A stretch of 64,000 nt of DNA. Origin: Bacteroidota bacterium (GTDB taxonomy: Bacteria; Bacteroidota; Bacteroidia; UKL13-3). Under the pieces are notes generated by a model. That model did not search any database. It saw only the letters and a list, made by a program, of their open reading frames with translations, and was not told where the DNA came from. Each line of letters opens with the position of its first letter. The stretch's first letter is position 1. This document shows, piece by piece, positions 1 to 64,000 of the stretch. A program made the translations under genes and the position numbers. The stretch is taken from contig CANGVA010000005.1 of the NCBI GenBank assembly GCA_947457395.1, forward strand, positions 62,001 through 126,000, given 5' to 3'.

Positions 1-254
1 AAAATTTTAAATAAAGGAACAACAATCGGAGTAGCTAACCTAGATTAAATACTTGATAACTTTCAAAAGTTTGATTGACTTATAAAGATGAATAATTTTT
101 TTGCATAAGAAAGCTATAAAGAGCAACCCTGAGTTGGAATACGCTTGGTTAAGTATTGAAAAAACAATCAAATCAGCCAGTAATCTTTCATTTTCGTAGT
201 CTTGTAAATTTTCAATAGTATAAAACATCAATAGTAAACTGGCGTTTTTATGCC

Positions 255-893
255 ATGAACAAAGCAATCTTTCTCTTCACATTCATTTTTTTCTGCTCCT
301 GCTCATCTATCAGGCACATTGAATATGATATTGATAAAAGCATTAACTTCAATAAACTAAACACTTACGCATGGCTTCCTTCTCAAGATCAGCAGTACGT
401 AGACCAGCGTTACAATAACCAAATCATTGAAAATAACATAAAAATGTATGCAGCAGATGCATTAACCAAAAAAGGACTAAAACTAAGCATTGATAGTCCT
501 GAGGTATTATTTTTTTACGACTTGCAAATAGAAAAAGGTACTTATTCCATTCAAACGCCAGTCTATTCTCACCCCCACAACTTTATTCCACCACCACCCC
601 CAATTATGTTTAACCCGGGATTGACTCCGGATCAGCAAGCCATTAGGCAGCAACAAATGCAACAACAATGGGCCATGCAACAATGGATGCCTCCTCAAAT
701 TATAGGCTATGAAACCAGGCAAATTCCTTTTAAAACAGGAACCTTAACCATTATCGCTATTGATAGAAAGACCAACAGAATGGTATGGAGAGGATGGGCC
801 GAATCATGCGTAACGGATCCTACAAATTACAGAGATAATCTGGAAAGAAAAATACATGTAATTTTCAGAAGCTATCCTGGCGTGCGCTCCTAA
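255..893 (+). CDS. DUF4136 family lipoprotein
   Basis: A 212-residue outer-envelope lipoprotein of unknown function. The N-terminus is a lysine-containing hydrophobic leader ending in a Cys pair (FFCSC, about residues 13-17), which fits a lipobox. The segment after it (DYDxxxxxxFNKLNTYAWLP-like spacing) and the C-terminal part with IDRKTNRMVWRGWAE match the DUF4136 family known from many Gram-negative envelopes. Residues about 105-160 are unusual: a His/Pro run (PPPPP) followed by a Gln/Met/Trp-rich stretch (QQQMQQQW), which looks like an insertion in the domain. It stands alone: the left flank is AT-rich DNA without a recognisable gene, and the next gene is convergent. The family call is from recognised sequence pattern; the role is not known. 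Confidence 0.8.
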   Translation: MNKAIFLFTFIFFCSCSSIRHIEYDIDKSINFNKLNTYAWLPSQDQQYVDQRYNNQIIENNIKMYAADALTKKGLKLSIDSPEVLFFYDLQIEKGTYSIQTPVYSHPHNFIPPPPPIMFNPGLTPDQQAIRQQQMQQQWAMQQWMPPQIIGYETRQIPFKTGTLTIIAIDRKTNRMVWRGWAESCVTDPTNYRDNLERKIHVIFRSYPGVRS

Positions 894-938
894 TGAATGG
901 TTATGAAATTACATCAAACAAAATGCTGTAATACTTGA

Positions 939-1346
939 TTATTGCTCCACAGGAAAGCCCTCGGACTGCCAGCGCTTAATTCCGCCATCCAGCTCGTAAA
1001 CAGAAGTGAATCCTTTTTTACGCATCATCTCCGTGCACTCTGCACTTCTACCGCCAATACCACAATAAATCATATAGCTGGCTGTGCGGTTAAGTTTATT
1101 AACCTCTTTCTCAAAATCATCACTGAAAATATCCAGTAACCGGGCACCCTTCAAATGACCCTTTCTAAATTCACCAAGCGTGCGAACATCTATGAGCACA
1201 ACCCCACCCTGCTGTAAACGCTCATTAAATAACTTGGGGCTAACCAGCTGAATGTTTTGTTTAGTTGAATTTTTTGATGTCTGCGCAAAAGAAAAAACCG
1301 TAACAGAAATCATAAAGGCGCAAATTAAATACTTAGCAAAACTCAT
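939..1346 (-). CDS. Secreted rhodanese-like domain protein
   Basis: A 135-residue protein with an N-terminal signal peptide (hydrophobic core ICAFMISVTVF, likely cleaved after SFA) and one rhodanese domain. The domain shows the entry motif VVLIDVRTLGEFRKGHLKGA and the active-site loop IYCGIGGRSAE, in which Cys is the persulfide-forming residue. Rhodanese domains transfer sulfane sulfur to an acceptor; an exported single-domain version probably acts in the periplasm on an unknown thiol. It lies just downstream of the ABC1 kinase gene on the same strand, with a 44-bp gap holding an exact TAnnTTTG element, so it may have its own promoter. Function beyond the domain is inference. Confidence 0.85.
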   Translation of the reverse strand: MSFAKYLICAFMISVTVFSFAQTSKNSTKQNIQLVSPKLFNERLQQGGVVLIDVRTLGEFRKGHLKGARLLDIFSDDFEKEVNKLNRTASYMIYCGIGGRSAECTEMMRKKGFTSVYELDGGIKRWQSEGFPVEQ

Positions 1347-1367
1347 TTATTATGCATTATTAAGAAT

Positions 1368-1375
1368 CAAAACTA
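1368..1375 (-). promoter_or_regulatory. -7 element of rhodanese gene (TAGTTTTG)
   Basis: On the minus strand this reads TAGTTTTG, an exact match to the Bacteroidota TAnnTTTG -7 consensus, 21 bp before the ATG. No TTG/TTTG box is seen at the expected distance upstream, so support rests on one box only. Confidence 0.4.
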
Positions 1376-1390
1376 TTGAAAAAACTTGGA

Positions 1391-2740
1391 TTAATTAGCG
1401 CTATGAGCTGTATGCTGCAGATGATATTGAATAAGTGGCTGCTTCCAGTTTCGAACACCGGTTTTAACCTGAGCTCCCAGCTGATTCAGGATACTGTATA
1501 AGCCAAAGTAAGTGCGGTTTATGTAAAGTGCGTGTTGTGAGCCTCTGCCCTCTTTTGATTCCTTAAGCTCCTTCATTTTACTTACCTCTTCCCCCATCTC
1601 ATAAATTTCGTTGATGTAGCTGTTGTTACCAAAATCAAAAACTTCATAATCGAAAGGTCTGCGTAACAAATTTGTCATTCGAATAAAAGCATCTGTAATC
1701 TTATCTTTTACTGAATCTGAATCCTGATTGCTGATTATTTGCTGCTGTAGCATGATGTTTTTAATAACATTCATATCACACATTATTTCCGGTACAAGCA
1801 AAGCAAAGTAATTAAAGTAAAAATCATCAGGAATTTCTTTTACACAGCCAAAATCAATCACCCCCAATACACCATTTGTTTTCATGATAAAGTTTCCAGG
1901 ATGCGGATCTGCATGCACTGCTTTTAGCTCATGTACCTGCAAATCATAAAAATCCCACATAGCCTGACCAATTTTGTTTTTTATCTCTTGGCTTGGGTTG
2001 GTTTGTAGGAATGCATCCATGTGCAAACCCTCCAGCCAATCCATACATAATACTTTTTTTGTTGAGTATTCAGGATAGTAGGTTGTAAAAACAAGATTCT
2101 CAATATTGGCACATTGGGCAGATATTCGCTGGGACCGTTGCAATTCCAGCTCATAATCTGTTTCCTCCAACAACTTAGACTCAACCTCTTTAATATATTT
2201 ATCCAGTTCTTTCTCGTTCATATTAAGTAATCGAAAAGCAATTGGCTTCACAATTTTCAAATCACTTTTGATACTTTCTGCTACACCCGGATACTGAATT
2301 TTAATTGCTAGTTTTTTATTATGAATTGAGGCCGCATGAACCTGCCCGATAGAAGCCGCATTTGAGGCTTTCATTTCAAAAGAATCGAAAATTTGCTGTG
2401 GCGTTTTCCCAAAACTCTTTACAAACGTTTGCACAATAAGCGGACCTGATAGCGGTGGTGCACTGTATTGCGCCATCTGGAATTTATTGGTATACTGCCT
2501 TGGTAACACATTTTTTTCCATGCTTAACATCTGAGCTACCTTCAAAGCACTGCCTTTTAATTCGCTTAACGCGTTATAGACATCGGTTGCATTGTCTTCA
2601 TGCAATTCATCCTTGCTTAGCTCGGGGTTCACGAGCTTACGTGAGTAGTGCTTTACATAATTACCACCTATTTGTACACCGGTTTTTACAAAGCGCATGG
2701 CACGCTCCACTTTGGTACTTGGTATCTGAATTTGTTCCAT
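1391..2740 (-). CDS. ABC1/AarF/UbiB-type atypical kinase
   Basis: A 449-residue member of the ABC1 (UbiB/ADCK) protein-kinase-like family. Visible landmarks are KVAQ at about residue 66 (the family KxGQ motif, here with Ala for Gly), the Ala-rich loop ASIGQVHAA, the ATP-binding lysine in AIKIQYPGV, the catalytic HADPHPGN near 274 and the metal-binding DFG in GVIDFGCVKE near 293. Family members support ubiquinone or other isoprenoid-lipid metabolism; the substrate here is unknown. I chose the ATG at 2740, which gives a 7-bp gap after the TetR stop, rather than an upstream alternative overlapping the TetR gene. It is almost certainly co-transcribed with that regulator. Confidence 0.85.
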   Translation of the reverse strand: MEQIQIPSTKVERAMRFVKTGVQIGGNYVKHYSRKLVNPELSKDELHEDNATDVYNALSELKGSALKVAQMLSMEKNVLPRQYTNKFQMAQYSAPPLSGPLIVQTFVKSFGKTPQQIFDSFEMKASNAASIGQVHAASIHNKKLAIKIQYPGVAESIKSDLKIVKPIAFRLLNMNEKELDKYIKEVESKLLEETDYELELQRSQRISAQCANIENLVFTTYYPEYSTKKVLCMDWLEGLHMDAFLQTNPSQEIKNKIGQAMWDFYDLQVHELKAVHADPHPGNFIMKTNGVLGVIDFGCVKEIPDDFYFNYFALLVPEIMCDMNVIKNIMLQQQIISNQDSDSVKDKITDAFIRMTNLLRRPFDYEVFDFGNNSYINEIYEMGEEVSKMKELKESKEGRGSQHALYINRTYFGLYSILNQLGAQVKTGVRNWKQPLIQYHLQHTAHSAN

Positions 2741-2747
2741 TATTAAA

Positions 2748-3371
2748 CTAGCGGTTTTGGAATAAAAATTTCCCAAAATCAATCATGGAATCGAGCGGGG
2801 AGCGACCCATCAGATCAAAAGCAAGATTAACGGAGCGTTCTATCGCTTCATCCGTTTTCTCAAAAGCTGTACTTTGATCTTTTAACCAAAATCCGGTTAC
2901 AAAGAGCATATTTACCCATAACGCCTCACCATATTTATCTGAAACATACTTTCTATCAGTTACCTCTTGCTTATCAATACCTGTTTGAACTATTTCCTGA
3001 GATAGCCTAATAAATTCTTCTTTCATCTTCTTTAGAAAACGGGGGTAATTAGGCAATGGCTTTAAATGTTTGTCAAACATGAATTTCACAAACGTGCGAT
3101 TGGCTTTTATTTTCTCAATCCAGCCGAAGAAGATAGAAAGCATTTTCTCTCGTGAGGCATAAGAGCTATACAACTCAGATTGTGTGATATCCTGCTTAAC
3201 CTCTTGAAACCATTGGAGAAAAATTTCGTCTTCAAGCGCTTCCAAAGATGCGAAGCTATCATAAAACGTTTTCTCCTCTATACCAGCGGCTTTGGAAAAG
3301 AGGTAAACGTTTTCGGGCCTTTTATTATGCTCAAGTGTGTATTGAATATAGGTTTGAATTAAAGTACTCAT
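2748..3371 (-). CDS. TetR-like transcriptional regulator
   Basis: A 207-residue all-helical protein. The N-terminal part has the TetR helix-turn-helix pattern: a short helix, then VYLFSKAAGIEEKTFYDSF, where AAGI-x-x-x-TFY is the recognition region, followed by the typical FxSLEALEDEIF segment. The C-terminal 140 residues would form the ligand-binding and dimer domain and are not recognisable. It is the first gene of a minus-strand pair with the ABC1 kinase 7 bp downstream, so it may regulate its own operon. This TetR-kinase pairing is a pattern I associate with Bacteroidota, but that is from memory, not from a search. No clear operator palindrome was seen upstream. Confidence 0.75.
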   Translation of the reverse strand: MSTLIQTYIQYTLEHNKRPENVYLFSKAAGIEEKTFYDSFASLEALEDEIFLQWFQEVKQDITQSELYSSYASREKMLSIFFGWIEKIKANRTFVKFMFDKHLKPLPNYPRFLKKMKEEFIRLSQEIVQTGIDKQEVTDRKYVSDKYGEALWVNMLFVTGFWLKDQSTAFEKTDEAIERSVNLAFDLMGRSPLDSMIDFGKFLFQNR

Positions 3372-3400
3372 GACTCTAAAACACTACACTGGCAACAAAG

Positions 3401-3431
3401 TTTGCAAAAAATGTGTTCAATTATACTTTTA
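3401..3431 (+). promoter_or_regulatory. Promoter of the MORN-vWA gene
   Basis: TTTG at 3401-3404, a 19-bp spacer, then TACTTTTA at 3424-3431, which is one base off TAnnTTTG. Spacing fits the Bacteroidota primary sigma factor pattern (TTG/TTTG, 17-23 bp, TAnnTTTG). The ATG is 31 bp downstream. Confidence 0.55.
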
Positions 3432-3462
3432 CCATTAAAAACGTATTATCTAAATTGCGGTC

Positions 3463-4626
3463 ATGTTTAGAGTAAAACACCGGTTAAAAAAGTATGGCAT
3501 ACTGGTGTTCATTACTTTGGTATCTGCTACAGCCTATTGCCAATCCTTTGACCTTGCTGATGGCGACACAATTAATTTCACGGATGCAGCCGGTAAAAAG
3601 CAAGGCTTTTGGCGTTACTTTTGGGCCAATGGTGATTTAAAATATGAGGTTTATTATGAAAATAACGAAAAAGAAGGCCTTGAAATCAGATACTATGATG
3701 GGCAAGATTGCATAGAATTTTCCAATACCTACAAAAACGGTACGCTAGACGGGCCCAGTGTTACCTTTTTCCCCAACTGCAGCACCAAATGCGAAGAGGG
3801 TTACTTTGCCGGTAAAAAGCATGGATATGAAAGATGCTATGACGAAACGGGGTTCCTGCAAACCGAGGGGCTATACCAAAACGGAGAACTGGTAGGTACT
3901 TATGCACATTATGACAAAAAAGGATACATAACGTATGAATCTCCTTCGAAAGAAACTACATTAAAATTTGATAAATTTTTAAGTGGCGAGTACAAGTTAA
4001 AAGATTCAACGCTCTTTAAAGTATTCAGAAGAAACACCCAATGGAAAAAGGTAATGCTGGTAGTGGATATGACCGGCAGTATGTTTCCCTACATTGGTCA
4101 GCTATTGGTATGGTTTAAAATGAATTTTGAAGGCGAAAAAGTGAGGTATTATACCCTTTTCAATGATGGTGATATGCTTCCTGATAGTAAGAAACTAGTA
4201 GGTAGAACAGGAGGCATATATACCTATGATGCAAAAGACTATAAGAAATTTAAAAAGGACCTTGAAGAAGTGCGAAAAAAAGGCGAAGGTGGAGATGATC
4301 CTGAGAATGATTTAGAAGCTATTATAAAAGCCATGACGGCTAGAAGAGACTACGGAGATATTGTTTTACTTGCAGATGACAGTGATATCAGAGATATTAA
4401 ATTGCTCAAGCGCATTAAAAAGCCCATTCATATTATTTTATGCGGCACCAAAAAGGGAATTAATCCGCAATACCTTCAACTTGCGCAATACACCAAAGGA
4501 TCCATTCATACAGCTAATAATGATGTGGATATGAAAAAACTGAAAGACGGCCAGCAGTTTGAATTGGATAATGATATTTTTCTATACCAAAACGGTGAGT
4601 TTGTATGGCTAGACGCTAAGCAATAA
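3463..4626 (+). CDS. Secreted MORN-repeat and vWA domain fusion
   Basis: A 387-residue protein with a signal peptide (core ILVFITLVSATAY, cleavage near AYCQ). Residues about 40-170 hold about five MORN_2/YwqK-like repeats of 23-25 residues, each with the G-x-W/Y-x-x-Y-x-x-x-G pattern (GFWRYFWANG, GLEIRYYDG, GYERCYDETG, GTYAHYDKKG). Residues about 195-370 look like a von Willebrand factor A domain: a hydrophobic strand VMLVVDMTGSM at 197-207 giving the metal-site DxTxS, a later GGDDPEN loop and the strand IVLLADDSD. Both parts are binding modules, so a surface or periplasmic adhesion or scaffold role is plausible but inferred. It has its own promoter and no same-strand upstream neighbour. Confidence 0.8.
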   Translation: MFRVKHRLKKYGILVFITLVSATAYCQSFDLADGDTINFTDAAGKKQGFWRYFWANGDLKYEVYYENNEKEGLEIRYYDGQDCIEFSNTYKNGTLDGPSVTFFPNCSTKCEEGYFAGKKHGYERCYDETGFLQTEGLYQNGELVGTYAHYDKKGYITYESPSKETTLKFDKFLSGEYKLKDSTLFKVFRRNTQWKKVMLVVDMTGSMFPYIGQLLVWFKMNFEGEKVRYYTLFNDGDMLPDSKKLVGRTGGIYTYDAKDYKKFKKDLEEVRKKGEGGDDPENDLEAIIKAMTARRDYGDIVLLADDSDIRDIKLLKRIKKPIHIILCGTKKGINPQYLQLAQYTKGSIHTANNDVDMKKLKDGQQFELDNDIFLYQNGEFVWLDAKQ

Positions 4627-4818
4627 TCGCTATCTTATAATTATAGTCTACCAATTTTAATTTTCGGAATCAGTTTGCGCTCGTTGCCAGAACAATATTT
4701 GCAGCAGGTTAGTCAGGTAATTATTGTATAAAACATTAACAAAGTTTCCATATTGCTTAAAAAAATAAAGGAAAAGTATAAATTCCGCACTCAATTTTTA
4801 TTCAAAATATTATACGAC

Positions 4819-6255
4819 ATGAGAAAAATAACCATTGCAAAAGGAGACGGCATAGGGCCTGAAATTATGGATGCCACTTTAGCCATTATAATGGCTGCAG
4901 GTGCGCAAATTCAAACAGAAGAAATAGAGGTAGGCGAGAAAGTATACCTGGCAGGTAATACGGCAGGTATTTCAAAAGAATCATGGGATGTGATTCGCAG
5001 AAATAAAGTATTTTTAAAGGCCCCAATCACCACTCCACAGGGCGGTGGCTACAAGAGTTTAAACGTAACCACAAGAAAGTTCTTGGGGTTGTATGCCAAT
5101 ATCAGGCCATGTGTAAGTCTGCACCCGTATGTGAAAACAAAACATCCGCAAATGGATATTGTGATTGTAAGAGAGAATGAAGAAGATTTATATGCAGGTA
5201 TTGAACATCAGCAAACTGATGAAGTAGTGCAGTGTTTAAAATTAATTAGCAGACCCGGCTGTGAGAAAATTGTTCGTTATGCGTTTGAATATGCCAAACA
5301 ATATGGTAGAAAAAAAGTAACCTGTTTCACCAAAGATAATATCATGAAGCAAACGGATGGTCTATTTCATAAAGTTTTTGATGAGATTGCTGTTGAGTAT
5401 CCGGAAATTGAGAATGAGCACTGGATTATTGACATAGGTGCAGCAAAAATGGCTGATACCCCTGAAGCATTTGATGTAATTGTAATGCCAAACCTATATG
5501 GAGATGTGTTAAGTGATGTGGCTGCTCAAATTGCCGGATCAGTAGGTCTTGCAGGTTCTGCCAATATTGGCGAAGAGTGTGCGATGTTTGAAGCCATACA
5601 CGGTTCTGCGCCACGCAGAGCAGGACAGAATATGGCTAACCCTTCCGGTTTATTACAAGGTGCCATTCAAATGTTAAACCATATCGGACAAACAGAGGTA
5701 GCTGAACAAGTTCAGAATGCCTGGTTAAAAACCATTGAGGATGGTATACATACCTATGATATTTTTAAAGAAGGTACCAGTAAGCAAAAAGTAGGTACCA
5801 AAGAGTTTGCCGAGGCTGTAATCAGTAATCTGGGTAAGTTGCCTGCATCTTTCAAACCAGTGCAGTATGCAAAAAACACCAGCCTTCATTTACCAACTTA
5901 CAAGCGCAAAGCTGCGGCTAAAAAAGACCTTGTAGGCGTTGATTTGTTTGTTCATTGGAGAGGAACAGATGCAAATGAACTTGCCGTTTCAATTCACAAA
6001 CTGGATGGAGATGGTGCAGCATTAACCATGATTACAAACCGCGGTATTAAGGTTTATCCGGATGGTTTTAAAGAAACGTTTTGCACAGACCACTGGCGTT
6101 GCCGCTTTAAGCCTGCCAATGGTGCATTACTAACTAAAGAGCATATTATTTCCTTGCTTACTAAAGCAGAAAATCTGGGTATTGATGTAATTAAGACTGA
6201 AAATCTCTATCAATTTGATGGGGTGCAGGGCTACTCTCTAGGACAAGGCCAATAG
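4819..6255 (+). CDS. icd: NADP-dependent isocitrate dehydrogenase
   Basis: A 478-residue enzyme that oxidatively decarboxylates isocitrate to 2-oxoglutarate in the TCA cycle. It begins KITIAKGDGIGPEIM, the family nucleotide/metal-binding entry, and shows the substrate loop GGGYKSLNVTTRK, the region IVRENEEDLYAGIE, the metal/substrate segment VIVMPNLYGDVLSDVAAQ and the cofactor loop EAIHGSAPRRAG. About 140 residues follow the core, giving the long Thermus thermophilus-like form of the enzyme. The ATG at 4819 is preferred over a TTG at 4753 because family homology starts right after it. A DUF6671 gene follows 41 bp downstream. Cofactor choice (NADP) is from family knowledge. Confidence 0.93.
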   Translation: MRKITIAKGDGIGPEIMDATLAIIMAAGAQIQTEEIEVGEKVYLAGNTAGISKESWDVIRRNKVFLKAPITTPQGGGYKSLNVTTRKFLGLYANIRPCVSLHPYVKTKHPQMDIVIVRENEEDLYAGIEHQQTDEVVQCLKLISRPGCEKIVRYAFEYAKQYGRKKVTCFTKDNIMKQTDGLFHKVFDEIAVEYPEIENEHWIIDIGAAKMADTPEAFDVIVMPNLYGDVLSDVAAQIAGSVGLAGSANIGEECAMFEAIHGSAPRRAGQNMANPSGLLQGAIQMLNHIGQTEVAEQVQNAWLKTIEDGIHTYDIFKEGTSKQKVGTKEFAEAVISNLGKLPASFKPVQYAKNTSLHLPTYKRKAAAKKDLVGVDLFVHWRGTDANELAVSIHKLDGDGAALTMITNRGIKVYPDGFKETFCTDHWRCRFKPANGALLTKEHIISLLTKAENLGIDVIKTENLYQFDGVQGYSLGQGQ

Positions 6256-6296
6256 GTCTTATTACTATACCAGGTTGTTGATTAAACGCATAAAAA

Positions 6297-7133
6297 ATGT
6301 TCAACGACAGATTGCTGCTCATTGCAACAAAACATGAAAAATCTAAAGTGCTCGCTCCTTTGCTGGAACGGGCACTTTCAGTTCAATGCTTGCCTTTATC
6401 AAACTTTGATACCGATACCCTTGGCACCTTTAGTGGCGAAGTTGAGCGTAAAGATGATCCCTTAACCACACTTAGAAAAAAATGTATGAGTTCAGCAGAG
6501 GCTCATGGCGTTGATCTGGTTATTGCCACGGAAGGATCATTTGGCCCGCATCCTATTTATGCCTCCGTGCCTGCCAATGATGAGTTAATTATGCTGCTCG
6601 ATTTAAAAAATAATTTAGAATTAGTAGCCCGGGAATTAAATACTAAAACCAACTATGGTGGAGCTGCATTTAGTAAGTTTGAAGAATTATTATTGTTTGC
6701 CTATGATAAGGGTTTCCCACAGCATGGCCTCATTCTCAAAGATAGGGCAGTAGAATTTTCTTTATGCACCAAAGGCATCCGCAATGAAATGGATTTGCAA
6801 CAATCTTTCAAACAATTAAAAAAATACAACCAAAGTGTTTGGGCAGAAACTGATATGCGTGCGCATATGAATCCTACCAGAATGGAGGTGATTGAATTAG
6901 CGGCACATAAATTAATTAAACACTTAAAATGTGAATGTCCGCATTGCAAACGCCCTGGTTTTATAGTTAAAAGATATACAACTGGCTTGCTTTGTGCTTT
7001 ATGTGGCAGCCCAACCCCCAGCATTAAAAGTGAGGTAAAAATTTGTGACAGCTGTAGTTATGAGGAGGTAAATTTATTAGATGCAAACAAAACTACAGCA
7101 GATCCAATATATTGCCTGGTTTGCAATCCTTAG
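6297..7133 (+). CDS. DUF6671 family protein with zinc-ribbon tail
   Basis: A 278-residue cytosolic protein of unknown function. The first 200 residues match my memory of DUF6671 (motifs RLLLIATKHEKSKVLAPLL, IATEGSFGPHP, ETDMRAHMNPTRM). The last 65 residues hold cysteine pairs at CPHC, CALC, CDSC and CLVC, arranged as two zinc ribbons. The acidic and His residues in the core (ATEGSFGPHP, ETDMRAHMNP) would suit a metal-dependent activity, but that is inference. It follows icd by 41 bp on the same strand, so co-transcription is possible, and it is tail to tail with acs with only 7 bp between stops and no terminator hairpin in the gap. Confidence 0.75.
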   Translation: MFNDRLLLIATKHEKSKVLAPLLERALSVQCLPLSNFDTDTLGTFSGEVERKDDPLTTLRKKCMSSAEAHGVDLVIATEGSFGPHPIYASVPANDELIMLLDLKNNLELVARELNTKTNYGGAAFSKFEELLLFAYDKGFPQHGLILKDRAVEFSLCTKGIRNEMDLQQSFKQLKKYNQSVWAETDMRAHMNPTRMEVIELAAHKLIKHLKCECPHCKRPGFIVKRYTTGLLCALCGSPTPSIKSEVKICDSCSYEEVNLLDANKTTADPIYCLVCNP

Positions 7134-7140
7134 ATACTTA

Positions 7141-9075
7141 TTAAATTAATTTTGCACCCATTTTAATATCATCTACAACAGACGGATCAAGTAGAGTAGT
7201 TGTATCACCTAACTGTTCTGTTTCGCCTTCGGCTATTTTTCTTAAGATACGCCTCATAATTTTTCCACTGCGAGTTTTGGGTAAACCTTTAACAAATTGA
7301 ATTTTATCCGGCTTGGCTATCGGACCAATAATGCGTACAACAGTCTGTATAATATTTTGACGCATCAGTTGCGCATCGTGCCCATGATCTTCCATTATTA
7401 CATAGGCATATATACCCTGTCCTTTAACATCATGAGGATAACCCACTACTGCACTCTCCACTACTCCGCTGTGCATATTAATAGCATTCTCAACCTCAGC
7501 TGTTCCTATGCGGTGACCGCTTACATTCAGGACGTCATCTACCCGTCCGGTTATTCTATAGTTTCCTAATTCATCACGCAAGGCCCCATCACCTGTAAAG
7601 TATCTATTTGCATAGGTGGCAAAATAATTAGTTCTGCATCGTTCATGGTCGGCATAAGTTGTTCGGATTGCAGCAGGCCATGCTTGCTTAATGCACAGGT
7701 TTCCACTTATGCTATTACCTTGCAATTCGTTTCCTTGTTCATCTACCAATACTGGCAATACGCCCGGCAAGGGCAAAGTAGCATGTGCAGGTTTCTGTGG
7801 TGTAATACCTGCCAGATTAGAAATCATAATGCCACCGGTTTCCGTTTGCCACCAAGTGTCTACAATCGAACATCGTTCTTTACCTACATACTTATAAAAC
7901 CACTGCCATGCTTCTTCATTAATGGGTTCTCCAACAGAACCCAATACTTGTAATGAATCCAGATTTTTCCCTTCAAGTGGTTTTAAACCAAAAGCCATTA
8001 AACTGCGTATGGCTGTTGGTGCCGTATATAAAATATTGACCCTATATTTCTGGACAATATCCCAGAAGCGTCCGGCATCAGGCCAGGTTGGTATGCCCTC
8101 AAACATCAAGGTAGTGCCACCGGCACTTAACGGTCCATATAAAATGTAGCTATGTCCGGTTATCCATCCGATGTCAGCTGTGCAAAAATGTATTTGCCCC
8201 GGTTGGTATTGAAAAACATTGATAAAAGTATAGTTGGCCCAGACCATATAACCCGCTTGAGTGTGCACCACACCCTTGGGCTTTCCTGTTGAGCCCGAGG
8301 TATACAAAATAAAAAGCGGATCTTCAGCATCCATTTCAGCAGCAGGGAAATTAAATTTTTCTTGCGCTTGCAATTGCTTTTCAGCAACGGCTATTTCATC
8401 TTCCCACCAAACATCCCGCTCCTTTATCATAGATATCGGTATGCGTGTGCGGTTTAAAACCAACACCTTTTTTACTGTTTTATTTTCAATCAATGCATCA
8501 TCAATCACACTTTTTAGTGGAATATCTTTAACTCCGCGAAACGCACCATCGCATGTGATAATGAATGATGCTTGCGCATCTTCAAGCCTGTCGGCTATAC
8601 TTTGAGCAGAAAACCCACCAAATATAACACTGTGTATGGCACCGATGCGTGCACATCCCAATACAGCAAAAGCCAACTCAGGAACCATACCCATGTATAT
8701 ACACACACGGTCACCTTTATTTACACCAATGTTTGTAAGCATTTGCGCAACTGCAGAAACTTGCCGGTGTAACTCACCGTAGGTGATGGTACGTGAAGCC
8801 TCCTCCGGATTATTTGGCTCCCATATAATGGCAGGTTTATTAGCCAAAGTATCCAGGTGCCGATCAATACAATTCTCAGTAATATTTAGTTTTGCGCCTT
8901 TAAACCATTCAATTTTGGGTTCAGAAAAATTCCAATCACATACCTGATCCCATTTTTTTTTCCAAACAAAATGAGAAGCAATATTTTCCCAAAAGGCATC
9001 AGGAAACTCAATGCTTTGCTTGTAATCAGTTTGATATTGCTGCATTGATTTGATTTGGTAAGGATGACTAATCAT
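7141..9075 (-). CDS. acs: Acetyl-CoA synthetase
   Basis: A 644-residue AMP-forming acetate-CoA ligase that activates acetate through acetyl-AMP to acetyl-CoA in the cytosol. It shows the N-terminal cap with WEPNNPEE, the acetyl-CoA synthetase motif VIFGGFSAQSIADRLEDA, the phosphate-binding loop YTSGSTGKPKGVVH, the WWQTETGG adenylate motif, TGDGALRDELGNYRITGRVDD hinge region, and the C-terminal catalytic lysine in RSGKIMRRILRK near residue 605. That lysine is the known target of regulatory acetylation in the family. Length is normal. It sits 27 bp downstream of rnr on the same strand and probably shares its transcript. No separate promoter is evident in the gap. Confidence 0.96.
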   Translation of the reverse strand: MISHPYQIKSMQQYQTDYKQSIEFPDAFWENIASHFVWKKKWDQVCDWNFSEPKIEWFKGAKLNITENCIDRHLDTLANKPAIIWEPNNPEEASRTITYGELHRQVSAVAQMLTNIGVNKGDRVCIYMGMVPELAFAVLGCARIGAIHSVIFGGFSAQSIADRLEDAQASFIITCDGAFRGVKDIPLKSVIDDALIENKTVKKVLVLNRTRIPISMIKERDVWWEDEIAVAEKQLQAQEKFNFPAAEMDAEDPLFILYTSGSTGKPKGVVHTQAGYMVWANYTFINVFQYQPGQIHFCTADIGWITGHSYILYGPLSAGGTTLMFEGIPTWPDAGRFWDIVQKYRVNILYTAPTAIRSLMAFGLKPLEGKNLDSLQVLGSVGEPINEEAWQWFYKYVGKERCSIVDTWWQTETGGIMISNLAGITPQKPAHATLPLPGVLPVLVDEQGNELQGNSISGNLCIKQAWPAAIRTTYADHERCRTNYFATYANRYFTGDGALRDELGNYRITGRVDDVLNVSGHRIGTAEVENAINMHSGVVESAVVGYPHDVKGQGIYAYVIMEDHGHDAQLMRQNIIQTVVRIIGPIAKPDKIQFVKGLPKTRSGKIMRRILRKIAEGETEQLGDTTTLLDPSVVDDIKMGAKLI

Positions 9076-9102
9076 GATTTCAAGAATTGAATAAGTAGAA
9101 AA

Positions 9103-11316
9103 TCATCTTCTTCTTTTATGTTTTACTTTTTTTTCCTTGCCGTCCTTCTTCTTGCCTTTGCGCTTTTCATTACGATCTTTATACTTTTCTATATGCAGTA
9201 TACCTGCAAGTTCCAAATCTATCTGGCGTCTGGTGGTATCTGCATTCTTCACCTTCACCTGCACTGCATCGCCTAATTGATAAATTTTTTTGGTGCGCTT
9301 ACCAATCAGCCACATGTTGCCATCATCAAATTCATAATAATCATCCTGCAAAGAGGTAAGCCTAATCATGCCTTCGCATTTATAATCGGTAATCTCCACA
9401 TACATTCCCCACTCTGAAACGCCTGAAATAATACCGGTAAATTCCTCTCCAATAAATTGCTGTATATATTCAACCTGTTTATATTTAACAGAGGCTCTTT
9501 CTGCATCAGCGGCCTGCACTTCTCTTTCAGAAGAATGTCTGCAGCGCTCTTCATAAAATGCTTCACTGAGTGATTTACCCTTGTGCAAGTATGAGAACAA
9601 TAAGCGATGAGCCATTAAATCTGGGTAGCGTCTGATTGGAGAGGTGAAATGAGTATAATGGTCAAATGCCAGCCCATAATGCGAGGTTTTTTTGGTTGTG
9701 TAATAAGCTTTCATCATGGAACGAACAGCCATTGATTGTATGATATTCTGCTCAGGCTTACCTTCAACATCTTGTAATAATTTATTAAAAGAATGTGCAA
9801 TAGCTTTGTTAGAGGTAGTTTGAATGCGATAACCAAATCTGCCTGCAAAAGTTGAAAATTGCCTGAGCTTATCTTCACTTGGCGATTCGTGCACACGGTA
9901 AACAAAGGTCTTTTTCTGCTTTTGCTCTGCCATTTCATATACATACTGAGCAACAGTGCGATTAGCCAACAGCATAAACTCTTCAATAAGTTTATGCGCA
10001 TCTTTTCGTACTTTTTTGAAAATACCAACAGGTTTGAACTGCTCGTCTAACTTAAATTTCACTTCCTCGGTTTCAAAGTTTACAGCGCCATTTTTAAAAC
10101 GCTGATCCCTGAGTTTTTTAGCCATTTCATTTAATAAATGCAACTCTACAGCTAAATCACCCTCTCCTGATTCGATTCGCTGCTGCGCTTCTTCATAAGT
10201 AAACCTTCGTTGGGAATAGATAACCGTTTTCCCAATCCATTTACTTATGATTTCTGCCTTTTCATTCATTACAAATACAGCAGAGAAGGTTAACTTTTCT
10301 TCATTTGGACGCAGGGAGCAAACTCCGTTTGAGAGCTTCTCAGGCAGCATGGGAATGGTTCTGTCTACCAAATACACTGAAGTAGCGCGATTATAGGCTT
10401 CTTCATCCAACTTGCTATCCTCTGTAACATAATGAGAAACATCGGCAATATGCACGCCTACTTCCCAGTTACCATCAGGCAAAGGCTTAAACGATATCGC
10501 ATCATCAAAATCCTTAGCATCTTCAGGATCTATGGTAAACGTAAGCGTTTTTCTAAAATCTTTCCTCTTTTTAATTTCATCTGCACTTATCTGTTCTTGT
10601 ATCTTTTTCGACTCTGCCTCTACCTCTGAGGGAAATCGGGTAGCAAAGCCAAACTCTGCAATAATAGCATGCATTTCTGTTTGATGAGTTCCAGGCTTAC
10701 CCAGCACTTCAGTAATTTCACCAATCGGATTTTTATGCTCACCAGTCCATTCGGTAATTTTTACAATTACCTTTTCACCGTGTTTGGCTTTGTTGAGTTT
10801 TGGAAGCGGCACATATATATCGGTATACATACGCTTATCATCAGGCACTACAAAAGCATAAGTAGTAGAAAGCTGAACTACGCCTGCAAACTCCATGCGG
10901 TGGCGTTTTACAATTTCAATTACTTCTCCTGTAGGGCGCTCTCCCGGCCTACCAGCATACAAATGTATTTTTACCAAATCGCCATCTAGTGCTGTATTTA
11001 ATCCATCTCGCTCAATCAGTACATCCTGGCTACTGCCATCTTCTGATAGTACATAACCAATACCTCTTTGTGTAACCTGAATACGGCCTTCTAGAAACTG
11101 GCTGATATAGGTAGCCATGTACTTACCCGGTGTCAACTCCTCAATACTTCCTTCCTTCTCCAGTATTTTTAGTAGCCTAATAATGTCATTTCTGCTTTTG
11201 GTATCATCCACATCAAGAGCGGCAGCAATTTGTTTATAGTTAAATGCACGCTTTTTATTAGCTGAGAAATACTTCTCTATTTTTCGCTTGAGTTTATTGC
11301 TGTTTTGGTTGACCAT
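9103..11316 (-). CDS. rnr: Ribonuclease R
   Basis: A 737-residue processive 3'-5' exoribonuclease able to degrade structured RNA. An N-terminal winged-helix-like region (residues about 10-65) is followed by cold-shock domains, then the RNB catalytic core with the metal-binding motif TIDPEDAKDFDDAIS near residues 267-281 (Asp cluster), the conserved YTHFTSPIRRYPDL motif, a C-terminal S1 domain (FTGIISGVSEWGMYVEI) and a strongly Lys/Arg-rich tail, as usual for the RNase R/VacB class. It is the first gene of a likely rnr-acs transcript. Identity is secure. Confidence 0.96.
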   Translation of the reverse strand: MVNQNSNKLKRKIEKYFSANKKRAFNYKQIAAALDVDDTKSRNDIIRLLKILEKEGSIEELTPGKYMATYISQFLEGRIQVTQRGIGYVLSEDGSSQDVLIERDGLNTALDGDLVKIHLYAGRPGERPTGEVIEIVKRHRMEFAGVVQLSTTYAFVVPDDKRMYTDIYVPLPKLNKAKHGEKVIVKITEWTGEHKNPIGEITEVLGKPGTHQTEMHAIIAEFGFATRFPSEVEAESKKIQEQISADEIKKRKDFRKTLTFTIDPEDAKDFDDAISFKPLPDGNWEVGVHIADVSHYVTEDSKLDEEAYNRATSVYLVDRTIPMLPEKLSNGVCSLRPNEEKLTFSAVFVMNEKAEIISKWIGKTVIYSQRRFTYEEAQQRIESGEGDLAVELHLLNEMAKKLRDQRFKNGAVNFETEEVKFKLDEQFKPVGIFKKVRKDAHKLIEEFMLLANRTVAQYVYEMAEQKQKKTFVYRVHESPSEDKLRQFSTFAGRFGYRIQTTSNKAIAHSFNKLLQDVEGKPEQNIIQSMAVRSMMKAYYTTKKTSHYGLAFDHYTHFTSPIRRYPDLMAHRLLFSYLHKGKSLSEAFYEERCRHSSEREVQAADAERASVKYKQVEYIQQFIGEEFTGIISGVSEWGMYVEITDYKCEGMIRLTSLQDDYYEFDDGNMWLIGKRTKKIYQLGDAVQVKVKNADTTRRQIDLELAGILHIEKYKDRNEKRKGKKKDGKEKKVKHKRRR

Positions 11317-11394
11317 AAGATATAGGCAAGTTAATACTTTAAATTAAAATTAGTGCAGCAAAAGACTTGAAAATAATGCTAATAAAAGTTGTTA

Positions 11395-11427
11395 TAAAAA
11401 AGCTGAATCAATTCGGATTCAGCTTTG
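11395..11427 (-). terminator. Rho-independent terminator of the 11472-12176 gene
   Basis: Perfect 10-bp stem: arms 11400-11409 and 11416-11425 with a 6-nt loop. Read on the minus strand the hairpin is followed by a run of seven T residues, and it lies about 45 bp after the stop of the upstream minus-strand gene. Confidence 0.8.
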
Positions 11428-11471
11428 TGGTAAAATTCTCTTTTCAGGGTTCTACTTCTTGATATTTGTGC

Positions 11472-12176
11472 TTATTTTTCGCTTAGTAATAAATTAGAGA
11501 AACATTGCTTATACCAATCCAGTAATTGTATAGCAGTAATACCGCTTCCAACGTCTGAACCAGACTTTTCTTTGGTTCCCTTAACTGATTTGCGCAAATC
11601 AGATAAAGAAAGGCTATTTCCACCTTCTTCCATTTCTACCAATTTCTTATCAACTTTCACATCCTTCAGTTTCAACTTCTCACTTTTCTTTAACACTTTC
11701 TTCCCTTCTTTATTTACTACCATCATTGAAATTTCAATAACCGGTGTGTAATTTCTTCCGGTTGAGCTTCCTGAATAAATTTGTGTCTTAATTGTAATAG
11801 CCTCGTCAAATCCTAATTTACTAAATGCTGCTTTCTCAGTAACAGTTTCCATTACCCATAAACTTCCATTCATCTCATCAGGTATGCTTGATGCACGATT
11901 CAGATTAATAGGAACCAGATCACTAGAAAAAAATTCTTTTAGAGCCTGTTCTGTGTATTTTACTATTTCATCAGAAGTCCTGGTAGTATCATTCAATCTT
12001 GTTGAATTACTACCAATAAAATACAACTCACGTGGGCCTTCATTATCCATACCAACAGAGGCCATTCGGTCTTTGCCATCTATAGAGAAGTTAATTATTC
12101 CTATTCTTTTTTGAGCGTGTGCGGTACTGATAATACCCAGTAAAATCATACCTGCTAAAACTAGTTTTGTTTTCAT
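11472..12176 (-). CDS. Secreted protein of unknown function
   Basis: A 234-residue protein with a clear signal peptide (KTKLVLAGMILLGIISTAHA, cleaved near AHAQ). The ATG at 12176 is chosen because the signal peptide begins there. The mature part starts KRIGIINFSIDGKDRM and has strands with alternating polar residues, a Lys-rich stretch (KKVLKKSEKLKLKDVKVDKK) and a C-terminal helix ending LLLSEK. I do not recognise the family. The opening resembles proteins that sum an aggregate envelope quantity (similar in feel to curli-CsgG-type or DUF-class periplasmic proteins) but I cannot support a name. It is a single-gene unit, with a strong terminator after it and clpB 153 bp upstream of its start. 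Confidence 0.7.
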   Translation of the reverse strand: MKTKLVLAGMILLGIISTAHAQKRIGIINFSIDGKDRMASVGMDNEGPRELYFIGSNSTRLNDTTRTSDEIVKYTEQALKEFFSSDLVPINLNRASSIPDEMNGSLWVMETVTEKAAFSKLGFDEAITIKTQIYSGSSTGRNYTPVIEISMMVVNKEGKKVLKKSEKLKLKDVKVDKKLVEMEEGGNSLSLSDLRKSVKGTKEKSGSDVGSGITAIQLLDWYKQCFSNLLLSEK

Positions 12177-12329
12177 TTGACTAAATTTTGATAAACATAG
12201 CAATATAAATATGGTGCCAAAAGGATATAGTCAGCAATTTACACTTTTAAAATACTTATAGCCAATACTTTAAAAACATCAACTCAAAGGATGCTACGCT
12301 TTACAACCGTCAATAAATGAAAACAATTC

Positions 12330-14930
12330 TCAGTCGTTTATGAATTCAAATTGGTTCTTATCATTCAATACAATCAGAATCTTGCTTTCTTTTTTGATCT
12401 TTCCTGATAATATTTCTTTTGACAGCTCATTCAGAATTCGCTTTTGTATAACACGCTTTAATGGTCTTGCTCCAAATTGAGGATCATAACCTAATTGAGC
12501 CAGCCAATCAAGCGACTCATCTGTTGCATTTAATTCTATTCCTTGTAGAGCCAGATTTTGCTGAATGGCCAAAAACTGTAAGGTAACAATTTGCCGCACA
12601 TCCTCTCTGCTAAGTGGAGTAAACATCATCACATCATCTATCCTGTTTAAAAACTCAGGTCTGATGGTATGTTTGAGCATATCCATTACAGCTACTTTAG
12701 CTTCTGCAATTTTATCTTCCTTATTAAACTCATTATAGTCTTCCAGTTTCTCTTGTATTATCTGAGATCCGATATTGGAAGTCATAATAATGATGGTATT
12801 TTTAAAATTGGCCATCCTGCCTTTATTGTCTGTTAATCGACCATCATCCAGCACTTGTAATAAAATATTAAACACATCGGGATGAGCCTTTTCTATTTCA
12901 TCTAATAATACCACTGAATAAGGTCTTCTGCGCACAGCTTCGGTTAATTGCCCGCCTTCCTCATAACCTACATAACCCGGAGGTGCACCAATTAAACGAC
13001 TCACGGTATGCTTTTCCTGGTACTCACTCATATCTATACGCACCATAGCATTATCTTGATTGAACAAGAATTCTGCAAGTGCTTTTGCAAGTTCTGTTTT
13101 TCCTACACCGGTTGTTCCCAAAAAAATAAAGGAACCAATTGGCTTTTTGGGGTCGCTTAAGCCTGCTCTGTTTCTTCTGATGGCGTCAGCAATGGCTTGT
13201 ATAGCTTCTTCCTGCCCTACTACGCGTTTATGCAATTCTGTTTCCAAATGAAGTAGCTTTTCTCTTTCGCTTTGCAACATACGCGTAACAGGGATACCGG
13301 TCCATCTGCTAACCACACCGGCAATATCTTCACTATCTACCTCTTCCTTTACCATGGCGCTATCGCCTTGCTGTGTGACCAATTGCTGTTGTAATTCTTC
13401 AAGCCGCTGTTCAGCTTCTTTAATCTTACCGTATCTTATTTCTGCTACTTTTGCAAAGTCTCCATTTCTTTCTGCATACTCAGCTTCATGCCTGAGTGCC
13501 TCAATCTGTTCTTTTGCTTGTTGAATACCATCAACTACTAGTTTCTCACTTTGCCATTTTGCTTTCAAAGTATTACGTTCTTCCTGCAGGTTAGATATTT
13601 CAGCCGATAAAAGATTTACCTTGTCATCATCACCTTCTCGTTTAATGGCTTCACGTTCTATTTCCAGTTGCATAATTCTTCTGTCCAACTGATCAATTTC
13701 TTCCGGGACAGAATCAATTTCAAGCCTAAGTTTTGATGCAGCCTCATCGACAAGATCAATAGCCTTATCCGGTAAAAAACGATCATTAATATACCGTTGA
13801 GATAATTCTACTGCGGCAATAATTGCCTCATCCTTTATACGCACTTTGTGGTGCACTTCATATCTTTCCTTCAACCCACGTAAGATGGAAATTGCATCTT
13901 CTGTATTTGGCTCATCTACATATACTTTTTGGAAACGTCTTTCCAATGCCTTATCCTTTTCAATATAACGCTGGTATTCAGCCAAGGTAGTTGCTCCAAT
14001 GGAACGCAACTCACCACGTGCTAATGCTGGTTTTAAAATATTGGCTGCATCCATTGCTCCATCTCCACCACCACCGGCACCTACCAGGGTATGTATTTCA
14101 TCAATAAACAACACAATTTCACCATCACTGTCAATAACCTCTTTTACCACCGCCTTTAGGCGCTCCTCAAATTCACCCTTATACTTTGCACCGGCAATTA
14201 ATGCCCCCATGTCTAACGAAAAAATACGTTTGCTTTTCAAGTTCTCAGGCACATCACCACTAATGATACGATGCGCAAGCCCTTCGGCTATGGCTGTTTT
14301 ACCCACACCCGGCTCACCAATAAGCACAGGATTGTTTTTGGTTCTTCTAGAGAGTATTTGTAATACCCTTCTGATTTCTTCATCACGACCAATTACCGGA
14401 TCGAGCTTACCTGCTGAAGCAAACTCATTTAAATTTTTTGCATATTTATTCAACGCATGATACTGCGCTTCGGCACTTTGAGATGTTACTTTTGTTCCAC
14501 CTCTCAGCTCTTTGATGGCCTTTTTTAAATCTGTTTCATTTACTCCTGCATCCTTTAGTAAGGCTGAAACCTGATCATTAGCCTGCAGCAATCCTATCAA
14601 AACGTGCTCTATTGCAACAAACTCATCACCAAACTCCTTGAGGCTGGCCTGTGCCTTGTTTAGCGCTGTATTTGCAGTATTGGATAGATATTGTGCTATA
14701 CCTCCGGAAACTTTAGGAAATCCCTTAATGATGGCATCCAAAGCTTGATCTAATCTGGCAGGCTGAACATTGAGCTTCTTCAGCAGAAACGTAACAACCT
14801 GCTCATCTGTTTCAAGCAATGATTTGAGGATATGTGCGGTTTCTATTGACTGATGCCCAAAGCCACTTGCCATTTGTTGTGCATGTTGTATAGCTTCCTG
14901 CGATTTAATGGTAAATTGATTTATATTCAT
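12330..14930 (-). CDS. clpB: Chaperone ClpB (HSP100 disaggregase)
   Basis: An 866-residue AAA+ disaggregase that extracts polypeptides from aggregates together with DnaK. Order of domains: Clp N-terminal double repeat (residues 1-145), first AAA+ domain with Walker [10 protein letters not shown] and Walker [15 protein letters not shown], the coiled-coil M domain rich in E/K (about 400-520), second AAA+ domain with [14 protein letters not shown] and [14 protein letters not shown], and the C-terminal small domain ([11 protein letters not shown]). Length is standard for ClpB, and the M domain separates it from ClpA/C. The 315-bp region upstream contains two short palindromes but no CIRCE-type heat-shock operator that I could see. 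Confidence 0.97.
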
Positions 14931-15245
14931 ATTACTTCTTTTTCTTCTTAATATACCTGTAGGCTATCAACATAAGAACCAATGGTTGTTTTCAGGTTAT
15001 TTTGACTTAAACCTTTAATCGGCCTGCAAACTTGACTTAAAAAAAGGGCTTAACCACTGATTAACATCATCAAAATTAGACAAAACGTCTGTTTAAATAT
15101 GAGTCTGACTTCGTTTACATTAGGTTTTAACCTGAAAAAGGCCTTAATAAGGCTGAAGAAAGCAGCCAATTAAATAACCTACATTTTTTTATACGACATA
15201 GCACATCTTTTCATATTTTGCAGCAGTATACATAAGCGAGAAGTA
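14931..15245. other. Intergenic region between clpB and HTH gene
   Basis: A 315-bp AT-rich divergent spacer with no gene that I can support. It must hold promoters in both directions. On the plus side a degenerate -7 (TATTTTG, one base short of TAnnTTTG) lies about 30 bp before 15246. Two short inverted repeats sit side by side: AGGTT-TT-AACCT at 15122-15133 and GCCTTA-A-TAAGGC at 15141-15153. No exact TAnnTTTG was found on the clpB side. Confidence 0.5.
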
Positions 15246-16247
15246 ATGATAGATAAAAATGCCAGGAATACACAACTCAATTTTTTGCTGAGGGTAAAAG
15301 AATCTGCCCCGGCAAATATTTCCTTTGTTGATGAGCTGGCAGAAATTCTTGGTGTAAGCACTGACAGCGCCTATCGCAGGATGCGTGGTGAAACACTGCT
15401 GGCAATAGATGAAATAGCAACGATATGCAAGCACTTTAAAGTCCCATTTGAAACAGAGGTGCAAAAAGATGTTTCATCCGTTTCCTTTAACTTTTTGAGA
15501 CTGGAAAATAAGCCTGAGAATTTTTATAAATGGCTGGATTCACTTAACAGAGATGTAAAACATATAGCGGCTGTTCAGGGAAGTCATATTCTATATGCAG
15601 CCGATGATGTGCCCATCTGGCATCACTTTATTCATGATGAATTTATTGCCTTTAAGCTATTTTACTGGATGAAAAGCATTCTGAATATACCAGCTTATAC
15701 CGACAGTAAATTTAACCCAAATCTCATTGAACCGGCACTTATTAAAACTGCACAGGAATTATTGCAACATTATAATCAAACCAACTCAACAGAAATCTGG
15801 ACTGAAGATACGTTGAACAGCACCCTTAAGCAGGTAGAATATTTTTGGGAATCTGGCTATTTTGAAAATAAAGAAACAGCACTGCGCATGTGTGATTATA
15901 TTATGCAGGTAATTGAAGTGCTGGAATTAAAAGTAAGAAATGCATCAAAAATAGCTACAGGTAAAACTAATACGGTAGAGAACTTTCAATTATACATGAG
16001 TGAGGTGATGGTTGGTAACAACTCCATTCTGGTAACCATGGGTAAAACAAAGGTTGCCTATGTTAGCAATAATACCTTCAATTTTATGAGCACAACTAAC
16101 CCGGGAGTTATAGAAGAAAATGAGAATTGGCTTAGGAACCTGATAAAAAAATCAGTGCTCATTAGCGGTGTGAGTGAGAAACAGCGGAACAGGTTTTTTA
16201 CCATACTTAAAAACAAAGTTGAACAGCTAAAAACAAAAATGAAATGA
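15246..16247 (+). CDS. HTH regulator-like protein (BetR-type N-terminus)
   Basis: A 333-residue cytosolic protein. Residues about 22-65 form a helix-turn-helix: VDELAEILGVSTDSAYRRM with the conserved RR-MRGE end, similar to BetR/XRE-type N-terminal domains found in Bacteroidota. The remaining 260 residues are mostly helical, lack recognised ligand motifs and end in a basic KLKTKMK tail. DNA binding is inferred from the HTH; the target is unknown. Its stop overlaps the start of the next gene (ATGA at 16244-16247), so it is translationally coupled to the aminotransferase and probably opens a four-gene operon ending in gldN. Confidence 0.7.
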   Translation: MIDKNARNTQLNFLLRVKESAPANISFVDELAEILGVSTDSAYRRMRGETLLAIDEIATICKHFKVPFETEVQKDVSSVSFNFLRLENKPENFYKWLDSLNRDVKHIAAVQGSHILYAADDVPIWHHFIHDEFIAFKLFYWMKSILNIPAYTDSKFNPNLIEPALIKTAQELLQHYNQTNSTEIWTEDTLNSTLKQVEYFWESGYFENKETALRMCDYIMQVIEVLELKVRNASKIATGKTNTVENFQLYMSEVMVGNNSILVTMGKTKVAYVSNNTFNFMSTTNPGVIEENENWLRNLIKKSVLISGVSEKQRNRFFTILKNKVEQLKTKMK

Positions 16248-17437
16248 ATCCCATCGCACATAGAGTAGATTTTATAAATGAGCCTCAAACCATTGCCATG
16301 GCAAAGTTGGCAAGGCAATTAATAGCAGAAGGTAAAGATGTGATTAGTCTGAGTTTGGGTGAACCTGATTTTGAAACACCCGAACATATCAAAGAAGCAG
16401 CAAAAAATGCGATTGATGCTGGCTATAGCTACTATACACCGGTTGCAGGCATTCCTGAACTAAGACAGGCTATCAGCGACAAATTTAGTCGAGACAATCA
16501 TCTCTCCTACGCAACTAATGAAATTATTGTTTCAACAGGTGCCAAACATGCTATCATGAATGTGGTAATGGCCTTAGTTAATCCTGGAGAGGAAGTAATT
16601 ATTCCAACACCATACTGGGTAAGTTATTCCGAAATGGCTAAACTAATGGAAGGCGTGCCGGTTTTTATAAAAAGTACTGTTGAGCAAAACTATAAAATCA
16701 ATGCATCACAACTGGAAGCTGCAATTACACCCAAATCAAAGCTCTTCATTTTTTCGTCACCATGCAACCCCACAGGCTCAGTTTACTCAGAGAAAGAATT
16801 GGCAGAATTGGTAAGAATATTTGAAAAACATCCAAATATTTATATCATCAGTGATGAAATATATGAGCATATCAATTTTGTTGGTAAACATGTGAGCATT
16901 GCCTCTTTTGAAAGTATAAAAGACAGAGTTATTACAGTAAACGGACTAAGTAAAGGTTTCTCCATGACCGGCTGGCGTCTTGGATATATTGGTGCAAATA
17001 AAGCCATTGTCCAAGCATGCGAAAAAATACAATCGCAATACACTTCGGGTACCAGTCACATCACGCAACGTGCTGCCATTGCTGCCCTTAACGGAGACAT
17101 GAAACCAACCTATGATATGGTTGCCGCATTTAAGCAAAGACGTGAGCTGGTGGTAAACGGACTTAATCAGATCAGCGGGCTAAGGAACACTTTACCTGAA
17201 GGTGCATTTTATGCCTTTCCTCAGGTTAGTTCATATTATGGGAAAGCTTATAATGGAAAAGTAATTCATAACTCAACAGACCTGTGCATGTATTTACTTC
17301 ATGAATGCTGTGTATCGCTGGTTCCCGGTGATGGCTTTGGTGCGCCCGAATGCTTGCGCATGAGTTATGCCACAGGAGAAACACAATTAACAGAAGCATT
17401 AAAACGAATTAAAGAAGGACTGTCTAAACTTGCGTAA
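16244..17437 (+). CDS. PLP-dependent aminotransferase, aspartate type
   Basis: A 397-residue fold-type I aminotransferase of class I/II. Evidence is the N-terminal SLSLGEPDFETPEHI, the PLP-binding segment SSPCNPTGSVYSE, the IISDEIYEHI motif with the Asp that pairs with the pyridine nitrogen, the Schiff-base lysine in GLSKGFSMTGWRLGY near residue 235, and a C-terminal Arg in CLRMSYATG that holds the substrate carboxylate. These fit a prokaryotic aspartate aminotransferase (subgroup Ib), which converts aspartate and 2-oxoglutarate to oxaloacetate and glutamate. Exact substrate range cannot be told from sequence. It overlaps the upstream HTH gene by 4 bp and precedes the heptose kinase by 4 bp. 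Confidence 0.9.
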   Translation: MNPIAHRVDFINEPQTIAMAKLARQLIAEGKDVISLSLGEPDFETPEHIKEAAKNAIDAGYSYYTPVAGIPELRQAISDKFSRDNHLSYATNEIIVSTGAKHAIMNVVMALVNPGEEVIIPTPYWVSYSEMAKLMEGVPVFIKSTVEQNYKINASQLEAAITPKSKLFIFSSPCNPTGSVYSEKELAELVRIFEKHPNIYIISDEIYEHINFVGKHVSIASFESIKDRVITVNGLSKGFSMTGWRLGYIGANKAIVQACEKIQSQYTSGTSHITQRAAIAALNGDMKPTYDMVAAFKQRRELVVNGLNQISGLRNTLPEGAFYAFPQVSSYYGKAYNGKVIHNSTDLCMYLLHECCVSLVPGDGFGAPECLRMSYATGETQLTEALKRIKEGLSKLA

Positions 17438-17441
17438 AAAA

Positions 17442-18419
17442 ATGAAAGAAATAATTGAAAAGTTTAATGGATTAAAGGTTTTGGTAGTGGGCGATGTGAT
17501 GATTGATGCATATTATTTTGGAAAGGTAGAGCGCATATCACCGGAGGCACCCGTACCAGTGGTGGCGGTAGAGAAAAAAGAAAATAGATTGGGTGGCGCT
17601 GCTAATGTGGCAATGAATTTGGTGGCCTTGGGTGCCAAACCCGTTATTTGCTCAGTGGTAGGTGAAGACAATGATGGGAAAGATTTGATTCAACTATTTG
17701 AAAAAGCTGGGATAAGCACACAGGGAATAGTTAGATCAAAAGATCGGATAACCACTGTTAAAACAAGGGTAATTTCACAGCAAACACAAATGCTAAGAAT
17801 TGACAGTGAAACCACTAAGAGTATAAGTGAGGTAGAGTCGTACAGCCTTGTAGAAAAAATATCTCAGTTATTAATTGATGCAGACGTGCTGGTGTTTGAA
17901 GATTACGACAAAGGGGTGCTAACACCTGAAAATATTAGGCAGATAACAGAAAAAGCAAAAGCCTCCGGAGTATCTGTGGTGGTTGATCCTAAAAAGAGAA
18001 ACTTCAATGCCTATTATGGTGCTGATTTATTTAAGCCAAATTTAAAAGAGCTAAAAGAAGGGATGAAAATAGAGTTGGATGATACCAATAAGAAAGCTTT
18101 TGAAGTGGCCGTAACCAAACTCATGCAAGACATGCAGTTAAAAACCATCATGGTTACCATGAGCGAAAAAGGTGTAATGATTTCAGACGGAAATTCATTT
18201 GAATATATTCCGGCTCACTTACGAAAAATTGCTGATGTAAGTGGCGCAGGAGATACGGTCATTAGTGTAGCCTGTTTGTGCATGGCGCTTGGACTAGCTA
18301 ATAAACAAATTGCAGCTTTATCAAATCTGGCAGGTGGTTTGGTTTGCGAAGAGGTTGGCGTAGTACCAATTGATAAAAATAAATTTCTTCAAGAAATTGA
18401 AGAATTAGGCCTAAACTAA
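17442..18419 (+). CDS. rfaE1: D-glycero-beta-D-manno-heptose-7-phosphate kinase-like (RfaE1/HldE N-domain)
   Basis: A 325-residue PfkB/ribokinase-family sugar kinase. The N-terminal VLVVGDVMIDAYYFGKVERISPEAPVPV pattern is typical of the RfaE first domain, and the C-terminal signature ADVSGAGDTVIS (about residue 265-276) carries the anion hole and catalytic Asp. The reaction would phosphorylate heptose-7-phosphate to the 1,7-bisphosphate for LPS-core ADP-heptose. The second (adenylyltransferase) domain of HldE is absent, as in split RfaE1. The ATG at 17442 is 5 nt past the aminotransferase stop; a TTG at 17430 is a poorer choice. Another sugar substrate cannot be excluded. Confidence 0.85.
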   Translation: MKEIIEKFNGLKVLVVGDVMIDAYYFGKVERISPEAPVPVVAVEKKENRLGGAANVAMNLVALGAKPVICSVVGEDNDGKDLIQLFEKAGISTQGIVRSKDRITTVKTRVISQQTQMLRIDSETTKSISEVESYSLVEKISQLLIDADVLVFEDYDKGVLTPENIRQITEKAKASGVSVVVDPKKRNFNAYYGADLFKPNLKELKEGMKIELDDTNKKAFEVAVTKLMQDMQLKTIMVTMSEKGVMISDGNSFEYIPAHLRKIADVSGAGDTVISVACLCMALGLANKQIAALSNLAGGLVCEEVGVVPIDKNKFLQEIEELGLN

Positions 18420-18420
18420 T

Positions 18421-19230
18421 ATGCGCCACACAGGCTTATTATATAGCTTGATAGCATGTTTCAGCATATTACAAAATATAGTATATGCACAGGAGAAACC
18501 CATACCCAATCCCTCTTTCAGAGAAGCAGATGTACTTGTGTCAAAACGCGTATGGCGTATTATTGATTTACGCGAAAAACAAAACTATAAGGCAATCTGG
18601 AAAGGAAGCCCGTTAAATAAATTACTTTATGAGGCGGTTTTGAATAATCAGCTGAAAGCCTATCAAAGCGATTCTTTAAAAAGCAGTTATTCCATATCTT
18701 ATTTTAGGATGATTGGTGGCGATACACTTTTTGTGAAAAATATTATTGACCCGAATGAGCCTGATATCCTCAGAATAGATACGGTTATTGAAATCATGGA
18801 CCCTGAAATACGCATAAAGCATTTAATGCTAATGGAAGAACTAATTTTTGACAAGAAGTACTCAACCTCCTACATCAGAATTATCGCTATTGCCCCACTT
18901 TACCGTCAAAAATTTGCAGGAGAAGAAGTTGGTCTGGCACCACTATGCTGGTTAAAATACAATGACCGTTTCGAAAAAGAAACAGATTGCAGGGATATTC
19001 TGAAGAATAAATTTATATTCAATAAAGAAAACAGTCGCAGCACTTTTTCTTTTAACGACTGGTTTGAGCAAAGGCAATTCAATAGTTTTATTGTAAAGGA
19101 ATCCAATCAGTGGGACCTTAGTATTATGGATGATCCGGAAGTGAAAAGAAACGGACTACACGCATTGATTGAAGCTGCCCGAATAAAGCAGGAGCAATTT
19201 GAACAGCATCAGAACAACTTTGAGGAATAG
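18421..19230 (+). CDS. gldN: Gliding motility / T9SS protein GldN (PorN-like)
   Basis: A 269-residue exported protein; signal peptide LLYSLIACFSILQNIVYAQ. It carries GldN landmarks: READVLVSKRVWRIIDLREK near the mature N-terminus, the IRIIAIAPLY strand, PLCWLKYND, TFSFNDWFEQRQFNSFIVKESN and a C-terminal acidic helix. GldN/PorN forms, with GldK, the periplasmic ring of the type IX secretion trans-envelope complex. It begins 1 bp after the heptose kinase stop. Normally gldN follows gldK, gldL and gldM; none of these is here. It is shorter than the usual roughly 300 residues, and several family positions differ (for example LVSKRVW instead of the usual tryptophan-containing form), so it may be a divergent paralogue. 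Confidence 0.8.
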   Translation: MRHTGLLYSLIACFSILQNIVYAQEKPIPNPSFREADVLVSKRVWRIIDLREKQNYKAIWKGSPLNKLLYEAVLNNQLKAYQSDSLKSSYSISYFRMIGGDTLFVKNIIDPNEPDILRIDTVIEIMDPEIRIKHLMLMEELIFDKKYSTSYIRIIAIAPLYRQKFAGEEVGLAPLCWLKYNDRFEKETDCRDILKNKFIFNKENSRSTFSFNDWFEQRQFNSFIVKESNQWDLSIMDDPEVKRNGLHALIEAARIKQEQFEQHQNNFEE

Positions 19231-19567
19231 AAAAAAAGGTGCTGGGGGATAGATATTCGGCTACTCTGATTTTTAAAAGCAGAGAATGCAGAGATTAAGA
19301 AGAAAAACATACGTGCTGAAAGAACGAAAATGAGAGATACAAAATGCGAAAATGAATATTAAAGATTGAATAAAGTATCAATCTGCAAACAATTATATAA
19401 TCAACTTATCAGCCTCCCTACTCCATAAAAACAGGCTGCTGCTTTGTAATTTTTAAGACCAAAAAGTGCATGATGAGTTTAAGCCGAAATCAAACCTACT
19501 GCTACCAACTGATGCAAATAGTTATTTTTAATTTGAAATCTGAGTACCCATCTTACTCAATTCTTAA
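19231..19567. other. Intergenic region between gldN and LysE gene
   Basis: A 337-bp spacer between two convergent stops. The left half of the plus strand is purine-rich and has a direct heptamer repeat (GCAGAGA at 19279 and 19288). A weak 6-bp inverted repeat (CAGCCT...AGGCTG) with a long loop lies around 19410-19440. I see no coding region, RNA gene or convincing terminator. Confidence 0.4.
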
Positions 19568-20203
19568 TCAAAAACTAGATAACCCTGTTACAGGCCAAAT
19601 AATGATGATTGCAAAAACAATGAATACCAAACCGGAAAAAACATTTAACCTGTGCATATTCTCAGGAGAAAGAACATGTTTTAGCTTACCTGCAAAATAA
19701 CAGATACCAAACATGGTGCTGAACATGGTGATAAGCACCACGCCAAAGAACAAAAGTACCTGATCAAAAGAAAATCTTGTTACTGTTTCAACATAAGTAG
19801 CTACCCCCAACCAGGCAATAAGAACCATAGGGTTAATACTATTCAGCATGATGCCTTTAAGTATATATAACACTCCTTTTTTTTCAGCAGGCTGATGCTC
19901 CTCAGCTCTTGCTGTTTCCTTTCTAATAATGGAGCGAATTCCCAATAAAGTTAAAAAACAAAAACCAATTATCCGGATAACATGATCATAATGCTCTACT
20001 TTATCAACGATGAAGCTACTGCCTAACACTGCTATGCTTATATAAAAAGTATCGCTCATCAGCACACCGGAAGCTATATACAGGCCCTCTCTTAGCCCTC
20101 GCTTAATGCTGGTTTGTATGAGAGAAAAAAATACGGTTCCAAAAGTTAAGGTAAACATTAGACCTGTGAGCAAACCTTTCCAAACCGGACTTAAAAATTC
20201 CAT
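19568..20203 (-). CDS. LysE/RhtB family amino-acid exporter
   Basis: A 211-residue inner-membrane protein with about six hydrophobic segments. The N-terminus (EFLSPVWKGLLTGLMFTLTFGTVFFSLIQTSIKRG) and the following GLREGLYIASGVLMSD loop match the LysE/RhtB translocator pattern, and the MLNSINPMVLIAWLG segment contains the conserved NP-x-x-x-x-W feature. The family exports amino acids or related small molecules; the substrate is unknown. The ATG at 20203 is preferred over a GTG at 20236 because homology starts there. It lies 66 bp downstream of fumC on the same strand. Confidence 0.85.
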   Translation of the reverse strand: MEFLSPVWKGLLTGLMFTLTFGTVFFSLIQTSIKRGLREGLYIASGVLMSDTFYISIAVLGSSFIVDKVEHYDHVIRIIGFCFLTLLGIRSIIRKETARAEEHQPAEKKGVLYILKGIMLNSINPMVLIAWLGVATYVETVTRFSFDQVLLFFGVVLITMFSTMFGICYFAGKLKHVLSPENMHRLNVFSGLVFIVFAIIIIWPVTGLSSF

Positions 20204-20269
20204 TGCAGCAATTATACGCAATAAAAAAGGCCACACAAAGGCAGCCTTTTCTTATGCAGTGAAATATGA

Positions 20270-21664
20270 TTATAAATTACCAACCATGTTTTCAGGTTTA
20301 ACCCATGCATCAAACTGCTCATTGGTAAGTAAGCCCAACTCTATTGCAGCTTCGCGAAGCGTTTTATTTTCTTTGTGTGCCTTCTTTGCAATTTTTGCTG
20401 CATTTTCATAACCAATATGCGGGTTAAGTGCAGTAACCAGCATTAAGGAATTTTCCAGGTGTCGTTTAATGATATCATGATTGGGTTCAATACCCTCCGC
20501 ACATTTATCATTAAAACTAACACAGGCATCTCCGATAAGTCGAGCACTCTGCAGAACATTGGCAGCAATGAGCGGCTTAAATACATTCAATTCAAAATGT
20601 CCGTTGGTTCCACCAATACTTACAGCAACATCATTTCCTATTACTTGCGCAGCTACCATGGTCATTGCTTCAGGTTGAGTTGGATTAACCTTACCAGGCA
20701 TGATGGATGAGCCGGGCTCGTTATCAGGAATTATAATCTCACCAATACCCGAGCGTGGACCAGAGGACAACATGCGTATATCATTAGCAATCTTCATTAA
20801 ACTCACTGCCACTCTTTTTAAAGCACCACTTAGCTCAACCATGGCATCATGCGCAGCCAAGGCTTCAAATTTATTGGGCGCTGTAATAAACGGTAGTTTA
20901 GTAAATTCGGCAATTTTCTTGGCAACCAACACATCATAACCTTTCGGTGCATTTAATCCTGTTCCCACAGCTGTGCCACCCAATGCCAGTTCTTTTACCA
21001 TTTCCAACGCGTTATTGAGTGCACGTATGCCATTATCCAACTGTTGCACATAACCACCAAACTCTTGACCCAATGTTAGCGGGGTTGCATCCATAAAATG
21101 AGTGCGACCGGTTTTTACAATATTCTTATATAATTCAGCCTTCTTGGCAAGTGTATTTCTTAATTTCTGAATTCCCGGTATGGTGGTTTCCACAGCCATC
21201 TTATAAGCTGCAATATGCATGGCAGTTGGGTAGGTATCATTTGATGACTGAGATTTGTTTACATCATCATTGGGATGCAAAACTTTATCTTCATCAGTTA
21301 ATTTCCCACCGGTTAATACATGTGCACGATAAGCAATTACCTCATTGGCATTCATATTACTTTGCGTGCCGCTGCCGGTTTGCCAAATCACAAGCGGAAA
21401 TTGATCATCGAGTTTGCCTTCCAGTATCTCATCGCACACCTTACTAATCAAGTCACGTTTCTCGGCAGATAAAACACCTAAATCGCAGTTGGCATGCGCA
21501 GCTGCCTTTTTCAGGTATGCAAAAGCATAAATAACCTCTTTGGGCATACTGGCCTCCGGACCAATTTTAAAGTTATTTCTTGAACGTTCCGTTTGTGCGC
21601 CCCAATACTTTTCAGCTGGTACTTTTACCTCGCCCATGGTGTCTTTTTCTATTCTAAATTCCAT
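20270..21664 (-). CDS. fumC: Fumarate hydratase class II
   Basis: A 464-residue iron-independent fumarase interconverting fumarate and malate in the TCA cycle. It opens [22 protein letters not shown], has the substrate-site motif [14 protein letters not shown], the [17 protein letters not shown] region, and the superfamily signature [15 protein letters not shown] near residue 316 with the flexible catalytic serine loop. Class II length and motifs exclude aspartase and argininosuccinate lyase with good confidence. An exact TACATTTG -7 element is 33 bp upstream. The LysE gene follows. Confidence 0.96.
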
Positions 21665-21696
21665 TTTTCAGAGTGATTTATATCATATTTTGGGTG

Positions 21697-21704
21697 CAAA
21701 TGTA
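21697..21704 (-). promoter_or_regulatory. -7 element of fumC (TACATTTG)
   Basis: Minus-strand TACATTTG, an exact TAnnTTTG, 33 bp before the fumC ATG. No good TTG box at 17-23 bp upstream was seen. Confidence 0.45.
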
Positions 21705-21885
21705 ACCGAATGAAACGGAATAAAAATTCTTTTTAAAAAATTGTATGATATTGACTATCAATATTATAAATATTTTAACAATAAGGTCTGTTTGGGTGCT
21801 CTAACGCATGTTAGGGCGTAACTCATATATATCAATGGCACAACTTTGGAAAATTTTACTACCTTTATACTCCGATAATACTTTT

Positions 21886-22266
21886 ATGGAAACCATGACA
21901 TATTCTTCTGCTAAGACATTAGAAACCGAACATCTGACATGGCTGAAACACCTTACATTCTATAAAGCGCAACTGCAGGTGATGGAATCAGAAATTTCTG
22001 ATTTTGTGAAATCGAAGCCGCCCAAGTTGTTGATGCCAAAAGTTGAACAATTTCAAAATCAGTTTATTCGCCAGCGCGAAGTGATTGATGAGTTGCGTCA
22101 CAAAGTGAAAGCACATGAAAATGAAATTGAACGCATGACAAATTTTGCTTTGGAATATCTGCGTGACAGGGTTACCAGAGAACATGTTGTTATCAAAGAT
22201 GAGTACAAAAGATTTCTTGAGCTATTCCTCACTCTTGAGCAGGATTTTCATGATTTCATAGCCTAA
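21886..22266 (+). CDS. Coiled-coil protein of unknown function
   Basis: A 126-residue acidic/basic, Leu-rich, probably all-helical protein without signal peptide. The middle (residues about 15-110) is heptad-like and likely coiled coil (LRHKVKAHENEIERM). I do not recognise a family. The ATG at 21886 is taken because the preceding in-frame stretch (from 21808) is AT-rich and not protein-like; an ATG 3 codons later is also possible. Its stop overlaps the helicase stop by 4 bp in a tail-to-tail arrangement. Confidence 0.65.
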   Translation: METMTYSSAKTLETEHLTWLKHLTFYKAQLQVMESEISDFVKSKPPKLLMPKVEQFQNQFIRQREVIDELRHKVKAHENEIERMTNFALEYLRDRVTREHVVIKDEYKRFLELFLTLEQDFHDFIA

Positions 22267-25200
22267 GCGTTTGCAGTTTCATCTGTTTCATTCGCGATAT
22301 CTGGATTTGCATGTTGGGTAGAAGCGTATGTACTCATAAAATTGCACCAGCGGCATTCTTTGTCCATACACCCAACTTCAAATTCCTTATTCATTATACG
22401 TTTGTATGAATCAATAATCTGGTTCTTAACAATTGTTATATCCTCATGTGTTACTGCTACTTGCTGTTTCAAAAACTCTCCAGAGGTTTTGTCGGGTTCA
22501 ACAAAATCAAATTCAGCTGATTTCATTTCCCAGTTTTTACCTTTATCATAATCAAGCAGCAGTTTGTAAAATACTGCCTGCCGCCAGTAATCTCCGCCAT
22601 ACTGATCCTCAAACATAATAGGCTTACCCTTCTGTTTGGAATCTTCTACCTTTTCTATATCAGGCCGGTTAAACTTCTTGCTGGCATTTTTAAATTGCCC
22701 TGTTTTGTAATCTACCACATTTACCCGGTTACCATCAAACTCCAACTTATCCAACTTACCATTAATCGGCACTCCTTCAACCACTACGTTACGGTAACTT
22801 CTTTCAATGCTTGTAACTTTATTCCAATCATGAATATACTTTAGATAATATTTAGGTAAAAAGTCTTCTGCATATTCCATTCTTCTTTTAAACTCACTGT
22901 CAGTAAAAGCTTCCCGATTTCTGCGCATGTACCAACTAAAGTCTTTTATTACCTCTTCAACAGGGGCAAATTGCTTTTGCTCGTTATTATTCATACTCTT
23001 AAAAAGACGCTCAAGTGCATAATGAATTGCACTTCCAAAGGTCATACTGGCACTCATAGGTGCAGGAACGCGTATGAGGTTGTTAAAATAAAAAGAAGTA
23101 GGGCAGCGCAAATAGTTGTTCAGATGTGTTACCGATAAAGAGTATTTTTCCAGAATCTGATCTACCAGTGCATGATCAAATAAATTGGTTACAGGCACTG
23201 CATCCACCGACTTAAAAACGTTCAGTTTTAAATCAATTAGCTGTTCATCTGATGCAAACGATGGAATGGCTTTAATATTGGTTTCATTTTCAAGCTCAGC
23301 TACATGCCTACTCTTTTCAAGCTCTTTGTTATTATTGGCATAACTAAAGTATGAGATGGATAAGAATTGCTTAGCCCTTGTGAGCGCTACATAAAATAAA
23401 CGCCTACTTTCTTCTGAGGGATCTTCTGAGTGGATAGTAAATAGGGTATCAGGTAAAGTAAACTGATGTCTGTTCTTGCTATCATCCCAGTTTGCCTTAT
23501 TGCATCCGATAAGATAAACATACTCAAATTCAAGCCCTTTTGATGAATGTGCAGTAATAAACTGAACCCCATCAGGTGCATAACTAACCTGCTGCGCTGG
23601 CAAAGGCACTCCTTCTTTTTCCATCAGTTCAATGGTTTCAATGAGTTGTTTCAACTGTAGTTTCGAATTCCGCTCACACTCTTGTTTAACAAAATCAAAA
23701 AATGTTTGAAGCAGCTGCATTTGCCAAACCCTATCAGCTGAAGAAAGCGCTGACACTAGCATTCCGCTTTCTGTAATAACCCTCTCAATTAATTGCTGTA
23801 AGGTAATATTAGCCTGATTTTTTATCCATCCTTCAATTAAATCAGAGGTCGTTTTTAAACATTGCCTTTGCGAAGAAAATAGCTCCGTTTGCTTATCGGT
23901 TTTGGCTAGTTGCTCTCGCCAGGAAGTGCTACGATCATTAAAATTTTGCCTGTAAACATCAACCGAAATTTTTGCAATATCTAGTGGTGACAGAGCAAAA
24001 AAATCGAAGTGAAGCATTTCGTAAATATAAATTTCCCCACTATGCGCCTTAACCGATTCAGCTGAGAGGTACTTTAGCAAATGCACGAGTTTTTTAATAA
24101 ATGTTTCCTCCAGCACATTGGCTTTTCTTTTGATATGAAAAGGTATTTGCTTTTCCTGAAAATACCTTAGCATCTCTTCTGCCTGCTTGTGGTTTCGGTA
24201 TAAAATAGCTATTTCATTGAGTTGAATGCCTTGATTTTTCAGTGCAATGATTTCGTTGACAATTGTTGCCGTTTCATGCGATTGATTGTAAAATGATCTG
24301 AGTTGCGGATATACATCTGAGTTGGCAAATTTACCATTCCTGGCATGCAACTGCTTATCCGGATCTATACGTATCTGATTTAATCTGATTAGTCCATTGG
24401 CAGTATCCAAAATGTGCTGACTACTCCTGTAATTGCTTGTTAATGTTACCTTCTGCGGACTATATTTGGTTATAAAATGATGTATATTTTCTACGTTGGC
24501 ACCTTGAAAACGAAAGATGGACTGATCATCATCACCTACACAAAAAATATTTGGACTACTCCAGTAAGAAACCAACAAATCAAGCAACTTATTTTGTGAA
24601 CCACTGGTATCCTGAAACTCATCAACTAAATAATAGAGGTACTTTTCCTGATAGCGTAGCAACATGTCTGAAGAACCTGAAAACGCATTAATGACCCAAC
24701 TGATCATATCAGAAAAGTCGTAATAATTTTTCTGCTGCATCAGGCGGTTGTAATCATGAAATGTGAGCGCAGCTGCAACCAAAGTATCCATTTTGCGTTT
24801 TTCTTCATCCACCAGCTTCTTACGCAAATCACCCTTTTTCCCATCTTTGGAGTTCTTCTTATAGATAAAGCCTTCCCTGTTAGGTAAATCATTCATGTAA
24901 GAATCAACACATTGCCTAATTAATTCAGGTGTCCAGCCTTCCCTTTTCATGGTATCAAATAGATTTAGGAGCTTGTTTGTTTCGTAGTATATATCTCCTG
25001 CATACCTTTTAAGTAAATGACCTTTAGGGAAATTATCAATGATTTGGTGCACCAGTTGTATGCGCTCCAGTTCACTAATCGCTGACAGGGCCCTAACTCC
25101 AAAAAAATCAAGGTTCTCCTGGATAACCATATTACAAAAAGCATGAAACGTAAATACATCTACCTTGTAAGCATCAGGACCTATAAACTGAAGCAGCCTG

Positions 25201-25433
25201 TTGCGCATAGCTACAGTTCCAGCATCGGTATAGGTAAGGCATAAGATATTCTCAGGAGCCGTATCCGTTTGTTTAAGAATATAGGCTATTCGTGCGGCCA
25301 GTATTTGGGTTTTTCCTGTACCCGGACCTGCAACCACCAGTAACGGACCTTCAATGGAGGAAACCGCCTTTTGCTGTTCTGTATTTAACTGATTAAAAGC
25401 TTTTTCAAATATTAAACTTGTCTCTTTTTGCAT
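22263..25433 (-). CDS. UvrD-type helicase with C-terminal PD-(D/E)XK Fe-S nuclease
   Basis: A 1056-residue single-chain DNA helicase-nuclease, related in plan to AddAB/AdnAB. The N-terminal superfamily 1 helicase has the Q-motif LNTEQQKAV, Walker A GPGTGKTQ near residues 36-43, motif Ia, Walker B YLVDEFQDTSGSQNKLL, motif III GDDDQSIFRFQGA, motif IV LTSNYRSS, and motifs V-VI (TAHSSKGLEFEYVYL, RRLFYVALTRAK). The C-terminal nuclease has GSAIHYALE and the catalytic KLDKLEF...VDYKTG core near 907. Cysteines at LRCPTSF (about 775) and CMDKECRWC (about 1024) match the iron-sulfur staple of AddB-type nucleases. A role in double-strand break end processing is likely. ATG at 25433 is used rather than a TTG two codons upstream. 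Confidence 0.9.
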   Translation of the reverse strand: MQKETSLIFEKAFNQLNTEQQKAVSSIEGPLLVVAGPGTGKTQILAARIAYILKQTDTAPENILCLTYTDAGTVAMRNRLLQFIGPDAYKVDVFTFHAFCNMVIQENLDFFGVRALSAISELERIQLVHQIIDNFPKGHLLKRYAGDIYYETNKLLNLFDTMKREGWTPELIRQCVDSYMNDLPNREGFIYKKNSKDGKKGDLRKKLVDEEKRKMDTLVAAALTFHDYNRLMQQKNYYDFSDMISWVINAFSGSSDMLLRYQEKYLYYLVDEFQDTSGSQNKLLDLLVSYWSSPNIFCVGDDDQSIFRFQGANVENIHHFITKYSPQKVTLTSNYRSSQHILDTANGLIRLNQIRIDPDKQLHARNGKFANSDVYPQLRSFYNQSHETATIVNEIIALKNQGIQLNEIAILYRNHKQAEEMLRYFQEKQIPFHIKRKANVLEETFIKKLVHLLKYLSAESVKAHSGEIYIYEMLHFDFFALSPLDIAKISVDVYRQNFNDRSTSWREQLAKTDKQTELFSSQRQCLKTTSDLIEGWIKNQANITLQQLIERVITESGMLVSALSSADRVWQMQLLQTFFDFVKQECERNSKLQLKQLIETIELMEKEGVPLPAQQVSYAPDGVQFITAHSSKGLEFEYVYLIGCNKANWDDSKNRHQFTLPDTLFTIHSEDPSEESRRLFYVALTRAKQFLSISYFSYANNNKELEKSRHVAELENETNIKAIPSFASDEQLIDLKLNVFKSVDAVPVTNLFDHALVDQILEKYSLSVTHLNNYLRCPTSFYFNNLIRVPAPMSASMTFGSAIHYALERLFKSMNNNEQKQFAPVEEVIKDFSWYMRRNREAFTDSEFKRRMEYAEDFLPKYYLKYIHDWNKVTSIERSYRNVVVEGVPINGKLDKLEFDGNRVNVVDYKTGQFKNASKKFNRPDIEKVEDSKQKGKPIMFEDQYGGDYWRQAVFYKLLLDYDKGKNWEMKSAEFDFVEPDKTSGEFLKQQVAVTHEDITIVKNQIIDSYKRIMNKEFEVGCMDKECRWCNFMSTYASTQHANPDIANETDETANA

Positions 25434-25452
25434 AAACAATACTAAGTGTTTT

Positions 25453-25460
25453 CAAAGGTA
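25453..25460 (-). promoter_or_regulatory. -7 element of the helicase-nuclease gene (TACCTTTG)
   Basis: Minus-strand TACCTTTG, exact TAnnTTTG, 19 bp before the ATG at 25433. A TTG lies 14 bp upstream, which is closer than usual. Confidence 0.4.
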
Positions 25461-25541
25461 ATATTCTCACCCTGCAATGTATTTGCGAAGTGGTGAACTT
25501 TTTAAGAAATTAAAAGCAACCATCTTTTGCCTTTGTTAAAC

Positions 25542-25570
25542 TTGTTTTAAGAAATGTATTTATATATTTG
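25542..25570 (+). promoter_or_regulatory. Promoter of the DUF4397 cargo gene
   Basis: TTG at 25542-25544, an 18-bp spacer and TATATTTG at 25563-25570, an exact TAnnTTTG. The ATG used is 42 bp downstream, and this also argues that the longer ORF beginning at 25568 inside the -7 box is not the real start. Confidence 0.65.
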
Positions 25571-25612
25571 TCCATTCTCAAATATCTAAGCAAACGAAAA
25601 CCATTTTACAAA

Positions 25613-28027
25613 ATGAAACACGCTAAACGTATTTATCTTTCTTTGATTCTGCTAAGCTCAGTAGTTTTAACTGCAACGCAAGCATTTGCACAAAATGCCC
25701 GCTTGCAGGTAATTCATAATGCTGCCGGTATTTTATTAGACACCGTTGATGTGTATTTAAATGGTACACGTTTTAACGATGTTGCCTTCCGCACGGCTAC
25801 CCCTCTGCTAACAATTCCTGCCGGTAGTTACCTTTTTAGCGTTAATCACAGAAGTAGTTCAGATTCAGCAGATCAGGTATTGTTCTCTCAAACAGTATCA
25901 TTTGGAAGCACCAATGCAAATCTTATTGTAGTTTGCGGTGTAGATAGTCCGGCAAATTATGCAGCAAACCCTGATACACGCCCTACCGCTGTAAGGATTA
26001 TTCAAAGAAGAAATATGTTGGTTGCAGCCAGTAGCGGTGTAGCAACAACCATTATACATGGTGCAACTGATGCTCCCGGAGTTGATATTGTTGCCCGGCC
26101 TAATACTGCATTGAGCTCAGGACTGCGATATGGCGATACTACCAACAACCTTTTTCCGGCTGCAGTTGCTACTGCTTTTGATTTAAGAGTAGCAGGAACA
26201 AGCACGATTGTTAAGACATACAACGCACCCTTTCAGAGTTTTAATCGCAGGTCGCTTGTGGTTCTAGCTTCAGGCTTCTTAAACCCGCCAACCAACCAAA
26301 ACGGATCCTCGTTCAAAATCATAGCTGTTGATACAGCCGGGAATGTAGTTACGCTTGATGAGGTAGCACGCTTACAAATTATTAATAATTGTCCGGATGT
26401 AATCTTAAACTCAATAGATGTTTGGATGAATAATACCAAAGTAGCATCTGTTTTGGATTTCAGAAAAGCCTCATCTATGATAACAATCAAACAGGGCACT
26501 TACACAGTAACTGTAACCAAACGTAACAGCCCAGACACTACAGGCACCAATGTAATTAATAGATTTAGCACCACACTGTTGTCAGGCAAAACCTACTTAG
26601 GTATTGCAACCGGAGTAGTTGATACCAATCAGTATGCGGCAAATTCAGAAGGTATCAATAGAGGTTTTGAATTGATAGGGACAGATAATTTCAGTGAATT
26701 TGCAGGCTCAGGTCAGATAAGCCTGATGGTAGTAAATGGCACCCCAGATGCACCACAGCTAGACCTAAACAGGATTACGCCCTCATTTGTGAAATTTGGC
26801 AATAATTTATCTTTTAAAAATAACCTCTCTGTTGTAAGTCTTTCAGCTGCAAATGGATTGTTAAATATCACAAACAGCGATAGCACGGTTATGTTTGGCA
26901 CGTATCGCATTTCATTAGCTAACCAAGGTGGTAGAACTGCCGTATTATTAACATCAGGATTTAAGTCTGCTACAGGTAATTTTACCGGATCTCCTCTATT
27001 TCAACCTATTCTTGTTTTCAATGATGGATCTGTTCAACTATTAAACAAACTCAGCAGTGATGCGCAGATTGTGCACAACAGCCCTGACAGTACGATAGAA
27101 GTTGTTGATGTATACATAGATGGTGTTAGAGCGCTTAATAATTTCAAGTTCAGAGGTGCTACTCCATTTTTAACATTAGATGCATTTAAACCATATGCCA
27201 TAGCTATTGCGGATTCAGGCAGTAACTCAGCCACAGAAGCATTTTTTAACACGAGCTTAACGCTTGACTCATCAACAAACTACTATGTGATTGCAACCGG
27301 TGTAAGAACCCCTGCAAATTATATTACAAACCCAAATGGGCGGAGTATTGGATTCAGTCTCGTAACTTATAAGGGCGCCCAAAAAAGAGCGTTATTTACC
27401 AAAAACGTAGACCTGCTATTTTATCATGGTGCCACTGACTTATCCTTGGTAACAGCAAAAGGTTTAGGTCAGGTTCAGTTTTTATGTAAAGAAAAGTTAT
27501 ATGGGCAGTTTCATGGTTATGGTGCGCACTCAGCTCAAGAAAATCTTAGATTTGATGTTTCGGATACAAGCGGATATAAAGAAGATATGTTTGGAAACTT
27601 AAAAGACCATCAAGGGAAAGCTGGCCTTGTGTTTGCATCAGGTTTCCGCAATGAAACAGGTAATCAAAAAAGATTTCCATTAATGTTGATGGTAGCATGG
27701 CCTGATGGTAATGTAGACTCAATTGCTCCTGCCCGCCTTATTGGTATGGAAGATGATAATCATTTTATAGAATCATCCAGTATGATCTGCTACCCAAATC
27801 CTGCTACATCAGAAGTTAACCTTTCATTCCGTTTAAAAAGTGACGCTGTTATATATGCCAACATCACCGATATTACGGGCAAGGTAATGAGGCAAATTAA
27901 ACTAGATGCTGTATTTGGCCATAATGAAGTAGTGATACCAACTGCCAACTTATCATCAGGCATGTACTTTATTATAATTAATAGTGGCACTCAGGTGTTA
28001 AGTAAAAAAGTACTCATTAACCAGTAA
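25613..28027 (+). CDS. DUF4397 repeat protein with T9SS type A sorting domain
   Basis: An 804-residue secreted protein. A signal peptide (RIYLSLILLSSVVLTATQAFA) is followed by six repeats of about 115 residues beginning near residues 29, 145, 251, 370, 483 and 601. Odd repeats start A(R)LQxIHN and contain xDVYxNG; even repeats start HGATDAP- or NGTPDAP-like and lack the DVY motif, so the protein alternates two DUF4397-like types. The last 80 residues (from CYPNPATSEVNL near 724 to KKVLINQ) are a typical Por secretion tail recognised by the type IX machinery, so it is exported and probably attached to the cell surface. Function unknown. Confidence 0.9.
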   Translation: MKHAKRIYLSLILLSSVVLTATQAFAQNARLQVIHNAAGILLDTVDVYLNGTRFNDVAFRTATPLLTIPAGSYLFSVNHRSSSDSADQVLFSQTVSFGSTNANLIVVCGVDSPANYAANPDTRPTAVRIIQRRNMLVAASSGVATTIIHGATDAPGVDIVARPNTALSSGLRYGDTTNNLFPAAVATAFDLRVAGTSTIVKTYNAPFQSFNRRSLVVLASGFLNPPTNQNGSSFKIIAVDTAGNVVTLDEVARLQIINNCPDVILNSIDVWMNNTKVASVLDFRKASSMITIKQGTYTVTVTKRNSPDTTGTNVINRFSTTLLSGKTYLGIATGVVDTNQYAANSEGINRGFELIGTDNFSEFAGSGQISLMVVNGTPDAPQLDLNRITPSFVKFGNNLSFKNNLSVVSLSAANGLLNITNSDSTVMFGTYRISLANQGGRTAVLLTSGFKSATGNFTGSPLFQPILVFNDGSVQLLNKLSSDAQIVHNSPDSTIEVVDVYIDGVRALNNFKFRGATPFLTLDAFKPYAIAIADSGSNSATEAFFNTSLTLDSSTNYYVIATGVRTPANYITNPNGRSIGFSLVTYKGAQKRALFTKNVDLLFYHGATDLSLVTAKGLGQVQFLCKEKLYGQFHGYGAHSAQENLRFDVSDTSGYKEDMFGNLKDHQGKAGLVFASGFRNETGNQKRFPLMLMVAWPDGNVDSIAPARLIGMEDDNHFIESSSMICYPNPATSEVNLSFRLKSDAVIYANITDITGKVMRQIKLDAVFGHNEVVIPTANLSSGMYFIIINSGTQVLSKKVLINQ

Positions 28028-28044
28028 GTATAATCACATTCAAT

Positions 28045-28080
28045 AAAAAAGGGGCTTGCCTGCGGCAAGCCCCTTTTTTA
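28045..28080. terminator. Bidirectional terminator between DUF4397 gene and guaB
   Basis: GGGGCTTGCC (28051-28060), TGC loop, GGCAAGCCCC (28064-28073), flanked by an A-run on the left and a T-run on the right, so it can end transcription from both convergent genes. Confidence 0.93.
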
Positions 28081-28097
28081 TTGATAACCACTGCAAC

Positions 28098-29570
28098 CTA
28101 TTTTTTACTGTAGTTTGGAGCTTCCTTGGTGATAGTAATATCATGTGCGTGACTTTCTTTAACACCAGCGCCAGTAATTTTAATAAACTTAGCCCGCTGC
28201 AATGCTTTGATATCTTTAGCTCCCAAATAGCCCATTCCTGCGCGCAAACCACCTACAAATTGATAAATTACATCTTTTAAACTGCCTTTAAATGCAACCA
28301 TACCTACAATCCCTTCAGGTACCAGTTTTGAAATTTCTTCCTCTGCATCTTGGAAATAGCGATCTTTACTTCCCTCCTTCATGGCCTCTATGCTGCCCAT
28401 ACCCCTGTAAGATTTAAACTTACGGCCTTCGTAAATAATGGTTTCTCCGGGAGATTCCTCAGTACCTGCAAAAATACCACCGCTCATTACCGTACTGGCA
28501 CCGGCAGCAAGTGCCTTTACCACGTCTCCACTATAACGGATACCTCCGTCTGCAATTACAGGCACACCTGAACTCTTAATAGCTTTAGCTGCTTCATAAA
28601 CAGCTGTTAGTTGAGGAACGCCAATACCTGCGATTATACGTGTGGTACAAATGGAACCGGGACCCACCCCAACCTTAACCGCATCAACACCTGCATTAAC
28701 AAGCGCCTTGGCGCCTTCACCTGTGGCAACATTACCTGCAACGATATCAAGATTGGAGAATAGCTTTTTCATGCGCTTAACCTCAGTTAATACACCTTTT
28801 GAGTGGCCATGAGCAGTATCAATAATCACAAGATCAGCTCCGGCTTTTTCCAAAGCTGCAATTCTATCAGCTGTTTCGGCCGTTACACCAACAGCCGCAC
28901 CAACAAGCAATCGGCCATGTTTATCTTTACATGCATTTGGATTATCCTTTAATTTTAAAATATCTTTATAGGTAATTAAGCCAATGAGTTTCCCTTGTTT
29001 ATTAACTACCGGTAACTTTTCAATTTTATATTTCTGTAAAATCAATTCTGCTTTTTTCAAATCCGTTCCTTGCGGTGCCGTAATCAAGTTATCTTTTGTC
29101 ATGATCTCAGTCACCCGCCTATTTAAATTTTTCTCAAAACGTAGATCACGATTGGTTAATATTCCAACCAATTTAAACTGATCATTCACAATAGGAATAC
29201 CTCCGATTTTGTTGTCATTCATAAGCCTGTGGGCTTCCTTTAGTGTAGCATTCATGGGCAGAATAACCGGATCCAGAATCATCCCACTCTCGCTTCTTTT
29301 AACCCTCCTTACCTCTTCTGCTTGCCTTTCTATACTCATGTTTTTATGCAATATTCCTACACCACCCTGTTGCGCCATGGCAATAGCCAAACGCGACTCT
29401 GTAACAGTATCCATAGCAGCTGACAGCATTGGAATATTGATGCGAATGTTTCGGGTTAATTGGGTTGAAGTATTTACATCACGCGGTAAAACTTCTGAGT
29501 AGGCAGGCAAGAGGAGTACATCATCAAATGTGAGTCCTTCACCAAAAAATTTAGAGCGGTCGTTTATCAT
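28098..29570 (-). CDS. guaB: IMP dehydrogenase
   Basis: A 490-residue enzyme that oxidises IMP to XMP with NAD, the committed step of GMP synthesis. The TIM-barrel begins with [21 protein letters not shown] and is interrupted by two CBS domains (about residues 95-210, with GGIPIVND and IEKLPVVN). The catalytic loop is [11 protein letters not shown] with Cys near 306, and the flap region [11 protein letters not shown] follows further on. Length is standard. The leader is notable: a consensus promoter is followed by a perfect inverted repeat that ends directly against the ATG. Confidence 0.97.
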
Positions 29571-29597
29571 GGCAAATAACAGGAATGATTATTTGCC
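29571..29597. repeat. Perfect inverted repeat filling the guaB leader
   Basis: GGCAAATAA (29571-29579), 9-nt spacer, TTATTTGCC (29589-29597). The last base touches the guaB ATG and the first base is 3 nt from the -7 element. It could be a 5' mRNA hairpin or an operator. Confidence 0.85.
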
Positions 29598-29600
29598 GTG

Positions 29601-29629
29601 CAAATGTAGCACAAAACAACAGATTACAA
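29601..29629 (-). promoter_or_regulatory. guaB promoter
   Basis: On the minus strand: TTG (29629-29627), 18-bp spacer, TACATTTG (29608-29601). Both boxes and the spacing fit the Bacteroidota consensus. The predicted transcript start falls at the edge of the inverted repeat. Confidence 0.7.
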
Positions 29630-29679
29630 GATAAATAAATTATTAATGTACGATTCGCCTGTATTTACAGCGTTTTAAT

Positions 29680-30198
29680 CTACTGAATACTATCCACAGA
29701 CTTACTTCTGATGAGGTCTTCCAGCACCTGCTCAGGTGATTTTCCTAGGTTTTGAATAGCCATTTTAGCATCTTCTGCTAATTCACTGGTTGGATATTTA
29801 GTAATGAAAGCATTATAGACCTCCTTGGCTTTACTCAAATTCTGCAAACTGTTTTCATAAATATAAGCCTGCAAGAACAATGCTTCCTCGCTTACCCTAC
29901 TTTGGGGGTATTTGTCAATAATGCTTTGAAACAACTCAAGGGCTTGCTGATGTTGCGCTATAACATTACAACGCTGAGCAGCTTTAAAAATAAATTCAGG
30001 GGCTATTTCGTCATCTGGGTATTTTGCAGCAAAATCAAGATAAGCCTTCTTAACTTGCTCAATAGCCTGTGGACTAAAAATAGTATCGTTTGCTTCAAGG
30101 GTTTTAATTTGCTCAAGTGCCTTTTCTTTTGGAGATGAGCATGCTAAAATGAAACATGATGCGAAAATAAAAAATAATGCTTTGCTTATGTTTTCCAT
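29680..30198 (-). CDS. TPR lipoprotein (YbgF/BamD-like)
   Basis: A 172-residue lipoprotein. The leader KALFFIFASCFILACSS ends in a lipobox with the modified Cys in ILACSS. After a Lys/Glu-rich linker come tetratricopeptide-type repeats, seen as ALELFQSIIDKYPQSRVSEEALF and AKEVYNAFITKYPTSELAEDA, the KYPxS-x-x-x-EA spacing typical of the YbgF/BamD/CpoB class. A periplasmic scaffold role in envelope assembly is inferred. The ATG at 30198 is chosen because the lipoprotein leader begins there; a longer frame would overlap the CoA-binding gene upstream. Confidence 0.8.
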   Translation of the reverse strand: MENISKALFFIFASCFILACSSPKEKALEQIKTLEANDTIFSPQAIEQVKKAYLDFAAKYPDDEIAPEFIFKAAQRCNVIAQHQQALELFQSIIDKYPQSRVSEEALFLQAYIYENSLQNLSKAKEVYNAFITKYPTSELAEDAKMAIQNLGKSPEQVLEDLIRSKSVDSIQ

Positions 30199-30247
30199 GA
30201 CGCGAAAATGATTAATTGAATTGAAATGTAAAAACAGAATAAAAAAA

Positions 30248-30613
30248 TTAATACTGGCCGGTTTGTAACATGACCAATGTGCAGGCTTCAATTGGTTCAA
30301 TTTCGGCAAGTTTAAGTTGGGCCTCAAACTCCGCATGCTCGGTTCCCGGATTAAAAATAACACGCTTGGGCTTTAACTTCAGCATATAATCCATGTAGTC
30401 GTGCTGGTTTTGTGTACCAAGATATAATGTAACCGTATCTATATCTTCGTCATCAGGCAAAGTGGTTATAATTTCAACATCTCCTATTTTCCCTGCTCTT
30501 AAACCAAAGGGTAAAACCTCATGACCATGCGCTGTTAGCATTACAGTAGCTTTATATCCGTATCTCTGGGGGTTTGGGGAAGCGCCCAATACCAGTGTTT
30601 TCTTATTTATCAT
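30248..30613 (-). CDS. CoA-binding domain protein (YccU-like)
   Basis: A 121-residue single-domain Rossmann-like protein. Features are the start KKTLVLGASPNPQRYGYKA with a GASPNP-type loop, the middle strand DTVTLYLGTQN, and IFNPGTEHAEFE, all typical of the CoA-binding family 2 (YccU type). Members bind a CoA-like ligand; a physiological role is unknown. It starts head to head with pheT across a 133-bp spacer holding candidate promoter boxes for both, and is followed by the TPR lipoprotein gene 49 bp downstream. Confidence 0.85.
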   Translation of the reverse strand: MINKKTLVLGASPNPQRYGYKATVMLTAHGHEVLPFGLRAGKIGDVEIITTLPDDEDIDTVTLYLGTQNQHDYMDYMLKLKPKRVIFNPGTEHAEFEAQLKLAEIEPIEACTLVMLQTGQY

Positions 30614-30659
30614 GGCAAATTTAAGAGCTTTATCAGTAAAAAAGTTTTTAAAACGTTAA

Positions 30660-30667
30660 CAAATGTA
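30660..30667 (-). promoter_or_regulatory. -7 element of the CoA-binding protein gene (TACATTTG)
   Basis: Minus-strand TACATTTG, exact TAnnTTTG, 46 bp before the ATG. A second exact match (TAAATTTG, 30616-30623) is only 2 bp from the ATG and is a less likely promoter. Confidence 0.35.
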
Positions 30668-30701
30668 ATCACAAAACTTTTTTCGAGGTTAGTTAAATGA
30701 T

Positions 30702-30735
30702 TATTTTCGCCCAACACATCATCAAAAGATGTGTT
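30702..30735 (+). promoter_or_regulatory. pheT leader: -7-like box followed by perfect inverted repeat
   Basis: TATTTTCG at 30702-30709 (one mismatch to TAnnTTTG), then 3 nt, then AACACATC (30713-30720), 7-nt loop, GATGTGTT (30728-30735). The pheT ATG is 11 nt further. The layout mirrors the guaB leader. Confidence 0.6.
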
Positions 30736-30746
30736 AATTTTACTAC

Positions 30747-33155
30747 ATGAAAATTTCATTTAACTGGCTTAAAGAAATCATTGACACTGGTCTTTCGGTG
30801 AAAGAGATAAGCGATTTGCTTACAGGATGCGGGCTTGAGGTAGAAGGCACGGAAAGATATGAATCTGTAAAGGGTGGGTTGAGGGGCATTGTGATTGGAG
30901 AGATTAAAACATGCGAGAAGCACCCGAATGCAGATAAACTTAAAATCACTACGGTTGATATTGGCACGGGTACAGACCTGCATATCGTTTGTGGTGCACC
31001 CAATGCCGCTACCGGGCAAAAAGTTTTGGTAGCTCCTGTAGGTACAATAGTTCACCCTTCCAAGGGAGAACCGTTTGAAATTAAAATAACCAAGATCAGA
31101 GGCGAACTGAGTGAGGGTATGATTTGTGCGGAAGATGAGTTAAGCCTTGGCAAAAGCCATGATGGTATTATGGTTTTACCTGAGCACTACAAGGCAGGTA
31201 AACCAGCTACCGAATATTTTGATGTTTTTGAAGATGATGTAATTGAAATTGGATTAACTGCTAATCGCGGAGATGCGGCCTCACACCTAGGCGTAGCCAG
31301 AGACTTGAGAGCACTAACAGGAAGCGATATAAAAGTAAATGTAGCCCCGGTTCCGGCTGCAACAACAAATGCCCTAGTGCAGGTTGAAATAAAGGACAAT
31401 GATTGTAAAAGATATTCCGGAATAAGTTTAAATGGCATAACAGTAAAAGATTCACCATTATGGATGCAAAACCGCTTACGTGCTATTGGCATTAATCCGA
31501 TAAATAATATCGTTGATGCTACCAATTATGTTCTGCATGAGCTGGGACAGCCTTTGCATGCCTTTGACGCAGACAAATTAAGCGATAAGAAAATTATTGT
31601 ACGAAAACTCCCTAAAGGCACGTCATTTATTACCCTTGATCAGGTAAAAAGAACCTTAACCGGTGATGAGTGTATGATATGCGATGCAGTAAAACCGATT
31701 GCTATTGCTGGTGTGTTTGGTGGTTTGGATTCAGGTATAACTGCACAAACTACTAATATCTTTATTGAGAGTGCTTATTTTGATGCGGCTTCCGTAAGAA
31801 AAACAGCCAAATCTCACGGATTGAGCACCGATGCTTCGTTCAGGTATGAAAGAGGTACGGACCCCAATATAACGTTAATTGCCTTGGCAAGGGTGGTGAG
31901 CCTTATTCAGGAAATTGCAGGAGGAAAAGTTGCTTCTGCCATAACAGATATTTATCCGCATCACATTGCTCATTTCAAGGTTGCATTCTCTATAAAAAAA
32001 TTCAATCAACTCATTGGACAGGTTATACCTACAGAAGAAGTTAAAAGCATATTAAAAAATCTAGAAATAGATATCTCTGAAGAAAGTTCGGATATGCTTG
32101 AACTGCTTGTCCCCCCCTATAGGAGCGATGTAAAGAGAGAAGCTGATGTTGCAGAAGAGGTGTTACGTATTTACGGCCTAAATAAAATAGCCATCCAGCA
32201 ACAGCTCAAATCAACGCTTACCAAATCAGCAGAAGAACAAGCATTTCTGCTGCGCAACAGACTTTCAGATTATCTGAGCGCGAACGGATTCACTGAAATG
32301 TTATCTAATTCCATTACCAAGTCAGCCTATTACACAGATGATGAATTAAAGAAAGCGGTTAAACTGCTTAACCCGCTTAGCAGTGATCTTGACATGATGC
32401 GCATGCAGATGATGTTTAACGGCCTGGAAATGATACAATATAATTCCAATCGAAAAAACAGCAATATCAAGGCATTTGAATACGGACTCACATATGAAAC
32501 AGATGGTTCATCCGGCAAGTTTATAGAAACTCCTCACCTCGCCATATATTTAACAGGATACAAAACTGCCGAATCCTGGAATACACCACAACAAAATGCT
32601 AGCTTTTTTACGCTGAAAAGCTATGTTCAAAATTTGCTTAAAAGAGCAGGAATAAACAGTATTACTTTTCAATATGATGTGGTAAATGATTTTCTTAATG
32701 AGGCTTGCACCATTAATATTGGAGGTAAGCAACTGGCCATGTTGGGTAGCATAAAATCAACATATCTAACCAAGTTTGATATTGAGCAGCCTGTGTATTT
32801 TGCAGATATCAGGTGGAATGAGGTAAAAGAAATTTCAGCACATTCGCCATTTTATCCGCAACAAGTATCTCCTTATCCTGCAGTTAGAAGAGACCTCGCA
32901 TTAATACTTGAAAAATCAGTTAAGTATGCTGAACTTGAAAATATTGCCATTAAAACAGCCCCTTCACTTATTAAGCAAATCAATGCATTTGATGTTTATG
33001 AAGGTGAAAAGATTGAGAAAGGTAAAAAATCATACGCGCTTAGCTTCATTCTGCAGGACGATAACAAAACACTTACTGATTCAGACATAGAAACAGTGAT
33101 GAAAAAGTTGATTAACCGGTTTGAGAAGGAACTAGGAGCTACCTTAAGAAGCTAG
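30747..33155 (+). CDS. pheT: Phenylalanine-tRNA ligase beta subunit
   Basis: An 802-residue subunit of the heterotetrameric PheRS. It opens MKISFNWLKEIIDTGLSVKEISDLL, has the EMAP/Trbp111-like tRNA-binding domain (GEIKTCEKHPNADKLKITTVD), B3/B4 editing region (ANRGDAASHLGVARDLRAL), B5 domain, the degenerate class II core and the C-terminal FDX-ACB anticodon-binding domain (SPYPAVRRDLALILE). Length is standard. pheS is not in the window. The next gene starts 2 bp after its stop, so the downstream coiled-coil gene and zapA are probably cotranscribed. Confidence 0.97.
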   Translation: MKISFNWLKEIIDTGLSVKEISDLLTGCGLEVEGTERYESVKGGLRGIVIGEIKTCEKHPNADKLKITTVDIGTGTDLHIVCGAPNAATGQKVLVAPVGTIVHPSKGEPFEIKITKIRGELSEGMICAEDELSLGKSHDGIMVLPEHYKAGKPATEYFDVFEDDVIEIGLTANRGDAASHLGVARDLRALTGSDIKVNVAPVPAATTNALVQVEIKDNDCKRYSGISLNGITVKDSPLWMQNRLRAIGINPINNIVDATNYVLHELGQPLHAFDADKLSDKKIIVRKLPKGTSFITLDQVKRTLTGDECMICDAVKPIAIAGVFGGLDSGITAQTTNIFIESAYFDAASVRKTAKSHGLSTDASFRYERGTDPNITLIALARVVSLIQEIAGGKVASAITDIYPHHIAHFKVAFSIKKFNQLIGQVIPTEEVKSILKNLEIDISEESSDMLELLVPPYRSDVKREADVAEEVLRIYGLNKIAIQQQLKSTLTKSAEEQAFLLRNRLSDYLSANGFTEMLSNSITKSAYYTDDELKKAVKLLNPLSSDLDMMRMQMMFNGLEMIQYNSNRKNSNIKAFEYGLTYETDGSSGKFIETPHLAIYLTGYKTAESWNTPQQNASFFTLKSYVQNLLKRAGINSITFQYDVVNDFLNEACTINIGGKQLAMLGSIKSTYLTKFDIEQPVYFADIRWNEVKEISAHSPFYPQQVSPYPAVRRDLALILEKSVKYAELENIAIKTAPSLIKQINAFDVYEGEKIEKGKKSYALSFILQDDNKTLTDSDIETVMKKLINRFEKELGATLRS

Positions 33156-33157
33156 CA

Positions 33158-33448
33158 TTGAAAGAGTTAAACGAAATATCAGCTCTTATTCATTTAAAGG
33201 TAGAGCATCTGTTAGCTGAAATGAATAAACTTGAACACCGCTTAAAACAAGCTGAATTAGATAATGAAACACTTAGAAAACAATTGCATGAGCAAAAAAA
33301 TACGATTATTTCAATAGAAGAAACGAATAAAATCGTTAAACTTGCTGAGTCACTCAAAAATTCTGGCGATAGCCGCGAGCTTAAAAAAATGCTTAATGGT
33401 TATATACGAGATATTGATGAGTGCATCAGGTTATTAAGCGAAAGATAA
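33158..33448 (+). CDS. Small coiled-coil protein upstream of zapA
   Basis: A 96-residue acidic, heptad-rich protein (residues about 5-70 look like one long coiled coil). The start is a TTG at 33158, 2 bp after the pheT stop; no ATG exists before an internal Met near residue 21, which would remove part of the helix. It sits between pheT and zapA, and a ZapB-like or septal scaffold role is a guess from position and shape. I do not recognise a named family. Confidence 0.7.
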   Translation: MKELNEISALIHLKVEHLLAEMNKLEHRLKQAELDNETLRKQLHEQKNTIISIEETNKIVKLAESLKNSGDSRELKKMLNGYIRDIDECIRLLSER

Positions 33449-33456
33449 CTACAGCT

Positions 33457-33744
33457 TTGGAAGAATTATCCATTAAGATAAACATTGCCGACAGGTTTTA
33501 TCCGTTGGTTGTAAACAACCAACAGGAGGAATCTGTTAGGAAGGCTGCCAAGCTAATAAACGACAAACTGAAACACCTGCAACAAGAGTTTGCCGTTAAA
33601 GATAAACAGGACATGCTTGCCATGACCTTGCTGGAATTAACAACCGAGCTAATGGATATAAGGCAGCAAAAGCTTGGAGATGAAAACAGCCTGAAGATAC
33701 AATTGCAGCAAACTGTGCAATTGCTATCTCATATAAGTCTATAG
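33457..33744 (+). CDS. zapA: Cell division protein ZapA
   Basis: A 95-residue protein matching the ZapA family: EELSIKINIADRFYPLVV at the N-terminus and a C-terminal helix (KLINDKLKHLQQEF, LLELTTELMDIRQQK) that forms the tetramer coiled coil and bundles FtsZ protofilaments at the Z-ring. Family proteins begin at this point, so I place the start at a TTG (33457), 8 bp after the upstream stop. A GTG at 33421 would add 12 residues but overlap the upstream gene by 28 bp. Confidence 0.83.
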   Translation: MEELSIKINIADRFYPLVVNNQQEESVRKAAKLINDKLKHLQQEFAVKDKQDMLAMTLLELTTELMDIRQQKLGDENSLKIQLQQTVQLLSHISL

Positions 33745-33798
33745 TTACAAACGCGCTTACATAACCATACTTAATTAATTATTAAAGAAAGTCAAAGT

Positions 33799-35340
33799 AT
33801 GGAAATCTATTTAGTTATTATTATTGGGATAGTATCATCGGCAATTGGGGCTGTGGTAATGAATGCTATTAATCAATCGCTGCTAAAGAAAAAAGCAGAG
33901 CAAATTTTAAACGAAGCCAAAAGCAAGGGCGAGATGCTAGTGAAAGACCGAACCCTTGAGGCAAAAGAAAAATTTCTTGCCATGAAAGCTGAGCATGAAA
34001 AAGAAGTAATGCAACGAAACCAGCAGGTAGGCAATGCAGAAAACAAAATCAAACAAAAGGAACAAACACTCAATCAGAAAATAGAACAAAACCAGCGTAA
34101 AGACCAAGAATTAGAACAGCTGAGACAAACACTGAACAAGCAACTGGAATTAGCGCAAGCCAAAAAAGAAGAAGCTGAAAAAGCTTTACAAAGCCAGGTA
34201 AAACAACTGGAAAAAATTGCAGGACTAAGTGCAGAAGAAGCCAAAAAACAAATGGTAGAGGCCCTTACTGAGGAGGCAAGAACAGAAGCCATGAGTAAGG
34301 TAAAAGAGCTGGTTGATGAAGCAAGACTCACCGCTGGAAAAGAGGCTAAAAAAGTAATTCTCAATACTATTCAACGTACTGCAGCAGAGCATGCCATTGA
34401 GAACTCAGTATCTGTATTTAATATCGATAACGATGAAATGAAAGGAAGGATTATTGGAAGGGAAGGAAGAAATATTAGGGCACTTGAAGCAGCAACCGGG
34501 GTAGAGATTATTGTTGATGACACACCTGAAGCAATTATCCTTTCATGCTTTGACCCTATCAGAAGAGAGATAGCAAGACTTTCGTTACACCGTTTGGTGC
34601 AAGATGGTCGCATACACCCAGCTCGTATAGAGGAGGTGGTTGCCAAAACCCGCAAACAACTGGAAGAGGAAGTAGTAGAAATAGGCGAAAGAACGTGTAT
34701 TGATCTTGGTATTCATGGATTGCATCCTGAACTTATACGAATGGTGGGCCGCATGCGGTACCGCTCTTCATATGGGCAAAACTTATTGCAGCACTCCAGA
34801 GAAGTAGCTAATCTTTGTGCAACTATGGCCGCAGAACTCGGCTTAAATGTAAAACTGGCTAAAAGAGCAGGCCTTTTGCATGATATAGGCAAAGTACCTG
34901 ATGATGATCCGGAAACCCCGCATGCATTGCTGGGAATGAAACTTGCAGAGAAATATAAGGAACATCCAGACGTTGTAAATGCTATTGGTGCCCACCATGA
35001 TGAAGTGGAGATGACCGCAGTTATTTCTCCTATTATACAGGCCTGTGATGCCATTAGTGGCGCTCGGCCGGGTGCAAGAAGGGAAGACAGTGAAAACTAT
35101 ATGAAACGTCTGAAAGATTTGGAAAATATGGCATTAAGTTACAATGGCGTAGAAAAAGCTTATGCGATTCAGGCAGGTAGGGAATTACGTGTAATTGTTG
35201 AGTCTGAAAAAGTAACCGATCAGCAGGCAGATGTGCTTTCTGTTGACTTATCTCAGCGCATTCAAACTGAAATGACATATCCGGGCCAGATTAAGATTAC
35301 CGTTATTCGTGAAAAACGAGCGGTAAATTATGCCAAATAA
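33799..35340 (+). CDS. rny: Ribonuclease Y
   Basis: A 513-residue membrane-anchored endoribonuclease that initiates mRNA decay. It has an N-terminal membrane helix ([19 protein letters not shown]), a long coiled coil (residues about 30-190), a KH domain ([19 protein letters not shown]), and an HD phosphohydrolase domain with [15 protein letters not shown] and GAHHDEVE. Length and order are standard. It is 54 bp downstream of zapA and ends with a strong terminator. Confidence 0.97.
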
Positions 35341-35356
35341 AACCAATTAAATAAAA

Positions 35357-35391
35357 CTAAAAGGCAGGCTCAGAAGGGTCTGCCTTTTTAT
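35357..35391 (+). terminator. Terminator after rny
   Basis: AAAAGGCAGGCTC, AGAA loop, GGGTCTGCCTTTTTATTTTT; about ten base pairs with two G-T pairs, followed by a T-run, beginning 20 bp after the rny stop. Confidence 0.85.
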
Positions 35392-35485
35392 TTTTAAGTC
35401 TTTTTAATGATATCTTTTTTACAATTGTTCAACCAATTACTGTAAAAAGTGTTATAATATTGTAATAGTCAAATAATAGCAACCA

Positions 35486-37855
35486 CTGAGAAAAATCATT
35501 TCCATATGCCTGATATTGCTTTACCAAGCTAATGTAAACGCTACCCATATTGTAGGAGGAGCATTTTCATTAAGGTGGATTAGTGGCAACCAATATGAAC
35601 TTACCATGAAGGTGCTAAGAGACTGTATTAATGGAAGAGCTGACTTTGACCAACCGGCATCGGTTGCCATATTTGATAAGGCTACCCATCAGCGGAAAGC
35701 TTCATACTCTATGAATTTGATTGGTCCAGCACAGCAACTTAACTTTTTTGGACCCAATTGCTCAGATTTGCCAAATACTTGTACTGAGGTTGGCACATAC
35801 CGCACCAGTATAATGCTCTCGCCTGCTCTGTTTAATAATAATGCAGGTTATTATTTTGCCTATGAGCGTTGCTGCCGTAACAACATTATACAAAATATAG
35901 TGGCACCCGAAGATGCTTCTATTACATTGTATATGGAAATACCACCCCCGCAATTTATTAAAAACTCTACCCCCTACTTTACCAATAACCCCAACACGTT
36001 TCTTTGTGTTAACAACAGCTTTGCCTATAACCTTAATTATAAGGATGATGATGGAGACTCACTGGTTTACTCTCTGGTAACGCCAATCAATGGTTTTGCA
36101 AACAAGGATGTGCCACAACCGGCATTACCTGCCTCAGGTCCCTATCCTAATATTACATGGCTACCCGGTTACAGCGCAGTTAATGCTATTCAAGGCAACC
36201 CACCCCTAACCATTAACTCAAAAACAGGCGAAATATCAGTAAACCCAACCACACCTGGTGTGCACGTAGCAGCCATAAGAGTTGAGGAATACAGATTTGG
36301 TAAAAAACTGGGGGAAGTAAGGCTGGAACTTCAATTTTTTGTAACTACCTGTAAGATAAACCCAGTGCCTGTAATAAGACTTGCTGATGAATTTGGCAGA
36401 CCTGTACCATTTAATTCCGAAATTGAAATTCCCGGGCAGTTGTGTTTTGATATTATCTCAAGTGATCCAGAGGATTCTTTGGAGATGACAATTTCAGGCA
36501 GTTGGTTGGATTCTAATGCCGCCTTTATGCCAAAGGTTGTGTCCAAAACCACCAAAGATTTGAAAGAGGTGAAAACAAGATTCTGCTGGCAAACCGGTTG
36601 TGATCTGGATGGTGTAACTAAGACTTTTACCATAAACGTTAAGGATAATGGTTGCCCAATTCCTAAAACCAACACAGCCACATTTACTGTAAAAATAAAA
36701 CCCATGCCTTTGGTGTATAGTACCGATTTACTCTGCATGTTTTTTCAGAACAATGCCAGTACCAGGGTTTATTTCGGAGATACAGCAAGTAAAAATCCCA
36801 ATTTCAGCCACTATGCTTTTTACCGCGCCATAGGAAGCGGACCATTTGAAAAAATTGACTCATTGTATGCGCCATTTAGTGACTCTTATCTGGATGCCAA
36901 TACACCCAACTATCGCAATATCAATTACCGCTACATGATGCGGGCAGTCAATAAATGTAGCAAAGAAGGCATCACATCCGATACCTTAGGCACGCTTGAA
37001 CAACTTATTGCAGAACCAAGGCAGCAAAGACTTATTACTGCAACCGTAGAGGAAAACAAACGTGTTAAAATCATCTGGCCTCAAACACCGGAAAAAGATT
37101 TCGCCATGTATTATCTCTACAAAACAGTAAATGGCGATACATCATACAAATTAATTCAAGCGTTTAATCAAATAGATGATACCACGTATACAGATGAGGC
37201 AGTGAATGTGCAGGAAAAATCATACTGTTATCACCTGATGATGCGTGATACCTGTGATAATTTTAGCGAAACCGGTAAACCAGCTTGTACTATTTTGCTT
37301 ACAGGCAAATCAATTCCATTTGAACATCATATAGAATGGACTCCTTATAATTATTGGGCAAACGGAACCAAGAATTATGATATACTAAGGCAGGACCAGC
37401 AGAATACAATGCAACCTAGATATGCAGAGCCTCCCGCCAAACTCAGATTGAAGGATGATAAACTTAATAAAAAGTCAGGCATTTATCAATATATAGTGGT
37501 TGCACAGGAGCAAGAAGGTGACGCAGGTCCTTATTTTGGTGCTAGCAGTTTCTCTAATGAAATTACCCTTATTCAATCTCCCCTGCTGCATGTTCCAAAT
37601 GCGTTTACTGCGAACTTTGACGGACTGAATGATGAATGGGGAATTAGAGATGTATTTGTAAAAGATTATCATCTAAGGGTATACAACAGGTGGGGACAAC
37701 TTATTTTTGAAACTACTGATAAGGATAAGCAGTGGAAAGGCGAATCTGACAACTCAAATACCAACCAATCAGATGTTTATGTCTATCTGGTTACTTATAC
37801 AGGTTGGGATGGTAGCAGTAAAACCCTCAGGGGTAATGTTACAGTAATCAGATAA
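35486..37855 (+). CDS. T9SS type B (gliding-motility C-terminal) surface protein
   Basis: A large secreted protein of about 789 residues. The ORF usually called begins at a TTG (35516), but the same frame is open back to 35480, and reading from a CTG at 35486 gives a full signal peptide: R, K, K-free hydrophobic core IISICLILLY, cleavage near VNA before THIVGG. No in-frame ATG or GTG exists there, so a CTG or ATT start, or a point mutation or sequencing error of ATG, is needed. The body has Ig-like and Fn3-like sections with GETGXISVNPTTPG-type strands. The last 90 residues (from HVPNAFTANFDGLNDEWGI, through VYNRWGQLIFE) are the gliding-motility-associated C-terminal domain used by type B T9SS cargo. 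Confidence 0.85.
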   Translation: MRKIISICLILLYQANVNATHIVGGAFSLRWISGNQYELTMKVLRDCINGRADFDQPASVAIFDKATHQRKASYSMNLIGPAQQLNFFGPNCSDLPNTCTEVGTYRTSIMLSPALFNNNAGYYFAYERCCRNNIIQNIVAPEDASITLYMEIPPPQFIKNSTPYFTNNPNTFLCVNNSFAYNLNYKDDDGDSLVYSLVTPINGFANKDVPQPALPASGPYPNITWLPGYSAVNAIQGNPPLTINSKTGEISVNPTTPGVHVAAIRVEEYRFGKKLGEVRLELQFFVTTCKINPVPVIRLADEFGRPVPFNSEIEIPGQLCFDIISSDPEDSLEMTISGSWLDSNAAFMPKVVSKTTKDLKEVKTRFCWQTGCDLDGVTKTFTINVKDNGCPIPKTNTATFTVKIKPMPLVYSTDLLCMFFQNNASTRVYFGDTASKNPNFSHYAFYRAIGSGPFEKIDSLYAPFSDSYLDANTPNYRNINYRYMMRAVNKCSKEGITSDTLGTLEQLIAEPRQQRLITATVEENKRVKIIWPQTPEKDFAMYYLYKTVNGDTSYKLIQAFNQIDDTTYTDEAVNVQEKSYCYHLMMRDTCDNFSETGKPACTILLTGKSIPFEHHIEWTPYNYWANGTKNYDILRQDQQNTMQPRYAEPPAKLRLKDDKLNKKSGIYQYIVVAQEQEGDAGPYFGASSFSNEITLIQSPLLHVPNAFTANFDGLNDEWGIRDVFVKDYHLRVYNRWGQLIFETTDKDKQWKGESDNSNTNQSDVYVYLVTYTGWDGSSKTLRGNVTVIR

Positions 37856-38085
37856 TCAGTATATTACATTTTCATTTTAACATGTTATTGAGATAAGGCG
37901 CACATGGCCCTGTTAGTAACTACCAGCTTTCCCACAAACTCTTAACAATCTTTGCTTAAATGTGCAAAACAAGTTAATGAAGCCTCCGAAAATGTTGGGA
38001 ATTAAAGGCTGACTAAAAATACCAGGAACGTTTTAGGTATATTATTTTTACAAAATCAGTTAAAAAATCTTTTCATTGATTATCA

Positions 38086-38093
38086 TATATTTA
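38086..38093 (+). promoter_or_regulatory. Possible -7 box of the 38114 gene (TATATTTA)
   Basis: TATATTTA is one base off TAnnTTTG and ends 20 bp before the ATG. No matching upstream box was seen, so this is weak. Confidence 0.25.
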
Positions 38094-38113
38094 CATCTAA
38101 ACAAACATTACAA

Positions 38114-38443
38114 ATGGCAGAAAAAGTAACCCTCGTAGCTAAAAGAAAAAGCATTCAAATAGCGTTTGATTACTGCATGGATCACAAAATACCCTTTGCA
38201 GTAAGCCCTAGGGGAATTTCCCCTGATGAATTTGAAATAGACCTGACAATCAGCGAAATAAAACAAGCTGTAGCTTTGGGTATGTTTGCAAAAGACGCTA
38301 AATTTGAAATCTTCGGTTTGGGCGAAATGGCAAAGCTTAAAACACCATTAAACACTGGTAGAAAAGCTGATGTGAAATTGAACGGAAACACAGCTGAGTT
38401 GGTAGGAACAGAATCTTCCGCGAATGCCCTTCTGAATTTTTAA
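38114..38443 (+). CDS. Small protein of unknown function
   Basis: A 109-residue protein without signal peptide. It reads as a small alpha/beta domain with DFEIDLTISE-like and KFEIFGLGEMAKL segments and an Ala/Asn/Ser-rich C-terminus. I do not recognise it; I can only say it is compact and codon use resembles its neighbours. It is a single gene with its own upstream region and a strong bidirectional hairpin terminator 59 bp after its stop. Confidence 0.75.
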   Translation: MAEKVTLVAKRKSIQIAFDYCMDHKIPFAVSPRGISPDEFEIDLTISEIKQAVALGMFAKDAKFEIFGLGEMAKLKTPLNTGRKADVKLNGNTAELVGTESSANALLNF

Positions 38444-38501
38444 TTGTTGAAAAACAGCGCAACCGTTTTTGAAGTTGCCATGTTTTTTTTTGATTGATTA
38501 C

Positions 38502-38533
38502 GCAAAAATGCCCCGCTTGTCGGGGCGTTTTTG
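38502..38533. terminator. Bidirectional terminator between 38114 and 38534 genes
   Basis: GCCCCG (38510-38515), CTTGT loop, CGGGGC (38521-38526), flanked by A-run and T-run. It suits both convergent genes; the minus-strand gene stops directly at its right edge. Confidence 0.9.
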
Positions 38534-38812
38534 TTAGATTATTTTCAGCACACAATTTACTGGAATTGTAACCCCTCCTTTAAAAACCACTTGCTCATCA
38601 GTGACAGCCCAAATAGTAGTTTCAACAAATTTAATTCCTGTATCAGCCATAAAGTAAACAGTAGATTTTGCCTTTTCTATATTGCCTACTTTCATTGCTT
38701 CTTCTAAATCTATTTTGCGCTGCTGCCGTTGTTCAGCATGATCAAGCACATCGAACGAAACAAACTTAATTCCCGGAATTTCTTCTTTGTTAACTTTTAG
38801 TGCATTTTCCAT
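38534..38812 (-). CDS. Small protein of unknown function
   Basis: A 92-residue soluble protein of mixed helix and strand: ALKVNKEEIPGIKFVSFDVLDH, a basic helix (EQRQQRKIDLEEAM), then strands ending GVTIPVNCVLKII. The C-terminal half resembles a small beta-barrel-like fold in which residues alternate, but no family name can be supported. I use the ATG at 38812; the GTG one codon earlier is also possible. It ends at the bidirectional terminator and lies head to head with the SprT-like gene across 47 bp. Confidence 0.75.
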   Translation of the reverse strand: MENALKVNKEEIPGIKFVSFDVLDHAEQRQQRKIDLEEAMKVGNIEKAKSTVYFMADTGIKFVETTIWAVTDEQVVFKGGVTIPVNCVLKII

Positions 38813-38859
38813 CACATAATTTTTATGACAAGTTATAAAAAAAATGTTTCATTGCCTAA

Positions 38860-39534
38860 GTGAAGCACCCATCACTCATATTAGGAGAACTTTCAGACGC
38901 ACAACAGTCGCATAAACATAAACTGATGATGGTTCTGAGAAAATATCTACCCAATAGATCTGTTGAATACTGCAGCGAACTAATTATGTATTATAAACTG
39001 CATTTGCATATTGAAGTTGAGAGACAAGATCGCCTTGGTGACTATAGCCCGCATTTAGGTAAAGGCAATAGAATTAGCATTAACCACAACTTAAATCCAT
39101 ATGACTTTCTAATTACTTTTATTCATGAGTTAGCCCACCATGTTGCATACAAGAGGTATGGTGCCAAACACCAACCCCATGGCGCAGAATGGAAACAAGC
39201 TTATAAAGATTGCATGAGGCCTTTTCTAATGCATAGTATATTCCCGTCAGATATTTCGGGTCCACTTACCAAACATATGCATTATCCGCGTTATACACAT
39301 ACCACAGATGTTGTATTAATGAAAGCATTAATGAAATACGACCGTGATAAGTTTGTATTACTAGAACACTTGCCTGAAGGCGCAATTTTTAAGTTACGTA
39401 AAAATGGTAGAATACATTTAAAGAAAGGGAAACCGGTAAAAGACTACTTTCTCTGCACAGATATCGCTAAGGGAACACGATATAAAGTTTTTTCAGTAGC
39501 AAAAATATTTCCGACAATATCACTTAAAACGTAA
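38860..39534 (+). CDS. SprT-like zinc-metalloprotease domain protein
   Basis: A 224-residue protein with the zinc-binding HExxH motif in FIHELAHHVAYKRYG and a downstream His in QPHGAEWKQAY that completes the metal site. That, and the KLHIEVERQDRLGDYSPHLGKGNRISIN segment, fit the SprT/SprT-like (DUF-SprT) group. The start is GTG at 38860; no in-frame ATG lies upstream. Bacterial SprT functions are poorly known, and eukaryotic relatives (Spartan) cleave DNA-protein crosslinks. The 3' end overlaps the convergent M28 peptidase by 11 bp. Confidence 0.85.
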   Translation: MKHPSLILGELSDAQQSHKHKLMMVLRKYLPNRSVEYCSELIMYYKLHLHIEVERQDRLGDYSPHLGKGNRISINHNLNPYDFLITFIHELAHHVAYKRYGAKHQPHGAEWKQAYKDCMRPFLMHSIFPSDISGPLTKHMHYPRYTHTTDVVLMKALMKYDRDKFVLLEHLPEGAIFKLRKNGRIHLKKGKPVKDYFLCTDIAKGTRYKVFSVAKIFPTISLKT

Positions 39535-40795
39535 TATTTACCTGCTCTTCTTTGCCATCCCTAATAAAAATTAGCATAGCTGTTTCTCCTTTAGCAAACT
39601 TACTCAGGGCTTTCATATAGGTTTGCATATCCTTTAGCTCAATATCTCCTAGTTTTATCAATACATCCCCTCTTTTTATTCCTGCATTAGCAGCCGGTTT
39701 ACCCTGTGTTACGCCATCAATCTTAACACCTTTACCCTCAAAAAGGTAATCGGGCATAATACCCAGTGTAACTTTAAATGAAACCCTAGCTGTGCTGTCT
39801 TCCTTGGTTGGTGTAAAAACCAGCTTTGGCTCCTTATCCAGTTTACCAATGAGGCTGTATATGTGCTTTATTACTGATAGCTCGCCTTTATAATTAATTT
39901 TGCCCTCATCATCAGAAGGTTTATGATAATCGTAATGTGTACCTGTAAAGTAATGCAGGGCCGGCACGTTAATATAATAAAAGGATGTATGGTCTGATGA
40001 GCCTGTGCCAGATTCCGTGTACTTAACCTTGAGTGAATCGATTTGAATAGATTCCATAACCTTACCCCAGACAGGAGATGTACCTGTGCCACTTATGGCA
40101 AAACTCTGTTTAGCTGTATCAAGTCTTCCAAGCATATCCATATTTACCATATAATTAAACTGCACTTTACTTACTGTCGGATTCTTGGTGAAATAATTTG
40201 ACCCCAATAAACCTTCCTCTTCTCCGCTAAAGGCAATAAATAAATAATTATTGCCTTTATAATTGGATTGTTTTAATAAAAAACAAAGTTCAATAAGTGC
40301 AGCCGTACCGCTGGCATTATCATCTGCACCATTGTGTATCATGGGCTTTTCCCTATTATTTTCTGCCTTGTAGGTAGAACCACCGTATTCGTTATATCCC
40401 AGATGGTCGTAATGGGCACCAATTACAACCGTTTTATCTGCTCCATTATCAATATAGGCTACAACATTATGCCCGTTAATAACCAAACCACTGGTATCGG
40501 TCGAAGAAGCGTGCGGATTCTTCAGATTTCTTTTGATGCTAAAAGGTTGTAAATAGCCCTTTGTACCCTTTGGAGCCGCACCATAATTTTTATAACATTT
40601 AATTATGTATCGATATGCTTTTTTTTCCCCTTTGCTCCCAACAAGCCTTCCCTCAAGTTTATCACTAGATAAGTAGCTTATATGCTTTTTAAGCCTGCTA
40701 ATCATCAATTCATCTGAAACAGGTAATTGCTGTGCCTGTAAGGAAAAGGAATACAGAAACACCACAGCATAAAAATTAAGTAAAAATAATCTCAT
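39524..40795 (-). CDS. M28-family aminopeptidase with C-terminal PDZ domain
   Basis: A 423-residue exported peptidase (signal peptide RLFLLNFYAVVFLYSFSLQAQ). The M28 zinc ligands appear in GAHYDHLG, NGADDNASGTAA, SGEEEGLLGS, NMDMLGR and HYFTGTHYDYHKPSDD, so a co-catalytic di-zinc site is intact. After about residue 330 a PDZ domain follows (GVTQGKPAANAGIKRGDVLIKLGDIELKDM), which is a fusion commonly seen in Bacteroidota aminopeptidases. It likely trims peptides in the periplasm or on the cell surface. It overlaps the TauE/SafE stop by 20 bp and is probably cotranscribed with it. Confidence 0.9.
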   Translation of the reverse strand: MRLFLLNFYAVVFLYSFSLQAQQLPVSDELMISRLKKHISYLSSDKLEGRLVGSKGEKKAYRYIIKCYKNYGAAPKGTKGYLQPFSIKRNLKNPHASSTDTSGLVINGHNVVAYIDNGADKTVVIGAHYDHLGYNEYGGSTYKAENNREKPMIHNGADDNASGTAALIELCFLLKQSNYKGNNYLFIAFSGEEEGLLGSNYFTKNPTVSKVQFNYMVNMDMLGRLDTAKQSFAISGTGTSPVWGKVMESIQIDSLKVKYTESGTGSSDHTSFYYINVPALHYFTGTHYDYHKPSDDEGKINYKGELSVIKHIYSLIGKLDKEPKLVFTPTKEDSTARVSFKVTLGIMPDYLFEGKGVKIDGVTQGKPAANAGIKRGDVLIKLGDIELKDMQTYMKALSKFAKGETAMLIFIRDGKEEQVNITF

Positions 40796-41603
40796 ATAAT
40801 GTTTTAAAGAAAATGAATGATACTAACAATGCAAAAACATAACGCAGCATGAAAGGATTGGTTTTATGTGATATGCGCACGCCTACGGGAGTTGCAAGAA
40901 AAGCACCGGTAACCAATGGAGCAACAACGGGTAATATAATATAGCCAATCTGCCAAGAGTGAACCTGGGTAGCATCAGAACCGGAAAGGCTATATAAACC
41001 TACACAAAACGCAAAGAGCGGAATAACACCATTTGAGATAGAACTTGCTTTTTTAAATGACTGCTTTAAAATATCAGTAAATACGGGCGTCATGATTACA
41101 CCACCACCCAAACCGGTTAATGCAGTAATAAATCCTGCAAACATACCTGTAATTCTGTATGGCCATAAAACAGAAGTAGTATTATCTGCTGTACCATTGT
41201 TATTAGTTTTCTTTAAAAACAGCCTTGAGGCAATAATCAACAACATACATGCAAATACAAACCTGAATACCTCTCTTGAATACCATGTTCCATTGCGAAT
41301 GAGCCAAGTTAGTAACAAAGCACTTATTACACCGGGAATGGCTGTATGTATAATTTCCTTTGGATAAAAGTTTCCACTCTTATATTGATGGTAGCTTGCC
41401 ACCCCACCGGAAAAGATGATGGTAAATAATGAATTAGCTAGTATTCCTTTTACCAGAGCCTCATCATGCAAACCCATTTTATAAAGGAAATAATCAAGAA
41501 TTGGAATATAAACAATGCCACCGCCTACACCCAACAGCCCTGAGATAAAGCCACCAATTGACCCGAGCGTAAGAATTATAAGAATGTCTGTTAGTGTAAG
41601 CAT
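40776..41603 (-). CDS. TauE/SafE family permease
   Basis: A 275-residue integral membrane protein with about eight hydrophobic segments. The N-terminal GGFISGLLGVGGGIVYIPIL and the second-half repeat GFITALTGLGGGVIMTPVF are the duplicated LG(V/L)GGG motifs of the family. Members transport sulfite, sulfoacetate or other organic anions; the substrate here is unknown. It follows the S41 protease gene by 66 bp on the same strand and precedes the M28 peptidase by overlap. Confidence 0.9.
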   Translation of the reverse strand: MLTLTDILIILTLGSIGGFISGLLGVGGGIVYIPILDYFLYKMGLHDEALVKGILANSLFTIIFSGGVASYHQYKSGNFYPKEIIHTAIPGVISALLLTWLIRNGTWYSREVFRFVFACMLLIIASRLFLKKTNNNGTADNTTSVLWPYRITGMFAGFITALTGLGGGVIMTPVFTDILKQSFKKASSISNGVIPLFAFCVGLYSLSGSDATQVHSWQIGYIILPVVAPLVTGAFLATPVGVRISHKTNPFMLRYVFALLVSFIFFKTLYEIIFT

Positions 41604-41669
41604 TTTATTAATCGAGTGCTGATAAATCCATTTTATAAACCTGGGCCATTTGAAACACGCTTGCTTGCA

Positions 41670-43343
41670 TTACTTTCTTGTTGTAGGTTTAAGCAATGTC
41701 TGATACATTTCTGCATCGTTAAGCACCTTCAAGGCCTCCTGAACATCTTCATCATGGGCAAAGGATGCCTCATATCTTGCCTTTTGAAAATAATATCTCC
41801 GTGTGATTTCTTCTTCCAGTAGATCAATTATTTCAGCCTTGTTTTTTTCTATATCAGATTCCTTATCATGTCTTAGCTTTTCTTTAAGCTGCTCATAGGT
41901 AGAAGCAATTGCATCAAAGTATTTCTCCTCGCGGGCTTTTTTCTTCAAGTCTTCCAATGCCTTTTCAGACTCAGTGCTATACCCGTAATCCTTATCTGAA
42001 ACAAATTTTTTAAAATCATTAAACTCAACTTCACTTAATTTAAATTCTTTTGCTGCAGCAATCTTTTCATTTTTGCTACGATAGATTGTGGCAAAATCAA
42101 AAATCAGTTGCCTGCTAAGCAGGCTCTCTGCGATTTTAGATAATGCAATTTGACCTACCACCACATCCGGATCTACACCACCACCATCATATACCTTGCG
42201 GCCATTACGTGTTTTAAACTCCTTTTTTAGGGAATCAGGTACACTACCTACACTGCCATCTTCATTCCGATGCGAATAATCCAATGCCTGTATGCATCGA
42301 CCGGAGGGTGTATAATATTTAGCTGTTGTAACTTTAAGCTGCGTATTGTATGAAAGTGGGCGGGTGCTTTGCACCAATCCTTTGCCAAATGTCTTTTGAC
42401 CAATAACTACCCCCCTGTCTAAATCCTGGATGCTTCCGGATACGATTTCGGAGGCTGATGCAGAGCCCCGGTTGGTTAAAACAACCATAGGAATTTCAGT
42501 ATCAATTGCAGGGTTCAGGGTGCGATAAATTTTATCCCATTCCTTCACTTTACCTTTGGTACTTACCACTTCCTGCCCTTGCGGAACAAATACATTTACA
42601 ATATTTACTGCTTCGTGCAATAAACCACCCGGATTTCCTCTTACATCTAGTATCACACTTTTTAATGCAGGATTTTTCTTCAACTCAACCAAAGCATCCT
42701 TTACCTCCTTCCCAGCATCATTAGTAAAAGACTGCAACTTTATGTAACCAGTTTCATTATTAATCATCCCAAAATAAGGAACATTTTTTACATGTATTTC
42801 CTCACGTGTAATTACTTTCTCCATTTCACCTGACCCCTCTCTTTTTATTTTTAATTTAACCTTGGTTCCCGGCTGACCTTTCAATAATTTACTGATATCA
42901 GAAGTGGTTTTGTTTTTCGTTGATTTACCCTCTATCTCAATAATTGCATCTCCTGCTCTCAAATCCTCTTTCTGTGCCGGGAAACCCTCATATGGATCAG
43001 TGATAACAACGTAATCTCCTTTCTGACCAACTTGAGCACCAATTCCTCCATACTGACCTGTCATTTGAAATCGAAAATCTTCAATCTCAGATTCTGAAAT
43101 ATAGTTGGTGTAAGGGTCAAGAGAATTTAGCATTTCATCAACTGCCTTGCGCATTAGTTTTCCAACATCTACCTCATCTACATAATAGGTATTGATTTCT
43201 CTGAATAAGGTTGCAAAAATGTCGAGGTTCTTTGAAATCTCGAAATAGTTGGTTCCATTGTTAGAAAAAGAAAATAAGGTTAGCAATCCTATCGCGATCA
43301 CCAGATAATACCAACGAATTTTTTTCCTTAAACGATTAAGCAT
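41670..43343 (-). CDS. S41 family C-terminal processing protease
   Basis: A 557-residue protease. A membrane anchor or uncleaved signal (RWYYLVIAIGLLTLF) leads to a PDZ domain (GGIGAQVGQKGDYVVITDPYEGFPAQ...DAIIEI) and the S41 catalytic domain: the serine in TNRGSASASEIV and the lysine in VIGQKTFGKGLVQS form the Ser/Lys dyad. It cleaves C-terminal tails in the periplasm. After about residue 420 it has a long helical C-terminal extension typical of Bacteroidota CtpA-type enzymes. It lies 86 bp downstream of yidD on the same strand. Confidence 0.93.
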   Translation of the reverse strand: MLNRLRKKIRWYYLVIAIGLLTLFSFSNNGTNYFEISKNLDIFATLFREINTYYVDEVDVGKLMRKAVDEMLNSLDPYTNYISESEIEDFRFQMTGQYGGIGAQVGQKGDYVVITDPYEGFPAQKEDLRAGDAIIEIEGKSTKNKTTSDISKLLKGQPGTKVKLKIKREGSGEMEKVITREEIHVKNVPYFGMINNETGYIKLQSFTNDAGKEVKDALVELKKNPALKSVILDVRGNPGGLLHEAVNIVNVFVPQGQEVVSTKGKVKEWDKIYRTLNPAIDTEIPMVVLTNRGSASASEIVSGSIQDLDRGVVIGQKTFGKGLVQSTRPLSYNTQLKVTTAKYYTPSGRCIQALDYSHRNEDGSVGSVPDSLKKEFKTRNGRKVYDGGGVDPDVVVGQIALSKIAESLLSRQLIFDFATIYRSKNEKIAAAKEFKLSEVEFNDFKKFVSDKDYGYSTESEKALEDLKKKAREEKYFDAIASTYEQLKEKLRHDKESDIEKNKAEIIDLLEEEITRRYYFQKARYEASFAHDEDVQEALKVLNDAEMYQTLLKPTTRK

Positions 43344-43429
43344 ATATTAATAACTAAAATTAAAATCGAAAATACAGATAGTTTTAATAAACCTTGATAC
43401 CAATTATAAAAACCGAATATTTGAACACG

Positions 43430-43657
43430 TTATTTTAACGGATCATATCCGCTTCCGCCCCAGGGATGACATTTGGATAACCGTTTGGCTGCAAGTAAGA
43501 TTCCTTTAAATACACCATATTTTTGAATAGCTTCCTCCGCATACTGAGAGCAGGTAGGCGTATAACGACATGCATTTGGAAGCATGGGTGATATAACTGC
43601 CTTATAAAATCTGATTAGCAGCAGAAAAGGTAGTTGTATGAATTTTTGAAAGCTCAT
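43430..43657 (-). CDS. yidD: Membrane protein insertion efficiency factor YidD
   Basis: A 75-residue membrane-associated protein matching Yid[30 protein letters not shown] and the C-terminal [12 protein letters not shown]. It aids YidC insertion in the inner membrane. The ATG at 43657 places its start 56 bp inside the 3' end of rnpA, a typical overlap for this gene pair. rpmH, rnpA and yidD form one minus-strand unit. Confidence 0.95.
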
Positions 43658-44039
43658 TGGCCAACTGAATGATAGATTGCTTAAAAATGGGCAGTTGTTT
43701 TGTATAATCCAACTCAGCCTTAGCCTGAAAAGAAATCATTAATGCAAACCGCTGAGGTTTACCTTGCAAGGCCTCATAGAGTAGATGTTTGTGAATTCTG
43801 TAAAGCTCACGTAACTGGCGCTTTATTCTGTTACGCTGGGTTGATTTAGGAAAATTCTTGCGGGATACCGTTATAAGCACCTGTATAGGGAAAGGTCCTT
43901 CAATTGGTGCTGTTGCATATATGAAACGAAAAGGAAACCGAACTAAAGAACGGTTTCCTTTCTCAAATAATGTATCAATGATGTTTTTGCGGCACAACCG
44001 CTCATACTTATTGTATGTGTAGGGCGGATGCATGGACAT
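43602..44039 (-). CDS. rnpA: Ribonuclease P protein component
   Basis: A 145-residue basic protein that, with the RNase P RNA, matures tRNA 5' ends. The family pattern is clear: [16 protein letters not shown], then the RNR motif in [19 protein letters not shown]. Length is in the longer range for the family because of an N-terminal extension. It starts 29 bp downstream of rpmH and overlaps yidD. Confidence 0.93.
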
Positions 44040-44068
44040 CAGTGCATAACAGGCCGGAGCCGAAATAT

Positions 44069-44230
44069 TTACTTTTTGTGGCGTTTTTCGTCAGAAACAG
44101 TCAGTTTCTTTCTTCCTCTTGCCCTGCGGGCAGCAATAACCTTACGACCAGCTTCTGTGGCCATTCTTTCACGAAAACCGTGCTTATTTCTTCTTTTTCT
44201 GATCGAAGGGTTGAATGTTCTCTTTGTCAT
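44069..44230 (-). CDS. rpmH: 50S ribosomal protein L34
   Basis: A 53-residue Arg/Lys-rich protein, too short for many ORF lists. On the minus strand ATG at 44230 gives [18 protein letters not shown], then [20 protein letters not shown], a classical L34 sequence; stop TAA at 44069-44071. It assembles into the large ribosomal subunit. A consensus promoter is 24-52 bp upstream, and rnpA begins 29 bp downstream. No dnaA box cluster is seen near, so the usual origin neighbourhood is not present in this window. Confidence 0.98.
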
Positions 44231-44253
44231 AACAATTCAAAATTAAAGGACGG

Positions 44254-44282
44254 CAAATGTAGCGTCTTTCTATTAAATACAA
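44254..44282 (-). promoter_or_regulatory. rpmH promoter
   Basis: Minus strand: TTTG (44283-44280), 18-bp spacer measured from the TTG, TACATTTG (44261-44254), an exact TAnnTTTG, 23 bp before the ATG. Confidence 0.72.
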
Positions 44283-44306
44283 AAATTCTTTTTGGAGCTG
44301 ATTAAA

Positions 44307-44338
44307 TAAAAAAGAGTGCCTTTGTAGGCACTCTTTTT
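44307..44338 (-). terminator. Terminator of the small lipoprotein gene
   Basis: AGAGTGCC (44313-44320), 6-nt loop, GGCACTCT (44327-44334), flanked by A-runs and T-runs. It lies 22 bp past the stop of the lipoprotein gene on the minus strand and upstream of rpmH. Confidence 0.88.
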
Positions 44339-44360
44339 AAGCTTCTTGATTAAGAATCAA

Positions 44361-44585
44361 TTAGTGAGCAGCTTCAGCAGGAGCAGCTGTAGTGTCAGCA
44401 GCAGTTGTGTCAGCAGGCATCATAGCTGTTTCCATAGCGGCTAAAGAGTCAGCCATACGGGTAGCAGCTTCGATTGAGTCTTGAATGCGTTTTTCTTCAG
44501 CTTTCTTTTTCTCTTCAGCAGAAGGACCGCAAGCAACTACTGCTAACATAGCAGCAGCAGCAACGATTGATAATACTTTTTTCAT
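44361..44585 (-). CDS. Small Ala/Thr-rich lipoprotein
   Basis: A 74-residue protein with a lipoprotein leader (KKVLSIVAAAAMLAVVACG, Cys at residue 19) followed by a charged helix (SAEEKKKAEEKRIQDS) and a low-complexity tail rich in Ala, Asp, Thr and Pro. It resembles small envelope spacer lipoproteins such as Lpp in size and helix content only; there is no sequence family I can name. It has a near-consensus promoter and a strong terminator and so is a self-contained unit, perhaps abundantly expressed (inference). Confidence 0.85.
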   Translation of the reverse strand: MKKVLSIVAAAAMLAVVACGPSAEEKKKAEEKRIQDSIEAATRMADSLAAMETAMMPADTTAADTTAAPAEAAH

Positions 44586-44618
44586 TGTTTTTTAAATTTT
44601 TAGTTGATAAAACGGGTG

Positions 44619-44649
44619 CAAATCTAAAAGGAATCGGAATCAAAACAAA
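44619..44649 (-). promoter_or_regulatory. Promoter of the small lipoprotein gene
   Basis: Minus strand: TTTG (44649-44646), 19-bp spacer, TAGATTTG (44626-44619), 33 bp before the ATG. Both boxes are exact and the spacing is ideal. Confidence 0.75.
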
Positions 44650-44652
44650 TTT

Positions 44653-46002
44653 TTATTTCTTCCGCATGTAGATAACTATAGGTACTCCTTGATAATCAAA
44701 TGTTTCCCTAAGTTTGTTTTCTAGGTATCGTTTATAACTTTCATTAACGTATTGAGGCAGGTTACAAAAAAATGCAAACTTAGGACTGCGGCCCGGCAGT
44801 TGTGTAACAAACTTAATCTTAACGTATTTACCCTTAATTGCCGGTGGAGGGTAAGCATCAATAACCGGCAACATAACCTCATTAAGTTTATGCGTTGGAA
44901 TTCGTTTTGATCGGTTTTCATGAACGAGAAGCGCAACTTCAATTGCCTTGTGGATACGCTGTTTGGTTAATGCTGAGGTAAACACAATGGGGACATCATC
45001 AAATGGTTCCAGTTTTTTTCTGATGATTTTTTCAAATTCCAGAGATGTTTTATGATCCTTTTCAACCAAATCCCATTTATTTACAAGTATCACCAAGCCT
45101 TTCCCATTTCTGATTGCCAGTTGCACCAGGTTCATATCCTGAGAGTCAATGCCAACAGTGGCATCTATAACCAAAATCACCACATCGCTATCCTCTAATG
45201 CACGTATGCTGCGCATCACGGAGTAAAACTCAATATCTTCTTTAACTTTGGCTTTCCTTCTGATACCGGCCGTATCAACCAACCAGAATTGTTTGCCATA
45301 AGCATTGTACAAGGTATTAATGGTATCTCTTGTTGTTCCTGCTATATCGGTAACGATATTTCTTTCTTCGCCAAGCAATGCATTTACCAAGCTGGATTTG
45401 CCAACATTTGGTCTGCCTACAATAGCAAGCATTGGCAAGGGCAGTTCCTTGTCTGTTTCAGTGGTATTTTCATCCTCCTCATCTGCAATATCCTTTTCAA
45501 TTTCGGCCGGGGGTAATTTGCTGCAAATGGCATCCAACAGTTCACCTGTGCCACTACCAGATTGCGAGGAAACACAATATAATTCTTCAAAACCCAAACC
45601 ATAGAATTCAGCAGCTTCGTATTGCCTTTCTCCATGATCTACTTTATTTACTACCATTAACACAGGTTTCTTTGACCTGCGAAGTACATTGGCAAAAGCC
45701 TTATCCAAATCAGTGATTCCTGATTCAACATCCACCATGAACATTAAGATATCTGCTTCTTCAATGGCAATATTAACTTGACTGCGGATAGCAGATTCAA
45801 ACACATCATCTGAACCTGTTACGTATCCTCCGGTATCAATTACCGTGAAGCGGTGGCCTGTCCACTCTACCTGCCCGTAGTGCCGGTCTCGGGTTACTCC
45901 TGAAAAGTCATCAACAATGGCTTTCCTGTGCCCTACCAGCCTGTTAAACAGGGTTGACTTACCAACATTTGGTCTTCCTACAATTGCTACTATTTGTCCC
46001 AT
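44653..46002 (-). CDS. der: Ribosome biogenesis GTPase Der (EngA)
   Basis: A 449-residue protein with two tandem GTPase domains. First: [14 protein letters not shown] with NKVD-type specificity; second: [18 protein letters not shown] with [11 protein letters not shown]-like C-terminal domain (about residues 370-449) follows. Der binds the 50S subunit during maturation. The C-terminal end of the era gene is 3 bp upstream, so the two are one transcription unit. Confidence 0.96.
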
Positions 46003-46005
46003 TGT

Positions 46006-46887
46006 TTATTCTTCCTTGTATCCAAATTCTTTGAGCAAACGGTCGTTATCTCTCCAATCTTCCTTAACCTTTACAAACGTTTGCAAAAATATCTGCTTAT
46101 TAAAAAATTTCTCTAAATCTCTGCGTGCAGCAATTCCAACATTCTTCAATGCACTGCCACCTTTTCCAATCATAATTTGCTTTTGCGAATCGCGCATAAC
46201 ATAAATTACAGCGCTGATGCGTATAATTTTATCTTCCTCTTTAAAACTTTCAATCTCAACCTGCGTAGCATAAGGAATTTCTTCTTTATAGCGCATCATG
46301 ATCTTTTCCCGGATAATTTCGGCTGCTACAAAACGCTCACTTTTATCGGTTAACTGATCATCGGGATAGAAAGAAGGCCCTTCCGGGATATAGGGTAGAA
46401 TAGCCTTTATTAGTTCATTTATGTTAAATTTATTCAAAGCAGAAACCGGTACCACTGCAATTGCATGTGGCAACTTATTTTTCCATTCCTTCACCCTTTC
46501 AAATACTTCTTCATTGTTCGTAAGCAAATCAATTTTATTGAGCAGTACCAGTAAGGGTGTTTTGATGAGTTGAAGTTTTTTCATCAACTCTTCATCTGCA
46601 TCATTTAGGATATCTGTAATAAAAAGCACCACATCAGCATCTTGCAGACTTTGATTTACAAAATCCATCATACTGCCATGAAGTTTGTATTTGGGTTTAA
46701 TAATACCGGGTGTATCACTAAAAACAAGCTGATAATCAGGCTTGCTTAAAATGCCCATAATGCGGTGCCTGGTTGTTTGTACTTTAGGTGAGATAATCGA
46801 AATTTTCTCGCCAAGCAGTGCATTAAGCAGGGTGCTTTTACCCACGTTGGGTTTACCTATGATACTTACGAATCCTGCTTTGTGCAT
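46006..46887 (-). CDS. era: GTPase Era
   Basis: A 293-residue GTPase for 30S maturation. It has the P-loop [16 protein letters not shown], the SPKVQTTRHR switch I motif, FSDTPGI, NKIDLL, and a C-terminal KH domain with IGKGGSALKNVGIAAR. The ATG at 46887 fits the family; an ORF extension to 46950 has no homology. An exact TACCTTTG -7 element lies 25 bp upstream of the ATG. Confidence 0.96.
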   Translation of the reverse strand: MHKAGFVSIIGKPNVGKSTLLNALLGEKISIISPKVQTTRHRIMGILSKPDYQLVFSDTPGIIKPKYKLHGSMMDFVNQSLQDADVVLFITDILNDADEELMKKLQLIKTPLLVLLNKIDLLTNNEEVFERVKEWKNKLPHAIAVVPVSALNKFNINELIKAILPYIPEGPSFYPDDQLTDKSERFVAAEIIREKIMMRYKEEIPYATQVEIESFKEEDKIIRISAVIYVMRDSQKQIMIGKGGSALKNVGIAARRDLEKFFNKQIFLQTFVKVKEDWRDNDRLLKEFGYKEE

Positions 46888-46912
46888 ACTATTATGATAG
46901 CTGAAAGGCCGA

Positions 46913-46920
46913 CAAAGGTA
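46913..46920 (-). promoter_or_regulatory. -7 element of era-der (TACCTTTG)
   Basis: Minus-strand TACCTTTG, exact TAnnTTTG, 25 bp before the era ATG; no upstream TTG at the standard distance. Confidence 0.45.
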
Positions 46921-47024
46921 GGCATTTTTTACGAGTAGCCGGAAAAGCATTTGATTGATGATGCCAGTACCAAAGTAAAAAGGGTGTGATTGCAGCTCTT
47001 AGTCTAAGAACCTCTTCAATAAAT

Positions 47025-47555
47025 TTATTTTTCCAGAACCTGCTTAATTCTTGCAAGGCCGTCATCAAATGCTTTCTCTGTCGAACTAATTTTTGAAGGA
47101 AGCATGTACCTATATACAGGATTATTACCAACATCTCCGGAATCAATCCAATGCAATACAGTAGTATTGCTATCTGAAATCTGCATTCTAAAAAGTCCAC
47201 TTGCGTTTACGTTTCCACCATGCATATACAATTCATATCGCACTTGTTTGGCAGGTATAGAAGCAGCAATCCGAAAGCGACCAATACCTAGCAAAGTACC
47301 ATTAAAATATTGCCTACCCCCCACTGAATCGCTCCTTGTTCCATAAAAAAACTGAAGCGTACTATCTGTTTCCTTGTTCCATAGGCTCCATTTTTCCCAA
47401 TTTCGCAAATCATTCATAAAATCATACACATCAGAAGCCGGCTTATTTATTAGTATGCTGCGCTCAACCTTGTAGGTGCGAGGAAACAAAAATGAACCAC
47501 CCCATAATACAGCAACAATCAGAAAAAAAGATAAAAATACTTTAAAAAGCTTCAT
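47025..47555 (-). CDS. SRPBCC-fold (polyketide cyclase/START-like) protein
   Basis: A 176-residue protein with a hydrophobic N-terminal anchor (VFLSFFLIVAVLWGGSFLF) and one SRPBCC-type domain: YKVERSILINKPASDVYDFMNDLRNWEKWSLWN is the typical start, and a C-terminal helix ends the fold. The family binds hydrophobic ligands; ligand and function are unknown here. It starts 15 bp downstream of cdsA on the same strand and likely shares its operon. Confidence 0.85.
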   Translation of the reverse strand: MKLFKVFLSFFLIVAVLWGGSFLFPRTYKVERSILINKPASDVYDFMNDLRNWEKWSLWNKETDSTLQFFYGTRSDSVGGRQYFNGTLLGIGRFRIAASIPAKQVRYELYMHGGNVNASGLFRMQISDSNTTVLHWIDSGDVGNNPVYRYMLPSKISSTEKAFDDGLARIKQVLEK

Positions 47556-47570
47556 GGTATTAACAAGAAA

Positions 47571-48392
47571 TTAATTGGTTAATTGTAAATAGAAAAAAAC
47601 AGCCGGAATGGAAATAAACAGTGCATCAAACCGATCAAGTACTCCTCCATGACCTGGGAGCATGCTTCCGCTGTCTTTTATATGAAGATTACGTTTAAGA
47701 AGTGATTCGAATAAATCGCCAAAAGTTCCAAAAACTACAATAATGACAGCAATAATCAACCAGTCTATGGTATTAACACTGTCAAACAACTCAAATCTTG
47801 ATATAATAAAAGCCACCAGCATTGATAACAGCATACCTCCGAAACTACCCTCCCATGTTTTTTTGGGTGATACACGCTCAAATAACTTGTGTTTACCAAA
47901 ACTGCGACCGGCCAAATATGCACCCGTATCGCTGCTCCAGATGAGTATAAAACAACCCAGTGGCAAACCTGAAGAATAACTGAAAGAATTAAAATAACCG
48001 GTTTTGGTGAGCATTACAATTGGCAGCGTTATATATACCAAACCCAATACCTGAAAAGCAAGCGTTGAGAATTCATTATGGGTTTTTTCAAACAGCTTTA
48101 TAATGAACATGGCAATAAAAACAGGAATGATATGATAATACCATGCTAAAGAAAGATCTGCTGAAAAAATGAGCGCAAACATTAGATAGATGATGCAGCC
48201 TGCTATGATACCTAAATACTTTTCAATCCATCTTTTGTCAGGTAATACCAACTCATAAAACTCTAGTAAACACAAAAAGTTAATTACAAACATGAGGAGG
48301 ATGAAAGGGATAGCACCTAACAGAGTAGCGCCTGCTACCACACCAACAAATAGTGTTCCTGTTAGGGTTCGTTGCCAGAAATTACTTATCAT
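47571..48392 (-). CDS. cdsA: Phosphatidate cytidylyltransferase
   Basis: A 273-residue polytopic membrane enzyme making CDP-diacylglycerol from phosphatidate and CTP. It has about eight hydrophobic segments, the SDTGAYLAGRSFGKHK motif, and the family signature SLLKRNLHIKDSG through PGHGGVLDRFD near the C-terminus. It overlaps the DUF2007 gene by 11 bp. A full signature makes the call secure. Confidence 0.95.
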   Translation of the reverse strand: MISNFWQRTLTGTLFVGVVAGATLLGAIPFILLMFVINFLCLLEFYELVLPDKRWIEKYLGIIAGCIIYLMFALIFSADLSLAWYYHIIPVFIAMFIIKLFEKTHNEFSTLAFQVLGLVYITLPIVMLTKTGYFNSFSYSSGLPLGCFILIWSSDTGAYLAGRSFGKHKLFERVSPKKTWEGSFGGMLLSMLVAFIISRFELFDSVNTIDWLIIAVIIVVFGTFGDLFESLLKRNLHIKDSGSMLPGHGGVLDRFDALFISIPAVFFYLQLTN

Positions 48393-48600
48393 AAGATGCG
48401 TTATTTTCTTTAATGAGGTGCACCGCAGTTAGCACTTCATTCTGCGGGCAATATAATTGTATGTTTCCGAATGTTTGATAGCTGCTATCTCTTTTATTCA
48501 TCTCAACAGCATGTACACCATTCTCCTCGAGCATACTCAAAATAATTTCAGCCTCAATCGGATTAGCAGTTTCGTATATCAATACCCAATCATTCGCCAT
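48382..48600 (-). CDS. DUF2007 family protein
   Basis: A 72-residue protein of the DUF2007 family, small cytosolic domain with the pattern YETANPIEAEIILSMLEENGVHAVE and QLYCPQNEVLTA. Members are annotated as putative signal-transducing domains; no role is proven. It overlaps cdsA and the CPBP protease gene by 11 bp on each side, so it is embedded in a translationally coupled operon. Confidence 0.83.
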   Translation of the reverse strand: MANDWVLIYETANPIEAEIILSMLEENGVHAVEMNKRDSSYQTFGNIQLYCPQNEVLTAVHLIKENNASYDK

Positions 48601-49534
48601 TTGGATAAACTCTTTTTTCCCAAATCCGCGTTAACACATACCATAACAAAACCATGAGCAATGCACTTGCAGTGTTCATATACCATGGAGCGATATAATT
48701 GCTTCTTAATATTTCCGGACCTATTTCATCCCAACGAAAATAACCATTAAAAGTAGCCATGGTATTATTAAGCAAATGAAAAAACACAGCAGGCCAGATG
48801 CTGCCTGAACCAATAACTAAATATCCTAAACAAACTCCTAAAACCATGCGTGGCACGAATCCATAAAACTGGCCATGAAAGGCGCTAAATAAAACAGCAC
48901 CTATCCAGATTGAAATATGCCTGTTTTTAAAACAATAAAACATCAGTTGTAGCAAAGCGCCTCTGAAAAGAAACTCTTCTGCTATTGCAGGAATTAATGC
49001 TGTTACAATTAATGTTACAACCAGCGAGCTTCCATTTTCGCTGCTGATGAATGCCTTGGTAAGTTCAATCGCTGCATTTTCAGCGGCCCTTAATTTTGCC
49101 TCGAGTAAAGACCAGGATTCTGGCAGTGAAACAGCTTCATTTACCTTAACCAACCAACCAATAGATGGGGCAGAAATCAGATATAAACAGGGGGCCATTA
49201 GCCAAACAACTGATTTCCCTTTACGGTTGGCTTTCAGAAAATCTACAGGTGCTGCACCGAATGAGGTGGGGAAATAAAGTGCCGGCAATAAAAAGCCTCC
49301 CAATGCAGAAAGAGACTGGCTAAATTGCATGGCTCTTAGTACTTGCGTATTATTACGCATCTCTGATATTAATTGTGGATTAGAAAACAAATCTATCCCA
49401 AAAAGAAAGCGCGAGAGAAACATGCCCACCCCCAAAAAGGTGAGTGAAAAAACCAGTACCATACCGCCCAGAATAAACAATCGGGAAACAAAAAAGAGCA
49501 CCGGATGTTGGTTGTTAGGAAGGTTTTGAATCAT
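48590..49534 (-). CDS. CPBP family intramembrane metalloprotease
   Basis: A 314-residue polytopic membrane protein with the CPBP (Abi/CAAX) motifs: the glutamate pair and Arg in AIAEEFLFRGALL, the FSAFHGQFYGF motif with His, and HLLNNTMA. These supply the residues of the family's intramembrane protease active site. Substrates are unknown. The start is the ATG at 49534; a TTG at 49555 is less likely. It heads the CPBP-DUF2007-cdsA-SRPBCC unit, divergent from dusB across 27 bp. Confidence 0.88.
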   Translation of the reverse strand: MIQNLPNNQHPVLFFVSRLFILGGMVLVFSLTFLGVGMFLSRFLFGIDLFSNPQLISEMRNNTQVLRAMQFSQSLSALGGFLLPALYFPTSFGAAPVDFLKANRKGKSVVWLMAPCLYLISAPSIGWLVKVNEAVSLPESWSLLEAKLRAAENAAIELTKAFISSENGSSLVVTLIVTALIPAIAEEFLFRGALLQLMFYCFKNRHISIWIGAVLFSAFHGQFYGFVPRMVLGVCLGYLVIGSGSIWPAVFFHLLNNTMATFNGYFRWDEIGPEILRSNYIAPWYMNTASALLMVLLWYVLTRIWEKRVYPNGE

Positions 49535-49539
49535 TTGCG

Positions 49540-49560
49540 TACTTTTGCCGCGCAAATATA
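49540..49560. promoter_or_regulatory. Face-to-face -7 elements of dusB and CPBP gene
   Basis: Plus: TACTTTTG (49540-49547), 14 bp before the dusB ATG. Minus: TATATTTG (49560-49553), 18 bp before the CPBP ATG. Both are exact TAnnTTTG matches in a 27-bp spacer and the TTTG ends flank a small palindrome (TTTGC-CGC-GCAAA, 49544-49556). Confidence 0.5.
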
Positions 49561-49561
49561 C

Positions 49562-50557
49562 ATGGTAAAGATTGATAAAATAGAATTAGGCGAATTTCCG
49601 CTTTTGCTTGCGCCTATGGAAGATGTGAGTGATCCTCCATTTAGGGCAGTATGCAAAGTAAACGGGGCCGACCTGATGTATACGGAATTTATCTCATCGG
49701 AAGGATTAATCAGAGATGCCATAAAAAGCAAAAAGAAACTGGAGATTTTTGATTATGAGCGCCCAATTGGCATACAGATATTTGGCGGTGATGAAGAATC
49801 TATGGCAATGGCAGCGCAGATTGTAGATGCAACCGAGCCTGATTTGCTTGATATTAATTTTGGTTGCCCTGTTAAAAAAGTAGTTTGTAAAGGTGCCGGA
49901 GCCGGTATCTTAAAAGATTTACCCCAGATGGTTAAAGTAACACAGGCAGTTGTTAAATCAACCAAACTACCTGTAACTGTTAAAACAAGATTAGGTTGGG
50001 ATGATAACAGCAAAAATATTGAAGAAGTGGCAGAGCGATTGTTTGATGTAGGCATCAAAGCGCTAACTATACATGGTCGTACGCGTGCGCAGTTATATAA
50101 AGGCGAAGCCGACTGGAGTTTAATTGCCAAGGTTAAGAACAATCCGCGGATACAAATACCCATTTTTGGCAATGGCGATATTGATTCACCCGAAAAAGCT
50201 CTAGCATATAAAAATAAATATGGTGTTGATGGCATTATGATTGGCCGCGCAGCAATAGGCTATCCGTGGATTTTTAATGAAATTAAACACTATCTAAAAA
50301 CAGGAGCCCACTTAGCAAGTCCATCCATCGAGCAGCGTGTGGATGTTTGCCGCCAGCATTTAAACCACTCTATTGAGTGGAAAGGTGAAATTGTAGGTAT
50401 TTTTGAAATGCGCAGACACTATACGCATTATTTCCGCGGATTTGAAAATTTTAAACCTTTTAGAACCTTGCTGGTAACCTTGCAGACTAAGGATTCTTTA
50501 AATCAGGTGTTAGATGAAATTGCCTTGCATTATGCAGGTATTGAAACTACCGTTTAA
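49562..50557 (+). CDS. dusB: tRNA-dihydrouridine synthase
   Basis: A 331-residue flavoenzyme reducing uridine to dihydrouridine in tRNA. It has APMEDVSDPPFRAVC at the N-terminus, NFGCPVKKV with the catalytic Cys, TVKTRLGWDD, the FMN-binding HGRTRAQ, and GNGDI and GIMIGRAAIGYPWIF in the barrel. The ATG at 49562 starts the family region. The dusB letter is by closest pattern, not by search. Its 3' end overlaps the radical SAM gene by 4 bp. Confidence 0.93.
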   Translation: MVKIDKIELGEFPLLLAPMEDVSDPPFRAVCKVNGADLMYTEFISSEGLIRDAIKSKKKLEIFDYERPIGIQIFGGDEESMAMAAQIVDATEPDLLDINFGCPVKKVVCKGAGAGILKDLPQMVKVTQAVVKSTKLPVTVKTRLGWDDNSKNIEEVAERLFDVGIKALTIHGRTRAQLYKGEADWSLIAKVKNNPRIQIPIFGNGDIDSPEKALAYKNKYGVDGIMIGRAAIGYPWIFNEIKHYLKTGAHLASPSIEQRVDVCRQHLNHSIEWKGEIVGIFEMRRHYTHYFRGFENFKPFRTLLVTLQTKDSLNQVLDEIALHYAGIETTV

Positions 50558-51576
50558 TTCCAAACCTTAGTACCTTCTGTGCAATTGGTGCAGATATCTA
50601 TTTCTTTCCTAGATTTAAGAATAGCTTGTCTGAATTGATTATATTTATCTCCGTTCCATACTTTCTCAAAAGAATTGTTACTCACATCGCCAAACCGGTG
50701 TGTGGCATCTTTATCAAAACAACAAGGTACAACCAAACCATCCCATGTTATAACACTGCCTCGCCACATGCGCCAGCATTGGTTCAACAGTTTATTTTTT
50801 ATGCGGTAAGTGCCATCTTGCAATTTTTCATAGCGGCTTAAATCATTATTTTCCGGAATAAAGTCTGCACTATTTTGATAATCATAAATCTGGGCTGTTT
50901 TAATACCTAACTCATTTACTCCTATTTTTTTTGCAAGTGCTTTTATTTCGGGCAGTTGATGCTCGTTGTGCTTAAAGGCAATAAATTGCCAGATAATATG
51001 GGGAGTTCTCTTATTGAGCTTTTTCTTCCAGTAAAGCAGTCGCTCTGTTCCTTCAATTACTTTCTCAAGCTTACCGCCAATCCTGTATTTACTATAGGTT
51101 TCTTGCGAGGTACCATCAATCGAAATAATTAACCTGTCCAGACCACTCTCAATTGTTGCTTTTGCAATTTCATCGGTAAAATAGTGAGCGTTACTTGAAG
51201 TAGCAGTATAGATATTTCTGGCTGATGCGTAGGTTACAAATTCAAGAAACTGTTTATTTAAAAATGGCTCTCCTTGAAAATAAAGAATTAACCAAATCAA
51301 TTCCTCGTGTATCTCATCTATGATTTTTTTGTACAGATCAAGATCCAGCATGCCTGTGTTGCGGCTAAATTCTCTCAAACCACTTGGGCATTGTGGGCAG
51401 CGAAGATTGCAGCTGGTGGTGGGTTCTATTTCCATACTAAGTGGTTTACCCCAATGCACTACTTTTCCGCTAGATTTTGACACGTAATAACTGGCAAATA
51501 GTTTTGCCGCATTTAGCAGGCGTTTGCCATTTAGCTTGGATAAAACATTAATTCCGTCTGTGATACTTCTATTCAT
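50554..51576 (-). CDS. Radical SAM/SPASM domain protein
   Basis: A 340-residue radical SAM enzyme. The iron-sulfur motif is CNLRCPQCP near residue 60, and a C-terminal SPASM region has Cys-rich QCWRMWRGSVITWDGLVVPCCFDKDA and ICTNC, so one auxiliary cluster is expected. No peptide precursor, partner or substrate gene sits next to it, so the reaction is unknown. The ATG at 51576 is chosen; the preceding in-frame stretch has no homology. Convergent with dusB (4-bp overlap). Confidence 0.88.
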   Translation of the reverse strand: MNRSITDGINVLSKLNGKRLLNAAKLFASYYVSKSSGKVVHWGKPLSMEIEPTTSCNLRCPQCPSGLREFSRNTGMLDLDLYKKIIDEIHEELIWLILYFQGEPFLNKQFLEFVTYASARNIYTATSSNAHYFTDEIAKATIESGLDRLIISIDGTSQETYSKYRIGGKLEKVIEGTERLLYWKKKLNKRTPHIIWQFIAFKHNEHQLPEIKALAKKIGVNELGIKTAQIYDYQNSADFIPENNDLSRYEKLQDGTYRIKNKLLNQCWRMWRGSVITWDGLVVPCCFDKDATHRFGDVSNNSFEKVWNGDKYNQFRQAILKSRKEIDICTNCTEGTKVWN

Positions 51577-51773
51577 GTATACTGCACAATGATAAGAAAA
51601 AACTAAGCAGCTTGCATGAATCCTTCTGAACAAGTTAACTATGAGGCTAATTATGTAACGTTAATTTTATAACTGACAAATTAGTTAACCCGTAATCTTA
51701 TGGATATTTACCATATCTAATCTATATACTTTGGTTAGATTATTGCTTATATATAAGAATCAACATAAAAATT

Positions 51774-52649
51774 ATGAAAACCATTTATCTTATCATCATC
51801 GGTCTGACATTATCGGTCGGGACAGGTTGCAGAATTATAATACAGGACGAAGTAGGTGTAAAACGAACACTCGGACGTATTAACAACAATGTGCTTACGC
51901 CTGGACCTCGCCTTTTCAATCCTTTTTTTTCAACCATTATTACGGTTCCGGTAAGAACTATTAATTTAGAACTTAATCTAGGGCTGCCATCAAAAGAAGG
52001 TTTAACAGTTAACTCTGAAATTTCCATTTTATATAAAGTTAAAAACAACGAGGTACCCAATATTTTGCGCTCAACCGGATTAAATTTTGAAGAAGTATTG
52101 ATAAAACCTGTTTTCAGGAGTGCAGCAGCAGATGTATGCGCAAATTTTGATGCCAAGGATATGCATAGTGCCAAAAGATCTGTGATTGAAAAAGAAATTA
52201 GGGAAAGAATGATGATGACGCTTGAAGATAAGGGCTTTATAATTGAATCGGTACTGATGAAATCCATTGTATTGCCGGCAGGCCTCTCCAAAGCAATAGA
52301 AGAAAAGCTACAAGCTGAGCAGGACGCCCAACGAATGGAATTTTTAAAAGACCGCGAAAAGCGTGATGCTGAAAGAAAATTGATACAAGCAGAAGGTGAA
52401 AAAAATGCACAGATTGTAGCCGCAGAAGCACAGAGAAGGAAAACAGAAATTGAAGCCGAAGGACGGGCCAACGCTATAAAAACAGAGGCAGATGCGCAGG
52501 CAAAAGCAAATGATATGCTTAATAAAAGTATTACACCAGCGGTGCTTAAAAACAAACAAATTGAGGCATTTCAGGGATTATCCAGATCCAACAATACAAA
52601 GGTTATAATTACCGATGGTAAAACCCCATTGATTGGAATAGATCAATAA
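51774..52649 (+). CDS. SPFH/prohibitin-type membrane lipoprotein
   Basis: A 291-residue protein. The leader TIYLIIIGLTLSVGTGC could be a lipobox or a single membrane anchor (the Cys follows a weak lipobox). The SPFH/prohibitin domain follows (VGVKRTLGRINNN, GLPSKEGLTVNSEISILYKV) and then a long Lys/Glu/Ala-rich coiled coil (about residues 165-250). Prohibitin-like proteins form large membrane rings that scaffold proteases or lipids. It has no same-strand partner; the upstream 197 bp holds repeated GTTAAC motifs. Confidence 0.87.
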   Translation: MKTIYLIIIGLTLSVGTGCRIIIQDEVGVKRTLGRINNNVLTPGPRLFNPFFSTIITVPVRTINLELNLGLPSKEGLTVNSEISILYKVKNNEVPNILRSTGLNFEEVLIKPVFRSAAADVCANFDAKDMHSAKRSVIEKEIRERMMMTLEDKGFIIESVLMKSIVLPAGLSKAIEEKLQAEQDAQRMEFLKDREKRDAERKLIQAEGEKNAQIVAAEAQRRKTEIEAEGRANAIKTEADAQAKANDMLNKSITPAVLKNKQIEAFQGLSRSNNTKVIITDGKTPLIGIDQ

Positions 52650-52657
52650 CATACGTG

Positions 52658-52690
52658 AATGCTCAGGCGAATAAAGCCTGAGCATTTTTT
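52658..52690. terminator. Terminator between prohibitin gene and radA
   Basis: GCTCAGGC (52661-52668), 7-nt loop, GCCTGAGC (52676-52683), extended to 11 bp by AAT/ATT, with a T-run to the right. Best for the plus-strand prohibitin gene; radA stops at its right edge. Confidence 0.9.
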
Positions 52691-54059
52691 ATCCAAAAAG
52701 TAATTGCAACATTTCATCCAATTTTCCAACTGCAATTGTTTTAATGCTTGATTGCTTTGAAGGCAACTTATTGAATTTAGAAAGATAAATAGTTTTGAAT
52801 CCCAGCTTTTCAGCCTCTGAAATACGTTGCTCAATTCTGCTTACAGCGCGCACCTCACCGCTCAAACCAACCTCACCGATAAAACATATTTTACTATCGA
52901 GTGCTATATTTTCATAGCTTGAAACAATGGCAGCAACAATACTTAAATCAATACCGGGATCCTCTACACGCAAGCCACCTGCGATATTGATGAACACATC
53001 CTGTAGTCCCATGCGCAAGCCACATTTTTTTTCAAGTACAGCCAACAGCATATTCAATCGCTTCACATCATAGCCATTGCTGTTACGTTGCGGGGTTCCA
53101 TAAACAGCTGTGCTTACCAAAGCCTGCGTCTCTATCATAAGTGGACGCATACCTTCTATGGTAGCTGCAATTGCAACGCCACTTAATGCGTCATCTCTTT
53201 GTGAAATAAGTATTTCAGAAGGGTTACTTACTTCCCTAAGTCCTCCACTTTGCATCTCATAAATACCAATTTCGCTGGTGCTGCCAAAACGATTTTTTGT
53301 GGTTCGCAAAATGCGGTAAACATGGTGGCGGTCGCCCTCAAATTGAAGTACCGTATCAACCATATGTTCCAATAGTTTTGGCCCGGCAAGCGAACCATCC
53401 TTGGTTATGTGGCCAATTAAAAAAACCGGGGTGCCGGTTTCTTTTGCAAATCGAATCATATCACCGGCTGTTTCCTTAATCTGAGAAATACTTCCGGGTG
53501 TTGAATCAATCAACTCACTTTGCAGGGTTTGAATGGAATCAATAATAACAATGTCTGGTTGCAACTCTTGCAATGCTTTACCGATGCGCTGGGTTGAAAC
53601 CTCGGTAAACAAATAACACTGATCATTTCTGAAAGGTAGCCGTTCGGCTCGCATTTTTATTTGCGTATCACTTTCTTCTCCGCTTATATAAAGAACCTTT
53701 TTATCTGTGAATTGCAGGGCAATTTGTAACATGAGTGTTGACTTCCCTATACCAGGTTCCCCTCCTATTAGAATAACACTTCCGGGCACAATGCCTCCAC
53801 CCAGCACCCGAGCCAGTTCTATATCTTTAACTGCGTAACGTTGCTCGCTTCCTTTCTCAACTTCCTTGAGCAATACCGGTTTAAGTACGGGTGCGGTGCG
53901 GTCAGTTTTTTTCCATGTTTTAGTGAAATCTGCTTTCTCTTTATGAACTACTTCTTCTGTATATGTATTCCACTCTCCACAGGCAGGGCATTTACCAATC
54001 CATTTGGCTGATGATGCTCCGCAGTTCTTACAAAAAAAAGTAGTTTGGGTCTTTGCCAT
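52689..54059 (-). CDS. radA: DNA repair protein RadA
   Basis: A 456-residue RecA-like ATPase that aids recombinational repair. It has an N-terminal zinc finger (CKNCG...CPACGEWNT), Walker A GGEPGIGKSTLM near residue 97, Walker B VIIDSIQTL, the RadA-specific KNRFGS motif and a C-terminal Lon-protease-like domain. It is a bacterial RadA/Sms rather than RecA. Single gene; neighbours on either side are unrelated. Confidence 0.96.
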   Translation of the reverse strand: MAKTQTTFFCKNCGASSAKWIGKCPACGEWNTYTEEVVHKEKADFTKTWKKTDRTAPVLKPVLLKEVEKGSEQRYAVKDIELARVLGGGIVPGSVILIGGEPGIGKSTLMLQIALQFTDKKVLYISGEESDTQIKMRAERLPFRNDQCYLFTEVSTQRIGKALQELQPDIVIIDSIQTLQSELIDSTPGSISQIKETAGDMIRFAKETGTPVFLIGHITKDGSLAGPKLLEHMVDTVLQFEGDRHHVYRILRTTKNRFGSTSEIGIYEMQSGGLREVSNPSEILISQRDDALSGVAIAATIEGMRPLMIETQALVSTAVYGTPQRNSNGYDVKRLNMLLAVLEKKCGLRMGLQDVFINIAGGLRVEDPGIDLSIVAAIVSSYENIALDSKICFIGEVGLSGEVRAVSRIEQRISEAEKLGFKTIYLSKFNKLPSKQSSIKTIAVGKLDEMLQLLFG

Positions 54060-54080
54060 GATGCAACGAATATAAAAAAT

Positions 54081-54114
54081 TAGGGGCTGTTTCGAAATAA
54101 AGAAACAACCCCCA
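54081..54114 (-). terminator. Terminator of the giant T9SS gene
   Basis: GGGG-C-TGTTTC (54083-54093), 8-nt loop, GAAACA-A-CCCC (54102-54112), a 10-bp stem with one mismatch. On the minus strand it is followed by a T-rich stretch, 20 bp after the stop. Confidence 0.7.
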
Positions 54115-54134
54115 AAATCAGGTGAATATTATAG

Positions 54135-57100
54135 TTACTGCTTAATCAATTTGATTGCAGCGGTTTGCTTATCGGCTGCAGTAATCTTGATAAAATAAAA
54201 ACCAGGTTTGAATTGCTCAATCTCAGCAATGGTTAGCTCATTTATACCATCGAGGGTTTGAAAGCTTTTCTGGCAAATCGTTTTACCATTTATATCACTG
54301 ATCTCAATTTGCGCATTGCCAGGCAGCGTGCTGAAACGGATGGTTGTAAATGAGTGAGCAGGATTTGGGATTAATTGAATAACATCTGTGAGGTTTATTG
54401 CTTTAGTTACCCGCACAATTTCAGAATAAGCAAAAGTGCCGTCAAAATCAATCTGCTTTAGCCGATAGTAAATTGTATTGGCATACTGAAATGCATCCGG
54501 ATGAACATAGCCGTATTGAGATAATACTTTGCTATTACCATTACCCTGAACAAATTCAATTTCATTAAACTGTTTTCCATCTACAGAGAACTCTATGCTA
54601 AAACCTGCATTATTTTCCTCCGAGGCAGTTTGCCAACCGAGGTGCACATCATTTAGCATAGGCTTGGCTGCAAAATTCAAGAGAGAAACAGGTAAAGGAT
54701 TAACAGCAGAATCTGAGATACAAAAAATACCACCATGAGCCACATTTGAGGATGTTACCATTGCAAGGCCTGTATTTACATTAATTGTACTATAACCAAA
54801 CCAGTTAGTAGAAGTACCCGTATAGCGCGCTGTTCTTGCTCTTGAGATGTTCCCGATATTACCCAACAAACTGGAATCATACTGAAGTGTAAGTGTTGAA
54901 TTGAATCCACTAGTACTGTTTGTATTGATATCATAATAGCCATGGATTCTTGATGCATTTACTGGTAAATTGGCAGGCAATATACCGGAGTAAAAACGAA
55001 GTTCAACTACAGAAGGAAGCGTACCGGAATTCCATACCATTTTACCAAGCGTTCTTCCCGCGAAAGTAAACTGTGTGCTATCTGCAAGTACAGGTAATTT
55101 ATCTGCGTTGGCAACCGGAGGTATAGTAACGGTATTAAATTCAGTAGAGCCAATATCTGATGGACCATTCACTATAGCTGTAGATCTTACATTACCGGTA
55201 TTATTAAAATCTGTAGCAATGCCTGATAGTGGAAGTGCTTTACCATTGGCATACCAGCAAGCAGCCTTTGAAGCATCAACCGCTAAATTAGCAGTTACAG
55301 TATCAATAAATAAATCTGCTGCGTTAAGTGCACCGGTGCGTTCTATCCAGTTGGTATTAAAAGTTGGTGCATAAAGGTTATTATTATATGCTGCAATTCC
55401 ATACGCAACGCCTAAAGGGAACTCAGAAACACGAGCTGTATCATTTACAACAAATAGATTATAATTTGAGGTAGCAGTTGTGATGTTGGTTGCTACCGTT
55501 GCACCGGTTGCATAATTAAACCCGGTACCCAGTGTTCTTCTGTTATTAAATACAATGTTGTTTCGTAAAATCATATTTGAAGAAGATGAGCGAAAGATAC
55601 CATATGAGTTATTGGGTCCTGAGTTTATCTGGCCATTAACAAGAATTGTATTATAAAAGTAAAAGGCATCTGTTGCTGTAGATTCATCGCGTATACCAGC
55701 AACAAAGGTTTGATCACTGGTGTTTAAGCCAACCATAATCTGATTATTCAGATAGCGGTTACCTGCACCTTGAGTATTGATGTGTATACCGTATGCCGTT
55801 GGTGCGCTTGTTCCGGTTCCGGTTCCTGCAGCACCAATATTATATATGCGATTGCGGGCAATGGTATTATTTGCAAATGCAGTGTTGGAGATAAAAATAC
55901 CGCTAACAACATATGCTGCCGTACCTGTGTTGGTAGTGTTAATATTGAAAATAAGATTATCCGTAATGCTGGCGTTATTTAATCCGCCCGTTATAACCAT
56001 ACCTGAAGGCCTGAATGCAGAAGTCCCTGTTCCGGTTCCGCTATGATTTAAATCACGTATAATGTTTCTGCTAATATTTAAGGCAGTTACTGCACCACTT
56101 ACTAAAATTCCTGATGTGCGATCTCCACCTGATTTAATGTATCTGATGTTTGCAATGAGATTATTTGTAACAGATATGTTTGTACCACCAAGCACTGCTA
56201 TTATACCATTGTCATATCCGTTCTGAATCGTATCCCAGCTATTGGTAGCACCGCCAAATGTATTGGCATTAATATTCACATTACCGCTATTGACATATAC
56301 GCCAAATACCCCAGCAGTGGCCGTAGTAACAATATTTGAAAAAAGATTACTGTCAACTGTTGAGGCTGACGGAGAATTTGATGATATATCAATTCCGCGG
56401 ATGTATGAACTTGTATTGGTAAATGGAACTCCACTTCTGTTGGCTGCAGCCCCGCCAATACTGTTACGCCTGATTATATGACCGCCACCTGCAGATACCA
56501 GAATAACAGAAATAGGTGTTATGCGAGCTGCTGTCTGATAACACTTATTATCAAATACGGTCCATGCGTCTCCGTTTCCTGTTGCTGTTATATTAATAGC
56601 ATTGGCAGAGAAGTTCAGAAATTCATTATTAATAATAAGATTTGCTGAGTTAGGTGCACTCGTTGTACCGGTTGAGTTGATATGGGTAGTTGGAATTGAG
56701 ATGGTATCTCTAAAAATACAATTACTGATTAGCAATGAATCATTGCCTAATGAGGCCGCTGTCTGACCTATCAGCATATTACCGGTGGTGGTATTATTTC
56801 CAAGTATCTGAACATTTGTTATGGTATCCCTTATACAGTCGTTGAAAAAGTGAAATACTGGACCTAGAGTACTGTTATTTGAGAATTGCAATGATTTATT
56901 AGTGCCGCCATCAATTTTTAATCCTCTGACATTATTAAATCTAAACAAACCCGGTGCAGCTGAAGCACCTGTTATTTGATAATTTGCTGAGGATAAAGCC
57001 GGGGTTATCGTTAGTGTAAAACCGCCAAGTCCTGAACCGTTTAAGGCATGCGTGCCGCTTTCAGAAATATTTGACAATACGGTAACTGACGTGTTTGCGG

Positions 57101-60100
57101 ACAACACATTTCCGTTGATGGCCTCAAAAAGACCACCGGTGCCTGTAAAAGAAGGATAAATACCACCGGTACCAACCGTTATTGCTGATGGCAGAGGCGT
57201 TGCAATAATATATCTGTTTATGGCACCAGATATGGGGAATTGAGCAGCTGAGAGCACAACAGCTGTTAGAGGTGCTGCCGGCACCCCACTATTGATAGCT
57301 ATATTTGGTGTAGAGGCACGATCCTGAGCTATAATAAAATATTGTATGGTGTCTCCGGGTATTACCGTCCCACCGGTTAATAAACTGTAGTTAATTGTAA
57401 AGGAAAATGGCGAGGAAGTATTGTTTGCCGCAACAGATTTCCATCCTAAAATATCATTACTTTCAGTAGATTTTTTATAATAAAGTCGAGGTCTGTTTGC
57501 TATGGTGGTATCTACTCCACTTCCATCTGCTATATTGGCAAAGCCGTTTAATACCAAATTAGATGTACTAACCTGATTAGGTATTAATGTATAAGAGATA
57601 ACGGGGGCCGTAACATCAATTCCTTGTTCATAAGCACCAATGGTAGGGGTTAACGCGTTTCTGGTAATGTTTAGAATATCTGTAGTAAAACCGGGAACAG
57701 GTGAGCCGGCATTAAGTAAAGGTGAACTTAGATCCGGTCTTAACAAACTAATACTTGCAAGAATAGGATTGCCTGCACTTGAGTTGGTATCTTTTGATGT
57801 AGCAGCTTGCCAGTCTGCAAAAGTGGTTCTTGCCAAGGCATTAAAGAAACCAATGTGGGAAGCCGTTGTTCCGGATGAGTTTTGAAAATAACGGTTGTTA
57901 TTTACAAAAGCTGTAGCATAACTGGTAAGATTGGTATAATGAGTATATGGCGTTGCTCCGGCAACAGAAGTGCCAGATACCACAAACAAATTATTTCTTA
58001 TCTCGATATTAGGTGTATTTACAGTTTGAACTGTATTACCGTTGGCAAAGGCTGCGAAAGGGCCAGCTGCAGCATTGATATTACCAGCTGTAGGGTGGCT
58101 CATTTGAACACTATTAAACAAGATTCTGTCGCCATAACCTCCGTACGTTCCCAAACCAGTTACACTCCAAGCTGTGTTACCTGTTGAGGTATTATGTATA
58201 TGATAAATCACATTATCAGCAAAGGTATTATTGGAAGGATTGCTGATGAGGTTGAAGTTGGGCGATTCGGTAATTAAGCCATGTATGCGCTGACTGCTTC
58301 CTCCTGCAACGGTGTGTATGATATTATACCTAATAAGGCTGTTTTGATTGTTTCTGATGTACATACCAAACAACAAAGAAGCAGTTCCGGAAATTCCGGT
58401 TAACGAACCTGAGCCCCTCACATTTTGAATTGTATTACGGGTAATGGTTGCAAAGCGAGAAAAATATACTGCTATACCACCTCCATTTAAGCCTGATGCC
58501 TCACTACCTATTAAGTTATTACTGATAACAAGTCCGCTATCTGTTGCAGTAACGGCACCTAGGTTCAATATACCAAATTGCAACGTATGTATTTCGTTAT
58601 TGATTATTTGGTTGGCATTATTAGGTGCAAGTGCAAGGGCCGTCTGTGCAATGGTAGAAGTACCGCCAATAAAAACACCTGCATAAGTAGTAGCAAGTGA
58701 GTTTCCATAAATATTACAATTTCTTATAATATTATTTGTTGCACCGTTAGATGCATCGGAACTGGCTAGCCAGATAACAGCAGCTGTGGTAGAGGCAGCA
58801 GTGTTAATAATGGTTAAATTACGTGTATTGGTATTGTTATTAGAACCTTCAATGGTAACATTATCTGTACCATTTAATTTAATTAGACCCAGCGAACTAA
58901 ATCCAATAATTCTTGAATTGATTAAGCTATCAGGTCTTATTATTAACCTATTACTGCCGGACAAACCGGGAATGTTATCATTTAATTGTATCGGAAAAAC
59001 TTCTGCTGTGCTATATAACGTATCAGTTAAGCGTAAAGTAACATTTGAGCTTACGCCACGCAGATTAATTGAGTTGATAGCATTGGTAAGTGTGGTAAAA
59101 TCACCTCCGTTACCTACCGTGTAACTACCACCCAGCGGTGGAGGAGAAATCACATAAAAATTGGGGGTTGGTGCAACTATAAATGAATCTACCCTACCAC
59201 CGCCAAAACCTGCCGCAGGTAAGGTTGCCGTATTAGCAGAACCGGAGCGATCCTGCGCTATCACAAAATATTGTACCGTATCGTTAACCGCTACTGCACC
59301 TCCAAATAATAAACTATAATCAATCGTGAAATTAAAAGGTGTTGCCGTATCGCTTGTACTAACAAATTTCCAACCATTAAAACTGCTATTATTAGCGCCA
59401 AATGCATTGGCATGAGAACTGAGTTTATAATATAAACGGGGTGCATTTATTGCAGTATCTATTCTACTAGCATCTGTAATTGTTACAACCAAAACCCTAT
59501 TTAACACAGATGCAGTATTGGTTAATGGAGTATAGGTAATTGTAGGAGGCGATAAATCGGCAGGAATTCCATTAAATTCTATTGCACCGATATCAGGTGC
59601 ACTAGATCCAAAAGCAGGACGATTCACGAAATTAAAATCGATGTTGGGAGTAGTTATACCTGCACCTGTCATTACAAAACCACCGGATTCAATTTCGGTT
59701 AATGTAAATGCAGGTATGCTTAACGTTGAGTCGTTTGTAAATGGTGCTACCTGGTTAACAATAGGAACAGAGTTTTGGTCGGCTAACGTAATGGCTCTCC
59801 AACTTGCTAGTGTAGGATACAAGGTTGCTGCGGAGTTAAGGCCTCCTACAAAATAATTGGTAGTAGCTGTGGAGGAGGCAGGAATGTTATACGAATTATT
59901 GTTAATTGTATTTCCGGCCGTACTCATGTTATAACTAGATGGGAATAAAGCTGCAAACGCCCTAAATGGGCTAAAAGTACTTGTCATTTTATTTGACAGA
60001 ATATTGTTTCTCAAAGTAATGCCAGTAACAGCTGTTGAGCTCACAAAAAATGCAGCTGACGTTGGATTTGTGGGTGTTCCTGCATTTACTGTACAAGCAC

Positions 60101-61202
60101 CGAATAAGTGAACAGAATTATAAACTACCCGATGGCCTGTTCCGCTTGTAAGGCGAATACCGGCAGCAATAAAGGTTGAAAAAGTTGAATAGTTGGTAGA
60201 TAGCATATCCCATATTACATTATTAACAATTAAATGGTTGGTTCCACCATTGGCATTAATTCCATTTGCCGCCCAACCACTGGTACCAAAATTATATACC
60301 CTGTTAATATGGTTATGGCTAAAAGTGTTTGCATTGGATGCTGTTCCAAAAATTTCTATGCCTGAACTGCTGCTACCGATGGCTGAACTTAAATTAAAGA
60401 TGGTATTACCCCTAACCATGCTATTGGTAGCATTACCCAATGCTATTCCCCGCCAACGTACATAAAGTGAAGTAGAATGGGAACCAATAATATTGTTAGT
60501 AATGGTTATATTGCTGGCATTATTACCAACTACTGTGGTACCAGCAATATGAATACCGGTAGTTGCCCTATTAATCACATTATTGTTTACTACCAAATTG
60601 GCATGTAAATCTCCTGTACCTGTATTAGTTGGATTAGCTGTACCACCTGCATAAATACCATACTGAGTTGTTGCGGAGGTAGCTGCCATATCACCATTAC
60701 CGATTATGATACAGTTGCGTATGGTATCATTGGCACACCCTAATCCACCGGAAGTGGCGCCTATTAACCTGATCACCGCGGTTGCTGTTATGGTTGTGGC
60801 AGCATTATTTTCTAATGTAAGAGACCTGTTGCCGGAAAAATTTCCATCAATCGTAACATTATCTGCGCCATTTAATTCAAGTAAACTTCGTCCTGTTATT
60901 GGGGAGCCACTTACAGTAAAACTACCTGTGGTACCAATGTTAATTCTACTAAAACTGGCTGAACCCTGACCACTTGCATTAAGCGGTGTAGGCGTAAATG
61001 CAGTACCCTCTGAAATATTAGCTGTGATAGTTGCATTAATAACTCCTGTATGCGTTCCGGCATTCACAGCGGCAAAAAATGCATTTAAATTAGCATAGAT
61101 AGCAGTAGGAGTTCCTCCTGTAGAGGCAACTGTAACTTGAGAAAAAACCTTAGCTGAAAAAAAGGCAAAAACAATTGATAAAAGCAGATAACTATTTTTC
61201 AT
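54135..61202 (-). CDS. Giant beta-helix surface protein with T9SS type A sorting domain
   Basis: A 2355-residue secreted protein, the largest gene in the window. The signal peptide (NSYLLLSIVFAFFSAKVFSQ) starts at an ATG at 61202; the TTG at 61244 is not needed. Three long Asn/Thr/Gly/Ser-rich regions with NNxIxN-type rungs look like right-handed parallel beta-helices (about residues 25-535, 690-1185, 1340-2015). Each ends in a P-x-IG-x-x-E sequence (PDIGAIEF, PTIGAYEQ, SDIGSTEF). Between the first two and after the second are near-identical Ig-like linkers (ITYTPLTN / ISYTLIPN, RLYYK, YFVIAQDR / YFIIAQDR). The last about 85 residues (IPNPAHSFTTIRFS ... IKLIKQ) are a Por secretion tail. Function is unknown; adhesin or carbohydrate binding are possibilities. 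Confidence 0.9.
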   Translation of the reverse strand: MKNSYLLLSIVFAFFSAKVFSQVTVASTGGTPTAIYANLNAFFAAVNAGTHTGVINATITANISEGTAFTPTPLNASGQGSASFSRINIGTTGSFTVSGSPITGRSLLELNGADNVTIDGNFSGNRSLTLENNAATTITATAVIRLIGATSGGLGCANDTIRNCIIIGNGDMAATSATTQYGIYAGGTANPTNTGTGDLHANLVVNNNVINRATTGIHIAGTTVVGNNASNITITNNIIGSHSTSLYVRWRGIALGNATNSMVRGNTIFNLSSAIGSSSSGIEIFGTASNANTFSHNHINRVYNFGTSGWAANGINANGGTNHLIVNNVIWDMLSTNYSTFSTFIAAGIRLTSGTGHRVVYNSVHLFGACTVNAGTPTNPTSAAFFVSSTAVTGITLRNNILSNKMTSTFSPFRAFAALFPSSYNMSTAGNTINNNSYNIPASSTATTNYFVGGLNSAATLYPTLASWRAITLADQNSVPIVNQVAPFTNDSTLSIPAFTLTEIESGGFVMTGAGITTPNIDFNFVNRPAFGSSAPDIGAIEFNGIPADLSPPTITYTPLTNTASVLNRVLVVTITDASRIDTAINAPRLYYKLSSHANAFGANNSSFNGWKFVSTSDTATPFNFTIDYSLLFGGAVAVNDTVQYFVIAQDRSGSANTATLPAAGFGGGRVDSFIVAPTPNFYVISPPPLGGSYTVGNGGDFTTLTNAINSINLRGVSSNVTLRLTDTLYSTAEVFPIQLNDNIPGLSGSNRLIIRPDSLINSRIIGFSSLGLIKLNGTDNVTIEGSNNNTNTRNLTIINTAASTTAAVIWLASSDASNGATNNIIRNCNIYGNSLATTYAGVFIGGTSTIAQTALALAPNNANQIINNEIHTLQFGILNLGAVTATDSGLVISNNLIGSEASGLNGGGIAVYFSRFATITRNTIQNVRGSGSLTGISGTASLLFGMYIRNNQNSLIRYNIIHTVAGGSSQRIHGLITESPNFNLISNPSNNTFADNVIYHIHNTSTGNTAWSVTGLGTYGGYGDRILFNSVQMSHPTAGNINAAAGPFAAFANGNTVQTVNTPNIEIRNNLFVVSGTSVAGATPYTHYTNLTSYATAFVNNNRYFQNSSGTTASHIGFFNALARTTFADWQAATSKDTNSSAGNPILASISLLRPDLSSPLLNAGSPVPGFTTDILNITRNALTPTIGAYEQGIDVTAPVISYTLIPNQVSTSNLVLNGFANIADGSGVDTTIANRPRLYYKKSTESNDILGWKSVAANNTSSPFSFTINYSLLTGGTVIPGDTIQYFIIAQDRASTPNIAINSGVPAAPLTAVVLSAAQFPISGAINRYIIATPLPSAITVGTGGIYPSFTGTGGLFEAINGNVLSANTSVTVLSNISESGTHALNGSGLGGFTLTITPALSSANYQITGASAAPGLFRFNNVRGLKIDGGTNKSLQFSNNSTLGPVFHFFNDCIRDTITNVQILGNNTTTGNMLIGQTAASLGNDSLLISNCIFRDTISIPTTHINSTGTTSAPNSANLIINNEFLNFSANAINITATGNGDAWTVFDNKCYQTAARITPISVILVSAGGGHIIRRNSIGGAAANRSGVPFTNTSSYIRGIDISSNSPSASTVDSNLFSNIVTTATAGVFGVYVNSGNVNINANTFGGATNSWDTIQNGYDNGIIAVLGGTNISVTNNLIANIRYIKSGGDRTSGILVSGAVTALNISRNIIRDLNHSGTGTGTSAFRPSGMVITGGLNNASITDNLIFNINTTNTGTAAYVVSGIFISNTAFANNTIARNRIYNIGAAGTGTGTSAPTAYGIHINTQGAGNRYLNNQIMVGLNTSDQTFVAGIRDESTATDAFYFYNTILVNGQINSGPNNSYGIFRSSSSNMILRNNIVFNNRRTLGTGFNYATGATVATNITTATSNYNLFVVNDTARVSEFPLGVAYGIAAYNNNLYAPTFNTNWIERTGALNAADLFIDTVTANLAVDASKAACWYANGKALPLSGIATDFNNTGNVRSTAIVNGPSDIGSTEFNTVTIPPVANADKLPVLADSTQFTFAGRTLGKMVWNSGTLPSVVELRFYSGILPANLPVNASRIHGYYDINTNSTSGFNSTLTLQYDSSLLGNIGNISRARTARYTGTSTNWFGYSTINVNTGLAMVTSSNVAHGGIFCISDSAVNPLPVSLLNFAAKPMLNDVHLGWQTASEENNAGFSIEFSVDGKQFNEIEFVQGNGNSKVLSQYGYVHPDAFQYANTIYYRLKQIDFDGTFAYSEIVRVTKAINLTDVIQLIPNPAHSFTTIRFSTLPGNAQIEISDINGKTICQKSFQTLDGINELTIAEIEQFKPGFYFIKITAADKQTAAIKLIKQ

Positions 61203-61570
61203 AATATATGACGAGTTTAATGGTTCAAATCTAAGCTTTCGCAACTTCTTAAAAAACTAAATGAAAGTTTAAAATTTTAAATTCAAGTCCAACAGGGAAA
61301 CAGCATAATTCCATGATTGTTTTTATTTAAAAATTCGGGAAATTAGAAACAGATTATAAGTTTATATATAAAGGAATCGTTCATTTTCAGTGCAGTTACC
61401 TCTTAAAAAACCTCTCCTAAACAAATAATATAACTTGCTTACAAAATTCAGATAATCACTTACTGTTTTTGATAGTTATCGCCTTTGGTGCTAGGCAAAA
61501 TGAGTTTGGTTTCATGACAACACCATTTTCCAGTATAAAGTGCTTTATTTGCATCCACTCAAAGTCATAA
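61203..61570. other. Intergenic region between giant gene and polyprenyl synthase
   Basis: A 368-bp AT-rich divergent spacer. It holds an exact -7 for the giant gene (61226-61233) and a perfect 14-bp AT palindrome (TTTAAAATTTTAAA, 61268-61281). No gene or RNA is evident. Confidence 0.5.
61226..61233 (-). promoter_or_regulatory. -7 element of the giant T9SS gene (TAGATTTG)
   Basis: Minus-strand TAGATTTG, exact TAnnTTTG, 23 bp before the ATG; no convincing upstream TTG box at standard distance. Confidence 0.45.
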
Positions 61571-62542
61571 ATGGGAAATTCAGACTTTATTAAAAAACCG
61601 GTTGAGCAAGAGCTAGCGCACTTTGAACGACATTTTCGTGAATCCATGAAAAGTAGCGTTCCGTTATTAGATACCATCATGACATATATAGTGAAGCGTA
61701 AGGGAAAGCAAATGAGACCCATGTTCGTTTTTTACAGTGCCAAGCTATTTAATGGTGTAGCAGAATCTACTTACAGAGCAGCCTCACTTATTGAATTGCT
61801 CCATACTGCCACACTGGTGCATGACGATGTGGTGGATGATAGCGATGAGCGAAGAGGATTTTTTAGCATTAATGCCTTATGGAAAAATAAAATTGCTGTA
61901 TTGGTTGGTGATTATTTGCTTAGCAGAGGATTATTGCTTGCAATTAAAAACAAAGAATATAGGCTGCTTGAGATAGTTAGCGATGCGGTAAGGGAAATGA
62001 GCGAGGGGGAATTATTACAGATTGAAAAAACAAGGAACCTTAATTTGTCTGAAACTGTTTATTATGATATCATACGTAAAAAAACAGCTTCATTAATTGC
62101 ATCTTGCTGCGCCACAGGGGCAGCATCTGCGGGAGCTGATGAAGAAACCATAAAAAAAATGTGGCTGTTTGGCGAGAAGGTAGGAATCGCTTTTCAGCTA
62201 AAGGATGATTTAATGGACTACGGTGATGCAGATATTGGTAAACCACTTGGAATTGATTTAAAAGAAAAAAAACTTACCCTGCCTATTATTTATACACTAA
62301 ATAACGCCAACGCATCAACAAAAGCATATATCATTAATTCAATTAAAAATCACAACCAAAATAAAAAGCGAATAGAAGAGGTGATACAATATGTAAACAA
62401 ACACGATGGTATTGCCTACACTAAAAATGCCATGCAACAATACAGAGCAGATGCATTAAGTATTTTGGATGGAATTTCAGAAAAATCTGATACCAAGCAT
62501 CTCAAGGCATTAGTTGATTATGTAATTGATCGGAAAAGCTAA
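61571..62542 (+). CDS. Polyprenyl diphosphate synthase
   Basis: A 323-residue trans-isoprenyl diphosphate synthase. It has both aspartate-rich motifs: LVHDDVVDDSDERRG (first DDxxD) near residue 85 and FQLKDDLMDYGD (second DDxxD) near 215, plus KGKQMRPMFVFYSAKL for substrate binding. It likely makes the long side chain of menaquinone, but the chain length cannot be read from sequence. No other isoprenoid gene is adjacent; the giant T9SS gene is divergent. Confidence 0.93.
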   Translation: MGNSDFIKKPVEQELAHFERHFRESMKSSVPLLDTIMTYIVKRKGKQMRPMFVFYSAKLFNGVAESTYRAASLIELLHTATLVHDDVVDDSDERRGFFSINALWKNKIAVLVGDYLLSRGLLLAIKNKEYRLLEIVSDAVREMSEGELLQIEKTRNLNLSETVYYDIIRKKTASLIASCCATGAASAGADEETIKKMWLFGEKVGIAFQLKDDLMDYGDADIGKPLGIDLKEKKLTLPIIYTLNNANASTKAYIINSIKNHNQNKKRIEEVIQYVNKHDGIAYTKNAMQQYRADALSILDGISEKSDTKHLKALVDYVIDRKS

Positions 62543-62558
62543 ATAAATTGTAAATAAA

Positions 62559-63383
62559 TCAGTCCTCTACTAGAAACTTTTTCACAACTGTGTAGCTGCC
62601 GTTGCCTATTTTAAGCAGGTAAATTCCTTGCCTAATTTCAGTTTTTTGCAAATCAATACTTGCGCAATTGACATATTGATTTTCCCGTAATATCAGGTCG
62701 CCTCTTAGATTATATATTTCAACAGAAACGGGCGATAACTGACCGGGAAGATTAATTTGAATATGATCTTTTGCAGGATTTGGAAAAATATGGGCAGATG
62801 CCATCCATAGCTCATTGGTAGATGTAGTGCCTTTTTCCATCAGACGAAGCGTAGAAAGATAGGTTGCATCGCTCCATTTATGACCGTCATGATTAGAGTT
62901 AAATGCGGCAAAGAAAATAACGTCTCTAGTACCTGCTGCAGGAGCTATCCAATCAAAAACCCATATATTAGAATCAACACCATCTACACCTGCAGCGCGA
63001 TAGGTGATATATTTATCATTTCCAATAAGCTTTGTACGCAAGCTATCTGTGATTATCATTGAACCAAGTAATCGGCCATCCGGATGCTGTGGAGAGGCGG
63101 AAAAACCGAAACGGGTGTGACCAAAATAAAGATTTCTGGCCCTGATGGTATAACGCTGTCCGGGGGTATATCCTTCTTGTGGAACATCTGATGTAATCCA
63201 TCCTTCAACAGTAATGGCAGAACCACCATGACAGAAGGTACAATTCTTCAGACTATCTCCTGGAGAACCGGTATAACCTGCATCTGTTCCATCCCTTCTT
63301 TTACCAAAGGAACCTTCATCAAAAGAAACAAGTATGAGAATGGCGAAGAAAACGCCTGTCATTGTAACAAGTGTATTTTTCAT
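62559..63383 (-). CDS. Secreted choice-of-anchor-V-like protein with T9SS sorting domain
   Basis: A 274-residue secreted protein. A signal peptide (VTMTGVFFAILILVSF) leads to a segment TGSPGDSLKNCTFCHGG, with a CxxCH motif reminiscent of a haem site but within a pattern typical of choice-of-anchor V domains. The middle has ASPQHPDGRLLG and FFAAFNSNHDGHKW, and the last 80 residues (IFPNPAKDHIQINLPG ... VKKFLVED) form a Por secretion tail, so it is T9SS cargo. Whether CxxCH binds haem is unknown and no other haem gene is near. Confidence 0.82.
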   Translation of the reverse strand: MKNTLVTMTGVFFAILILVSFDEGSFGKRRDGTDAGYTGSPGDSLKNCTFCHGGSAITVEGWITSDVPQEGYTPGQRYTIRARNLYFGHTRFGFSASPQHPDGRLLGSMIITDSLRTKLIGNDKYITYRAAGVDGVDSNIWVFDWIAPAAGTRDVIFFAAFNSNHDGHKWSDATYLSTLRLMEKGTTSTNELWMASAHIFPNPAKDHIQINLPGQLSPVSVEIYNLRGDLILRENQYVNCASIDLQKTEIRQGIYLLKIGNGSYTVVKKFLVED

Positions 63384-63442
63384 TCTTACAAATTTACCTC
63401 GTAAAAATATATCGAATTATGCTTAAAAACAATCAGTAATGA

Positions 63443-64000
63443 TTATTTTATGAGTTTGAGTTCTACTCTTCTGTTTACTGCATGCTCCTCCTCCGCACAC
63501 TCTAGCCCATCCGTGCATTTATTCAACAACTGTTCTTCTCCCATTGCCAACAACTTAATTCTTGATGAAGAAATTCCCCTTGAATTCAGATGTAAACTAA
63601 CGGAAGCAGCCCTTTTACGAGATAAATTTTTATTATAAGTATAACTGCCTCTTGAATCAGTATGAGCAATTACAAGCAACCTGACATTCGGATTTGCTTT
63701 CATAATCTGAATTACGGAGTCAAGACTCAAATTTGCCATTTGAATACTTGATTCATTGAAGTTAAATGGCACCGGTTCTAAAACAATTTTAGTTATCTCA
63801 ACTTTACTTTGGGAAACAGGCACATTTTTTGCTGATTCCAATACACTAATAGAAGATGACTTCTGTTCTATCTTATCTGCCCCTTTTATAGCGGAAGGCT
63901 CAAGTTTTATTGCCACAGGCAACTCAGAATACGGCTTTTTGTAACTAGCCTTATTATTAAAGTAATAAACACGATCTTCGCCTAAATCTCCTTCACGATT
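63443..64000 (-). CDS. PD40/OmpA-like outer-membrane protein (partial, start beyond window)
   Basis: Only the C-terminal 186 residues are in the window; the minus-strand frame stays open to position 64000, so the gene continues outside. The visible N-part (EGDLGEDRVYYFNN) fits a PD40/beta-propeller strand as in Bacteroidota SNR-GDD-YYF repeats. The C-part is an OmpA domain: VRLLVIAHTDSRGSYTYNKNLSRKRA and the NRRVELKLI end bind peptidoglycan. A PorE-like T9SS anchor is one possibility; other PD40-OmpA proteins are equally possible. A TTG at 63922 is not the real start. Confidence 0.82.
   Translation of the reverse strand, partial: NREGDLGEDRVYYFNNKASYKKPYSELPVAIKLEPSAIKGADKIEQKSSSISVLESAKNVPVSQSKVEITKIVLEPVPFNFNESSIQMANLSLDSVIQIMKANPNVRLLVIAHTDSRGSYTYNKNLSRKRAASVSLHLNSRGISSSRIKLLAMGEEQLLNKCTDGLECAEEEHAVNRRVELKLIK

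Follow-up and report, generated by a model that had tools for sequence, protein, structure and literature searches.

The guaB leader and its promoter

The window, by which we mean the whole stretch of 64,000 nucleotides of DNA analyzed here, carries on its minus strand the gene guaB for IMP dehydrogenase. Positions 29571-29629 hold the guaB leader, from the right arm of a predicted hairpin through a weak −33 TTG. The features, in window coordinates, are

28098-29570, minus strand: guaB coding sequence (an open reading frame), IMP dehydrogenase, 490 aa
29570-29568, minus strand: guaB start codon ATG, directly after the right arm
29579-29571, minus strand: hairpin 3′ arm TTATTTGCC, with pairing kept in the family leaders
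29588-29580, minus strand: loop TCATTCCTG, 9 nt between the arms
29597-29589, minus strand: hairpin 5′ arm GGCAAATAA, with the predicted +1 a G at 29596 (or 29597)
29608-29601, minus strand: −7 promoter box TACATTTG, which fits the TAnnTTTG consensus of the Bacteroidota primary sigma factor
29629-29627, minus strand: weak −33 element TTG, 18 bp upstream of the −7 box, found by sequence inspection

Read 5′ to 3′ on the minus strand, the order is TTG, 18 bp, TACATTTG, CAC, GGCAAATAA, TCATTCCTG, TTATTTGCC, and ATG. A preliminary description of this locus presented the leader as mostly a perfect inverted repeat with its second arm at the ATG, and expected the transcript to start near the first arm. 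Both points stand. The arms GGCAAATAA and TTATTTGCC are perfectly complementary over 9 nt and N9 apart, together they span 29597-29571, and TTATTTGCC adjoins the guaB ATG. Repeat scoring gives 12-nt arms at 92% instead, because CAC/ATG adds two further matches, and the first and last bases of the loop TCATTCCTG could form an extra U-G pair. As for the start of the transcript, the TAnnTTTG box lies at −12 to −5 in F. johnsoniae and F. psychrophilum (PMC6847099; PMC9723704), which places the predicted +1 at the second G of GGCAAATAA (29596), a G that is invariant in the comparisons below. The −33 element is often poorly defined in Bacteroidota (PMC6847099).

The predicted RNA fold of the window's leader has a free energy of −12.6 kcal/mol and a z-score of −1.85. 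This is only modestly better than shuffled sequences; the case for the hairpin is carried by comparative evidence.

As a separate observation on −7 boxes, the sequence TACTTTTGCCGCGCAAATATA at 49534-49564 of the window includes two of them, overlapping and on opposite strands (TACTTTTG forward, TATATTTG reverse). They serve two genes that diverge, one a tRNA-dihydrouridine-synthase-like ORF and the other a membrane-protein-like ORF, whose ATGs follow the boxes after 14 and 18 nt, and the two promoters should be mutually exclusive.

Conservation in the family and in the class Bacteroidia

A GuaB protein match is found in 57 of the 58 genomes sampled in the family, and we have read the guaB starts of 49 family genomes, including the window's own. 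All 49 leaders present the same succession of a −7-like box, 4 nt, GCAAATAA or a near variant, a variable loop, the pairing arm, and the ATG, and the right arm ends 0-1 nt before the ATG. The variants include GGCAAATAATA, which pairs with TATTGTTTGCT via G-U pairs (L003 and others), GGCAAGTAA with an A-to-G change opposite a U (L026), and an inner ACC/GGT in place of A-U pairs (L045-L047). The −7 box TACATTTG is conserved together with the hairpin, both in these leaders and in the GTDB-wide matches described below.

Outside the family, we have examined guaB leaders from 57 Bacteroidia genomes in 44 families. A mechanical search controlled by shuffled leaders reports a hairpin at p ≤ 0.006 in 28 of them, and 7 more are recognized by eye or at a weaker p (L064, L068, L070, L108, L111, L114, and L117). 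Another 6 are apparently leaderless, their ATG following the −7 box at a distance of exactly 3 nt (L081, L082, L083, L110, L113, and L115), and about 16 of the 57 have neither the hairpin nor the leaderless arrangement. At the leaderless guaB of L082 there is also an upstream in-frame ATG GAA ATG. The leaders read from other classes of the phylum (L089-L093, L095, and L097-L106) show no such arrangement.

The arms found in the class are diverse. They include the pairs GAATTTTA/TAAAATTC, GCAATT/AATTGC, GCAATTATTT/AAATAATTGC, GCAACTT/AAGTTGC, GCAAACT/AGTTTGC, GCAAACGA/TCGTTTGC, and GGCAAAAGG/CCTTTTGC, as well as CATATA/TATATG, in which the start codon is within the stem; the stem takes in the ATG in L108 and L117. 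In nearly all leaders outside the family, the right arm ends 0-8 nt before the ATG; in L064 the distance is about 14 nt. In L068 the GCAAACGA/TCGTTTGC hairpin keeps its usual place at the promoter, but the annotated ATG lies about 40 nt further on, and either the start is misassigned or that lineage has a longer leader. Leaders with the same arms have them 3-16 nt apart, and in others the spacing reaches 47 nt; the loop sequence is also free. On a GuaB tree, with modest branch support, the arm types cluster and have been replaced several times, and GCAAT arose at least twice. Judged from these leaders, the hairpin is often present before guaB in the class Bacteroidia, where its sequence drifts while the pairing and the first G are kept.

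Covariation and the G-C clamp

How much of this pairing is covariation? We have analyzed a set of 31 hairpin-bearing leaders from 28 families, with 12 different 7-nt left arms, in which nine stem positions are paired, the first of them just outside the invariant G. At the seven inner positions, 98.6% of the pairs are standard, an absolute figure inflated by having picked the rows for their hairpin, versus 66% when the right arms are reshuffled, with a maximum of 80% over 2000 trials. For the covariation score, the observed value is 0.73 versus 0.18 reshuffled (maximum 0.38). The fair tests are this reshuffled control and the per-leader shuffles, neither of which wholly removes the effects of common descent.

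The G-C pairs have a very uneven distribution along the stem. They occur in 30 of the 31 leaders at the invariant G, in 19/31 at the next stem position, and in 10 out of 186 pairs in the six positions beyond. The A-U interior of the stem may partly reflect A+T-rich leaders.

As far as comparative sequence analysis can tell, we have a real stem, kept by covariation across the class, fixed relative to the −7 box, and near the ATG. The preliminary description had proposed aligning the guaB upstream regions of relatives in search of compensatory changes, and such changes are what we find. The arms are kept within the family and swapped for compensating arms across the class, which indicates that the element acts as RNA. 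And since both loop and arm sequence vary across the class, there is little for a ligand or a protein to read.

These data also bear on the possibility of a DNA operator, in which a dimeric repressor would bind the palindrome across the transcription start. A 9-bp palindrome without mismatches, placed at the start point and strongly conserved in the family, is what such a site could look like. But the arm spacing is continuous from 3 to 16 among same-arm carriers and goes up to 47 elsewhere, the arms covary to unrelated sequences (twelve 7-nt arm sequences), the ATG is inside the stem in L108 and L117, and there is no second site in the host genome. A spacing that varies freely from 3 to 47 nt excludes an ordinary operator, and we regard the operator as very improbable.

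Specificity of the hairpin for guaB

To see how specific the element is for guaB, the pattern GCAAATAA-N3..22-TTATTTGC[CT]ATG was scanned against 84,980 GTDB species genomes, with at least 119 matches. Among the 119 matches listed, 107 are a guaB start, and the −7 box is exactly 4 nt upstream of GCAAATAA in every one of those 107 (92 have the full TAnnTTTG, the others are one base off). Carriers among the matches listed include Pedobacter, Mucilaginibacter, Dyadobacter, Spirosoma, Pontibacter, Runella, Chryseolinea, Flexithrix, and Fulvivirga. The remaining 12 matches listed come mostly from unrelated phyla, and none of the 12 has the −7 box.

Within the 2.54-Mb host genome, GCAAATAA-N3..20-TTATTTGC has a single occurrence, before guaB, and the pattern TANNTTTG-N4-GCAAA has ten. 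We have also scanned for hairpins between the −7 box and the ATG in 1597 ORFs, covering 2.03 Mb (80%) of the host genome; in 405 of these ORFs, a −7 box lies no more than 80 nt from a candidate start. The guaB leader obtains the top score, 10.7, and the next is 8.0. That second-best hairpin is an artefact, as its ATG is an internal one; L158, which had also scored high, resembles a terminator belonging to the gene before it. The leaders of guaA, purA, and purD, also in the 80% scanned, have no hairpin. In that portion of the genome, guaB is the only gene found with a hairpin leader of this predicted kind.

The expectation that the same arms might precede other purine genes is not borne out in the host genome. 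The sole suggestive lookalike is in the purD operon, where the leader of a gene for an ABC transporter that immediately precedes purD (L129, 1826-1900) has a GGCAAA...TTTGCC that resembles the hairpin. We take it as accidental, because its right arm coincides with the −7 box of that very gene and relatives have not kept it.

A search of Rfam (Rfam 15) with the guaB leader gives no match at E-values up to 5, and guaB has no entry in the text of a list of structured RNAs from 2010 (PMC2864571). A literature search of open-access papers found no description of a guaB leader hairpin.

Could the hairpin be there by chance, or as a by-product of A+T-rich leaders? The z-score of a single fold, only −1.85, would allow it. 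But a box spacing that is fixed in 107 of the 107 guaB matches listed and in 0 of the 12 others, together with the covariation and the uniqueness in the host genome, leaves this explanation with next to no credence.

Another model is a trans-acting regulator. Here an RNA-binding protein, IMPDH itself or another, would bind the hairpin and repress translation. There are reports of IMPDH binding nucleic acids, which favors the idea, and the arms are well conserved within clades (GCAAATAA) beyond what pairing alone demands. On the other hand, the arms change wholesale between clades, the loop is free in sequence and in length (3-47 nt), and a second target gene is not found in 80% of the host genome. 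We consider such a regulator improbable.

The first nucleotide and the stability of the hairpin

The region where transcription would start has a very particular composition. In the 107 guaB matches listed, position 5 after the −7 box is always a G, position 4 is a G in 98, and positions 3-5 are never an A. Among control promoters of the host genome, only 25 of 167 have a G at position 4 or 5 and are free of A at positions 3-5. From these leaders, a start of transcription on the invariant G is well supported.

The predicted hairpin depends strongly on that G. The mean predicted stability is −7.7 kcal/mol for transcripts starting at the G versus −2.8 for those starting at the next A, 1-3 nt later, with a median difference of 4.8. 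As an example, the window's guaB leader is predicted to go from −6.8 to −1.9 kcal/mol when the start moves from G to A. Four leaders (L055, L066, L111, and L125) are predicted to be fairly stable even without the 5′ G; their loops are long or have inner structure, up to 47 nt, and they are possible exceptions to a start-site model.

Regarding how easily the start could move, it is well established that the choice of start site can respond to nucleotides (PMC5730371 and references therein). Scrunching measurements in E. coli give a cost of 1.7 kcal/mol for an alternative start 2 nt downstream (PMC5730371), and alternative starts may therefore be rare. Regarding the effect on translation, a start-proximal structure of −5.2 kcal/mol in Prevotella bryantii cut protein about fivefold, and a hairpin of −9 kcal/mol placed 20 nt upstream gave no such cut (PMC3155529). 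Put together with the predicted energies, these data suggest that the form starting at G should be poorly translated, and the form starting at A freely. By analogy with these measurements, it is well supported that the folded hairpin would impede ribosome loading on the guaB mRNA, which does not have a Shine-Dalgarno sequence.

A proposed start-occluding hairpin controlled by the first nucleotide

The constants of the element are the spacing to the box, the +1 G, the clamp at the base, the A-U interior, and the closeness to the ATG. The simplest account of all of them, and one that draws on neither of the variables (loop and arm sequence), is a hairpin that occludes the start codon and depends on the first nucleotide transcribed. 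In this model, the first base of the stem, a G, would also be the first of the guaB transcript, whose 5′ UTR would be essentially one hairpin up to the start codon. RNA polymerase may also start on an A 1-3 nt downstream. When GTP is plentiful, transcription would start on G, the hairpin would form, and guaB translation would be low. When GTP is scarce relative to ATP, transcription would start on A, and the mRNA, having no G-C clamp, would not form the hairpin and would be translated. The net effect would be that GTP feeds back negatively on the pathway that makes it, with neither a protein regulator nor an aptamer involved. A +1 G alone would raise guaB with GTP; the hairpin would invert the sign and turn it into feedback. 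For the leaderless forms, the choice of start would decide whether the mRNA carries its AUG, and in those lineages this arrangement may stand in for the hairpin.

We infer the GTP sensing, and with it the purine response of the guaB leader. For the model as a whole, that is, a 5′-terminal start-occluding guaB mRNA hairpin whose formation is set by the first G and that provides GTP feedback via start choice, our support is tentative, somewhat short of an even chance. The general version of the model, in which across the class Bacteroidia a G or an A as first nucleotide would decide between the presence or not of a start-blocking hairpin (or of the AUG) and so give GTP feedback on IMP dehydrogenase, is possible, but we hold it as rather doubtful.

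Two other roles for the same RNA structure have to be weighed. One is that of a 5′-end stabilizer, where the paired terminal nucleotide would shield the guaB mRNA from pyrophosphohydrolase and 5′-dependent ribonucleases. The predicted +1 is paired in all representatives, the stem is at the extreme 5′ end, and conservation is limited to pairing, as expected of a stabilizer. However, a stabilizer has no need to be placed 0-8 nt before the ATG, and the initiation region should stay open. It also leaves unexplained the confinement of the G-C pairs to the first positions, given that a stronger stem would serve better, as well as the occurrence at guaB only. We find a stabilizer unlikely, though it deserves some weight.

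The preliminary description offered three options, a start-blocking hairpin, a 5′-end stabilizer, and a DNA operator. The differing arms and the 3-47 nt spacing contradict the operator, and we favor start blocking over stabilization because of the proximity to the ATG, the Prevotella data (PMC3155529), and the presence of the G-C clamp only at the 5′ end.

The other role is a constitutive translational brake, setting a fixed low translation of guaB or responding to temperature or RNA helicase activity, with no purine sensing. Start-proximal structure readily inhibits translation in Bacteroidetes (PMC3155529), the predicted stability is moderate in most leaders (about −5 to −10 kcal/mol), and no ligand site is visible, all of which would suit a brake. 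But a weak promoter or a weak initiation region would do the same without a stem conserved class-wide, and the strict +1 G, the A-free start window, and the position of the clamp go unexplained. We judge a constitutive brake unlikely as well, and give it limited weight.

Relation to known systems

In pyrC, a 5′-terminal hairpin forms depending on which of the adjacent start nucleotides is used, and it hinders translation. This control by start-site selection in enterobacteria, of pyrC (and pyrD), was reportedly worked out by Liu and Turnbough in 1994 and Sorensen in 1993 (both cited in PMC5730371). The resemblance to a start-occluding guaB hairpin is considerable. Both concern a nucleotide-biosynthesis gene and involve no regulator protein or aptamer; the guaB hairpin also takes in the first transcribed nucleotides, for the predicted start, and overlaps or abuts the initiation region; and it is also predicted to be lost with a start a few nt downstream, with about four leaders that stay stable. 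The differences are that the guaB case would involve GTP, a Bacteroidota-type promoter, no hidden Shine-Dalgarno, and a stem that abuts the ATG itself, and that for guaB, known here from sequence, the start switching and the translational effect are proposed by analogy.

The ompA leader of E. coli has a 5′ stabilizing stem-loop that leaves the ribosome-binding region open. The guaB stem is likewise at the extreme 5′ end with its predicted first nucleotide paired, but there is little or no open ribosome-binding region downstream of it.

In Firmicutes, control of promoters by the initiating nucleotide (iNTP) couples transcription to the ATP/GTP balance through the +1 purine (PMC11953324). The identity of the +1 purine matters in the guaB model too, but whereas a +1 G by itself would raise guaB at high GTP, the guaB hairpin could reverse the sign. 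Finally, like the structured-RNA candidates and riboswitches of Bacteroidota (PMC2864571; Rfam 15), the guaB element is a cis element in a 5′ leader found by covariation. None of those listed is the guaB leader, and the guaB element, unlike them, does not have an aptamer-like core.

Significance

GTP synthesis is entered through IMP dehydrogenase, and to our knowledge there is no known purine regulator for guaB in Bacteroidota. By analogy, the guaB leader hairpin may be a variant of the 5′-terminal attenuating hairpins that depend on the start site. A class-wide covarying hairpin whose constants are a 5′ G, a clamp at the base, and a place before the ATG would rank among the simplest cis-regulators known. 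GTP sensing in these bacteria becomes directly testable in cultured hosts such as Pedobacter, Dyadobacter, Spirosoma, and Pontibacter, and the guaB leader would offer a tunable leader for Bacteroidota genetics.
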